Assembly (NCBI GenBank): GCA_902826885.1
Contig: CADEGL010000011.1
Coordinates: 33,485 to 77,564, forward strand
Reading direction: 5' to 3'
DNA: 44,080 nt
Source: an uncultured Alphaproteobacteria bacterium
Lineage (GTDB): Bacteria > Pseudomonadota > Alphaproteobacteria > CADEGL01
Under the pieces are notes generated by a model. The model worked only from the letters and a program-made list of their open reading frames with translations. It did not search any database and was not told the DNA's origin. Below are positions 1 through 44,080 of the stretch, in pieces. The position numbers and the translations under genes were made by a program. How positions within the stretch are numbered: the first letter of the stretch is position 1; each line of letters starts with the position of its first letter.

Positions 1-6
1 GAAGAC

Positions 7-81
7 TGGAGCGGGAGAAGGGATTCGAACCCTCGACCCTCACGTTGGCAACGTGATGCTCTACCCCTGAGCTACTCCCGC
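7..81 (-). tRNA. tRNA-Gly (anticodon GCC)
   Basis: Read on the minus strand, the sequence folds as a complete tRNA. It has a seven-base acceptor stem (GCGGGAG with a TCCCGC partner), a D-arm with AGCTCAG, and an anticodon stem CACGT/ACGTG enclosing the loop TTGCCAA, which gives anticodon GCC (glycine). The T-arm carries GGTTCGAATCC. A U discriminator and an encoded CCA follow at positions 7-10. GCC reads the GGC/GGU glycine codons that a GC-rich genome uses heavily. Confidence 0.96.
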
Positions 82-209
82 GGGTCTTGATGGCCGGAAG
101 ACCGGCCGGTTGGGCGGCGCGCATCTTACGGCAGAACCCCGTCATTGCAAGGGGCCCGCCCGGCGGGGCAGGCTCACGGGCCATTGGGGCTACCGCCTGC
201 AAATCCGCC

Positions 210-1109
210 ATGTCCTCCCCCTCTCCCCAACATCTCGTCGCCGGCATCCTGATGGCCCTGGCCGGATCGGTCAGCTTTGCGCTCAACCTGATCACGGCCC
301 GGCTGGCTTACGACGAGGGAACGGACCCTTTCACCGTCAGCCTGATCCGCACGGTCTTCCTCTCCTTGGCCATCATGGCCCTCTTGATCGTGATGGGACG
401 GCGGGTGGGGGTGCCCAGGGGGCAGTGGCCGGCGCGCCTGGCGATCGGACTTCTGATGGTGGGCCAACTTCTGACCTTGGCTACGGCCATCGAGCTGATC
501 CCGGTCGGGGTCACCATCCTGATCTACTACACCTATCCCTTCATGATCTCCGCCATCGTGGCGGCCTTGGAGCGCCAGCGGCCGCCCGCGCGGCGCGTCG
601 CCGCCATGCTGGTCGCAACCGCGGGCCTGGCCTTCGTCATGGGCGTGGATGCCACCGCCCTCGATTGGCGCGGCATCGTCTGCACCGTGGTCGGCGCGGC
701 CTTCTTCGCCGTCATCCTGGTGTGGAGCGGCCGCAGCATGGCGGGGCAAGACAGCATGGTGCTGTCCTACCAAGTGATGGGCATCGCGGCGCTGGCGATG
801 GCCGCGATGGCGGCCGCGGGGCAGCCGTTGGCCTGGCCGCACAGCGCCAACGGCTGGCTCATGCTGTCGATCAGCGCGCTTCTGTTCACCAGCGCCACCC
901 TGTGTCTGTTCGGCGGCATCGCGCGCATTGGACCGTTGCGCGCGAGCCTGATCGATTACGGCTCGCCCGTCTGGGTCATCTTATTCGGCATTCTTCTATT
1001 GGGCGAAACGATGAGCGCGCCGCAATGGGCGGGCGCGTCCGTGGTGATCGGCGCGATCTTCCTGGACCAAATCGCCGATCTGCGTGCGCGGCGGATCGCA
1101 CGTCGTTAA
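210..1109 (+). CDS. EamA/DMT-family inner-membrane transporter
   Basis: A 299-residue, very hydrophobic protein. It shows the two-fold repeated architecture of the drug/metabolite transporter superfamily, with one EamA half at about residues 8-135 and a second at about 150-285, and roughly ten membrane segments. The second half ends with the typical pattern in which a glycine-rich helix is followed by LLGE and a last helix. The start is placed at the ATG at 210 because it directly precedes the first membrane segment. The in-frame upstream extension (from 87) is arginine/proline-rich and begins right after the tRNA, so it is unlikely to be translated. DMT proteins export or import small metabolites such as amino acids or nucleobases. 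The substrate cannot be told from sequence. The gene precedes the ProX-like gene by about 40 bases on the same strand. Confidence 0.88.
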   Translation: MSSPSPQHLVAGILMALAGSVSFALNLITARLAYDEGTDPFTVSLIRTVFLSLAIMALLIVMGRRVGVPRGQWPARLAIGLLMVGQLLTLATAIELIPVGVTILIYYTYPFMISAIVAALERQRPPARRVAAMLVATAGLAFVMGVDATALDWRGIVCTVVGAAFFAVILVWSGRSMAGQDSMVLSYQVMGIAALAMAAMAAAGQPLAWPHSANGWLMLSISALLFTSATLCLFGGIARIGPLRASLIDYGSPVWVILFGILLLGETMSAPQWAGASVVIGAIFLDQIADLRARRIARR

Positions 1110-1147
1110 ATTTACGTCCGCCGGTGCGGCCGCTATGCTCCGCCGCC

Positions 1148-1669
1148 ATGACCCACACACCCGAATCCCTGTTCCGGCGCTTCGACGAACTCGGAATTTC
1201 CTACAAGAATCACGCCCATCCGCCGCTGTTCACGGTCGCGGATTCCAAAGCTCTGCGCGGACAATTGCCCGGCGGCCATTGCAAGAGCCTGTTCCTCAAG
1301 GACAAGCGCGGCGCGCTTCACCTGCTGGTGGCGTCCGAGGACCGCGCAGTCGATCTGAAACAGCTCAAGAAACGCTTGGGCGTGGGCAACTTGTCCTTCG
1401 CCAGCCCCGATCTTCTCTATGAGGTTTTGGGCGTGCGGCCGGGGGCCGTGACGCCCTTCGGCCTGATCAACGACACCGAGAACCGCGTCCATGTGATGCT
1501 GGACAAGGGAATGCTGGCGCACGACCCGCTCAACTACCACCCCTTGGTCAACGACCAGACCACTTCGGTGTCACCGCGCGATCTGATCGCCTTCATCGAA
1601 TCCTGCGGCCATGCGCCCGAAGTGATCGACCTGGACGTGGATTACGATCCAGCAGCCCCCGCGGCCTGA
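1148..1669 (+). CDS. Prolyl-tRNA editing protein, YbaK/ProX (PrdX) family
   Basis: A 173-residue single-domain protein of the YbaK/EbsC aminoacyl-tRNA deacylase superfamily. The family's conserved lysine is present as Lys46 in HCKSLFLKDK. Other conserved blocks are VTPFGLIND (middle) and YHPLVNDQTT (C-terminal half). Its length and these blocks fit the free-standing ProX/PrdX type, which hydrolyses Ala-tRNA(Pro), rather than YbaK, which acts on Cys-tRNA(Pro). That assignment rests on family resemblance. The ATG at 1148 is the only sensible start for a full-length domain. The protein probably acts in the cytoplasm as a trans-editing factor for mischarged prolyl-tRNA. Confidence 0.86.
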   Translation: MTHTPESLFRRFDELGISYKNHAHPPLFTVADSKALRGQLPGGHCKSLFLKDKRGALHLLVASEDRAVDLKQLKKRLGVGNLSFASPDLLYEVLGVRPGAVTPFGLINDTENRVHVMLDKGMLAHDPLNYHPLVNDQTTSVSPRDLIAFIESCGHAPEVIDLDVDYDPAAPAA

Positions 1670-1744
1670 GCGGGGGTTGCAACCGGCCCCGGCGAGGGCC
1701 AATTATGTCCGTAGATTCTGGAACATCCTCACAGAGCGGGTAGC

Positions 1745-2659
1745 ATGGAAACGATCATCGGCGGCAAGCCGGCGGGCGCGGGCGGCTGGATCAAGGACAG
1801 CGACACGGCCGGTTTCATGGCCGACGTCATCGAGATGTCGCGCACGATGCCCGTCATCGTCGATTTCTGGGCGCCCTGGTGCGGCCCCTGCAAACAGCTT
1901 GGCCCTCTGTTGGAGAAGGTCGTCAACGCTGCCAACGGCGCCGTGCGGATGGTCAAGATCAACGTGGACGAGAACCAGGAGCTGGCGCAGCAGATGCGCA
2001 TCCAGTCGATCCCGGTCGTCTACGGCTTCAAGGACGGCCGTCCGGTGGATGGATTCGTGGGCGCCCAATCGGAAAGCCAGATCCGTAGCTTCGTCGAGCG
2101 CTTGCTCGGTGGCGCCGAGGTCGGCCCCGATCCGATCGACGAGGCGCTCGAGCAGGCCAAGGCCGCGCTCGAAGCCGGTGATGCCGGGACCGCCGCCGCG
2201 ATTTACGGACAGGTTCTGCAGCACGACGCCGCTAACGTGAAGGCCATCGTCGGCATGGCGCGCTGCCGCATCGCCGCGGGCGACCTGGAACAAGGCAAGA
2301 AAATTTTGGAAAGCCTGCCCAAGGAAGCCGCCAACGATCCCGACGCGGCGGCCGCGCGCGCCGCCATCGAGCTGGCCGAGAAATCCAAGGAAGCCACGGG
2401 CCAGCAGGGCGAATTGCAGGCACGTCTGCAACAGGACCCGAACGACCATCAGGCGCGCTTTGACAACGCCATGGCGCTCTATGCTCAGAAGAAGACCGAG
2501 GAAGCCATCGACGAACTGCTTGAGATCATGCGACGCAAGCGCGACTGGAACGAGCAAGGCGCGCGCAAGCAACTGGTGCAGGTTTTCGAGGCGCTGGGCC
2601 CGACCCATCCCTTGACCGTCGCGGGCCGGCGGCGCCTGTCCTCGATTCTGTTTTCATAA
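1745..2659 (+). CDS. cnoX: Thioredoxin-TPR co-chaperone (chaperedoxin CnoX/YbbN type)
   Basis: A 304-residue protein with an N-terminal thioredoxin fold (about residues 20-125) and a C-terminal helical TPR-like region (about 130-300) rich in alanine-helix repeats. This is the CnoX/YbbN architecture. The family hands stress-damaged proteins to GroEL/DnaK and protects them from over-oxidation. A full redox-active motif, WCGPC (Cys46 and Cys49), is visible. E. coli CnoX lacks a CGPC motif, whereas alphaproteobacterial homologues such as that of Caulobacter have been described as redox-active. The protein is therefore probably both a holdase and an oxidoreductase. It is the first gene of a same-strand cluster with the LON-domain, Trm112 and DUF971 genes. 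Confidence 0.9.
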   Translation: METIIGGKPAGAGGWIKDSDTAGFMADVIEMSRTMPVIVDFWAPWCGPCKQLGPLLEKVVNAANGAVRMVKINVDENQELAQQMRIQSIPVVYGFKDGRPVDGFVGAQSESQIRSFVERLLGGAEVGPDPIDEALEQAKAALEAGDAGTAAAIYGQVLQHDAANVKAIVGMARCRIAAGDLEQGKKILESLPKEAANDPDAAAARAAIELAEKSKEATGQQGELQARLQQDPNDHQARFDNAMALYAQKKTEEAIDELLEIMRRKRDWNEQGARKQLVQVFEALGPTHPLTVAGRRRLSSILFS

Positions 2660-2679
2660 GCCAAGCAGCCGGACGCATC

Positions 2680-3351
2680 GTGACGGAGCAGGATTTCGGC
2701 GCGCCTTCCATCGCCTCGCGGGACGAATTGCCCGCGACCTTGCCGATTTTTCCATTGGGCGGCGTTCTGTTGCTGCCGCGCGCGGAGTTGCCGCTTCACA
2801 TCTTCGAGCCGCGCTACCGCGCCATGACGCGTGACGCGCTGGCCAGCGGCAACGTCATCGGCATGATCCAGCCGGTCGATCCCAAGGCGGAAGGCGCGCA
2901 ACCCGCGGTCTATCCGGTTGGTTGCGCCGGCCGCATCACCAATTGCCGCAAGACCGACGATGGGCGCTACCACTACACATTGGTCGGCCTGTGCCGATTT
3001 CGCGTCAAGGACGAGCTCCCGCTCCAAGACGGTTATCGCCGCGTGGACGCCGACTATGCGCCGTATGAAGCCGATCTGGCGCCACCCGCGGACGGCGTGG
3101 ACCGCGCGCGGCTGGTGGCGCTGCTGCGTCCCTATTGCGAGGCACGCGGCCTGAGCGCCGATTGGAGCACGGTGGAGAAAACCGCCGACGAAAAGCTTGT
3201 CTCGGCGCTGGCCATGATGTGTCCCTTCGCGCCGAGCGAGAAGCAGGCGCTCTTGGAAGCATCAACCATCGCCGACCGCGTGCGCGTGCTCGGCATGTTG
3301 ATGGAAATGACTGTGGCCGGCAGCACCGACGCGCCGCCCGTGCGGCACTGA
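2680..3351 (+). CDS. LON N-terminal (substrate-binding) domain protein
   Basis: A 223-residue protein made essentially of the LON substrate-binding domain, without the AAA+ or Ser-Lys protease domains of Lon. The family hallmark is visible near residues 24-50: [19 protein letters not shown] followed by [10 protein letters not shown]. It starts with GTG at 2680, about 20 bases after the cnoX stop. Stand-alone proteins of this type are widespread in proteobacteria and their molecular role is not settled. Adjacency to a chaperedoxin suggests protein quality control, which is an inference. No signal peptide or membrane segment is present, so it is cytoplasmic. Confidence 0.88.
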
Positions 3352-3403
3352 AGCCTCGCGGAACGAGGCCACCCGAATTACGATGGGCCTAACGGAGAAA
3401 CCC

Positions 3404-3580
3404 ATGAGCACCGTCGATCCCAAGCTGCTCGAAATCTTGGTCTGCCCCCTGACCAAGGGTCCCTTGCGCTACGACCGCGAGAAGCAAGAGCTGGTCAGCG
3501 AGAAGGCCGGCCTGGCCTATCCCATCCGCGACGGCATTCCGATCATGCTGGTCGACGAGGCGCGCAAGCTCGACGGCTGA
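3404..3580 (+). CDS. Trm112-family small protein
   Basis: A 58-residue protein with the Trm112/YcaR signature: [16 protein letters not shown] near the N-terminus and [16 protein letters not shown] near the C-terminus. In eukaryotes and archaea Trm112 activates methyltransferases. Bacterial short versions are mostly uncharacterised and often sit beside lpxK or kdsB, which is not the case here. Only one cysteine (Cys14) is present, so a classical zinc knuckle cannot form. The ATG at 3404 is preferred over an in-frame ATG at 3383 because GGAG lies a few bases upstream and the family begins here. Confidence 0.9.
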
Positions 3581-3589
3581 ACACGCGCC

Positions 3590-3964
3590 GTGAGCGACGA
3601 ATTTGGCACCAAGCATTGGCCGGTCGAAATCCGCGTGAAGAGCGCGGAGAAGCGGCTAGAGATCGACTTCGACGACGGCAGAAACTTCGCCCTACCGGCC
3701 GAGCTGTTGCGCGTGGAAAGCCCCTCGGCCGAAGTGCAGGGCCACGGTCCGGGCGGCAAGACGCTCGTGCCGGGCAAGCGCAACGTCGGTATCGCGAGTG
3801 TCGATGCGGTCGGCAACTACGCCATCCGCATCCGGTTCGACGACGGCCACGACACCGGCATCTTCAGTTGGACATACCTACGCGAGCTGGGCGAACGCCA
3901 GGACGAGATGTGGAGCGCCTATCTCGCCGCGCTGGCTGCGCGCGGCCAAAGTCGCGACAAATAA
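3590..3964 (+). CDS. DUF971 family protein (GBBH-like N-terminal domain)
   Basis: A 124-residue protein matching the DUF971 family, the domain found at the N-terminus of gamma-butyrobetaine hydroxylases. Recognisable parts are WPVEIRVKSAEKRLEIDFDDG at the start, FALPAELLRVESPSAEVQGH, and the C-terminal IRIRFDDGHDTGIFSWTYLR. Stand-alone versions have been linked to Fe-S protein assembly in some bacteria, but the role here is unproven. It starts with GTG at 3590, nine bases after the Trm112 stop, so it is probably cotranscribed. It faces the ubiquinone hydroxylase gene with only 16 bases between their stops. Confidence 0.87.
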   Translation: MSDEFGTKHWPVEIRVKSAEKRLEIDFDDGRNFALPAELLRVESPSAEVQGHGPGGKTLVPGKRNVGIASVDAVGNYAIRIRFDDGHDTGIFSWTYLRELGERQDEMWSAYLAALAARGQSRDK

Positions 3965-3980
3965 CTGTCGTAACAAATAG

Positions 3981-5189
3981 CTAGAGCTTCTCTCCGCGCA
4001 CCAGGCGCGGCAGGTCGCCAGCCGTGCCCATCGCATCGCGCATGAAGAAGCGCTTGAGCCGGGGAATTTCGTTCACCACGGCCAAGCCCAGATCGCGCAC
4101 CATTTGCACCGGCGGAAAAGCCGTCGAGAACAGACGGTTCAGCAAATCCGTGGTCGCCGCCAGCGCGAGCCCATCGAAGCGGCGCCAGCGTTCGTAGCGC
4201 TCCAGCACGCTCACATCGCCGGGATCGAGGCCGAGCCGGGCTGCGTCCATCACCACCTCGGCCAAGACGGCCGCATCGCGGAGACCGAGATTAAAGCCTT
4301 GGCCCGCGATCGGATGAATCGCGCGCGCCGCATCACCCAACAGCGCAAGGCGCGGCAAGACGTAACGGTCGGCCAATGTGAATGCGAGCGGATAGCTCCA
4401 GCGCGCGCCTTCGAGCGTCATCGCGCCGAGATGAGGACCGAAGCGGTTCTCGATCGCGCGCGCGAAGGACGCGTCGTCGAGGTCGAGCATGGCGGGTGCC
4501 AGATCGGCGCGCTCGGTCCAGACGATGGACGAGCGGTCGCCGCGCATGGGCAGGACGGCCAGCGGCCCCGCGGGCAGGAAACGTTCATGCGCGACACCGC
4601 GATGGGGCTTCTCGTGCGCGATAGTGCAGACGAGGCCGGTTTGTGGGTAGGACCATTCGGCGACGTTGATGCCAGCCGCGCGGCGCATGGGCGAATGCCT
4701 TCCATCGGCGGCAACGGCCAGCTTTGCGCCCACCGTTCGCCCATCATTCAGCGTCGCGGTCGCGCGGCCGCGGCCACGTTCCAACCGCACGACCGAAGCA
4801 GGCGCCAGGATTTTGACGATGGGCAGCGCCGCCAGATGGTCGCCAAGCGCGCGCCGGATCTCGGTGTTCTCGACGATGAAGCCGAGCGGATCGTTCCCCA
4901 ACGCCGCGTGGTCGTAATGAAGGAAAAGCGGCGAGTCGCGATCCGAGACGCGGATTTCGAGAATCGGTTCCGCTTTGTCCGCCAAGCGCGGCCACAGGCC
5001 GATGCCGTCCAGCGCGCGCATAGCGCCGAAGGCGATGGCGGAGGTGCGGCCGTCGTAAGCGAGGGCGCGCGTTTCGACCGGCTGTTCGCGGTCGACCAAA
5101 ACGACCTCCAGACCCGCGCCGCCCAATGCGGCGGCCAGGGTCTGACCGGCCATTCCGCCGCCGACGATCACCACGTCCGTCTGGATCAT
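3981..5189 (-). CDS. UbiH/UbiF-family ubiquinone biosynthesis hydroxylase
   Basis: A 402-residue FAD-dependent aromatic monooxygenase of the UbiH/UbiF/VisC/COQ6 family. It has the N-terminal dinucleotide-binding motif GGGMAG (residues 10-15), the central DG motif AADGRHSPMRR (about 160-170), and the GD motif with its typical extension, GDAARAIHPIAGQGF (residues 285-299). The length is normal for the family. The reaction is hydroxylation of the polyprenyl-benzene ring in ubiquinone synthesis at the inner-membrane surface. Which ring position (UbiH, UbiF, UbiL or UbiM class) cannot be decided from sequence alone. It is transcribed away from ftsK across a 250-base spacer. Confidence 0.9.
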   Translation of the reverse strand: MIQTDVVIVGGGMAGQTLAAALGGAGLEVVLVDREQPVETRALAYDGRTSAIAFGAMRALDGIGLWPRLADKAEPILEIRVSDRDSPLFLHYDHAALGNDPLGFIVENTEIRRALGDHLAALPIVKILAPASVVRLERGRGRATATLNDGRTVGAKLAVAADGRHSPMRRAAGINVAEWSYPQTGLVCTIAHEKPHRGVAHERFLPAGPLAVLPMRGDRSSIVWTERADLAPAMLDLDDASFARAIENRFGPHLGAMTLEGARWSYPLAFTLADRYVLPRLALLGDAARAIHPIAGQGFNLGLRDAAVLAEVVMDAARLGLDPGDVSVLERYERWRRFDGLALAATTDLLNRLFSTAFPPVQMVRDLGLAVVNEIPRLKRFFMRDAMGTAGDLPRLVRGEKL

Positions 5190-5308
5190 GATTTCAGGTC
5201 TCTATTCCTATAATTTGGCTTGCAGCCACCCGATCCAACCATAGAGGGCGCCTCTCAGCCAGCCTTGGTCCGTGACAAGGTGTTAGAGGACCCTGTTGCG
5301 GTTCTGCA

Positions 5309-5336
5309 TTAACAATTGGCCTAGATCCTGTATATT
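5309..5336 (+). promoter_or_regulatory. Candidate sigma-70-type promoter for ftsK
   Basis: TTAACA at 5309-5314 and TATATT at 5331-5336 are separated by 16 bases. This is a good match to a housekeeping -35/-10 pair in an otherwise GC-rich region, and it sits about 105 bases upstream of the ftsK ATG. It is the most AT-rich stretch of the ubiH-ftsK spacer. A start site is inferred, not shown. Confidence 0.5.
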
Positions 5337-5383
5337 AAAAGAAGAATCGAGCCCCAGGGGATGGGTCTCGTGACGGTTCCTTG

Positions 5384-5406
5384 CGCCCCGCTTACACTCC
5401 GGGGCG
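5384..5406 (+). other. Hairpin in the ftsK leader
   Basis: CGCCCCG (5384-5390) and CGGGGCG (5400-5406) form a perfect seven-base stem with a nine-base loop, 34 bases upstream of the ftsK start. A second, bulged hairpin (CGAGCCC with GGGTCTCG, about 5348-5370) precedes it. No U-run follows, so these are not terminators. They may structure the ftsK leader mRNA. Confidence 0.4.
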
Positions 5407-5440
5407 GGAGGTGGCCGTCTCGGACCCGAGAGGCACCTGA

Positions 5441-7834
5441 ATGGCAACAGCCGTAAAAGTGGCCGGCCGCCGCGGCGCCGGCAAGAATGTCGAGCAGTTC
5501 CTGCGCCGGCGCCTGGTCGAATTGCGCGGTGCGGCATGGCTGGCGGGGGCCTTGGCGCTTCTGCTGGCGCTGGTCTCGTTCCACACCACCGATCCGTCGC
5601 TGAATCAGGCGACCGCGGTGCCGACGCACAATCTGCTCGGCTTGCCGGGCGCCTATCTGGCCGACCTTCTGCTCCAAACGCTGGGCATCGCGAGCCTCCT
5701 GATCGTGGCGGGCTTCGCGATCTGGGGCGCGCGCATCGTCCTGCACAAAGAACCTCCGGCGCTCTGGCTTCGCTTCACGCTTCTGCCCATCGGCGTCGCG
5801 CTGGCCGCCGCCGTCCTGGCCGCCCTGCCGGTGCCGGGCTTTTGGCCGTTGGCCAGCAGTTTCGGCGGCTTTGCCGGACTTTTGATCCTCGATCGGTTGG
5901 CCACGCTGATCGCGCTGATCGGTATCCCCGCGCCCATCGCCGTCGCGGCCATCATTCTGTTGCCGCTGGCGGTGCTAGCACTGATGCAACCGCTCTGTTT
6001 CGGCCGCATGCAGCTTGCCTGGGCCGGCCGCCGCGTCGTCGCGGGTCTACTGGCGCTCGCGCGCCTGCCCTTGACCCTGCTGCGCCGTCGCGGCGCGAGC
6101 TTCGCGACCTTGGCCAGCGAGCTGCGCGGCGCGCTCGGCCGCGCCGAGGAGCGCGCGTCGGCCGACGGTCCTGGCGTCGCCGTTACGCGCACTCTGCCCA
6201 GCTTCGACAACGACGACGAAGACGAGGAGGACGAGCCGCAGGTCGCGTCCGAGCCCAGGGCGCCCAAGGTGCGCAAGCCCAAGGCCAAGCCCAAGCAGAC
6301 CGCCATGGTCTTCAACGGCGACGACCGCGAGCTGCCGCCCCACGACCTGCTTCAGCCGCCGGAGGAATCATCCGGCAAGAAGATCGATCAGGACGCGCTG
6401 ACCCAGAACGCGCGCCTGCTCGAATCCGTGCTGACCGATTTCGGCGTGAAGGGCGAGATTCTGAAAGTATGGCCCGGCCCTGTCGTAACGCTCTACGAAT
6501 TGGAGCCGGCGCCCGGCACCAAATCCTCGCGCGTGATCAGCCTGGCCGACGATATCGCGCGCTCGATGAGTGCGGTGTCCGCCCGCGTGGCCGTCATCCC
6601 CGGCCGCAACGTGATCGGTATCGAGTTGCCCAATACCCAACGTGCGCGCGTCTATTTCCGCGAACTTCTGGGCTCGGACAGTTTCGAAGGCATCGACGGA
6701 TTGCCGCTGGCGCTGGGCAAGGATATCGGCGGCACGCCCATCGCCGTCGATCTGGCCAAAATGCCGCATCTCCTGATCGCAGGCACGACGGGTTCGGGCA
6801 AGTCGGTCGCCCTCAACACCATGATCCTGTCGCTGCTCTATCGCCTGACGCCGGAGCAGTGCCGGCTGATCCTGATCGACCCCAAGATGCTGGAGCTGTC
6901 GGTCTACGAGGGCATCCCGCATCTTCTCACGCCGGTCGTCACCGATCCGCGCAAGGCCGTCGTCGCGCTGAAATGGACCGTGCGCGAGATGGAAGACCGC
7001 TATCGCGCCATGTCTCAGTTGGGCGTGCGCAACATCGCCAATTACAACACGCGCCTGTCGGAGGCGCGGCGCAAGGGCGAAGTTCTGATGCGCAAGGTGC
7101 AGACCGGTTTCGACAGCGAAAGCGGCAAGCCCGTGTTCGAGGACCAGCCGCTCGACCTGCGCCCCCTGCCCTTCATCGTCGTGGTCGTCGACGAAATGGC
7201 CGATCTGATGCTGGTCGCGGGCAAGGATCTGGAAGCCGCCGTGCAGCGCCTGGCCCAGATGGCGCGCGCCGCGGGAATCCATCTGATGATGGCGACCCAG
7301 CGTCCGTCGGTCGACGTCATCACGGGCACGATCAAGGCCAACTTCCCGACCCGCATCAGCTTCCAGGTCACCTCCAAGATCGACAGCCGCACCATCCTGG
7401 GTGAACAAGGCGCCGAGCAGCTGTTGGGCCAGGGCGACATGCTTTACATGGCCGGTGGCGGACGCATCACGCGCATCCACGGCCCCTTCGTCTCCGACCA
7501 GGAGGTCGAGGGCGTGGTCAATTTCCTCAAGAGCCAGGGCGAACCCGAATATCTGGAGGAGGTCACGGAGGACGATTCGGCCGGCGTCGGCGGAGAAGGC
7601 GGCGGTGGGGGCGGCGATGGCGAGGACGATCTCTACGACCAAGCCGTGGCCCTGGTCGCGCGCGAGCGCAAGGCCTCGACCAGCTTCATCCAGCGCCATC
7701 TGCAGATCGGCTACAACCGCGCGGCGCGCATCGTCGACCGCATGGAGGCCGAAGGCTTCATCAGCGCCGCCAACCATGTGGGCAAGCGCGAGGTGTTGGG
7801 CGGCGGCGGGGAATCCCGGACGGCCTATCGCTGA
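5441..7834 (+). CDS. ftsK: DNA translocase FtsK
   Basis: A 797-residue protein with the complete FtsK/SpoIIIE layout. About four membrane segments lie in residues 25-190. An acidic, charged linker follows at about 240-300 ([10 protein letters not shown]). The RecA-like motor has Walker A GTTGSGKS (residues 448-455) and Walker B VVVVDE (Asp584-Glu585), and a glycine-rich tether (about 710-725) leads to the winged-helix gamma domain (about 728-790, including [18 protein letters not shown]). FtsK sits at the division septum and pumps chromosomal DNA toward the dif site, where the gamma domain reads polar KOPS sequences and activates XerCD. The linker is short, as is usual in alphaproteobacteria. 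The ATG at 5441 follows GAGAGG. Confidence 0.97.
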
Positions 7835-7883
7835 AACCGTCTCCCCCCTGGCGAAACGAGCCTTCAGCCCCTATCTAATTCCC

Positions 7884-8525
7884 ATGACCAAGCTCCTCGG
7901 CGCCCTTTGCGGCGCCTTTATCATGCTTGCCGCGTCCGCCTCGGCGGCCCCGGCAGCTCCCAAGGGCAAGACCCTGTCCGACGCCGACCGTGCCGATATC
8001 CAGCGCGTGCAGGACTACCTGAACGGTATCCGCACGATGAAGGCCAAGTTCATTCAGACCGATCCGCAAGGGAAGCAGGTCAGCGGCGTCGTCTCCATGC
8101 AGCGTCCAGGTAAGATGCGGCTGGAATACGACCCGCCCATTCCCATGCTGGTCGTGGTGACCGGCATCTGGGTGATCTACGAAGACACCCAACTGCATGA
8201 AGCCACCTATGTGCCGATCGATTCCACGCCGGCCAGTTATCTGCTGAAGGAGAATTTGCAGTTCGGCAAGGACGTGCATGTTCTGTCGCTGGACCGCGGC
8301 CCCGGCGTGATCCGCATGACCGTCTCCGATAAGCGCGATTTGGGTTCGGGCGCCCTGATCCTGACCTTTAGCGACAAGCCCATGGTCCTGCAGAAATGGA
8401 CCGTGATCGATTCCTTGGGCCAGACCACCGAGGTCGCCCTGCAGGATACGAAGTTCGGCGTCAACTTCCCGCCCGCGACGTTCCAGTACGTCGACAAGGG
8501 CCCGAACAGGCAGGAACGCAACTAG
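7884..8525 (+). CDS. lolA: Outer-membrane lipoprotein carrier protein LolA
   Basis: A 213-residue periplasmic protein. The start at ATG 7884 gives a clear signal peptide (MTKLLGALCGAFIMLAASASA, with cleavage expected after an ASA-type site near residue 22). The mature part has the LolA pattern: an early YLNGIRTMKAKFIQTDPQG segment, then MQRPGKMRLEYDPP, and later beta-strand-rich sequence with NFPPATFQYVDKG near the end. LolA escorts lipoproteins from LolCDE to the outer membrane. Location directly downstream of ftsK is typical of proteobacteria. The TAG stop overlaps the stop of the convergent hydroxylase gene in a shared CTAG. Confidence 0.94.
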   Translation: MTKLLGALCGAFIMLAASASAAPAAPKGKTLSDADRADIQRVQDYLNGIRTMKAKFIQTDPQGKQVSGVVSMQRPGKMRLEYDPPIPMLVVVTGIWVIYEDTQLHEATYVPIDSTPASYLLKENLQFGKDVHVLSLDRGPGVIRMTVSDKRDLGSGALILTFSDKPMVLQKWTVIDSLGQTTEVALQDTKFGVNFPPATFQYVDKGPNRQERN

Positions 8526-9322
8526 CCCGCGCGGAACGGGCGGAGAAGAAGCCGCGGCAACGTCTCCTCGGCCGCGCCCTCCGCGCCGATTTCCATGTCG
8601 ACCGTTCGCCGCATCGCGCTGCGCGAGCGGAAGACATGGTCCCATACCGACAAGATCGTGGCGTAATTCGAATCCGTATCGCGCCGCACGGCGTGGTGAT
8701 GCACCCAATGGATCGAAGGCGTCACCACGAACAACGACAACGCGCGCTCGAAGCGCGCGGGCAGCCAGATGTTCGAGTGATGGAACAGCGCGGCCGCGAG
8801 CACCAGCGCCTCGAAGGCGACGACCGATTCCAGCGGCATGGCCAACAGAATGATCGGCGCGGTGCGAACAAGCGCCGACATCATCACTTCGCCGGCATGG
8901 AACCGCCCGGCCGTGGTCGTGTCGAGAAACCGGTCCAGATGGTGCACGCCGTGGAAGCGCCATAGGAACGGCACGCGGTGGTTCGCCCGATGCCATAAAT
9001 AGATCCACAGATCGAGCACGAGCAGGTCGAGCGCGAATCCGAATCCACCCGACCAAGGGCGCCAACCCATGCCATGCGCGGACGCCCACACCGTGACCGG
9101 AATGACGATCAAGGGGCCAAGCGCGGCGTTGACCGCCCAGAAAATGCCGTTGCGCGCGAGACGGCGCGGATCGCCCCACCAGCTCCATCGCGACCCGGAC
9201 CGCGCGTCCCGCCGCGGAACCGCGGGTGCCAGCCGCTCCGCCAGAAACAAAAGGGCGAACCACGCCGCGATGGCGATGCCCTTATAAGCCAGCAGCGGTT
9301 CGGCCAACGCGCCCATCTCCAC
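8522..9322 (-). CDS. Sterol desaturase / fatty acid hydroxylase family protein
   Basis: A 266-residue integral membrane protein of the di-iron sterol desaturase/fatty acid hydroxylase superfamily. The histidine boxes are HRANH (111-115), HGVHH (124-128), FHHSN (180-184) and WVHHH (206-210). Membrane segments lie at about 10-28, 60-80, 95-110 and 150-180. Such enzymes hydroxylate or desaturate lipid tails at the inner membrane using oxygen. Candidate substrates (hopanoid, carotenoid, fatty acid, ornithine lipid) cannot be separated from sequence. The start is either GTG at 9322 or ATG at 9316. The gene is convergent with lolA, sharing the bases CTAG. Confidence 0.85.
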   Translation of the reverse strand: MEMGALAEPLLAYKGIAIAAWFALLFLAERLAPAVPRRDARSGSRWSWWGDPRRLARNGIFWAVNAALGPLIVIPVTVWASAHGMGWRPWSGGFGFALDLLVLDLWIYLWHRANHRVPFLWRFHGVHHLDRFLDTTTAGRFHAGEVMMSALVRTAPIILLAMPLESVVAFEALVLAAALFHHSNIWLPARFERALSLFVVTPSIHWVHHHAVRRDTDSNYATILSVWDHVFRSRSAMRRTVDMEIGAEGAAEETLPRLLLRPFRAG

Positions 9323-9395
9323 CAGTTACGGCTCCGCGGCGCCTCCGGCAAGCGTGCCTTGCTCCGCGTAACGCTCACGTGATAGCGAATCCGTC

Positions 9396-10208
9396 ATGGA
9401 CACTTCGCTTCCCCCCGGTCAGGCGAGCGCGCATCCGGACGCGCCGCTGGTCGGTATTTCGGCTTGCGTGCGGACCATCGGCCCGCACCCGTTCCATACG
9501 GCCGGCGACAAGTATGTCGTCGCGATCTCGCTCGGCGCCGGAGCGCTTCCGGTCATCCTGCCTTCGCTCGGCAATTGGTATGAACCGGCCAGCCTGCTGG
9601 AACGCATGGACGGTCTAGTGTTCACCGGCAGCCCGTCGAACGTCGAGCCGCATCTTTACCAAGGCACGCCGAGCGTGCCGGGCACCGATCACGATCCGCA
9701 TCGTGACGCCACCACGCTGCCGTTGATTCGCGCGGCGATCGAAGCAGGGGTGCCGCTGCTTTGCATCTGCCGCGGCATCCAGGAATTGAACGCGGCCCTG
9801 GGCGGCACGCTGCATCAGCGCATTCAGGAAATTCCGGGAAAGCTCGACCACCGCGAACGGCCGGAGCTGGAAACCGCGCAACGCTATGCGCCCGTCCACG
9901 ATATCGCGCTCGTGCCTGGCGGATTCTTCGCCCGCCTGGCCGGCGTGACCTCACTGCATGTGAACTCGCTTCACGCCCAAGGGATCGACCGCTTGGCCGA
10001 CCGATTGCGCGCGGACGCGACGGCGCCGGACGGCATCATCGAAGCCGTCACGGTGAAGGATGCGCGCGGCTTCGCGATCGGCGTGCAGTGGCATCCCGAA
10101 TGGCGCTTCTGGGAGAATGCGGTCTCGCGCGCGCTTTTCACCGCCTTCGGCGATGCGTGCCGCGCTCGTGCCGCGCGGCGGAAGCCGGGGCGCCGCGCCG
10201 TCGCCTAA
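9396..10208 (+). CDS. Class I glutamine amidotransferase-like peptidase C26 (PuuD family)
   Basis: A 270-residue protein of the gamma-glutamyl-GABA hydrolase (PuuD, peptidase C26) group. The nucleophile is Cys125 in LLCICRGIQELN. The other catalytic residues are His233 and Glu235 in GVQWHPEW. FTGSPSNVEPHLY (about 76-88) is the usual substrate loop. The family hydrolyses gamma-glutamyl conjugates such as gamma-glutamyl-GABA in putrescine breakdown. No other putrescine-pathway gene is nearby, so the substrate is open. It is probably a single-gene unit: the upstream gene is divergent and a strong terminator lies about 160 bases downstream. Confidence 0.88.
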   Translation: MDTSLPPGQASAHPDAPLVGISACVRTIGPHPFHTAGDKYVVAISLGAGALPVILPSLGNWYEPASLLERMDGLVFTGSPSNVEPHLYQGTPSVPGTDHDPHRDATTLPLIRAAIEAGVPLLCICRGIQELNAALGGTLHQRIQEIPGKLDHRERPELETAQRYAPVHDIALVPGGFFARLAGVTSLHVNSLHAQGIDRLADRLRADATAPDGIIEAVTVKDARGFAIGVQWHPEWRFWENAVSRALFTAFGDACRARAARRKPGRRAVA

Positions 10209-10216
10209 GCTCCAGT

Positions 10217-10233
10217 CATGCAATTGATGCATG
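10217..10233. promoter_or_regulatory. Short perfect inverted repeat (possible operator)
   Basis: CATGCA (10217-10222) and TGCATG (10228-10233) form a perfect inverted repeat around five bases. It sits just upstream of a TTGACA hexamer (10246-10251), which could be a -35 element, although no convincing -10 lies at the right spacing. Its position, nine bases after the amidotransferase stop, could equally make it a minor mRNA hairpin. Confidence 0.3.
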
Positions 10234-10296
10234 ATCGGTATGCTTTTGACACACCCCTGACCTGCCTCCGGGTTCTTAAATCATAGGGTATGGAGC

Positions 10297-10410
10297 GGCC
10301 CGGGTCGCAAAGACCGGGTCGCCCGAGGGCGGCTCCCCTGACGCCCCTCGGGCTCCGAAAGGAAGCTTCGGGCGCCCGGTCTTCCCCCCGACCGGGCGCC
10401 CTCATTTTTA
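10297..10410 (+). ncRNA. Candidate structured RNA or attenuator upstream of xthA
   Basis: About 115 bases form consecutive hairpins. H1 pairs CCCGGGTC with GACCGGG (about 10299-10318, one bulge, loop GCAAA). H2 pairs GCCCGAGGG (10321-10329) with CCCTCGGGC (10345-10353), nine perfect pairs. H3 pairs CCGAA (10355-10359) with TTCGG (10367-10371) around loop AGGAAGC. The intrinsic terminator follows. GACCGGGTCGCCC (10312-10324) can also pair with the terminator's left arm with a single bulge, so an antiterminated form is possible. No known family was recognised. It could be a small RNA, a leader, or only an elaborate 3' end of the amidotransferase mRNA. The rest of the spacer (10411-10511) holds an AT-rich patch but no clear promoter. 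Confidence 0.45.
10370..10410 (+). terminator. Strong rho-independent terminator
   Basis: GGGCGCCCGGTC (10370-10381) pairs perfectly with GACCGGGCGCCC (10390-10401) across an eight-base pyrimidine-rich loop, and TCATTTTTA follows. A twelve-base GC-rich stem plus T-run is a textbook intrinsic terminator for plus-strand transcription. It would end the amidotransferase transcript or a small RNA. Confidence 0.85.
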
Positions 10411-10511
10411 CCGCGCTTACCAAAAATACCGTTTAATATCAAATCGATATAGGAATCGCGCCAGGCCGCGCCAGCGGCTATAACGACGCGCAGCCCCGAG
10501 GAAACCGTCCC

Positions 10512-11303
10512 ATGGCCCTGCGCATCGCCACTTGGAACATCAACAGCGTTCGCCGCCGCCTGGACGGCTTGGCTCGCCTGGCTGCCGAGGCCAAGCCGGA
10601 CGTCATCTGTCTGCAGGAGACCAAGGTTCAGAATGGCGACTTCCCGCGCGAAGCGGTGGAGAAGCTCGGATACCGCCACCTCTTCATCCACGGGATGAAG
10701 GCCTATAACGGCCTGGCCATTCTGTCGCGCAAACCGATGACGAAGATGGAATCGCGCCTTTGCGTCGGCCGTGAGGATTGCCGCTACGCCTCGGCGATCA
10801 TCGACGGGGTCGAGATCCACAATTGCTATGTGCCCGCCGGCGGCGACATCCCCGACATCAAGCTGAACGATAAATTCGCCCACAAGCTCGATTTCCTGGC
10901 CGAGCTTGAAACATGGTGGACGGCGCGCCGCGCGCCAAAAGCCAAAGCCATCCTAGTCGGCGATCTGAACGTGGCGCCGCTCGAGACCGACGTGTGGTCC
11001 CACAAGCAGCTTCTCGACGTGGTCAGCCACACGCCGGTCGAGGTCGAGCATCTGGGTCGCGTGACCAAGGCGCATGACTGGGTCGACGCGGTGCGACACT
11101 TCATCCCGCCGGAGCAGAAGCTTTATTCCTGGTGGAGCTATCGCAACCGCGATTGGAACGCGTCCGACCGCGGCCGGCGCCTAGACCATGTCTGGGTCAC
11201 GCCGGCCATGAAAGCTTCGTTGAAGAGCGCGAAGATCCTGCGCGATGCGCGTGGGTGGGACGACGCGTCCGACCATGTGCCGGTGGTGGTCGAGATCAAG
11301 TGA
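10512..11303 (+). CDS. xthA: Exodeoxyribonuclease III (AP endonuclease)
   Basis: A 263-residue protein with the exonuclease III/APE1 fold motifs: TWNINSVRRR at residues 7-16, LQETKVQ with the metal-binding Glu36, GDLNVAP in the middle, LDHVWVTPAM and the C-terminal SDHVPVVVEI with the catalytic Asp-His. The length is usual for XthA. It cleaves DNA 5' of abasic sites and removes 3' blocking groups during base-excision repair. The ATG at 10512 starts directly with the first beta strand. It is convergent with the methyltransferase gene with only three bases between the two stops. Confidence 0.95.
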   Translation: MALRIATWNINSVRRRLDGLARLAAEAKPDVICLQETKVQNGDFPREAVEKLGYRHLFIHGMKAYNGLAILSRKPMTKMESRLCVGREDCRYASAIIDGVEIHNCYVPAGGDIPDIKLNDKFAHKLDFLAELETWWTARRAPKAKAILVGDLNVAPLETDVWSHKQLLDVVSHTPVEVEHLGRVTKAHDWVDAVRHFIPPEQKLYSWWSYRNRDWNASDRGRRLDHVWVTPAMKASLKSAKILRDARGWDDASDHVPVVVEIK

Positions 11304-11306
11304 CGG

Positions 11307-11798
11307 TCAGGCGCGTACGCGCCGGATAAAATAGCGGCCAGGTTCTATGCCCGGCGGCAGCGGTAATTCTTCCCACCGCGCGGCGCGCATCACCTGATCC
11401 CCTACGATGATGCCGCCCGGAGCCATGAGCGCGTCGATCAAGGGCGCGATCTCGGCGCCCAACGCTTGACTCGCGGCCTCGTCGCCGCTGCCGATATCGG
11501 CATGACAGATCGCGATCTTGCCGCCCAGCGCCGATGCGGCCTGGGCCAACGTCGCGCGAAAATCGCCGAGCAGAAGATGCGCCGCGTCGGGAACGCAGGC
11601 CGGGTGGGCGGCGACATGCCGGTCGAATGCGAAAATCTCGCGTCCCCTTGCCCGGTCGCGCAGATGATCGTAAGTGCGGCCGTTGCCAAGCCCCACCTCG
11701 ATGACCGGCCCCGGCAACGGCGCGGCCAGCGCAACCGCCCGGTCGATGCAGGCGCGCTGCGCCTCCAGCCGCCGGATGAAACTGTCGAGACGGCTCAC
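11307..11798 (-). CDS. Small class I SAM-dependent methyltransferase-like protein
   Basis: A 163-residue protein if started at GTG 11798, whose bases GTGA overlap the stop of the upstream cyclic-nucleotide-binding gene. This 4-base overlap and the arginine/glycine-rich nature of the longer upstream reading favour this start. Motif I of Rossmann-type methyltransferases is visible (VIEVGLGNGRTYDHL, about residues 32-46). An acidic motif II-like position follows (IFAFDRHV) and then a motif resembling post-I (GDFRATL). No target-recognition domain is seen, so the substrate is unknown. It is the last gene of a minus-strand unit with the cyclic-nucleotide-binding and ABC-like genes. Confidence 0.72.
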   Translation of the reverse strand: MSRLDSFIRRLEAQRACIDRAVALAAPLPGPVIEVGLGNGRTYDHLRDRARGREIFAFDRHVAAHPACVPDAAHLLLGDFRATLAQAASALGGKIAICHADIGSGDEAASQALGAEIAPLIDALMAPGGIIVGDQVMRAARWEELPLPPGIEPGRYFIRRVRA

Positions 11799-12244
11799 GA
11801 CTGCTTGGACAGGGCCGCGAGCTGCTGATTGGTGCGGTCGAGACGGCGCGCCAGTTCGCGCATGATCTCCACCGCCATCTGCGGAAACTCCTTCACCATG
11901 CGAAGGAACAGGTCCTTGGAAATTTTGAGCGCCACCAGCTTGTCCACGGCGACCACCGTCGCCGTGCGCGGCACGTCGCACAGCACGGCGATCTCGCCGA
12001 GGATGCTGTGCTTGCCGATGGTGGCCACTTTCCGCTGGTTGTCTGTCGCGCCGATCATGACGTCGGCCTGGCCATCGAGCACGATATAGGCCGCGTCGCC
12101 CATGTCGCCCTGGCGGAAGATGGTCTGGCCCTTGGCATAGGTCAGCCGCTCACTGGTGAAGGCCAGGAGTTTAAGCTTGGACGGCTCCAGATTGGAGAAC
12201 AGCGGAATACGCCGGAGCGCGTCGACTTCTTCGTTGATGCTCAT
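11795..12244 (-). CDS. Stand-alone cyclic nucleotide-binding domain protein
   Basis: A 149-residue protein that is essentially one CNB domain. An N-terminal helix contains LRRIPLFSNLEPSKLKLLAF (about 10-29). Beta-roll strands follow (GDMGDAAYIVLDGQADVMIG), and a phosphate-binding cassette resembles CRP (GEIAVLCDVPRTATV). The C-terminal helix (about 120-145) has no helix-turn-helix, so it is not a transcription factor. GGAGG lies a few bases before the ATG. Its stop overlaps the methyltransferase start and it follows the ABC-like gene by 19 bases. A role as a regulatory subunit sensing cAMP or a related nucleotide for its neighbour is an inference. Confidence 0.87.
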   Translation of the reverse strand: MSINEEVDALRRIPLFSNLEPSKLKLLAFTSERLTYAKGQTIFRQGDMGDAAYIVLDGQADVMIGATDNQRKVATIGKHSILGEIAVLCDVPRTATVVAVDKLVALKISKDLFLRMVKEFPQMAVEIMRELARRLDRTNQQLAALSKQS

Positions 12245-12263
12245 TCTTTCCTCCGTGCCCCCG

Positions 12264-14942
12264 CTACTCGTCTTTCAGCATCGCGTGGAACGCGGTGCCT
12301 GGCTTGTCCAATTCCTCGTAACGGCCCTGTTCGATGACGCGGCCGCCTTGCATGACGAGAATCCGGTCGAAGGGCCGCGCCAGGCTGGCCCGGTGCAACG
12401 CCCAGATCAGCCCGCCCGAGCGGAAGGTTTCCATCAGACCGTTGAGAATACGTGACTGGGTCTGCCCGTCCATCGAGGACGTCGCCTGGTTCACGATCAT
12501 GATGTCCGGATTCTTCATCAGACAGCGCGCGATGCCGAGCTTCTGCCGTTGGCTCGACGACAGGCGCGAGCCGCCCACGCCGACCTGGAAGTCCAGCCCC
12601 GCCTGCATCACCTTGCCGCGCAGATCGAGCGTGGCCAGCACTTCGGAAACCAGATCGCCGATGCGCGCCTGGCCCTCGGCCTGGCCGTAGGCCAGCTTGC
12701 CGAACAGGATATTGTCCTGGAGCGTGGATGCGGCGTTGTAGGCGTTGGCGTCGAAGAACTCGATCGAGCCGCGCAAGCTTTCCGGCAGTTCCGCGGCAAA
12801 CAGCTTGCGCGCCTCCAGAATGCGCTTTTCGAACGCTTCGTCGATCAGACCCAGACGGTGCCGGGCGTTGATCAGCTTGAAGGGCAAGGACAGAAGCCGC
12901 GCGCGATCATCGGCCGACATGGCGGCCGGTTCCACGTCCGCGACCCGCGTGACCAGCGCCTGGAACTCCGGCAGATCGTCCGAGCTGATGAAGCTGAACT
13001 GCTCGAAGAACTGGTGTCCCGGCGGCAAACCCGAGAACAATTCCACCATCGTCTCCGCCACCTTGCGGCCCATGACGATGAGGTCGTTCGTCAGCCCGGC
13101 TTTGTCGAGGACCTGGAGCACGTATTTGTTCGTGGCCAAGGCGTCGTCGGCGAAGGCGCCGCCCGTGGGCGTTCCGAACAACAGGTTTTCCGCGAGCGAG
13201 GCATTCTCGTTGTACTTGTTCGCGTCAAAGGGCTCGACCAAGGCTGCGAGCGAGGGATCGGAGATCAGGCGTTCCTTGAGCGCCGCGCGCGCCTTGAGGA
13301 TGGCTTCGGCCAAATCCGCACGCCGTGCCGGATCGATCCGGCCGCGCAATCCCATGTGATAGATGTCGTCGTCCATACCGACGAGGTCGAGAAGCTTGAG
13401 CGCTTTCTGCTCCAGCTCGTCCGGCCCCGCGACGCCGGCGGCCTGATAGTCGATCCAGTCGGCCAGGATGTCATAGGGCGTGTTGCCGGATTGTATGGCC
13501 CAAAGCTTCACCCGCTCGCGTTCGTGCTTGCCGGCTTCGTCCAACTCGGGCTCGCGCAACGGCCGGTGCTTCAGGCTGTAATACAGATTGTCGCGCACGC
13601 TGGTGCCCAACATGTGCGCGGCGTGCGAAACATAGGCGATACGGCGGCCCGTGACGGATTCGGGCAACTGCACCGCGTTCTGCCCGCCAACCATGATGCT
13701 GCCGCCAGTCGGTGCCAGCAGGCGCGCAAGCACGAGCGGCAATTCGTCCTTGCCGCTGGTGCCGTCGCCCACGATGGCGACCTTTTCGGTCAGCGGCGCG
13801 GTAAAGCTGACGCCATCGAGGAATTTGACCGCGCCGCCTTCGGTCAACGTCACGTTGGACAGCGCATAGTCGCCTTGGAGCCGCACACCCTCCGGCGGGT
13901 CGTCGTCGAGAACCTTGATGTCGACCAAGTCGGGCGGCTGAAACTGGCCGATCACCTGCTCATATTTGATGCGGATGTCTTCTTTCTGCTGATAGTAGTC
14001 CAGCAGTTCCTTCCACGGACCCGCCAAGTCCTTCTGCGCGGCGATGACCGCGACCAGTGCGCCGATGTCGACGCGGCCCTGGAACACCAGATAGCCGCCG
14101 ATCGAATAGAACAGGAACGGCGTAAGCTGGTTGATCGAGTTGTTGAGGAACTTGGCCAGGAATTTGAGCTGATAGATGTCGTAGCGGATCTTGTAGATCG
14201 TGCCGAGCCGGTGCGAGAAATCCGCGCGCTCGCGCGCCGAGGTATCGTGGGCGTGGACGTCCTGGATGCCCGCGATGGTTTCGCCGATGCGGTCGGCCAG
14301 GCTGCGCACCGTCTGCACGCGGCGCTTGGCCAATTGGTTCACGCGCTTCTGAATGCGCGGGATGACGTAAATCTGTACGGGATAGAAGGCCAGCGCGGCC
14401 GCGCCCAGGATCGGGTCCTGCACCAGGATGAAGACCAGTGGCACGATCAGGAGGCCGCCCTGGTAGATCGGCTGTACGAAGGCGTCGCCAATGAAGCCGC
14501 CCATGGGCTCCACTTCGGACGTGATCATGGGGATCGTTTCGCCCGACGACATCTTCTTGAAGTGCGGCAAGGGGAACCGGAGGATGCGCACATACAACTC
14601 GTAGCGCAGACGGCGCAGCATGCGCTCGCCCAACCGGCCCTTGAAGACGTTGATGTAGAACTTGAAGCCGCCGTTGATCAGCGTGAGCGCCAGGAAAATC
14701 GCGCACAGCATGAACAGGTAATGATGCGCGTTGAGCGAAACGCCCTGGACGACGTGCGCCGGATAGCTGCCCAGCGATCCATCCTTCACATGGACCGCGA
14801 CGTCCTTCAGATGGTTGATGATCAGCTTGGGCAGATCGTAGGAATAATACAGGAACGGATAGGAAACGGCGGCGAGCAACAGCAAAGTGATCTGCTCGCG
14901 CTTGGAATGACGAAGGATGAAGCCATACAGACTTTTGGGCAT
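12264..14942 (-). CDS. ABC exporter-like protein with a degenerate, expanded nucleotide-binding domain
   Basis: An 892-residue protein. Residues 1-330 form an ABC exporter-type membrane domain with about six helices. Residues 355-892 form one nucleotide-binding domain of roughly twice the usual size. Its catalytic motifs are altered. Walker A reads GDGTSGKD (392-399), without the final Ser/Thr. The Q-loop position is His440 (AYVSHAAHML). The signature is LSSSQ (794-798). Walker B ends in Asn818-Gln819 instead of Asp-Glu. The D-loop (SSMD) and switch His850 remain. Between Walker A and the signature, about 390 residues hold repeats of the helical subdomain. The start is at ATG 14942 (MPKSLYG); a longer in-frame reading lacks support. 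ATP hydrolysis is doubtful, and a scaffold, gated channel or regulatory role is possible. The substrate is unknown. It is the first gene of the unit with the cyclic-nucleotide-binding protein. Confidence 0.85.
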   Translation of the reverse strand: MPKSLYGFILRHSKREQITLLLLAAVSYPFLYYSYDLPKLIINHLKDVAVHVKDGSLGSYPAHVVQGVSLNAHHYLFMLCAIFLALTLINGGFKFYINVFKGRLGERMLRRLRYELYVRILRFPLPHFKKMSSGETIPMITSEVEPMGGFIGDAFVQPIYQGGLLIVPLVFILVQDPILGAAALAFYPVQIYVIPRIQKRVNQLAKRRVQTVRSLADRIGETIAGIQDVHAHDTSARERADFSHRLGTIYKIRYDIYQLKFLAKFLNNSINQLTPFLFYSIGGYLVFQGRVDIGALVAVIAAQKDLAGPWKELLDYYQQKEDIRIKYEQVIGQFQPPDLVDIKVLDDDPPEGVRLQGDYALSNVTLTEGGAVKFLDGVSFTAPLTEKVAIVGDGTSGKDELPLVLARLLAPTGGSIMVGGQNAVQLPESVTGRRIAYVSHAAHMLGTSVRDNLYYSLKHRPLREPELDEAGKHERERVKLWAIQSGNTPYDILADWIDYQAAGVAGPDELEQKALKLLDLVGMDDDIYHMGLRGRIDPARRADLAEAILKARAALKERLISDPSLAALVEPFDANKYNENASLAENLLFGTPTGGAFADDALATNKYVLQVLDKAGLTNDLIVMGRKVAETMVELFSGLPPGHQFFEQFSFISSDDLPEFQALVTRVADVEPAAMSADDRARLLSLPFKLINARHRLGLIDEAFEKRILEARKLFAAELPESLRGSIEFFDANAYNAASTLQDNILFGKLAYGQAEGQARIGDLVSEVLATLDLRGKVMQAGLDFQVGVGGSRLSSSQRQKLGIARCLMKNPDIMIVNQATSSMDGQTQSRILNGLMETFRSGGLIWALHRASLARPFDRILVMQGGRVIEQGRYEELDKPGTAFHAMLKDE
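12699..12836 (-). repeat. Internal coding repeat B in the ABC-like protein
   Basis: Codes for residues 703-748, ending FDANAYNAASTLQDNILFG, the partner of repeat A. The copy nearest the signature motif corresponds to the normal ABC helical subdomain after the Q-loop. A third, shorter relative (GTSVRDNLYYSL, residues 446-457) sits directly after the Q-loop position. Confidence 0.75.
13173..13310 (-). repeat. Internal coding repeat A in the ABC-like protein
   Basis: Codes for residues 545-590, ending FDANKYNENASLAENLLFG. It aligns with repeat B (residues 703-748) without gaps over the last 19 residues and with a two-residue gap before that, where both contain an IL-x-AR helix. It is followed by an LQVLDKAGL segment like those after the other copies. 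Confidence 0.75.
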
Positions 14943-14987
14943 ATGACCGGCACCCCCGTCGTCCCGGCATTTTTCGCGCGTTCGGCA

Positions 14988-15006
14988 GGAAAATGTCATA
15001 TTTTCC
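14988..15006. promoter_or_regulatory. Inverted repeat in the divergent spacer (candidate operator)
   Basis: GGAAAAT (14988-14994) and ATTTTCC (15000-15006) form a perfect inverted repeat around five bases. It lies in the 187-base spacer between the divergent ABC-like unit and the glycan operon. It is the most AT-rich element there and could bind a dimeric regulator controlling both directions. The rest of the spacer shows no promoter that could be assigned with confidence. Confidence 0.42.
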
Positions 15007-15129
15007 CAACGCGTCGGGGCCTACGCTAAGAGCCGATAAGAACAAAGACAACCTTTCTGAGGCCCGAGGGGCTGTGCCATAGTCCGCGCGATCCCTTTGG
15101 GGGAGCGGAGACTCTGGGGGAGAACTCCG

Positions 15130-16353
15130 ATGACACGCGGTACGGGCGGCGCCCGCGTCTTGATCTACAGCCACGACAGCTTCGGCCTCGGCCACTTACG
15201 CCGCTGCCGGGCGATCGCGCATTCGCTCGTGCGCGCCAATCGCGACATGTCGGTCTTGATTCTGTCGGGTTCGCCCATCATCGGCAGTTTCGATTTCCGT
15301 ACACGGGTCGATTTCGTGCGCGTGCCGGGCGTCATCAAACTGCGCAACGGCGAATATACCTCGCTGAGCCTGCATCTGGACGTGCAGGAGACGTTGGCGC
15401 TGCGCGCTTCGATCATCCGGCACACCGCCGAGATCTTCGAGCCGGATCTGTTCCTCGTCGACAAGGAACCCCTCGGCCTGCGCGGCGAGGTGCGCGAGAC
15501 GCTCGAGATGCTGAAGGATCGCGGCACGCCGCTGGTGCTCGGCCTGCGCGACGTGATGGACGAGCCCTCGCTCTTGGCGCCCGAATGGGAACGCAAGGGC
15601 GTGACTCCCGCCTTGCGCGATCTCTATGACGAGATCTGGGTCTACGGCCTGCCGCAAATCTGCGATCCGCTGGAAGGCATCGAGCTGCCTTGGTCGGTCT
15701 ACCGCAAGGTCACCTACACCGGTTATCTCGGCCGCGACCCCATGGCCGACCGGCCTCCGTCACTGAATGCCTCCCTCGTCAACGAGCCGTTCCTTCTGGT
15801 CACGCCGGGCGGCGGCGGCGACGGCGGCGAACTGATCGATTGGGTCCTGTCGGCCTACGAGGTCGATAAGAAACTGCCGCTGCCGGCGCTCGTGGTCTTC
15901 GGCCCTTTCATGCAGCCGGAGCAGAAAGCCGTGTTCCAAACCAGGGTGGACGCGCTGCCGCGCGTACGCGCCATCACCTTTGACGCCCATATCGAAGATC
16001 TCTTGGCCCGCTCGGCGGGCATCGTGGCCATGGGCGGCTACAACACATTCTGCGAGATTCTGTCCTTCGACAAACCCGCCTTGATCGTGCCGCGCACCCT
16101 GCCGCGGCGCGAGCAGATGATCCGAACCGCGCGCGCGCAGGATTTGGGTCTGATCAAGATGTTGGTCGACGACGGCGCGCGCGATCCGTGGCGCATGGCC
16201 ACCGCCCTGCGTCATTTGCCGCAGCAAGCGCGGCCGTCCGACGTCGTCGTGCCGGGGCTTCTCGACGGGCTCACAAGCGTAAACCGGCTGGCCGGCCGCT
16301 GCATTGCGGCCGCTCCGCAACCGCGGGTGGTGGCGTCGCAACAAGGCCTCTGA
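15130..16353 (+). CDS. MurG-like glycosyltransferase (GT-B fold, predicted)
   Basis: A 407-residue protein of the predicted glycosyltransferase group related to MurG/GT28. The N-terminal domain starts with VLIYSHDSFGLGHLRR, the glycine-rich GxGH loop of MurG-type enzymes. The C-terminal domain has LLVTPGGGGDGG and a nucleotide-sugar-binding region IVAMGGYNTFCEIL (about 305-318), then PALIVPR. There is no signal peptide or membrane segment. The ATG at 15130 follows GGGGGAGA at a suitable distance. It is the first gene of the glycan operon and is followed 15 bases later by a GT4 gene. It resembles the protein encoded at 19306-20460. Donor and acceptor are unknown. Confidence 0.82.
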   Translation: MTRGTGGARVLIYSHDSFGLGHLRRCRAIAHSLVRANRDMSVLILSGSPIIGSFDFRTRVDFVRVPGVIKLRNGEYTSLSLHLDVQETLALRASIIRHTAEIFEPDLFLVDKEPLGLRGEVRETLEMLKDRGTPLVLGLRDVMDEPSLLAPEWERKGVTPALRDLYDEIWVYGLPQICDPLEGIELPWSVYRKVTYTGYLGRDPMADRPPSLNASLVNEPFLLVTPGGGGDGGELIDWVLSAYEVDKKLPLPALVVFGPFMQPEQKAVFQTRVDALPRVRAITFDAHIEDLLARSAGIVAMGGYNTFCEILSFDKPALIVPRTLPRREQMIRTARAQDLGLIKMLVDDGARDPWRMATALRHLPQQARPSDVVVPGLLDGLTSVNRLAGRCIAAAPQPRVVASQQGL

Positions 16354-16368
16354 GGTCGCGCGGGAATC

Positions 16369-17601
16369 ATGGCCGCGCCGGTTGCGTTCATTCTCAAGGG
16401 TTATCCACGCCTGTCCGAGACGTTCATCGCGCAAGAGATCCGCGCGCTCGAACAGCGCGGCCTCGACATTCGCATCTTCTCCATGCGTCACCCGACCGAC
16501 CGCGCGGTTCATCCGGTCCATCGCGAGATCGAAGCGCCGGTCTCTTACCTGCCCGAGTATCTTCACCACGCGCCGCTGCGTGTCGCGCGCGCGTGGTGGG
16601 CAATGCGGCGGCGGCCGCGCTACCGCGCCGCGCTGGCCGCGTTTCTGGCCGATTTGCGCCGCGACCGGACGCCCAACCGCATCCGCCGCTTTGGCCAGGC
16701 CCTTGTGTTGGCTCACGAGCTGCCCACGGAGATCGCCGCGCTGCACGCCCATTTCCTCCATACACCCGCCTCGGTCGCGCGCTATGCCGCGATCCTGACG
16801 GGATTGCCTTGGACCTGCTCGGCCCACGCCAAGGACATTTGGACGACGCCGGAGTGGGAGAAGCGCGAGAAGCTGGCCGCCATGGCATGGCTCGTGACCT
16901 GCACCGACGCGGGCCGTGCGCACCTGGCTTCGCTGGCGCCCTCGACGGAAAAGGTCGCGCTGGTCTATCACGGGCTCGACCTCTCGCGCTTCGCGCCCCG
17001 GCCGGCGCCGCGTGCCGCGACGAAGACACCCGTGATTCTGTCCGTTGGTCGCGCCGTCGAGAAGAAGGGCTTCGACGATCTTTTGACCGCCCTGGCCGCA
17101 CTGCCGCCCGCGCGCGATTGGCGCTTCGTTCATGTCGGCGGCGGCCCCTTGCTGCCCGCGCTCAAGCGCCAAGCCGCGCAAGCCGGCATCACGGCGCGCA
17201 TCGAATGGCGCGGCGCCTTGCCGCAGGACGCGGTGCTGGGTCTCTACCGCGAAGCCGATCTGTTCGTGCTGCCTTCGCGCGTGGCCGGCAACGGCGACCG
17301 CGACGGGTTGCCCAACGTGCTGATGGAGGCCCACAGTCAGGGTTTGGCTTGCGTTTCCACGCGTGTATCGGGAATTCCCGAGTTGATCGCGGACGGCGAG
17401 ACGGGCGTGCTGGTTCCGCCCGGCGATGCGCCCGCCCTCGCGCGCGCGATTGAAAACCTGCTGGCCGACCCCGCCACGCGCGCGCGTCTGGGTCAGGCGG
17501 GCCAGGCGCGTGTCGCGGCCCATTTCTCCCATGCTGGCGGCATCGACATTCTGGCCGCGAAGTTCGGTTTGCCATGCGCATCGCCTTCCACGCGCCGCTG
17601 A
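16369..17601 (+). CDS. Glycosyltransferase family 4 protein
   Basis: A 410-residue GT-B enzyme. The N-terminal acceptor domain begins with FILKGYPRLSETFIAQEI, typical of GT4 enzymes of exopolysaccharide clusters. The C-terminal domain has ILSVGRAVEKKGFDDLL (about 221-237), the motif DLFVLPSRVAGNGDRDGLP and the following EAHSQGLACVSTRVSGIPE with the E-x7-E donor-binding signature. The ending DGETGVLVPPGD is also typical. It transfers a sugar from an activated donor at the cytoplasmic face of the membrane. It overlaps the next glycosyltransferase gene by 28 bases, so translation is probably coupled. Confidence 0.9.
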   Translation: MAAPVAFILKGYPRLSETFIAQEIRALEQRGLDIRIFSMRHPTDRAVHPVHREIEAPVSYLPEYLHHAPLRVARAWWAMRRRPRYRAALAAFLADLRRDRTPNRIRRFGQALVLAHELPTEIAALHAHFLHTPASVARYAAILTGLPWTCSAHAKDIWTTPEWEKREKLAAMAWLVTCTDAGRAHLASLAPSTEKVALVYHGLDLSRFAPRPAPRAATKTPVILSVGRAVEKKGFDDLLTALAALPPARDWRFVHVGGGPLLPALKRQAAQAGITARIEWRGALPQDAVLGLYREADLFVLPSRVAGNGDRDGLPNVLMEAHSQGLACVSTRVSGIPELIADGETGVLVPPGDAPALARAIENLLADPATRARLGQAGQARVAAHFSHAGGIDILAAKFGLPCASPSTRR

Positions 17602-18725
17602 AACCGCCCGATCATCCGGTGCCCTCCGGCGACCGGTTGGTGGCGCGTCTGTTGATGGCGGCCCTGGCGCGCGGCGGGCACGATGTCGCGCTGGTCTCCC
17701 GCCTGCGCACATGGGACGGCGCGGGCGACGTGGCGCGCCAGGAACGCCTTCGCGAGATCGGCGCGCGCATGGCGGACCGGCTCGCGCGGCGCTATCGCGC
17801 GGCTCCGCCCGGAACGCGACCCCAGGCCTGGCTTACTTATCATCTCTATCACAAGGCGCCTGATTGGCTGGGGCCGGCAGTCACCGATGCGCTGGGGATT
17901 CCGTATCTGGTCGCCGAAGCCTCCATCGCCAACAAACAGGCCGGCGGACCATGGCGCATGGGGCACGGGGCTACGATGAAGGCCGTCGCGCGCGCCGACG
18001 CGATCATCTCGCTCAACGAAGCCGATGAGGGCGGTGTGCGCCCGTGGGTCGCCGACGAATCGCGATTGCATCGCCTGGCGCCATTCCTCGATCCGGCGCC
18101 GTTCACCGCCGCGCAGGCCACTCGCACGCGTCACCGCGCGGCGCTTGCCCGCGACCGCGGCTTGGACCCCACGCAACCTTGGCTCACCACCGTTGCCATG
18201 ATGCGCGCGGGCGACAAGCTGCGTTCGTATACGGTTCTGGCGGATGCGCTGCGGCGCGTGACCGATCGGCCTTGGCAGCTCATGGTCGCGGGCGATGGAC
18301 CCGCGCGGCCGGAGGTCGAGGCCGCTCTGTCCGCCTTGGGGAGCGAGCGGGTACGTTTCGTCGGCCGTCTCGATGAAGCGGCGCTGCCTGGCTTCTACGC
18401 GGCCTCGGATCTTTATGTATGGCCCGCCGTGCGCGAGGCTTTCGGCATGGCATTCCTGGAAGCGCAAGCCAGCGGTTGCGCCGTGGTCGCGGGCGCGGAA
18501 GGCGGTGTACCCGGTATCGTTCGTGACGGCGAAACCGGCCTGTTGACACCGCCTGGCGATGCGGCGGAATTCGCGCGCGCGGTCGCGCGGATGCTCGACG
18601 ACGAAGATCTTCGCCGCCGCATGAGCGCGGATGCGATGCGGCGCGTTGCGACCGATCACAGCATCGATGGGGCGGCACGCACGCTCGGAGCCATCCTCGC
18701 GCGGGTCACGAGAGGCGCGGCATGA
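17574..18725 (+). CDS. Glycosyltransferase family 4 protein
   Basis: A 383-residue GT-B protein. The N-terminal half starts MRIAFHAPLKPPDHPVPSGDR and contains a loop for acceptor binding. The C-terminal donor domain holds VGRLDEAALPGFYAASDLY and then PAVREAFGMAFLEAQASGC, the GT4 EAFGxxxLEA signature, and DGETGLLTPPGD. The start lies inside the preceding gene (28-base overlap), and the stop overlaps the phosphatase start by four bases (ATGA). No membrane segment is evident. It is likely the second sugar-adding step of the same glycan, which is an inference from operon context. Confidence 0.88.
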   Translation: MRIAFHAPLKPPDHPVPSGDRLVARLLMAALARGGHDVALVSRLRTWDGAGDVARQERLREIGARMADRLARRYRAAPPGTRPQAWLTYHLYHKAPDWLGPAVTDALGIPYLVAEASIANKQAGGPWRMGHGATMKAVARADAIISLNEADEGGVRPWVADESRLHRLAPFLDPAPFTAAQATRTRHRAALARDRGLDPTQPWLTTVAMMRAGDKLRSYTVLADALRRVTDRPWQLMVAGDGPARPEVEAALSALGSERVRFVGRLDEAALPGFYAASDLYVWPAVREAFGMAFLEAQASGCAVVAGAEGGVPGIVRDGETGLLTPPGDAAEFARAVARMLDDEDLRRRMSADAMRRVATDHSIDGAARTLGAILARVTRGAA

Positions 18726-19309
18726 CCACGCTCATCCTCATCCGCCACGGACCGACCGAGTGGAACGAGATCGGCCGCGTCCAGGGCCACACCGACATTC
18801 CCCTGTCCGAGGCCGGCCGCGCGCGGGTAAAAGGCTGGCGTGTCCCCGCACCTTTTCTCGCCCACCATTGGATCGCAAGCCCGCTCGCGCGCGCGCGTGA
18901 AACAGCCGAAATCCTGGCGGGGCGCGCGCCCGCGCTGGAACCGCGCATCGCCGAGATGCATTGGGGCGAATGGGAAGGCGAGACGCTGGAGAATCTGCGC
19001 GCGCGCTATGGCGACGCCATGGTGGAGAACGAAGCCAAAGGGCTCGATTTCCGCGCCGTTGGCGGAGAGAGCCCGCGCGATGTCTGCGCGCGCATCGCCG
19101 CCTTCTTCGCCGACCGCGCCAAGCTTCGCCAGGACACGGTCGCCGTCAGTCACAAAGGCGTCATCCGCGCGGCACTCGCCCTCGCGACCGGCTGGGATAT
19201 GCTCGGCAAGCCGCCGGCCGATCTGGATTGGTACTGCGCCCACGCATTCACTCTTGGAACCGATGGCGCGATTCGCCCCGCGCGCTTCAACATCCCGCTC
19301 GCGCCATGA
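18722..19309 (+). CDS. Histidine phosphatase family protein
   Basis: A 195-residue phosphoglycerate mutase-like phosphatase. The catalytic motif LIRHGPTEWN has its phospho-accepting His9. Other conserved blocks are GHTDIPLSEAGR, SPLARARETAEIL with a phosphate-binding Arg, MHWGEWEGETLENL, and the second histidine in VAVSHKGVIRA. The family dephosphorylates small sugars or nucleotide-related phosphates. In a glycosyltransferase operon it could remove a phosphate from a sugar precursor, but this is only contextual. It is joined by 4-base overlaps to the genes on either side. Confidence 0.9.
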   Translation: MTTLILIRHGPTEWNEIGRVQGHTDIPLSEAGRARVKGWRVPAPFLAHHWIASPLARARETAEILAGRAPALEPRIAEMHWGEWEGETLENLRARYGDAMVENEAKGLDFRAVGGESPRDVCARIAAFFADRAKLRQDTVAVSHKGVIRAALALATGWDMLGKPPADLDWYCAHAFTLGTDGAIRPARFNIPLAP

Positions 19310-20460
19310 GCAAGCGCGTCATGATCTATGTCCAGCATCTGCTCGGCAGCGGTCATCTGCGCCGCGCGGCGGCGCTCGCCCGCGCTTGCGCGGCGAACGG
19401 CATGAACACGCTTCTGGTCTCCGGCGGGCGTGCCATTCGCGACCTGAATTACGGCCAAGCGTCCTTCACACAGCTTTCGCCCGCCGCCGCGCGCGACGAG
19501 AATTTCTCCGGCCTGATCGACGAACATGGCGTAAACGTCGACGAAACGTGGCGCGCGGCGCGGCGCGATACGCTGCTGGCGGCATTCGCCATGTTCCGCC
19601 CCGATGCGCTGGTGACGGAAACCTATCCGTTCGGACGGCGGCAAATGGCGTTCGAGCTGGCACCGCTTCTCGATGCCGCGTGGGCTGCAAAACCGAAGCC
19701 TCTCGTCATCTCCTCCGTACGCGACATCCTGCAGGCGAAGTCCGGTAAGGTTTCGGACCAGATGGCCGCCGTCGCGCGCCGCTTCGATCATGTGCTCGTT
19801 CACGGCGACCGGGAGTTCGTCGCTCTCGATGCGAGCTTTCCGCTCGATCCGGCCCTTGCGTCCAAGCTGGTCTATAGCGGCTATATCGCCGAGCCCGCCG
19901 AGGCGCGCGGCGGCGCGGGCGATCCCGGCTGGGACGAGGTGATTGTCTCCTCGGGCGGCGGCGCCGTGGGGATGATACTGCTGACCACCGCCATCGCGGC
20001 GCGCCCTTTAACGAAGGCAAAAGATGCCGTTTGGCGTCTCCTTGCCGGAGGCGCGTTGCCGGCGGGCGATTTCGCGCGGCTGCAGGCAACGGCACCGCAA
20101 GCCGTCATCGTCGAGCGCGCGCGCGCGGATTTCCGGCGCCTTTTAGCCAACGCCCGCCTGTCAGTCTCGCAAGCCGGATATAATACGGTGATGGAAATTC
20201 TTGCCGCCCGCATTCCCGCCGTGTTGGTGCCCTTTGCCGGAAATGGACAGACCGAACAGCAGGCGCGCGCCAATCTGCTGCATGCGCGCGGGCGCGCCGG
20301 GTTGGTCGCGGAGAATATGCTGACGCCATCCACGCTCGCCGCGGCGATCGACCGCGTCCTGGAGATGCCGGTTTCGGAGGTCGCGCTGAAGCGGGATGGC
20401 GCTCGGGAAAGCGCGCGGCTGCTCGCCACGTGGCTTGCCGGGAAAGCGCCGGCGGCATGA
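19306..20460 (+). CDS. MurG-like glycosyltransferase (GT-B fold, predicted)
   Basis: A 384-residue protein of the same predicted family as the one at 15130-16353. The N-terminal IYVQHLLGSGHLRRAAALA carries the GxGHLRR loop, and the C-terminal VSQAGYNTVMEILAARIP corresponds to the nucleotide-sugar site. VIVSSGGGAVG (about 220-230) matches the GGG linker of MurG-like enzymes. The ATG at 19306 overlaps the phosphatase stop (ATGA), and its own stop overlaps the next ATG in the same way. It was probably derived by an old duplication from, or with, the first gene of the operon, because only the key loops are clearly conserved. Confidence 0.82.
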   Translation: MSKRVMIYVQHLLGSGHLRRAAALARACAANGMNTLLVSGGRAIRDLNYGQASFTQLSPAAARDENFSGLIDEHGVNVDETWRAARRDTLLAAFAMFRPDALVTETYPFGRRQMAFELAPLLDAAWAAKPKPLVISSVRDILQAKSGKVSDQMAAVARRFDHVLVHGDREFVALDASFPLDPALASKLVYSGYIAEPAEARGGAGDPGWDEVIVSSGGGAVGMILLTTAIAARPLTKAKDAVWRLLAGGALPAGDFARLQATAPQAVIVERARADFRRLLANARLSVSQAGYNTVMEILAARIPAVLVPFAGNGQTEQQARANLLHARGRAGLVAENMLTPSTLAAAIDRVLEMPVSEVALKRDGARESARLLATWLAGKAPAA

Positions 20461-21260
20461 CAAACGCCTGGGACGCACTGACGCGCGAGCTCGATCTTTG
20501 GGGTCAAGCCGAAAAGAGTGCCGATTTCTGGTGGCGCGATGACGACGCCCACGAGCCCTCGCCCGCTCTTGCCCGGCTGGCCGCGACCGCCCGAGGCGCC
20601 CCCATTGGCCTGGCCGTCGTTCCCGCCAAGCTAAGCGATAGTCTTTCGCAAATCATTGATAAATATGGGAATATTTCCATCCTTCAGCATGGCTATTCGC
20701 ATCAGAACCACGCCAGCCCGACCGACGCCAAGATCGAACTGGGACCTCAGCGCCCGCTCGCCCACACGCTCGGGGACCTCGCCACTGGCTGGGCGCGGCT
20801 TGAAGCGGTCTTCGGCCCCCGCGCCCTGCCCGTTCTGGTCCCGCCTTGGAATCGCCTCGCGCCCGGCCTGGTTCCGCTGCTGCCGGAAATCGGCTATCGC
20901 GGCCTCTCGACCTATGGCGCGCGGGGTCGGCCGGAGCCCATCCCCAATCTGGCGCAGGTGAACACGCACGTGGACATTGTCGACTGGCGTGGCAGCCGCG
21001 GCTTTCTGGGTGACGACGCCGTGCTGGGCCGCGCGGTGGATTTTCTGGCACGCCGCCGTGCGGGACAGATCGATGCGGACGAGCCGACGGGCATTTTGAG
21101 CCACCATCTGGTCCACGACGACGCCTGCTGGACGTTTCTCGAACGCTTCGTCGCACTGGTCGAAGCCCATGGCGCGGCGCGTTGGCGGCGCCCCGCGGAT
21201 CTGTTCCGTCCCCGCCCGGTGCCGCCTCGGCGCGCGCGGCCGATGGAAAAGAGCGTATGA
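20457..21260 (+). CDS. Polysaccharide deacetylase-like protein
   Basis: A 267-residue protein resembling the NodB/polysaccharide deacetylase family. FWWRDDDAHEPSP (about 24-36) provides the metal-binding and catalytic aspartates, and ILQHGYSHQNH (about 75-85) the metal-binding histidine motif. VPPWNRL (about 120-126) is the usual motif 3. There is no signal peptide, so unlike many family members it should act in the cytoplasm, which suits an enzyme working on a lipid- or nucleotide-linked sugar. It starts in an ATGA overlap with the glycosyltransferase gene. Its exact substrate is unknown. Confidence 0.8.
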   Translation: MTNAWDALTRELDLWGQAEKSADFWWRDDDAHEPSPALARLAATARGAPIGLAVVPAKLSDSLSQIIDKYGNISILQHGYSHQNHASPTDAKIELGPQRPLAHTLGDLATGWARLEAVFGPRALPVLVPPWNRLAPGLVPLLPEIGYRGLSTYGARGRPEPIPNLAQVNTHVDIVDWRGSRGFLGDDAVLGRAVDFLARRRAGQIDADEPTGILSHHLVHDDACWTFLERFVALVEAHGAARWRRPADLFRPRPVPPRRARPMEKSV

Positions 21261-21790
21261 GCACCCATCGCTACGATAAACACAGCGTGCGCGCCGACTT
21301 GCGCCGCGCGATCACCGGCCTGGTCCTGACTGTGGGTCCGATGCTGCTTTTGGGCGACAGCATCGTGGCTTTGGCCATCCTGGGTGCGCTGGCTCTTCTG
21401 TTTCTGGCCTTCGGCCTGCGTACGATGCTGCGCGGCATGACGCTGGTTCATGTCACGGAACACGGGCTAAGCTCCGATTCTCTGGGCGGACGCGAGGGAC
21501 GCTTGCCTGGGTTCGCGCCGCGAACGATCGCGTGGCGCGATATTCGCAAGGTCGGTTTGAGGTTTTTTTCACTCAAGCGCGACCGGTCGGAGGGGTGGAT
21601 GGAGTTGAGCCTAGGGGACGGCCATCGAAGCCTGCGGCTCGATTCGACCCTGGATGGGTTCAAGGACATCGTCGTCCGCGCGGCGGACGCCGCGCGCGCG
21701 AACAACGTGGCGCTCTCCGACAGCACGCAGACCAATCTGGCGGCCCTCGGCATCCGCGCCGGCGTCCAGAACGGCGGAGACGCCGCGTGA
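21257..21790 (+). CDS. Hypothetical membrane protein with two helices and a cytoplasmic tail
   Basis: A 177-residue protein of unrecognised family. Two hydrophobic helices (about residues 20-40 and 42-60, separated by a short turn) form a hairpin near the N-terminus. A tail of about 110 residues follows, with a strand-rich segment (TLVHVTEHGLSSDSLGG, then IAWRDIRKVGLRFFSLKRDRS) that looks like a PH-like or bacterial PH-domain fold. That fold is a guess from pattern only. It is translationally coupled on both sides: ATGA with the deacetylase gene, GTGA with the ABC ATPase gene. It bridges the glycan genes and the transporter genes and may be needed by either. Confidence 0.75.
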   Translation: MSTHRYDKHSVRADLRRAITGLVLTVGPMLLLGDSIVALAILGALALLFLAFGLRTMLRGMTLVHVTEHGLSSDSLGGREGRLPGFAPRTIAWRDIRKVGLRFFSLKRDRSEGWMELSLGDGHRSLRLDSTLDGFKDIVVRAADAARANNVALSDSTQTNLAALGIRAGVQNGGDAA

Positions 21791-23670
21791 CCCAGGATCT
21801 TCTCCGCGTCGAGGACTTGAAGATCGATTTCCATGTCCATGGCGGCGTGATCAACGCCGTGAAAGGCGTGTCGTTCACCATCAAACAGGGCTCGACCGTG
21901 GCCCTTGTCGGCGAATCGGGCTCGGGCAAGTCCGTCATCGCCCAATCCATCATGGGCATCCTGCCCAAGGTGGGGCGGGTTTCCGGCGGGCGCATCCTCT
22001 TTTCGGACCCGGCAGCCAACGGCACTGTTGTCGACATCGCCCAGCTCGATCCCGACGGACAGTCCATGCGGCGGATTCGCGGCGGGCGCATTTCGATCAT
22101 CTTCCAGGAACCGATGACTTCGCTGTCGCCGCTTCACACCGTGGGCGACCAGGTAAGCGAGGCGCTCCATCTCCACCGCGACGTCGACAAGGCCACGGGC
22201 AAAGACCTCACCATCGAGATGCTGCGTTTGGTCGGCTTCCCCGACCCCGAGCGTGCCTATCGCAACTATGCCTTCGAGCTTTCCGGTGGCTTGCGCCAGC
22301 GCGCCATGATCGCCATGGCGCTGATCTGCCGTCCCGCATTGCTCATCGCCGACGAACCCACGACGGCGCTGGATGTCACCATTCAGGCGCAGATCCTAAA
22401 GCTGCTGGGCGATCTGCAGCGCGAGCTTGGCATGGCCGTGCTGATCATCACCCATGATTTGGGCGTGGTCGCCAACGTGGCCGAGGACGTGGTTGTGATG
22501 TTCCGCGGTGAAGTCATGGAATCCGGCCCGGCCAAGGAGCTGTTCCGCGATCCGCAGCATCCGTATCTGAAGGGCCTGTTCCGCGCCGTTCCGCACTTCG
22601 ACATGAAGCGTGACGAACGCCTGGTGCCGCTGCGCGAGATCAAGGGCGAGATGGGCCACCTTCTCAAGAAGAAGACGGCGCCGCCGGCGACTGGCCCCGC
22701 GCCCATTCTCAAGGTCGAGCACGTTTGCAAGAGCTTTCAGATTCGCGGCGGTATGACCGGCGGCAAGACCGTCAACCGAATCTTGGCGGTGGACGACGTC
22801 AGCTTCGAGATCGCGCGGGGCGAATGCCTGGGCCTGGTCGGCGAGAGCGGTTGCGGCAAGACGACCTTGTCCAAGATCATCATGCGCGCGCTGACGCCCG
22901 ATTCGGGCGGCGTCACCTACCATGACGGAACCAAGCCGGTCGACGTGCTGGCGCTGGAAGGCCGCGCGCTGATCGACTTCCGAAAGAAGCTTCAGCTCAT
23001 TTTCCAAGACCCGTTCAGTTCGCTCAATCCCCGCATGACGGTGTTCGACATCATCAGCGAACCGCTGGTCATCCATAAGGTCGGCGATTCGGCTTATCGC
23101 GTCGAGATGGTGAAGGAGCTTCTGCGCTTGGTCGGTCTGGATGTCCGGCATTTGAACCGTTATCCGCACAGCTTCTCTGGCGGGCAGCGTCAGCGCATCG
23201 GCATCGCGCGCGCTCTGGCGCTTCGCCCCGACATCATCATTTGCGATGAACCGGTCTCGGCGCTCGACGTTTCGATCCAGGCACAGATCCTCAATCTTCT
23301 GAAGGATCTTCAGTCCGAGCTAGGCCTCACTTATCTGTTCATCTCGCACAATTTGGCCGTGGTGGATTATGTGGCCGCGCGTATCGCCGTGATGTGCAAG
23401 GGGAGACTGGTCGAGCTGGCACCGCGCGAAATGCTGTTCAGCAACCCGGTGCACCCCTACACGAAGGCGCTGGTCGCCGCCGTGCCTTATCCCGACCTGA
23501 ATCGCAAACTCGATCTCTCGCTGCTGATGGAAGGCCGGGCTTCCAACCCCTCGGCCTGGCCCCGGCCTTTTACGATCGACGATCAGTCCCAACCCACGTT
23601 GGTCGATTTGGGCGGCGGGCATTGCGTGCGCGCGGACGCGCGGGCCGATGTGCGGGAACTGGCGTCGTGA
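21787..23670 (+). CDS. Fused double ABC ATPase of a peptide/oligosaccharide-type importer
   Basis: A 627-residue protein made of two complete ABC ATPase domains of the oligopeptide-importer type (DppD-DppF fused in one chain, as in YejF). Domain 1 has Walker A GESGSGKS (42-49) and signature LSGGLRQR (about 165) with DEPTTALD. Domain 2 has Walker A GESGCGKT (352-359) and signature FSGGQRQR (463-470) with DEPVSALD. All catalytic residues are intact, unlike those of the ABC-like protein at 12264-14942. It starts with GTG in a GTGA overlap and powers the two permeases encoded downstream. Confidence 0.94.
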
Positions 23671-25604
23671 AGCGGCTGGCGCTTCTCGGTTTCGCGCTGG
23701 CCTTGTGCTTCACTGCGTCGGCGCACGCGCAAACCAAGGCGCCCCCGGCCGAGGAAGTTCCGTCTCTTTCCAAGCTGGTGAGCGAGGGCAAGCTGCCGCC
23801 AGTGGCCAAGCGCTTGCCGGAAAATCCCCGTGTGGTTTCCTTTGGCGACGGCACAGAGTCCGGCGCCTATGGCGGCACGATGCGTATGCTGATGGCTTCG
23901 TCCAAGGACACGCGCCAGATGGTCGTCTACGGCTATACGCGCCTGGTCGTTTGGACTCCGCAGTACACGTTGGAGCCGGACCTTCTGGAATCCTACGACG
24001 TGCAGGACGGCAGGATTTTCACGCTTCGTTTGCGCAAGGGCCACAAATGGTCCAACGGCGAGCCCTTTACCGCCGAAGACTTTCGCTATTACTGGGAAGA
24101 TGTGGCGCTCAATAAGGAACTGTCGCCTTTCGGTCCACCGAGCCAATTGCTGTCGGAAGGCGAGGTGCCCAAATTCCAGGTCATCAACGAGACGACCGTC
24201 CGCTTTACGTGGCCCAAACCCAATCCGTTCTTCCTGCCCGCGCTTGCCGGCACGACGCCTCTCTACATCTATCGCCCGGCGAAGTATCTGAAGCAGTTCC
24301 ATGCCGGCTATTCCGACCCGTCGATCTTGGCGCGACGCGCCAAGGAGCAAGGGCTGCAAGGGTGGGCCGCGCTGCACAACCGCCTGGACAATCAGTATCG
24401 CAACGACAATCCGGCGCTGCCCACGCTGGACCCGTGGATTCTCAAGACATCCCCGCCGTCCGAACGTTTCGTGTTCACGCGCAATCCCTATTACCACCGC
24501 GTCGACCCCCAGGGACGGCAGCTCCCTTATATCGACGAAGTGATCATGAATGTCGCGGATGGGAAGATCATTCCGGCGAAGACGGGCGCGGGCGAATCCG
24601 ACCTGCAGGCGCGCTATATCCGCTTCGACAATTATACGTTCCTGAAGGAAAGCGAGAAGCGGATCGACCAGAGCGTTTTGCTGTGGCGCACGGCGGTGGG
24701 ATCGCAATTCACCCTGTACCCCAACCTGAACGTGAACGATCCGGTCTGGCGTGCGCTGTTCCGCGACGTCCGGTTCCGCCGTGCGCTTTCCCTGGCCATC
24801 GACCGGCACGAGGTCAATCAGGTCATCTATTACGGTCTGGCTATCGAATCGGCGAACACGGTCTTGCCGGAAAGCCCGCTTTACAAACCGGAATACCAAA
24901 CGGCGTGGAGCCAGTTCGACCTGGGCCAAGCCAACGCGCTTCTGGACGAGTTGGGAATGACGAAGCGAAATTCACGCGGCGTGCGCCTCTTGCCCGACGG
25001 TCGTCCGCTGGAACTTGTCGTGGAAACCGCAGGCGAAAGCTCCGAACAGGCCGATATCCTCGAATTGATCCGCGACACGTGGCAGAAAGCGGGTATCCGC
25101 CTTTTGATCAAGACGTCGCAACGCGAGGTGTTCCGCAATCGCGTCTTCTCCGGCGACACAATGATGTCGGTCTGGACCGGTCTCGATAACGGACTGCCAA
25201 CCCGGGATTTGAGCCCGGAGGAGTTGGCGCCTACCAATCAGCAACAGCTCCAATGGCCAAAATGGGGCCAGTATTTCGAGACGCGCGGCAAGGCCGGGGA
25301 AGCGCCGGACATCGAGCCCGCAAAGCGTCTTTTGGAATTCAATCAACAGTGGCGAACCGCCACGAATGAGGCCGAGAAGCTGGAGGCCTGGACCCATATG
25401 CTGGAAATCCACGCAAGCGAGGTGTTCACCATCGGCGTGGTCGCGGGCGCGCTTCAACCCGTTGTCGTCACCAACCGGCTGCGCAATGTGCCCGTGAAAG
25501 GCGTCTATGCGTGGGAGCCAGGCGCCCATTTCGGCATCTACAAGCCCGACACGTTCTGGCTCGGCGAATCGCGAAAGCCGGTTCGTTCGCAGGCGATGAA
25601 GTAG
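23667..25604 (+). CDS. ABC importer solute-binding protein (family 5, peptide/oligosaccharide type)
   Basis: A 645-residue periplasmic protein of SBP family 5. A signal peptide is evident ([20 protein letters not shown], with cleavage near residue 21). The mature part shows family features such as GKWSNGEPFTAEDFRYYW (written here as in the sequence HKWSNGEPFTAEDFRYYW), the central RFRRALSLAIDRHEVNQVIY and the late repeat VFRNRVFSGD. Its length, larger than DppA, resembles members that bind oligosaccharides as well as those binding peptides. The GTG start overlaps the ATPase stop (GTGA). It delivers substrate to the permeases encoded next. Confidence 0.9.
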   Translation: MKRLALLGFALALCFTASAHAQTKAPPAEEVPSLSKLVSEGKLPPVAKRLPENPRVVSFGDGTESGAYGGTMRMLMASSKDTRQMVVYGYTRLVVWTPQYTLEPDLLESYDVQDGRIFTLRLRKGHKWSNGEPFTAEDFRYYWEDVALNKELSPFGPPSQLLSEGEVPKFQVINETTVRFTWPKPNPFFLPALAGTTPLYIYRPAKYLKQFHAGYSDPSILARRAKEQGLQGWAALHNRLDNQYRNDNPALPTLDPWILKTSPPSERFVFTRNPYYHRVDPQGRQLPYIDEVIMNVADGKIIPAKTGAGESDLQARYIRFDNYTFLKESEKRIDQSVLLWRTAVGSQFTLYPNLNVNDPVWRALFRDVRFRRALSLAIDRHEVNQVIYYGLAIESANTVLPESPLYKPEYQTAWSQFDLGQANALLDELGMTKRNSRGVRLLPDGRPLELVVETAGESSEQADILELIRDTWQKAGIRLLIKTSQREVFRNRVFSGDTMMSVWTGLDNGLPTRDLSPEELAPTNQQQLQWPKWGQYFETRGKAGEAPDIEPAKRLLEFNQQWRTATNEAEKLEAWTHMLEIHASEVFTIGVVAGALQPVVVTNRLRNVPVKGVYAWEPGAHFGIYKPDTFWLGESRKPVRSQAMK

Positions 25605-25611
25605 GTTTTCG

Positions 25612-26610
25612 ATGCTGCGCTATGTCGCTCACCGCCTCTTGGTCATGGTCCCGACGCTGTTGGCGATCAGCTTTATCGTCTTCGTCATCATCCAGCTTCC
25701 GCCTGGCGATTACCTGGAAAGCTATGTGGCCGAACTACAGGCGCGCGGCGAAGGCGTCGATTTCGACAAGGTGGCGTTCCTGCGTCAGCAGTACGGGCTG
25801 GATCAGCCGTTCATGGTCCAATACGCGAAATGGGTCTTCGGCCTTCTTCAAGGCGATTTGGGTTATTCCTTTGAATTCAACCTCCCCGTCAACGCCGTCG
25901 TCGGCGATCGGCTGTGGCTGACTGCGCTAGTCTCCTTCGCGACCATTATCTTCACCTGGATCGTGGCATTTCCGATCGGTGTCTATTCCGCGACGCATCA
26001 GTACAGCGCAGCGGACCATTCGCTGACCTTCATCGGCTTCCTAGGCTTGGCCACGCCGAACTTCCTCTTGGCCCTCGTCCTTCTCTATCTGGCCAATGTC
26101 TGGTTCGGCACCTCGATCGGCGGACTGATGGACGAGCGCTTCATCGGTCAGCCCTGGACGCTGGAGAAGGTCGGTTCGATCCTGGCCCATCTGTGGATTC
26201 CCGTGATCGTGATCGGCACCTCCGGCACGGCGGGCATGATCCGCCGCCTGCGCGCGAACCTCCTCGACGAGTTGCAAAAGCAATATGTGGTCACCGGCCG
26301 GGCCAAGGGTCTTCCGCCCTTCAAGCTTCTGGTCAAATACCCGCTGCGCATGTCGCTCAACCCCTTCATCGCGGATATCGGAAGCCTTTTGCCTGAGATT
26401 ATCTCGGGCGCCGCCATCGTGTCGGTCGTGCTCTCGCTGCCAACCACGGGACCCATGCTTCTTGACGCGCTGCGCAGCCAGGATATGTACCTGGCCGGCT
26501 CGTTCTTGATGTTCATGGCGCTTCTGACCGTGATCGGCGTGCTGATCTCCGATCTTCTGCTGGCCGTGCTCGATCCCCGTATCCGGCTTGAGGGGAGCGC
26601 CGTGAAATGA
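25612..26610 (+). CDS. ABC importer permease, DppB/OppB type
   Basis: A 332-residue inner-membrane permease. It begins LRYVAHRLLVMVPTLLAIS, the classic first helix of DppB/OppB proteins. About six helices are present, and the cytoplasmic coupling helix includes QYVVTGRAKGLPPFKLL, the EAA-loop region contacting the ATPase. A periplasmic insert after helix 1 (about residues 30-65) fits the larger members of the family. It is seven bases downstream of the solute-binding protein gene and overlaps the next permease gene by four bases (ATGA). Confidence 0.93.
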   Translation: MLRYVAHRLLVMVPTLLAISFIVFVIIQLPPGDYLESYVAELQARGEGVDFDKVAFLRQQYGLDQPFMVQYAKWVFGLLQGDLGYSFEFNLPVNAVVGDRLWLTALVSFATIIFTWIVAFPIGVYSATHQYSAADHSLTFIGFLGLATPNFLLALVLLYLANVWFGTSIGGLMDERFIGQPWTLEKVGSILAHLWIPVIVIGTSGTAGMIRRLRANLLDELQKQYVVTGRAKGLPPFKLLVKYPLRMSLNPFIADIGSLLPEIISGAAIVSVVLSLPTTGPMLLDALRSQDMYLAGSFLMFMALLTVIGVLISDLLLAVLDPRIRLEGSAVK

Positions 26611-27776
26611 CGGACAGCCCCATGCCTGGCGAGATGCGCCACTACGTCGCCAAGGGCAAGTTCGATCCTTACGAGGTCGACGTCCTGACGCCGGAACAGG
26701 AGCGTTATTACCTGGCGTCCCAGTGGAAGCTGATGTGGTGGAAGTTCAAGCGCCACCGCATCGCCGTCATCTCCGGCATCATTCTGCTGATCTTCTACGG
26801 CACGATCCTGATCAGCGAGATTCTGGCGCCTTACAATCAGCACACGCGGAATACCGACTATCTGTTCGCGCCGCCGCAAGCCGTCCGGCTTTTCCACGAA
26901 GGCTCGTTCGTCGGCCCTTTCGTTTACGGGCTCAAGACGAACCTAAATATGGATGTGCTGAAATGGGAGTACAGCAAGGACTATTCGCGCGTGCTACCCT
27001 TGCGCTTCTTCTGCACGGGCGACGCTTATGAGTTCTGGGGCCTGATCCCCGGCCGCTTCCACTTGGTCTGTCCGCCCGACGGTGGCCAGCTTTTCGTGCT
27101 GGGCACCGACAGGTTAGGGCGCGACATGCTGTCGCGTATCCTATATGGCGCACGCATTTCGTTGACCATCGGCCTGATCGGCATCGCGGTCAGCTTTACC
27201 CTCGGCATCGTGATCGGCGGCTTGGCCGGCTATTACGGCGGCTGGATCGACAACGTCAGCCAGCGCGTAATCGAAGTATTCCGGTCCTTCCCCCATCTGC
27301 CGCTGTGGATGGCTTTGTCGGCCGCATTGCCGGTCAGCTGGAGTCCGCTGGTCATCTATTTCGGCATCACGCTGATTCTCGGCCTGCTCGATTGGACCGG
27401 CTTGGCACGTGCCGTGCGCTCGAAGCTTCTAGCCCTGCGTGAAGAGGATTTCTGCACCGCCGCCCAGCTCATGGGCGCGTCGCCGCGGCGCATCATCGGC
27501 CGGCATCTGATGCCGAGCTTCATGAGCCATCTGATCGCCTCGGCCACGCTTTCGATTCCCAGCATGATCCTGGGCGAAACAGCCCTGTCGTTCCTGGGGC
27601 TGGGCCTGCGGCCGCCCATCACGAGTTGGGGCGTCCTTCTGAACGAGGCGCAGAACATCAACGTCGTCGCGCTTTATCCCTGGCTGATGTTGCCGGTGGT
27701 TCCCGTCATCGTCGTCGTGCTGGCTTTCAACTTCTTGGGTGACGGGCTGCGCGACGCGGCCGACCCTTACAAATAG
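26607..27776 (+). CDS. ABC importer permease, DppC/OppC type
   Basis: A 389-residue inner-membrane permease. The DppC-type N-terminal helix lies at about residues 53-75 after a charged cytoplasmic tail. An unusually long periplasmic loop (about 80-165) follows, including CTGDAYEFWGLIPG, and then LGTDRLGRDMLSRILYGAR, the hallmark of the family. The coupling loop holds EEDFCTAAQLMGASPRRII. Four or five further helices complete the domain. The long loop resembles that of YejE-like members. It is the last gene of the operon: the next gene is convergent with only five bases between the stops. Confidence 0.92.
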   Translation: MTDSPMPGEMRHYVAKGKFDPYEVDVLTPEQERYYLASQWKLMWWKFKRHRIAVISGIILLIFYGTILISEILAPYNQHTRNTDYLFAPPQAVRLFHEGSFVGPFVYGLKTNLNMDVLKWEYSKDYSRVLPLRFFCTGDAYEFWGLIPGRFHLVCPPDGGQLFVLGTDRLGRDMLSRILYGARISLTIGLIGIAVSFTLGIVIGGLAGYYGGWIDNVSQRVIEVFRSFPHLPLWMALSAALPVSWSPLVIYFGITLILGLLDWTGLARAVRSKLLALREEDFCTAAQLMGASPRRIIGRHLMPSFMSHLIASATLSIPSMILGETALSFLGLGLRPPITSWGVLLNEAQNINVVALYPWLMLPVVPVIVVVLAFNFLGDGLRDAADPYK

Positions 27777-27781
27777 AAACG

Positions 27782-28630
27782 TCAGCGCTTTTCGAGCCAG
27801 AGGCTCGTTTCGTGAGCGCCTTCGGACAACGGCAGCCGGGCAGCCACGCCTCGTGCGAGGCGCGGCCCCATGCGCGTGGCGGCGTACCGGCTTGAAAAGA
27901 GCGGTGCGTATCCGCCGCCATGGATCAGCGCAGCCAGTGCCGTTTGTTCATTGTAGGCGCGCCAGCGCCAACTCTCGGGATAAGGATCGGGCAGGAAGAT
28001 GTCGTGGACATGCACGACGACGCCGGACGGCAGGCCGGGCAGAACGTGGTTGAACAAGATATCCACGTCCGTTCCGGGCATTAGGACGTGGCTTGAATCG
28101 ATGAAGAGGACATCCCCTGCGCCCAGCCGCCCGAAGACTGCTGGGTCCGCGCGTTCAAGCGGGCTTGAGACATGTTCGATACGCGCCGACACAAACGGCG
28201 CGCGGGGAGACGGATCGATCGCGACGATGCGCGTGTCCAAACCACCGTCCTCGGCCGCGCGCAACAGGAAGCGGGTGGAGTGGCCGCTACCGACCTCGAT
28301 GATCAGGCGCGGCCTTCGCGTCCGCACAATCGTGTACGCCGCCGCCGCATCGAGCCGCGGAAACCAATCCTGGCTCCAGCGCGGCGTGGGCGCGGGCGCA
28401 CCGGCGGGAATGGCCCGCAATTCCTGCTCGAACCCATCGATCCGGTCGAGAATGGCCGCGAAATCCGCCGCGCGCGCCGCGAACATTTTGTCGATGGCCG
28501 GATAGGACGATGGAACCACGGCGCCCGCGTGACGATAAGGCACGAAGAACCCGCGCGGTTGGAGCCCCAGAACTGTCGCCAAGCCAAGAACCGCCCGTCG
28601 CGCCGGGCCACGCCAATGCCCCCCCGCCAT
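27782..28630 (-). CDS. Class I SAM-dependent methyltransferase-like protein
   Basis: A 282-residue protein. Motif I is LIIEVGSGHSTRFLLRAA (about 108-125), motif II-like IVAIDPSPRAPF follows, and a strand with VLFIDSSHVLMPGTD and then VVVHVHDIFLPDPYPE (about 199-214) completes a Rossmann core of the Methyltransf_24 type. This resembles cephalosporin-hydroxylase/O-methyltransferase relatives found near sugar and envelope genes. The first 30 residues are hydrophobic and basic, possibly a membrane-associated or amphipathic leader. The substrate is unknown. The MBL-fold gene ends only five bases upstream on the same strand, so the two are likely cotranscribed. Confidence 0.8.
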   Translation of the reverse strand: MAGGHWRGPARRAVLGLATVLGLQPRGFFVPYRHAGAVVPSSYPAIDKMFAARAADFAAILDRIDGFEQELRAIPAGAPAPTPRWSQDWFPRLDAAAAYTIVRTRRPRLIIEVGSGHSTRFLLRAAEDGGLDTRIVAIDPSPRAPFVSARIEHVSSPLERADPAVFGRLGAGDVLFIDSSHVLMPGTDVDILFNHVLPGLPSGVVVHVHDIFLPDPYPESWRWRAYNEQTALAALIHGGGYAPLFSSRYAATRMGPRLARGVAARLPLSEGAHETSLWLEKR

Positions 28631-28635
28631 GCGCG

Positions 28636-29472
28636 TTAGGGATGCAAGACCAGGCCTTCGCGCGCCACGAGCGTGCCGGGCCGCACCTTGTCGGCATCTG
28701 ACGCCACGCGGTCCATGAAGGCATCGTCGTGGTCGGGGTCGTGGTGGAAGATGACCAGCGTCTTGGCATGCGCCATGTCGGCCAAGCGGATGCCCTCCTC
28801 CCAGGTCGAGTGTCCCCAGCCGACGCGGCCTTTGTATTCCTCATCCGTGTACGTGCAATCGTAGATGAAGATATCCGTGCCCGCGATGAGATCGAGGATG
28901 GTGCGATCCGGTTTGTCCGGGACGTGTTCCGTGTCGGTGATGAAGCAGATCGACTTGCCGCCAAATTCGATGCGGTAGCCAGTGGCGCGGTCCGGGTGGT
29001 TGAGCGGCGCCGTGCGCAAGCGCACGCCCGGCGAAGGTTCGAAGCTTTCGCCCGCGCGAAAATCGATCGTGGTATTCGCCGCGGCTAGGATTTCGAATGG
29101 GACTGGGAAGAGAGGCGCCGACATCATGCGGCACAAAATGTCATTGAGGCTCAATTCCGGCGCCAGATGACCGGCCCACAGCCGCAGCCGGCTTTTCGGG
29201 TCGTACATAGGCCGGAAGAACGGCAGGCCCGCGATATGGTCGACATGGGTGTGGGTGAAGAAGATATCGGCGTCAATCACACCGCCCTTGGCGGCCAGTT
29301 CGTTGCCGAGCGACCGGATGCCGGTGCCGCCGTCGAGGATGAGAAGCCGCTCGCCGCAACGGACCTCGAGGCAGGTCGTGTTACCGCCATAGCGCAGATG
29401 ACTAGCCATCGGCGTGGAAACGGTTCCCCGCACACCCCAGAACTTGACGCTGAAATCCGCTGCCGTGGTCAC
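28636..29472 (-). CDS. MBL-fold metallohydrolase
   Basis: A 278-residue metallo-beta-lactamase-fold protein. The metal site HTHVDH is at residues 74-79, preceded by LLILDGGTGIRSLG (about 43-56). Later metal ligands are the Asp/His in FITDTEHV and the final His in WGHSTWEEG and IFHHDPDHDD. The overall pattern is that of the RNase Z/PhnP/cyclic-phosphodiesterase-like branch. It could hydrolyse a cyclic nucleotide or another phosphodiester. It begins with GTG at 29472, preceded by GAGG. It probably leads a two-gene transcript with the methyltransferase-like gene. Confidence 0.86.
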   Translation of the reverse strand: MTTAADFSVKFWGVRGTVSTPMASHLRYGGNTTCLEVRCGERLLILDGGTGIRSLGNELAAKGGVIDADIFFTHTHVDHIAGLPFFRPMYDPKSRLRLWAGHLAPELSLNDILCRMMSAPLFPVPFEILAAANTTIDFRAGESFEPSPGVRLRTAPLNHPDRATGYRIEFGGKSICFITDTEHVPDKPDRTILDLIAGTDIFIYDCTYTDEEYKGRVGWGHSTWEEGIRLADMAHAKTLVIFHHDPDHDDAFMDRVASDADKVRPGTLVAREGLVLHP

Positions 29473-29544
29473 ATGCCCTCCTCGGGGCGGCCAACACGCG
29501 TGGCCCCTAAATAACCCTTATGACGGTGACGGGCGAAGGAGAAA

Positions 29545-29558
29545 GTGACGGCCGTCAC
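29545..29558. promoter_or_regulatory. Perfect 14-bp palindrome in a divergent spacer
   Basis: GTGACGGCCGTCAC reads identically on both strands. It lies in the 153-base spacer between the divergent MBL-fold hydrolase and MFS transporter genes, about 70 bases from either start. A related half-site, TGACGGTGACGGG, precedes it (29521-29533). The position suits a repressor or activator controlling both genes. No regulator gene is adjacent. Confidence 0.45.
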
Positions 29559-29625
29559 AGGCGGTCCCGGGTAATCTCAATCGGCATTGCGGGCGTAGAC
29601 GGCCTGGGTCAAGGTCGGGGCGCCC

Positions 29626-30852
29626 ATGACCCTCCGTAAAACCGACTGGACGGGGGTGGCCTTCGGAACGCTGCTCGGCACCCTGGCCGCCTATCAGCAG
29701 TTCAAACTGCCACCCGTTCTCCCCTTGATGCTCGACCAATACCACTACGACCGTGTCGTGGCGGGCGGCTTCATGTCGATCTATGCGGTGATCGGCTTCT
29801 TCTTTTCGATCTGGGCCGGACGCGCGCTCGCGCGGCGTGGTATCGCGCCTGTGCTTGTGCTCGGGTTCACGTTAATGCTGGCGGGCAACGCGCTGGGACT
29901 TGCCGTGCCGCAAAGCGGTGGCGCCATGCTGGCTGGCCGCGGCTTGGAAGGCGCGGCCTTCGCGATCCTGGCGCTCGTGGGGCCGATTCACGCTACGGCC
30001 AGCGCCAGCGAACGGCATCTGCCGCTGGCCGTCGCCCTAGCGGCGGCGTGGATTCCCAACGGCCAGATCCTCGCGGGCCTCATGGCTCATGTTTCGCTTC
30101 AGGCGGAATTGTGGCGGCCGTTATGGTGGGGCGGCATCGCATTCACCGTGGCGCTTTTGGTCTGGACCTTCAGCCTCGCGCGCGCGCGGCGGCTTGGCGA
30201 GCGGCCCATCGCCCAGGCGGCGTCGGCCGAAAGTCCGCAACGGCTGAGCCGGCGGCAGTTTGCCGCCATGGTCCTCGCTTCCCTCACCTTCACCGCGTGG
30301 GGCATGCAGTATTTCGCTTTTATGACCTGGCTGCCGGAGTATCTGGTCGAGGTCCAAGGTTTCACGCCGGACGACGCCGTGCTCGGCTACTTGGTGCCCG
30401 TGATCACACTGCTGATCTTCGTGTTCATGACCGGCTTCATCATGCGAGCGGGCGTCTCGATCATGACGCTGCTCATCATCACGCTGGCGTTGCAGGTCGC
30501 GGTGTGGCTTGTGCTGCCGCATGTGACGAGTCCGGTGATGGGTGGCGTCTTGCTTGTCCTGTGGGGCAGTGGCGCGGGCATCACGCCGACGTGTCTGTTC
30601 GCCATGCCGACGCGGGTCGCGCATCAGCCGGCCCTGCGCCCTCATGCGTTCGGCATCCTGATGACAGGACGAAACCTGGGCGTGCTGGGCGGGCCGCTGG
30701 TCCTCGCGACAGCGCTCGATTGGGTGGGAAGCTGGGACGTCGCGGCACCCGTCTGCGCGGCTATGACGGCAGCGGCGCTCCTCTTCTCCCTGCCGCTGGC
30801 CTTCCAGCTGCGCGCGCTCGGCGTGCCGGCGGGCTACGGCACCAGACGGTAA
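29626..30852 (+). CDS. Major facilitator superfamily transporter
   Basis: A 408-residue membrane protein with about twelve hydrophobic segments in two halves separated by a charged cytoplasmic loop (about residues 185-215, ARARRLGERPIAQAASAES). The helix 2-3 loop contains GRALARRGIAPVLVLG, a form of the MFS motif A. The N-terminus (MTLRKTDWTGVAFGTLLGT) is short and cytoplasmic, as usual. It resembles cyanate/nitrate-type (CynX/NimT-like) carriers in its general pattern, but the substrate cannot be assigned. Its 3' end overlaps the convergent response-regulator gene by 19 bases. Confidence 0.87.
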   Translation: MTLRKTDWTGVAFGTLLGTLAAYQQFKLPPVLPLMLDQYHYDRVVAGGFMSIYAVIGFFFSIWAGRALARRGIAPVLVLGFTLMLAGNALGLAVPQSGGAMLAGRGLEGAAFAILALVGPIHATASASERHLPLAVALAAAWIPNGQILAGLMAHVSLQAELWRPLWWGGIAFTVALLVWTFSLARARRLGERPIAQAASAESPQRLSRRQFAAMVLASLTFTAWGMQYFAFMTWLPEYLVEVQGFTPDDAVLGYLVPVITLLIFVFMTGFIMRAGVSIMTLLIITLALQVAVWLVLPHVTSPVMGGVLLVLWGSGAGITPTCLFAMPTRVAHQPALRPHAFGILMTGRNLGVLGGPLVLATALDWVGSWDVAAPVCAAMTAAALLFSLPLAFQLRALGVPAGYGTRR

Positions 30853-31514
30853 CCGCCCTCGTCCGTCACCAGGATCGCGCTTTTGCCGGGCGCGGGTTCG
30901 ATCTTCTGCCGCAAACGGTAGATGTGGGTCTCGAGCGTGTGGGTGGTGACGCCGGCGTTATACCCCCACACTTCGGCCAGAAGCGTTTCCCGCGCCACGG
31001 ATTTGCCGCCTGCGCGTTGAAGGTGGCGCAGAATGCCGACCTCCTTGTCGGTCAAGCGCACCTTCTTTTTTGTTTCCTGATGCACGAGAAGTTTCGCCGC
31101 CGGCCGGAAGAGATAGGGTCCGACGACATACTCGGCACGCTCGTTTTCGGCATGGCTGCGGAGCTGTACGCGGATGCGGGCCAAGAGAAGTCCCATCCGC
31201 ACCGGCTTCGCGACATAGTCGTTGGCGCCCGAATCCAGGCCGCGGATCGCGTCCAGATCTTCATCCGCCGCTGTCAGCATGATGACCGGCGTAGCCACGC
31301 CTCGCGCGCGGATCGCGCGGCACAGATCCCGCCCATCCATGTCGGGCAGGCCAACATCGAGGAGGATGAGGTCAAAATGCCCGGCCTCGAGCGCGGCCAG
31401 GGCCCCTGCTGCGTTTTCCGCCTCGCTTGTCTCGAAGCCTTGCTCATCGCGCAGTTGTTCGGCCAACGCATGACGAAACGGGCCATCGTCGTCGACCAGG
31501 AAGATGGCTGTCAT
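30834..31514 (-). CDS. OmpR-family response regulator
   Basis: A 226-residue two-domain regulator. The receiver domain (about 1-115) has acidic residues Asp8/Asp9, the phosphorylation site Asp53 in LILLDVGLPDMDG, and the conserved lysine in DYVAKPVR. The winged-helix DNA-binding domain (about 130-226) has LTDKEVGILRHLQ and THTLETHIYRLRQKIE. The start is at ATG 31514, because this ATG overlaps the alpha/beta hydrolase stop (ATGA) and precedes the first receiver strand. The longer in-frame reading to 31724 lies inside the hydrolase gene. No histidine kinase gene is present in the window. Confidence 0.92.
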   Translation of the reverse strand: MTAIFLVDDDGPFRHALAEQLRDEQGFETSEAENAAGALAALEAGHFDLILLDVGLPDMDGRDLCRAIRARGVATPVIMLTAADEDLDAIRGLDSGANDYVAKPVRMGLLLARIRVQLRSHAENERAEYVVGPYLFRPAAKLLVHQETKKKVRLTDKEVGILRHLQRAGGKSVARETLLAEVWGYNAGVTTHTLETHIYRLRQKIEPAPGKSAILVTDEGGYRLVP

Positions 31515-32362
31515 GCTGCCTCGCCCCGCGCCAAGCGCGCAATGGCACGGAACAATGCGCTGTCCGGCTTGCCCAGATGACCGACGATCGAGAAATGATC
31601 GTCGTCCTCCGAGATAACCGTTTCCATACGCATGCATGATTCTCGCCACGCGTTGGCGAACGAAGCCTGTTGACGCTGAAACTCTGGCGATTCGCGGCCG
31701 CCCACGGCCAGGAGGATCGGGCACCGGACTGACGGCGCGGCATGGACCGGCGAATTGCGCCGCGCCGCGGCCGCATCGAGGCCCAGCTCGCCATTGAGAT
31801 AGCTGAGACGGATCGGCTCCAGATCATAGAGGCCGCTGATGAGCGCAGCCCCCCTCACCGCGCCATGCGGCAAGGCGGGATCGGCCAACGCCATCGCCGT
31901 CAAATGTCCGCCCGCGGAATGGCCCGAAATGCTGATGCCCGCCGGATCGATGCCAAGATCGGCAGTGTTAGCACTCAGCCACGACACCGCGCGGCGGATG
32001 CTCGCAACGATAGTGTCAACGGATGCGTGCGGCGCTAGCGGATAATTGATGGCCGCATAGGCGATGCCGGCGGAGGCAAAGGCCGCAGCCGGATAACTGA
32101 AGTTCGCTTTATCGAGCGCGCGCCAGTAGCCGCCGTGGATGAAGACATGCAAGGGCGCGCCCGGCTTGGCCGGAAAGAAATCGAGCCTCTCTCGCTCGCC
32201 TGGGCCGTAGGCGAGATCGAGCCGTGCGTCCGGACAGGCCGCGCGCAACACCGCGCTATCATGCGCCCAGGTTTCGATATGGCGCGGATGCTCCGGTACC
32301 ATGGCGCGGCAGTTATATTGCGCATCGAGCGCGGCCTGATCGTATCCGCGATAGGCCGTCAT
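31511..32362 (-). CDS. Alpha/beta hydrolase (kynurenine formamidase/esterase-like)
   Basis: A 283-residue alpha/beta hydrolase of the hormone-sensitive-lipase/arylformamidase type. It has the oxyanion-hole motif HGGYW (76-80), a nucleophile elbow GHSAGGH (147-153, Ser149) and a late catalytic histidine in DDDHFSIVGHL. N-terminal YDQAALDAQYNCRAMVPEHP resembles members of the arylformamidase group. It may act on formyl-kynurenine or on small esters, and no tryptophan-catabolism gene is nearby to decide. Its stop overlaps the response regulator start by four bases, so the two are translated together. The YggS gene lies 16 bases upstream on the same strand. Confidence 0.86.
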   Translation of the reverse strand: MTAYRGYDQAALDAQYNCRAMVPEHPRHIETWAHDSAVLRAACPDARLDLAYGPGERERLDFFPAKPGAPLHVFIHGGYWRALDKANFSYPAAAFASAGIAYAAINYPLAPHASVDTIVASIRRAVSWLSANTADLGIDPAGISISGHSAGGHLTAMALADPALPHGAVRGAALISGLYDLEPIRLSYLNGELGLDAAAARRNSPVHAAPSVRCPILLAVGGRESPEFQRQQASFANAWRESCMRMETVISEDDDHFSIVGHLGKPDSALFRAIARLARGEAA

Positions 32363-32378
32363 GGCATCATATGGGGCA

Positions 32379-33074
32379 TCACGCGAGCGGGCGCGGGCGG
32401 GCGCCGAAGATGGCGGAGCCCACGCGCACGAGCGTGGCGCCGAAACGAATGGCCTCCTCGAAATCGCCGCTCATGCCCATGCTGAGGTCAGACAGGCCAT
32501 TGCGGCGCGCGATCTCGCGTAGAAGCGCGAAATGGATCGAGGCCGCCTCCTCAACCGGCGGGATGCACATGAGGCCCTTGAGCGGAAGCCCGTACGTTTC
32601 GCGGCAGTCCCGAATGAACGCATCGGCCTCGCCGGGGAGGATACCGGCCTTCTGTGGCTCCGCGCCGGTGTTGACTTGGATGAAGCAGTCGGGCCGCCGG
32701 CCGGCTTTCGCCATCTGCTCGGCAAGCGAAGCAGCCAATTTCGGCCGGTCCACGCTTTCGATAGCGTCGAACAGCGCGACGGCTTCCTTCGACTTGTTCG
32801 TCTGCAACGGCCCGATCAGATGAAGGCGGAGATCCGGATGCTCGTCCTTAAGCGCCGGAAATTTCGCGATAGCCTCCTGGACCCGGTTCTCGCCAAACAC
32901 GCGCTGCCCAGCCGCCAGGGCAATGCGTACACGCTCGGCGGTATGGGTCTTTGAAACCGCGACAAGGGAGACCGCCTCCGGTGTGCGGCCAGCATCTCTG
33001 GCGGCCGCGGCCATGCGCGCCTTTACCTCGGCGAGATTGGCGGCCACGTCGTCTTGCATCAGCGCTTCGGGCAT
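32379..33074 (-). CDS. YggS/PLPBP-family pyridoxal phosphate homeostasis protein
   Basis: A 231-residue protein with the alanine-racemase-type N-terminal TIM-barrel fold of the YggS/PROSC family. The PLP-binding Lys42 is in LVAVSKTHTAERV. The other conserved blocks are FGENRVQEA, LHLIGPLQTNK, IQVNTGAEPQKAG, GLMCIPP, and the C-terminal LSMGMSGDFEEAI and GATLVRVGSAIFG. The family keeps free PLP and amino/keto-acid pools in balance and has no known catalytic turnover. The start could be ATG 33074 or the Met six codons in. The gene begins a minus-strand run with the hydrolase and response regulator genes. Confidence 0.95.
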   Translation of the reverse strand: MPEALMQDDVAANLAEVKARMAAAARDAGRTPEAVSLVAVSKTHTAERVRIALAAGQRVFGENRVQEAIAKFPALKDEHPDLRLHLIGPLQTNKSKEAVALFDAIESVDRPKLAASLAEQMAKAGRRPDCFIQVNTGAEPQKAGILPGEADAFIRDCRETYGLPLKGLMCIPPVEEAASIHFALLREIARRNGLSDLSMGMSGDFEEAIRFGATLVRVGSAIFGARPRPLA

Positions 33075-33128
33075 CGATCCTTCCTCGGGCGCAACCTAGC
33101 AAAGCCGAGGCGCGCGCTCAAAGCCGCG

Positions 33129-35009
33129 TCAACCGCGCACGCGAAAGTTGCGTTTGACATAGTCCAGCAGGCTCTTGAGCGAATCCTCCACGCTCGCCGC
33201 GCCGGTATCCAGCACAAGCTCGGGGGTGGCGGGTTCCTCATAGGGCGCCGAGATTCCCGTAAAATCGGTGATCTCGCCGCGCCGTGCGCGCTTGTAGAGG
33301 CCTTTGGGATCGCGGCCTTCGCAGATCGAGAGGTCGGCCTTCACATAGATTTCATGGAACTTGCCAATACCCGCCGCCCGCGCACGGTCGCGGTCGCTGC
33401 GATAGGGCGAGATGAAGGCCGTAATGCAGATGAAGCCGGCCTCGGCGAACAAAGCCGCGACCTCGCCCACGCGCCGGATATTTTCCGAGCGGTCCTCCGG
33501 CGAGAAGCCGAGATTGGCGTTAAGCCCACGCCGGACATTGTCGCCGTCCAGCACGTAGACCAGATAACCTTCCTTGAAGAGCCTCATCTCGAGCTCGATC
33601 GCGAGCGTCGATTTTCCCGCGCCCGAAAGACCTGTCAGCCAGAGGACGCCACCGGAATGCCGGTTCTGGCTCGTGCGCATGGCTTCGGTCACACCGTGAG
33701 CCACGACCGACACGTTGGTCGAGCGCACCGTGATCTGCTGGCGCTGATCGGGGTAGCCTTCCATGCCGATGATGCCGCCGCCCACGACATCGTAGCCGTC
33801 GACCAGCACGAACCGGCCAGTGCGCGGGTTGTCCGAGAAGGAATCGAGCGCCAGCATGGCGCGCGTGCGCAAAACGACCTCGGCCACCGCGTTGCGCTCG
33901 ACCTGTTCGGCGGCGTTGGCCGAAAGATTCGCGGTGTCGATCACTTTGTCGATCGACTGCACCTCGACCGGAATCTGCCGGGTACAAAGCTTGAGGATGT
34001 AACTGCGTCCGCGCGCGAGCGGTTCTTTGCCGAGCCAGAACAGACGCGCACGGAAGACGTTCGTCTCGACCGGCGCGCGCACGGGGTGGCTGGCGATCTC
34101 GCCGCGCTCGACGAAGATCTGATCTTCTAGCGTGAAGCCAACCGATTCGCCCGCGCACGCTTCCGTCGGCACGCCGTCGCGGTTCCAGGATTCGATCGTC
34201 TTGACGCGTGCGCTCAGGTTCGAGGGTGAGAAGAGCAGCGCATCACCGATCTTGAGCCGGCCGGTCTCCACGCGCCCGGCGATGATACGGCGCTGGTCGA
34301 AGCGATAAACGTCCTGGACTGGGATGCGTAGCGGCATGTCATCAAGCGGCGCACGCGCCTCGAAGCGGTCCAGTGCTTCGAGCACGGTCGGGCCACCATA
34401 CCAGGGCATGCGCGCGGACCGCGCGCCGACATTGTCGCCATCGCGCGCGGACACCGGAATCACGGCACTGGTCATGACGCCGATATCGGCGAGATAGGAA
34501 CGCACCTCGCCCGCGATAGAGTCGAACCGCGCCTGATCACAGCCGATCAGATCCATTTTGGTGACGGCCACGGCGACCTGCGCCACACCCATGAGCGCCA
34601 AGAGATAGCCATGGCGCCGCGTCTGCTCACGCACACCTTCGGCCGCATCGACGACGAGAACCGCGCCGTCGCAGGCAGCAGCGCCCGTGATCATGTTCTT
34701 GAGGAATTCGCGATGACCCGGCGCGTCTACCAGTACATAGCCACGGCGCTCCGTGCGGAAGCGGATATAGCTGACGTCGATGGTGATGCCCTGATCGCGC
34801 TCGGGCTGGAGCGCGTCGGTGACGAAGGCCCATTCGAACGGCATATTGCGCCGGCGGCAGACGGCCTCGACCTCGGCCAATTTGCCCTCCGGCAAGGCGC
34901 CGGTTTCATGCAGAAGCCGACCCACCAACGTGGATTTGCCGTGATCGACATGGCCCACGATGGCGACGTGAAAAGGGCGGGCGGAATCGCCGTCGGTCAT
35001 GGAAAGCAT
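33129..35009 (-). CDS. cysNC: Bifunctional sulfate adenylyltransferase GTPase subunit / APS kinase (CysN-CysC fusion)
   Basis: A 626-residue fusion. Residues 1-430 form an EF-Tu-like GTPase (CysN) with G1 GHVDHGKST (19-27), G3 DAPGHREF and G4 TKMD. From about residue 450 a CysC APS kinase follows with P-loop GLSGAGKST (460-468), [11 protein letters not shown] and [11 protein letters not shown]. CysN with CysD makes adenosine phosphosulfate, and CysC phosphorylates it to PAPS, used for sulfate reduction or sulfotransfer. The start is taken at ATG 35009; ATG 35000 is equally possible. A longer in-frame reading to 35072 is less likely. cysD, normally directly upstream, is absent here. Confidence 0.95.
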
Positions 35010-35170
35010 CGCCGTCTGCGGGGGCCGGTCGGGAACGTTCCCGGCAATCCCATATCTGGGGCGCGAAGGCAAGGTAACCCAGGCATCACGGCATTCAGTT
35101 GTTCTGCGCGATAGGCTTGCACTATGATCGCGCCGGTTTCCGGGTCGCCGCGGGGGTGGTGAAACCTGTC

Positions 35171-35176
35171 AAGGAG
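35171..35176 (+). promoter_or_regulatory. Ribosome-binding site deciding the TTG start of the DUF3576 gene
   Basis: AAGGAG at 35171-35176 lies nine bases before TTG at 35186. A second AAGGAG-like stretch abuts the TTG itself and is too close. No ATG in frame is placed as well. The TTG start gives a protein beginning directly with a lipoprotein signal peptide. Confidence 0.55.
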
Positions 35177-35185
35177 TTCAAGGAG

Positions 35186-35674
35186 TTGCCTCTAATCTTG
35201 CGGACCCGCCCCGCCATCGCCGCCATTGCCGCAACCATGCTACTGGTTTTGGCCGCTTGCACGAAAACCCCGCCACAACAGCAAGGCACGCCGGGGGCCG
35301 ATGGCTATACCCATTTCGGCACGCCGTTACAGGGCGGCGGCGTGGCCCCTGCGGTCAATACGTTTCTGTGGCGCGCTGCGCTGGAGACTGTTTCCTTCAT
35401 GCCACTGGCTTCGGCTGATTCGACCGGCGGCGTCCTGATCACCGACTGGTACTCGCCACCGGAAACGCCAAACGAGCGCTTCAAAGTCAATGTGTTCGTG
35501 ACCAGCCGTCAGCTTCGGCCTGACGCTCTTCGCGCGGTGGTGTTCCGCCAGACAAAGAACCCGCAGGGTGCGTGGGTCGACGCCACGGTGGAGCCGAATA
35601 CCGCACGCGGCCTAGAAGACACGATTTTAGCGCGCGGCCGCCAGTTGCGTGCCGAGGCAACCCAAACCCAATAA
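35186..35674 (+). CDS. DUF3576 family lipoprotein
   Basis: A 162-residue predicted lipoprotein. With the TTG start at 35186, the signal sequence is a short basic stretch (ILRTRP), a hydrophobic core and lipobox LVLAAC near residue 20. The mature part has the family's FLWRAALETVSFMPLASAD and GGVLITDWYSPPETPNERF segments. Its role is not established, but genes of this family are regularly found directly upstream of leuS in alphaproteobacteria, as here. Longer starts at 35099 or at in-frame GTG codons near 35156-35159 would add a poor N-terminal extension. It is probably anchored in the periplasmic face of the outer or inner membrane. Confidence 0.85.
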   Translation: MPLILRTRPAIAAIAATMLLVLAACTKTPPQQQGTPGADGYTHFGTPLQGGGVAPAVNTFLWRAALETVSFMPLASADSTGGVLITDWYSPPETPNERFKVNVFVTSRQLRPDALRAVVFRQTKNPQGAWVDATVEPNTARGLEDTILARGRQLRAEATQTQ

Positions 35675-35735
35675 ACACGCGCGGCAGGCGTCAGCCCCCG
35701 GGTTCGACGATTGCCGCGATCTTCAGCAGAGATGA

Positions 35736-38306
35736 ATGCGAATGGCCCGGTACAATTTCGCTGAGACCGAGGAAAAGTGGCAGCGCCTATGGGAGGAGCG
35801 CGGCACCTTCGGCGTGAAGGCCGATCAGAATCGGCCGAAATACTATGTTCTTGAAATGTTCCCATACCCCTCGGGACGCATCCATATGGGGCATGTGCGG
35901 AACTACACGCTCGGGGACGTGGTCGCCCGCTATAAGCGCGCGCGCGGTTTCAACGTTCTGCATCCCATGGGCTGGGACGCTTTCGGCCTGCCGGCCGAGA
36001 ATGCAGCCCGCGAGCAAAAGGTCCATCCCGCGAAATGGACCTACGACAACATCGCCACGATGCGCGCCGAGTTGAAGCGCATGGGCTTGTCGCTCGACTG
36101 GAGCCGTGAAATCGCGACCTGTCATCCGGGCTATTACGCGCACCAGCAGAGACTATTTCTCGACTTTCTCCAAGCCGGCCTGGCCTATCGCAAGGAATCC
36201 TTCGTCAACTGGGACCCCGTCGACCATACGGTGCTGGCCAACGAGCAGGTCATCGACGGGCGCGGCTGGCGCTCGGGTGCGCCGGTTGAAAAGCGCAAGC
36301 TGTCTCAGTGGTTCTTCAAGATCACCGCCTTTACGGACGATCTGTTGAAATCGTTGGGCCGTCTGGACCGCTGGCCCGACAAAGTTCGCCTGATGCAGGA
36401 GAATTGGATCGGCAAGAGCCAGGGCGCCTACATGCAGTTCGACTTTGTCGGGCGCGATGGCCGGCTCGAGGTCTTCAGCACGCGGCCCGATACGATCTAT
36501 GGCGCCTCGTTCATGGCGCTGTCGCCCAACCATCCACTGACCGAAGAGTTGTCGCACAACGATGCGAAACTTCGCGACTTCGTGGCGGACTGCAATCGTT
36601 CGGGTACCAGCGAAGCCACGCTGGAGCAGCAAGAGAAGAAGGGCTACGACACCGGCCTGCGCGTACGGCATCCCTTCCGCCCGTTGGTCGAGTTGCCGGT
36701 TTATGTCGCCAATTTCGTGCTGATGGAGTACGGCACGGGCGCCATCTTCGGCTGCCCCGGCCATGACCAACGCGACCTGGATTTCGCGCGCAAGTACGAA
36801 CTGCCTGTCATTCCGGTCGTGCTGCCCCCCGATGGCGATCCCGAGACTTTTGCGGTCGGCAACGAGGCCTATGTGGGCCCGGGCAAGATCTATAACTCAG
36901 AGTTCCTCAACGGTCTGGATGTCGAAGGCGCCATCGGTGCGGCCATCAAGCGTTTCGAAGCGGAGAAGCGCGGCCGCGGTGCGACTGTCTATCGCCTGCG
37001 CGATTGGGGCGTTTCGCGCCAGCGCTATTGGGGCTGCCCGATCCCGGTCATCCACTGCGATGCCTGCGGCACGATTCCCGTGCCGGCCAAGGATCTTCCC
37101 GTTCTGCTGCCCGACGACGTCACGTTCGACAAGCCCGGCAATCCACTGGATCATCACGCGACTTGGAAGAATGTCACCTGCCCCAGCTGCGGCAAGCCCG
37201 CGCGGCGCGAGACGGACACGTTCGATACGTTCGTCGATTCGTCCTGGTATTTCGCGCGCTTCTGTTCACCGCGCGCGGACGTGCCGGTCGAACGCGGCGC
37301 GGTCGATTACTGGCTGCCAGTCGACCAGTATATCGGCGGTGTCGAGCACGCCATTTTGCATCTTCTCTATTCGCGCTTCTTCACCCGGGCCATGCGCCAG
37401 ACGGGACATCTCGACCTGGACGAGCCGTTCGCCGGCCTGTTCACCCAGGGCATGGTCTGCCACGAGTCCTACCGAAGCGCGGACGACAAGTGGCTTTATC
37501 CGGAGGAGATCGAGAAGCGTCCAGATGGCGCCGTCATCGAAATCGCCACGGGCAAGCCCGTGACGGTCGGCCGCCGCGAGGTGATGAGCAAGTCGAAGAA
37601 GAACGTGGTGGCGCCTAGCGCCATCATCGGTACGTTCGGCGCCGACACGGCACGACTTTTCATGCTTTCCGACAGTCCGCCCGAACGCGATCTGGAGTGG
37701 AGCGAGGCCGGCGTCGAAGGCGCTTGGCGCTATCTTGGACGGCTATACCGCCTACTCACCGAGCCCACGCAACCGATGCCGGCGCCGGGCACGAAAATAC
37801 CGGAGGCATTGTCGGACGCAGCCATGGCAGCGCGGCGTGCGACCCATAAAACAATCGCCGCGGTGACCGAGGATCTGGAGAAATTTCGCTTTAACCGTGC
37901 CGTCGCGCGCGTGCGCGAGCTCAGCAACGTCTTGTTCGATCTTGACCTCAAGGCCGCTGGTGCGCCTTGGGCCTTGCGCGAAAGCCTAGAAGCGCTAACC
38001 CAGCTGATCGGGCCGATGACGCCTCACATTGCCGAGGAGATGTGGCAGATCTTGGGTCACAAAACGCTATTGTCGGAGACGGCGTGGCCCAAGGCCGACC
38101 CTTTGCTGGTGGTCGACGACAACGTGAAGATCGCGGTGCAGGTAAACGGCAAATTGCGCGGCACGATCGAGCTGGCGCGCGACACGGGCGAAGCGGACGC
38201 GCGGGCTGCCGCGCTGGCCTTGCCAGCGGTCACGAAACTGGTCGCCGAACGTAGCGTGCGGCAGGTCATCGTCGTGCCGAACCGGATCATCAATGTGGTG
38301 GTCTAG
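35736..38306 (+). CDS. leuS: Leucyl-tRNA synthetase
   Basis: A 856-residue class Ia aminoacyl-tRNA synthetase. The HIGH motif is in [15 protein letters not shown] (HMGH 50-53), and KMSKS appears as MSKSK (617-621). The CP1 editing domain between them contains the TRPDTIYGA block, and [12 protein letters not shown] follows. The LeuS-specific C-terminal region ends with the family's NGKLRGTIE segment and short extension. It charges tRNA-Leu in the cytoplasm. A start two codons later (ATG 35742, MARYNF) is equally plausible. Its 3' end overlaps lptE by 14 bases, so lptE translation is likely coupled. Confidence 0.98.
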
Positions 38307-38802
38307 AACCACCGTCATCGGCGTTTTGCTTCTGACCGCCGCGTGCGGTTTCCAGCCGCTTTACGGCAAGAAGGACGGTAAGGCGGCGCCCGACGATTTG
38401 GCGGCCACGCGCATCAATATCATCGCCGATCGCACGGGCCAGCAGCTCCGCAACGACCTGCAGGTAGAACTGACGCCGAAGGGTGCTTCAGCCGTCGAGC
38501 AGAAATACGAGCTACAGGTCAAACTGAATGAGAACTTGAACCAGGTCGCGATCGCAAAGGACGAAACCACTTCACGCGCGAGCCTGGAAATCATCTCCAC
38601 CTTCACGCTCGCGAAGCTGCAAGATGGGGCACCACTTTTTAGCGGCGCCAGCCGCGTCACCATGAGCTACAACATCACGACCTCGGGCTTTGCCACCGTC
38701 AGCGCCGAGCAGGATGCGAGACGGCGCGGCGCGCGGGTTATCGCCGAGGACATGAAGCTGCAGCTGGCTGCCTACTTCAACAAGCTGAACTCCGGGAAGT
38801 AG
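38293..38802 (+). CDS. lptE: LPS assembly lipoprotein LptE
   Basis: A 169-residue predicted outer-membrane lipoprotein with lipobox LTAAC (Cys18) followed by GFQPLYG, the typical start of mature LptE. The mature part has the family's alternating beta-strand/helix pattern, including ALAKLQDG-like and [19 protein letters not shown] segments near the end. LptE plugs the LptD barrel that places lipopolysaccharide in the outer leaflet. The ATG at 38293 lies inside the leuS 3' end. The following holA gene starts 19 bases after the stop. The leuS-lptE-holA order is typical of proteobacteria. Confidence 0.92.
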
Positions 38803-38821
38803 GCGTGCGGACACATCCGCG

Positions 38822-39856
38822 ATGAAGATTTCCGCCCAGCGCGCCGATGCTTTTGCCCGTAAACCGGACTCGAAAATGCTGGCTGTCCTGGTCTATGGCC
38901 CGGACCTCGGCCTGGTGCGCGAGCGTGCGACGTCGCTGGTCCAGTTCGGATTGGGCGGCAAGGACGATCCATTCCGCCTGTCTGAACTCATCGGCACCAG
39001 CCTGAAAGATGATCCCGCGCGCTTACGCGATGAAGCTTCCGCGATGCCGTTCGGCGGGGGACGACGCGTCGTGCGCGTGCGCGATGGGCGCGACGATTGC
39101 GCCGAAGCATGCACGCGCCTTTTGGATAAAGGCGATATGGATGCGCTCGTCGTCGTCGAGGCGGGCGATTTGCCCAAGCGCTCCGCGTTACGCCGTCTGT
39201 TCGAAGGGGCGGGAAACGCGGCCGCGGTTCCCTGTTACGCCGACGATGGCGAGGCTTTGGACGGCGTGATCCGCACCAGCCTGGAGGCGGATAAGATCCG
39301 CGTTTCGCCGGCCGCGCGGGCCATGCTGCTCGAACGTCTTGGCGCCGACCGGATGCTGAGCCGCGCCGAATTAACCAAGCTCGCTTCCTATGTCGGGCCG
39401 GGCGCCACGGTCGAAGAGGCAGACGTCGAGGCCGTGGTTGGCGATGCGAACGAAGCATCCATTGACGACGTATGCTTCGCCGCGTTTGGAGGCGACCAAG
39501 CCGCACTCGACACGGCGTTGGCGCGCGCTTACGCCGATGGCTTGATGCCCGTGGTCATGGTCCGGGCCGCCATGCGCCATGTCGAGCGGTTGATGATCGT
39601 CGTTTCGCAAATAGACAACCGCGGATCGGCTGAGCAAGCTGTCGGCTCGTTGCGCCCGCCCGTGTTCTTCAAGCGGCTCGCGGCGTTCTCTAGCCAAGCT
39701 CGTCGCTGGAAGCGAGATGCCTTGTCGCGAGCGTTCGCACGGTTGATGGAAGCGGAGTTGCGTTGCAAGACCACCGGCTTGCCGGCCGAATCGATTTGCA
39801 ACCGCGCGTTAATGGAAATCGCCCAGGCCGCCGGGCGCGCAGCCCGGCGAAACTAG
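38822..39856 (+). CDS. holA: DNA polymerase III subunit delta
   Basis: A 344-residue protein matching HolA. An N-terminal ATPase-like fold without Walker motifs contains LVYGPDLGLVRERA (about 22-35), and the conserved AMPFGGGRRVVRVRDG (about 74-89) follows. The C-terminal collar domain has LMPVVMVRAAMRHVERL and VFFKRLAAFSSQARRWK. Delta opens the sliding clamp in the clamp-loader complex. Its length is normal. The TAG stop shares the bases CTAG with the stop of the convergent parB gene, leaving no room for a terminator between the two genes. Confidence 0.93.
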   Translation: MKISAQRADAFARKPDSKMLAVLVYGPDLGLVRERATSLVQFGLGGKDDPFRLSELIGTSLKDDPARLRDEASAMPFGGGRRVVRVRDGRDDCAEACTRLLDKGDMDALVVVEAGDLPKRSALRRLFEGAGNAAAVPCYADDGEALDGVIRTSLEADKIRVSPAARAMLLERLGADRMLSRAELTKLASYVGPGATVEEADVEAVVGDANEASIDDVCFAAFGGDQAALDTALARAYADGLMPVVMVRAAMRHVERLMIVVSQIDNRGSAEQAVGSLRPPVFFKRLAAFSSQARRWKRDALSRAFARLMEAELRCKTTGLPAESICNRALMEIAQAAGRAARRN

Positions 39857-40722
39857 ACGGGTTTCGCGCTCAGGCGCTGAACGACGTCGTCGAGCTGTTC
39901 AAGGCTTTCATAGCGGATCGTCAAGTCGCCCGCCTTGCCGGATGGTTTCAGCGAGACCTTGAGGCCGAGCAATGCCGACAATTCGTGCTCGAGTGCGAGC
40001 GTGTCCGTGTCCTTTGCGGACAAGGGTTGCTTTTTCGCAGTCCGCTTTTTTCCGAGCTGCGTTAACCGTTCGGTCTGCCGGACGTTGAGATTTCGCGCGA
40101 CGATCTGGCGCGCCAATGTTTCTGCGTTCTCAACGCCAAGAAGGGCGCGCGCGTGGCCCGCCGTGATCTTGCCGCCGTCGAGCAGCGTTTTGACGCCGGG
40201 TGGAAGATCGAGAAGCCGGAGCAGGTTGGCGACGTGGCTGCGGCTTTTGCCGACCACTTTCGATAGTTGTTCCTGAGTATGGTCGAACTCGGTCATCAGA
40301 CGCTGATAGCCGAGCGCCTCCTCGATGGGCGAGAGGTCGGCGCGCTGGACATTTTCGACCAGAGCGATCTCCAGTGCCTCGCGGTCGGTTAGTTCCCGAA
40401 CGACAACCGGCAGCTCATGGAGGCCGGCGCGCTGCGCCGCGCGCCAGCGGCGTTCGCCTGCGATAATTTCGTATGCTTGGTCGCTCGTCTTCCGGACAAG
40501 AATGGGTTGAATAACGCCCTTCTCGCGGATCGAGGCTTCGAGCGAATCCATTTCCTCTTGGCCGAAGCGCCGGCGCGGCTGAAACCGGCCAGGGCGCAAC
40601 AGATCAAGCGAGACGAAACGGGGCGTGCGGCCGGTATCCGAAGCGGCGGGCTCCGCCCCGTCGTCGCCCAAGAGCGCCGAAAGGCCTCGGCCCAAATGAC
40701 GGCGTCTATCCTCGGCGTTCAT
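39853..40722 (-). CDS. parB: Chromosome-partitioning protein ParB
   Basis: A 289-residue ParB/Spo0J. The N-terminal ParA-interacting segment begins MNAEDRRRHLGRGLSALLGD. The CTPase domain has GERRWRAAQ (89-97) and VENVQRADLSPIEEA. The helix-turn-helix for parS binding (about 150-175) includes QEQLSKVVGKSRSHVANLL, and a C-terminal dimerisation domain completes the protein. It loads as a CTP-dependent clamp at parS and spreads. Two parS-like sites are in this window, in rsmG and upstream of mnmG. The start overlaps the parA stop by four bases (ATGA). Confidence 0.97.
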   Translation of the reverse strand: MNAEDRRRHLGRGLSALLGDDGAEPAASDTGRTPRFVSLDLLRPGRFQPRRRFGQEEMDSLEASIREKGVIQPILVRKTSDQAYEIIAGERRWRAAQRAGLHELPVVVRELTDREALEIALVENVQRADLSPIEEALGYQRLMTEFDHTQEQLSKVVGKSRSHVANLLRLLDLPPGVKTLLDGGKITAGHARALLGVENAETLARQIVARNLNVRQTERLTQLGKKRTAKKQPLSAKDTDTLALEHELSALLGLKVSLKPSGKAGDLTIRYESLEQLDDVVQRLSAKPV

Positions 40723-41549
40723 GCGCGCAACGCCTGTTCACGGCGAATCACTTCACCGGCCAAATGGATATAGGCCTGCGAGCCAGCGCATTTGAAGTCA
40801 TAGAGCAGTACGGGTTTGCCGTGGGAAGGCGCCTCGGAGACACGGACATTGCGAGGAATGACGGTCTGATAGACTTTGTCGCCGAAATGTTGGCGAACAT
40901 CGCTTGCAACGAGGTCGCACAAGCTGTTGCGTTTATCGAACATCGTTAACACTAAACCTTGGATCTCCAAGCGCGGGTTGAACGCACGCTTCACCCGCTC
41001 GATCGTCCGAACCAAATGGCTCAAACCTTCCAGCGCATAGAACTCGCATTGGAGTGGAACCAAGACGGCATCGGCCGCCGAAAAAGCATTGAGCGTTAGA
41101 AGGCCGAGCGCCGGGGGGCAGTCGATGAGGATGTAACTATAAGAGCCGGAAATCTGGCGAATGGCCTCGCGCAAGCGATGCTCGCGTTCGGGCAGTTCCA
41201 CCAATTCCAGCTCGGCACCGGAGAGATCGACGGAGGAAGAGATTACGCTCAGATTCGGAATCGTTGTCGGCAGGATGGCGCTTTTGGCGTCCACGCCTTC
41301 GATGACCACATGATACGTTCCGACCCCGCGCGAGCGACGATCGATCCCCAATCCCGTGCTGGCATTCCCCTGGGGGTCGAGATCGATGAGAAGAACCTTC
41401 TCGCCCACCGCGGCCAGGGCCGTGCCCAGATTGACGGCCGTGGTGGTTTTACCAACCCCGCCTTTTTGGTTGGCGATCGCAAGAATTCGGGTTGAAGCCT
41501 TCACCGGCTCCACCACGATGGAGGACTCAGTCGGATTTTGAATGATCAT
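40719..41549 (-). CDS. parA: Chromosome-partitioning ATPase ParA
   Basis: A 276-residue deviant-Walker ATPase. The P-loop KGGVGKTT (29-36) has the ParA/MinD signature lysine, Walker A' IDLDPQGNAS follows, and Walker B-like YILIDCPPALG follows later. A short extension (about 20 residues) precedes the first strand. It drives ParB-bound origins apart along the nucleoid. It overlaps rsmG by 23 bases at its 5' end and parB by four bases at its 3' end, so rsmG-parA-parB form one coupled unit, as in most alphaproteobacteria. Confidence 0.97.
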   Translation of the reverse strand: MIIQNPTESSIVVEPVKASTRILAIANQKGGVGKTTTAVNLGTALAAVGEKVLLIDLDPQGNASTGLGIDRRSRGVGTYHVVIEGVDAKSAILPTTIPNLSVISSSVDLSGAELELVELPEREHRLREAIRQISGSYSYILIDCPPALGLLTLNAFSAADAVLVPLQCEFYALEGLSHLVRTIERVKRAFNPRLEIQGLVLTMFDKRNSLCDLVASDVRQHFGDKVYQTVIPRNVRVSEAPSHGKPVLLYDFKCAGSQAYIHLAGEVIRREQALRA

Positions 41550-42174
41550 GTCCTAGCTTTCGTACCCGAAGGATGCAGCCCGCCGGATCGCTTACGCTCG
41601 GAACGCGATCGGCTCCGATTCTCCACTCTTTCGATGATTGGGTCAATTCATCGTCGAGCGTCTTGCCCTTGAGGAAAAGTCCGATCGCGCCACGCTCTAA
41701 GAAGGGTGCCGCGAGTGGAAGAAGGCTGGGGAGCGGGGCGAACGCCCGCGCCGTCACCGCCTTGACCGGCCACGGCTTCACCTCGGCGATGTCCGTATTG
41801 TGGACCGTCACGGGGGCGGCCGTCTTATGCGCCACCTCACGAAGGAAGGCGCATTTTCGGCCGTCGCGCTCGATGAGATGGACCTGATCCTTACCCATGA
41901 TGGCTAGGACCAATCCAGGGAATCCGGCGCCTGAACCGAAATCGACCAGTTCTCCCGTTCCCTGTGGGACGAGCGACAAGAGTTGGGCCGAATCGAGGAA
42001 GTGGCGTTTCCATAGATCGCGAAGGCTGCCGTTGGCGACCAAGTTAATGGCGTGGTTCCACCGGAGAAGAAGCTCCGCATAATGGGAAAGTCGGTCCCGA
42101 GTTTCACGTGAAACGCCCGTAGCCTTTTGAAAATCATCAATGTTCAAGTGCCGAGAGGGCCTCGCCGGCGCCAT
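41527..42174 (-). CDS. rsmG: 16S rRNA (guanine527-N7)-methyltransferase RsmG
   Basis: A 215-residue RsmG/GidB. After a short N-terminal segment, the helical region has [15 protein letters not shown]. The SAM motif [16 protein letters not shown] and the following [17 protein letters not shown] complete the core, and the family's [13 protein letters not shown] block is near residue 135-150. It methylates G527 of 16S rRNA, the site affecting streptomycin sensitivity. Its start overlaps the mnmG end by 38 bases (a later start is possible but less family-like). Codons 21-25 (VSRET) coincide with a parS-like site. Confidence 0.95.
42100..42115. other. parS-like site within rsmG
   Basis: GTTTCACGTGAAAC (42101-42114) is a perfect 14-base palindrome equal to the core of the parS consensus TGTTTCACGTGAAACA. 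Only the two outermost bases differ (A and G here). It lies inside rsmG and codes for Val21-Ser-Arg-Glu-Thr25. It should be a ParB loading site. Confidence 0.85.
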
Positions 42175-44014
42175 CCTTCTTTACATGCCGCATCAGCGCC
42201 ACCAGGGCTGCCGGTGTCAAACCGGAGATCCGAGAGGCCTGACCCAGTGTGGCTGGCTTGACCGCGGTCAGTTTTTCCCGAACCTCTGCCGAAAGCGAGC
42301 CAACCCTTCCGTAATCCAGATCGATCGGGAGCTGGAGGGCCTCATCTTTTCGAAAGGCCGAGATGTCCTCTTCCTGCCGTTGGAGATAACCCGCGTAGGA
42401 GGCCTCGATCTGAATCTGCTCAAGCACGTCATCTCGGAAATCCGCGAGCTGGGGCCAAATAGCTGCCAGCCGGCCGGGGGTCATTTCTGGGTAACCCAAT
42501 AGATCTTTAGCGGACCGCCGCTGCCCATCTTGATTGACCATGATTCCCCGACGAGCCAATTCGGTTGGCGTCGCGGTCAAGGATCTGGCCAGGCTTTCGC
42601 CGCTCGCGAGGGCACTTTCCTTTGCGGCCCACGCGCGCTGACGCTGAGTGCCGACGCATCCCGCTCGTATGCCCTTGGGGGTGAGACGGCGATCCGCATT
42701 GTCCGCCCGCAGATGGAGCCGATACTCGGCCCGCGAGGTAAACATCCGGTAGGGCTCGCTGGTCCCGTGGGTCACGAGGTCGTCCACCATCACGCCCAGA
42801 TATCCGTCCGCGCGGTCAAAAATCACCGGCGCAACCTGGCCGGCCGCGCGTGCGGCATTTAGGCCCGCAATCAGTCCCTGTGCGCCAGCCTCTTCATAAC
42901 CCGTCGTGCCGTTGATCTGGCCGGCCAGATAGAGGCCCGGCAAAAGCCGGGTCTCCAGGCTGGCCTGAAGCGCGCGCGGATCGACGAAATCATACTCGAT
43001 TGCATAGCCTGGACGCAGCATAACGGCCGATTCCAGGCCTGGAATCGTGCGAATCAGGTCGTATTGGACCCGTTCCGGCAAGGAGGTGGAGATCCCGTTC
43101 GGATAGACCGTATGGTCTGTAAGGCCTTCTGGTTCAAGGAAAATTTGATGATTTTCCCGGTCGGAAAACCGTACGATCTTATCCTCGATAGAAGGGCAGT
43201 AACGCGGGCCACGACCCTCGATTTGTCCTGAAAACAGGGGTGAATCGCGTAAATTCGCCCGAATCACCGCATGGGTGGCGGTCGTCGTCTCCGTAATGTA
43301 GCACGAGATCTGGGGGACCTTGATGGTGTCGGACAAAAAGGAAAAGGGCCGAGGCGGCCGGTCGCCAGGTTGCTCGACAAGCCGATTCCAGGCGATGCTG
43401 CGCCCGTCGAGGCGGGGCGGGGTCCCGGTTTTAAGGCGGCCAAGGGGAAATCCGCAACGCTCCAAAGTTCGGGATAAGCCCTCGCTCGGCGGTTCTCCCA
43501 TCCGCCCAGAAGGAATTTTTTCCGATCCAATATGAATGAGTCCATTTAGGAACGTTCCCGTGGTCAGCACGATCCCGTGTGCCTTGATGTCCTGGCCGTT
43601 ACTAAGCCGTACGCCGACGGCACGGCCCTCCATCACGATCAGATCTTCGACGGCACCTTCAATGATATCGAGCCCAGTTTGGGTGGAAAGTAGCGCCTGG
43701 ATGGCGCCCTTATAAAGCTCCCGATCTGCCTGGGCGCGTGGGCCCCATACGGCAGGGCCTTTGCTTTGATTCAACATACGAAATTGGATTCCGGCCTGGT
43801 CGATTGCCCGGCCCATGATTCCATCTAACGCATCGATCTCGCGAACAAGCTGCCCCTTAGCCAACCCGCCGATTGCCGGGTTACAGGACATTTCACCGAT
43901 CTTTTCAGCCCTATGGGTGATTAAGGCCGTGCGTGCGCCAAATCGGGCAGCCGCCGTGGCCGCCTCGCAGCCAGCATGCCCACCGCCGACGATGAGTACG
44001 TCGTACTTTCGCAT
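42137..44014 (-). CDS. mnmG: tRNA uridine-5-carboxymethylaminomethyl modification enzyme MnmG
   Basis: A 625-residue FAD protein of the MnmG/GidA family. The FAD-binding motif [10 protein letters not shown] (10-19) is at the N-terminus, followed by the family blocks [22 protein letters not shown] and [18 protein letters not shown]. The insertion domain has [12 protein letters not shown], and the C-terminal helical region ends with [13 protein letters not shown]. It forms cmnm5U34 in tRNAs together with MnmE, whose gene lies outside the window, if it is nearby. The start is ATG 44014, the usual [12 protein letters not shown] beginning. It is the upstream member of the rsmG-parAB unit. Confidence 0.97.
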
Positions 44015-44061
44015 AGCATGAATTTAGGACAGGGGCCTGATTCTGTAAAGCGAAGGCAGAA

Positions 44062-44077
44062 TGTTTCACGTGAAACA
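44062..44077. other. parS site upstream of mnmG
   Basis: TGTTTCACGTGAAACA is an exact 16-base match to the canonical bacterial parS consensus and a perfect palindrome. It lies about 48 bases upstream of the mnmG start, at the window's edge. ParB should load here, and this implies proximity to the chromosome origin. Confidence 0.93.
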
Positions 44078-44080
44078 TTA

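Follow-up and report, generated by a model that had tools for sequence, protein, structure and literature searches.

The locus described here raises the question of what an ABC exporter-like protein may do when the motifs of an active ATPase are altered and its nucleotide-binding domain (NBD) carries a long insert. The gene lies in a window of 44,080 nucleotides (the whole stretch of DNA analysed) on contig CADEGL010000011.1 of an uncultured Alphaproteobacteria bacterium, and its features and neighbours are listed in Table 1. A preliminary description, made from the sequence alone, read the product as an expanded pseudo-ATPase on a complete exporter-type membrane domain, possibly with a nucleotide-sensing or structural role.

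Table 1. Features of the locus, with positions in the window
Feature	Position	Strand	Evidence or remark
Pseudo-ABC exporter, 892 aa	12264..14942	-	Membrane domain ~1-335, NBD ~350-892 with triplicated helical subdomain
Exporter-type transmembrane domain, residues 1-338	13929..14942	-	PF00664, E 1.7e-23
Altered Walker A GDGTSGKD, residues 392-399	13746..13769	-	Asp replaces Mg-binding Ser/Thr; homologue alignment
Helical subdomain copy 1, residues ~434-580	13203..13643	-	Profile similarity to copies 2 and 3 exceeds that of shuffled controls
Helical subdomain copy 2 (middle), residues ~562-740	12723..13259	-	Match to copy 3, E 1.8e-13; structural alignment
Helical subdomain copy 3, residues ~722-832	12447..12779	-	Profile comparison; signature-like LSSSQ, Walker B-like MIVNQ
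Lone cyclic-nucleotide-binding domain protein, 149 aa	11795..12244	-	PF00027, E 4.6e-20; phosphate-binding motif GEIAVLCDVPRTATVV
SAM methyltransferase (PF12692)	11307..11981	-	Next gene, often conserved here; true start probably near 11924 or later
Glycosyltransferase, GT28-like	15097..16353	+	Divergent from ABC gene
GT4 glycosyltransferase	16369..17601	+	
GT4 glycosyltransferase	17574..18725	+	
Histidine phosphatase, conserved	18722..19309	+	PF00300, E 3.8e-39
GT28-like glycosyltransferase	19306..20460	+	C-terminal part of ORF 18961-20460; start approximate
Conserved protein	20430..21260	+	WWRDDD and HGxxHxNH (HGYSHQNH) segments
Peptide-type ABC importer OppDF, OppA, OppB, OppC	21532..27776	+	

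An exporter fold with altered ATPase motifs

The reading frame has no internal stops over its 892 residues. Pfam matches over cut-off were obtained for ABC_membrane (PF00664; residues 75-301, 81 bits) and for ABC_tran (PF00005), the latter split in two stretches, the better of which covers residues 375-484 (51.7 bits). The modelled NBD core aligns with the NBD of ComA over 239 of 239 residues (Z 28.9, rmsd 1.8); the full-length AlphaFold model was built with 13 sequences as input, and its membrane domain was modelled poorly. By fold and descent the protein is a member of the ABC exporter superfamily, and the pseudo-ATPase on an exporter-type membrane domain that was first described is borne out by the Pfam, motif and profile data and is conserved across the family.

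The motif set of an active ATPase is not present. Besides Walker A (Table 1), the Q-loop position is occupied by His440, the signature reads LSSSQ (residues 794-798) and Walker B ends with N818-Q819. Four motifs are changed; the preliminary description spoke of five, its own text naming only four. It was right that the D-loop (D825) and the switch histidine (H850) are preserved, and also that the distance from Walker A to the signature is much enlarged (~390 against ~100 residues): we counted 394 residues, whereas four canonical exporters encoded in this genome all have 96.

Distribution of the family and conservation of the motifs

Relatives were found in 131 of 385 alphaproteobacterial genomes (match E 1e-60 or better), while a phylum-wide sample gave matches within the class plus one NBD-less relative outside it. 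The homologues are 857-927 aa long, or 1018-1103 aa with a fused domain. Two copies with disrupted frames were also observed. One (L086:4415-6838, genome G210) is interrupted by a single TAG within the matched region and lies in a cluster that is otherwise similar; the other (L012:5001-7534) is a distant relative (32%) with a split frame in the sponge-associated assembly Candidatus Spongiihabitans, possibly transferred or misbinned.

Comparison with the closest relative (93% identical) gave a dN/dS of 0.082 overall and 0.085 in the insert. Conservation is highest in the membrane domain, where mean column homozygosity is 0.53; the other parts of the protein have 0.38-0.46. The intact frame, the dN/dS of 0.08 and the family-wide conservation rule out a decayed pseudogene.

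Among 92 aligned family members, 71 carry Asp or Glu at Walker A residue 399 and 6 carry Ser or Thr; the Walker B Asp is retained in 16 and the Q-loop Gln in 22, and the LSGGQ signature occurs in none. Other positions are kept more often: the Walker A Lys (K398) in 58/92, the catalytic Glu (position 819) in 50/92, the D-loop Asp (D825) in 84/92 and the switch His (H850) in 34/92. Lys, Ser/Thr, Asp, Glu and His occur together in a single member (L045), and the full canonical set is seen in 0 of the 92 relatives, so the family supplies no intact homologue of which the window protein might be simply a decayed copy. The alignment indicates that motif change is a property of the family, seen most regularly in the magnesium ligands and the signature, and that both the altered residues and the repeats described below are conserved among homologues.

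Since the Walker A Lys, the catalytic Glu and the D-loop Asp persist in many relatives, residual ATP binding or slow hydrolysis would be possible. Going further, the protein could be an ATP-driven exporter or flippase with unusual working ATP sites, which tolerate acidic residues after the Walker A Lys and a Walker B Asn and are modulated by the cyclic-nucleotide-binding domain encoded next door. The frequencies of K398, E819 and D825, the intact fold of the NBD core and the core catalytic residues of L045 are consistent with such a transporter; the loss of both the Mg-binding residues and LSGGQ throughout the family, the scarcity of H850 and the existence of relatives lacking an NBD speak against it, and on balance we consider it rather unlikely.

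Triplication of the helical subdomain

The enlarged stretch had been proposed to hold three copies of a helical module, and family profiles of the copies agree with this. The scores are 77 for R2-R3 (E 1.8e-13), 41 for R1-R2 (E 1.4e-6) and 33 for R1-R3 (E 2.6e-5), each E-value referring to a single pairwise comparison, while the highest score among 30 column-shuffled controls per profile pair was at most 19. These similarities indicate that the triplication of the module is real. The borders of the copies were shifted from those first given, and with the adjusted borders (Table 1) neighbouring copies overlap where one ends and the following one begins. Copies 1 and 2 resemble each other in their C-terminal parts as well (~542-582 and ~702-740; score 61, E 2.2e-14; shuffles at most 12.7), sharing R-I-L-x-A-R and, after it, (V/I)E-x-FD-x3-YN.

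Copy 1 has a permissive x-N-hydrophobic pattern in 87 of the 92 members, and copies 2 and 3 have it in all 92. The LD-x2-G segment ascribed earlier to every copy is present in copies 1 and 2 and not in copy 3. By eye, signature-like helices in copies 1 and 2 appeared homologous to that of copy 3; this was rejected, with scores of 9.7 and 10.5 lying within the shuffled range. With the insert profile, no homologues having one or two copies only were seen in a 398-genome sample across the phylum, and the profile matched genomes of the same class only.

The insert modelled alone reached pLDDT 83 and pTM 0.75, and copies 2 and 3 have the identical order of elements in this model (strand-helix-strand-helix-helix). 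A plain Foldseek search of the PDB with the insert gave no match under E 0.5. In a second look at the candidates the top 38 rows were all ABC transporters, whose region from the Q-loop to the signature aligns to insert residues ~573-718, that is, to the middle copy. The best structural match of this copy has Z 5.8 (rmsd 2.8 over 70 residues), which is too low for one match to be trusted, so that the agreement of the matches on one region carries the argument. The middle-copy model thus weakly resembles ABC helical subdomains, and to that extent modelling favours the possibility, raised earlier as a check, that the repeats fold as extra helical subdomains. An unrelated domain lacking internal symmetry, the outcome that would have spoken against the repeats, is ruled out by the self-similarity of the profiles and by the structural second look.

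A linked cyclic-nucleotide-binding domain

Nineteen bp downstream of the ABC gene starts a gene for a cyclic-nucleotide-binding (cNMP) domain protein. The product matches PF00027 and has the conserved cassette Glu and Arg (GEIAVLCDVPRTATVV), and Pfam detected no DNA-binding domain in its 149 residues. In such cassettes the Glu and Arg contact the ribose and the cyclic phosphate, and a Thr after the Arg is found in domains that accept cGMP. In 94 of 99 loci a relative of this domain is either fused or encoded adjacently, on the same strand and no more than 700 bp downstream; one of the five misses, L093, carries a diverged fused domain. C-terminal fusion to the ABC-like protein was seen in ten members. 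The phosphate-binding cassette GE...RTAT occurs in 66 loci, with variants in most of the remaining ones, a motif of the form GE...R[TS]A in most loci overall and weaker cNMP motifs in the most distant members (L092-L096).

This context points to the adjacent or fused cNMP domain, on which the preliminary description was silent, rather than the NBD, as the probable sensor. Of the overall reading first proposed, the expanded pseudo-ATPase with a symmetric insert stands, while the sensing role would pass from the NBD to this domain. It is from the gene fusions, and from these only, that contact between the ABC-like and cNMP proteins may be deduced.

The constancy of this partner also bears on whether the protein is the degenerate half of a heterodimeric exporter whose intact half is encoded elsewhere, as in TM287/288 or TmrAB. 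A single degenerate site is common in heterodimeric exporters (PMC7756269), and canonical half-exporters are present in the same genome. However, a second exporter half lies nearby in only 1 of 34 fetched loci, the linked partner being a cNMP domain instead, and because the Walker and signature sides are both altered, a heterodimer would have no composite site that is canonical throughout. We regard such a pairing as improbable.

Gene neighbourhood

The products of 15097-16353 and 16369-17601 are probable counterparts of Rhizobium etli RedA and RedB, respectively. The 20430-21260 protein has no Pfam match and, judged by eye from its segments, appears to be polysaccharide deacetylase-like. The order of three glycosyltransferases, phosphatase, glycosyltransferase, deacetylase-like protein and importer recurs in many genomes, and all four of the OppDF, OppA, OppB and OppC genes recur in linked clusters. 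On plasmid pA of R. etli CIAT 652 (L103:650-15282), the ABC and cNMP genes occur with redA, redB, the peptide importer and a class III adenylate cyclase gene, cyaAa. The cNMP gene there is labelled as a transcriptional regulator, and a cNMP-binding domain is the only domain found in its product.

Of 27 fetched neighbourhoods (up to 20 kb each), 6 contain a relative of the R. etli class III cyclase, against ~1.3 expected by a hand calculation that used the genome sizes and cyclase counts of 26 of the 27 genomes; the count is small, and every tested genome carries several cyclases. At L118 (15865-19997) and L119 (1494-5904) a class III cyclase lies directly beside the ABC-cNMP pair and the glycosyltransferase cluster is absent. 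Glycosyltransferases are likewise missing around the ABC and cNMP genes of L112, L122 and L125. Since the pair occurs without them at some loci, the link to glycans is not universal.

Relatives consisting of the membrane domain only

Four relatives, 40-43% identical, consist of the membrane domain only (L138:2194-3231, L139:4-1149, L140:9868-11094 and L141:11540-12781), and they group as a single, moderately supported clade (0.86) within the family. No cNMP gene was found beside them in the three tested, and one of the four is located in a glycosyltransferase cluster. In L139 and L141 the NBD-less gene is followed by a PCu(A)C-like copper-chaperone gene, and in L140 it lies among metal-related genes.

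The existence of these proteins implies that the membrane domain can stand without an NBD, as it does in SbmA/BacA. The window protein might then be a secondary transporter of that kind, a proton gradient driving its membrane domain and the NBD persisting as a regulatory or structural remnant. Proteins of the SbmA type consist of an ABC-type membrane domain that lacks an NBD and draws its energy from protons (PMC13316013), and the NBD-less relatives, together with the membrane domain being the best conserved part of the family, fit this possibility. Against it, the membrane domain of the window protein matches PF00664 and gave no match to the SbmA/BacA family PF05992, and the NBD is still under purifying selection; we think proton drive quite unlikely.

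A model for the function of the family

The reading we prefer, with a probability of roughly one half, is that of a protein with the exporter fold that no longer acts as an ATPase, is controlled by its cNMP partner and serves a surface-glycan pathway. According to this model, a conserved alphaproteobacterial family with the exporter fold probably stopped working as ordinary ATPases and would hydrolyse no ATP. The NBD may have been retained as a folded platform, into which two extra copies of the helical subdomain were inserted and in which the ATP and magnesium ligands changed. In an NBD it is the helical subdomain that touches the membrane domain and bears the signature motif, and for this reason the added copies probably provide surfaces for docking and coupling.

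The likely input is the cNMP domain, whether encoded next door or fused to the C-terminus. Ligand binding would alter the seating of the NBD against the membrane domain, and thereby open, close or recruit the latter. The likely job would be to move or pass on a glycan or glycolipid built by the neighbouring glycosyltransferases, so that control by cyclic nucleotides and a glycan-related substrate are both predicted. More tentatively, and with less confidence than we place in the preferred reading, the protein could be a ligand-gated membrane machine in which a cyclic-nucleotide switch replaces the ATP motor and the triplicated subdomain couples the cNMP and membrane domains.

In any case the family is a real and widespread variant of the ABC exporters, for which no description was found in the literature searched. 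The search, which covered few subscription journals, returned no report of a triplicated helical subdomain and nothing relevant on the pseudo-ABC family, on RedA/RedB or on linked cNMP and ABC genes. As a rule a degenerate ATP site is accompanied by a working one; here a whole widespread family combines altered sites, an enlarged form of the subdomain that couples ATP to transport and a tie to a cNMP domain, with NBD-less relatives alongside. If the preferred model is true, a bacterial membrane protein of the ABC fold would be under the control of a second messenger, and the family would offer a natural system for probing a role of the NBD other than that of motor. Existing annotations name the members multidrug ABC transporters and the partner a transcriptional regulator, and both are probably misleading.

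Comparison with known systems

Type IV ABC transporters (type I exporters) such as MsbA, Sav1866 and ComA likewise have a membrane domain followed by an NBD. The window protein differs from them by ~300 extra residues, corresponding to the two added copies of the helical subdomain, by its degenerate ATP motifs and by the linked or fused cNMP domain. Its best NCBIfam score is to MsbA (TIGR02203), at 183.5 bits against a cut-off of 602, and hence it is not an MsbA equivalog.

Non-canonical residues in Walker A, Walker B, the signature or the switch His are known from TM287/288, TmrAB, TAP, CFTR and Pdr5 (PMC7756269). Such degenerate-site exporters retain one working site together with another NBD, whereas the pseudo-ABC family has altered sites in every member and no regular linkage to a partner half.

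The partner shares the PF00027 domain and the GE...PRTAT cassette with the cyclic-nucleotide-binding domains of CRP/FNR-type proteins and channels. It differs from these in being a 149-aa protein without a detected DNA-binding domain and in being tied to an ABC-type membrane protein.

The SbmA/BacA (SLiPT) peptide transporters, thought to descend from ABC transporters that lost their NBDs (PMC13316013), use an ABC-type membrane domain without ATP hydrolysis, and the pseudo-ABC family too includes NBD-less relatives, one of which scores 14.6 bits to PF05992, under the cut-off of 24. The window protein itself, in contrast to SbmA/BacA, belongs to a different Pfam family and retains its NBD.
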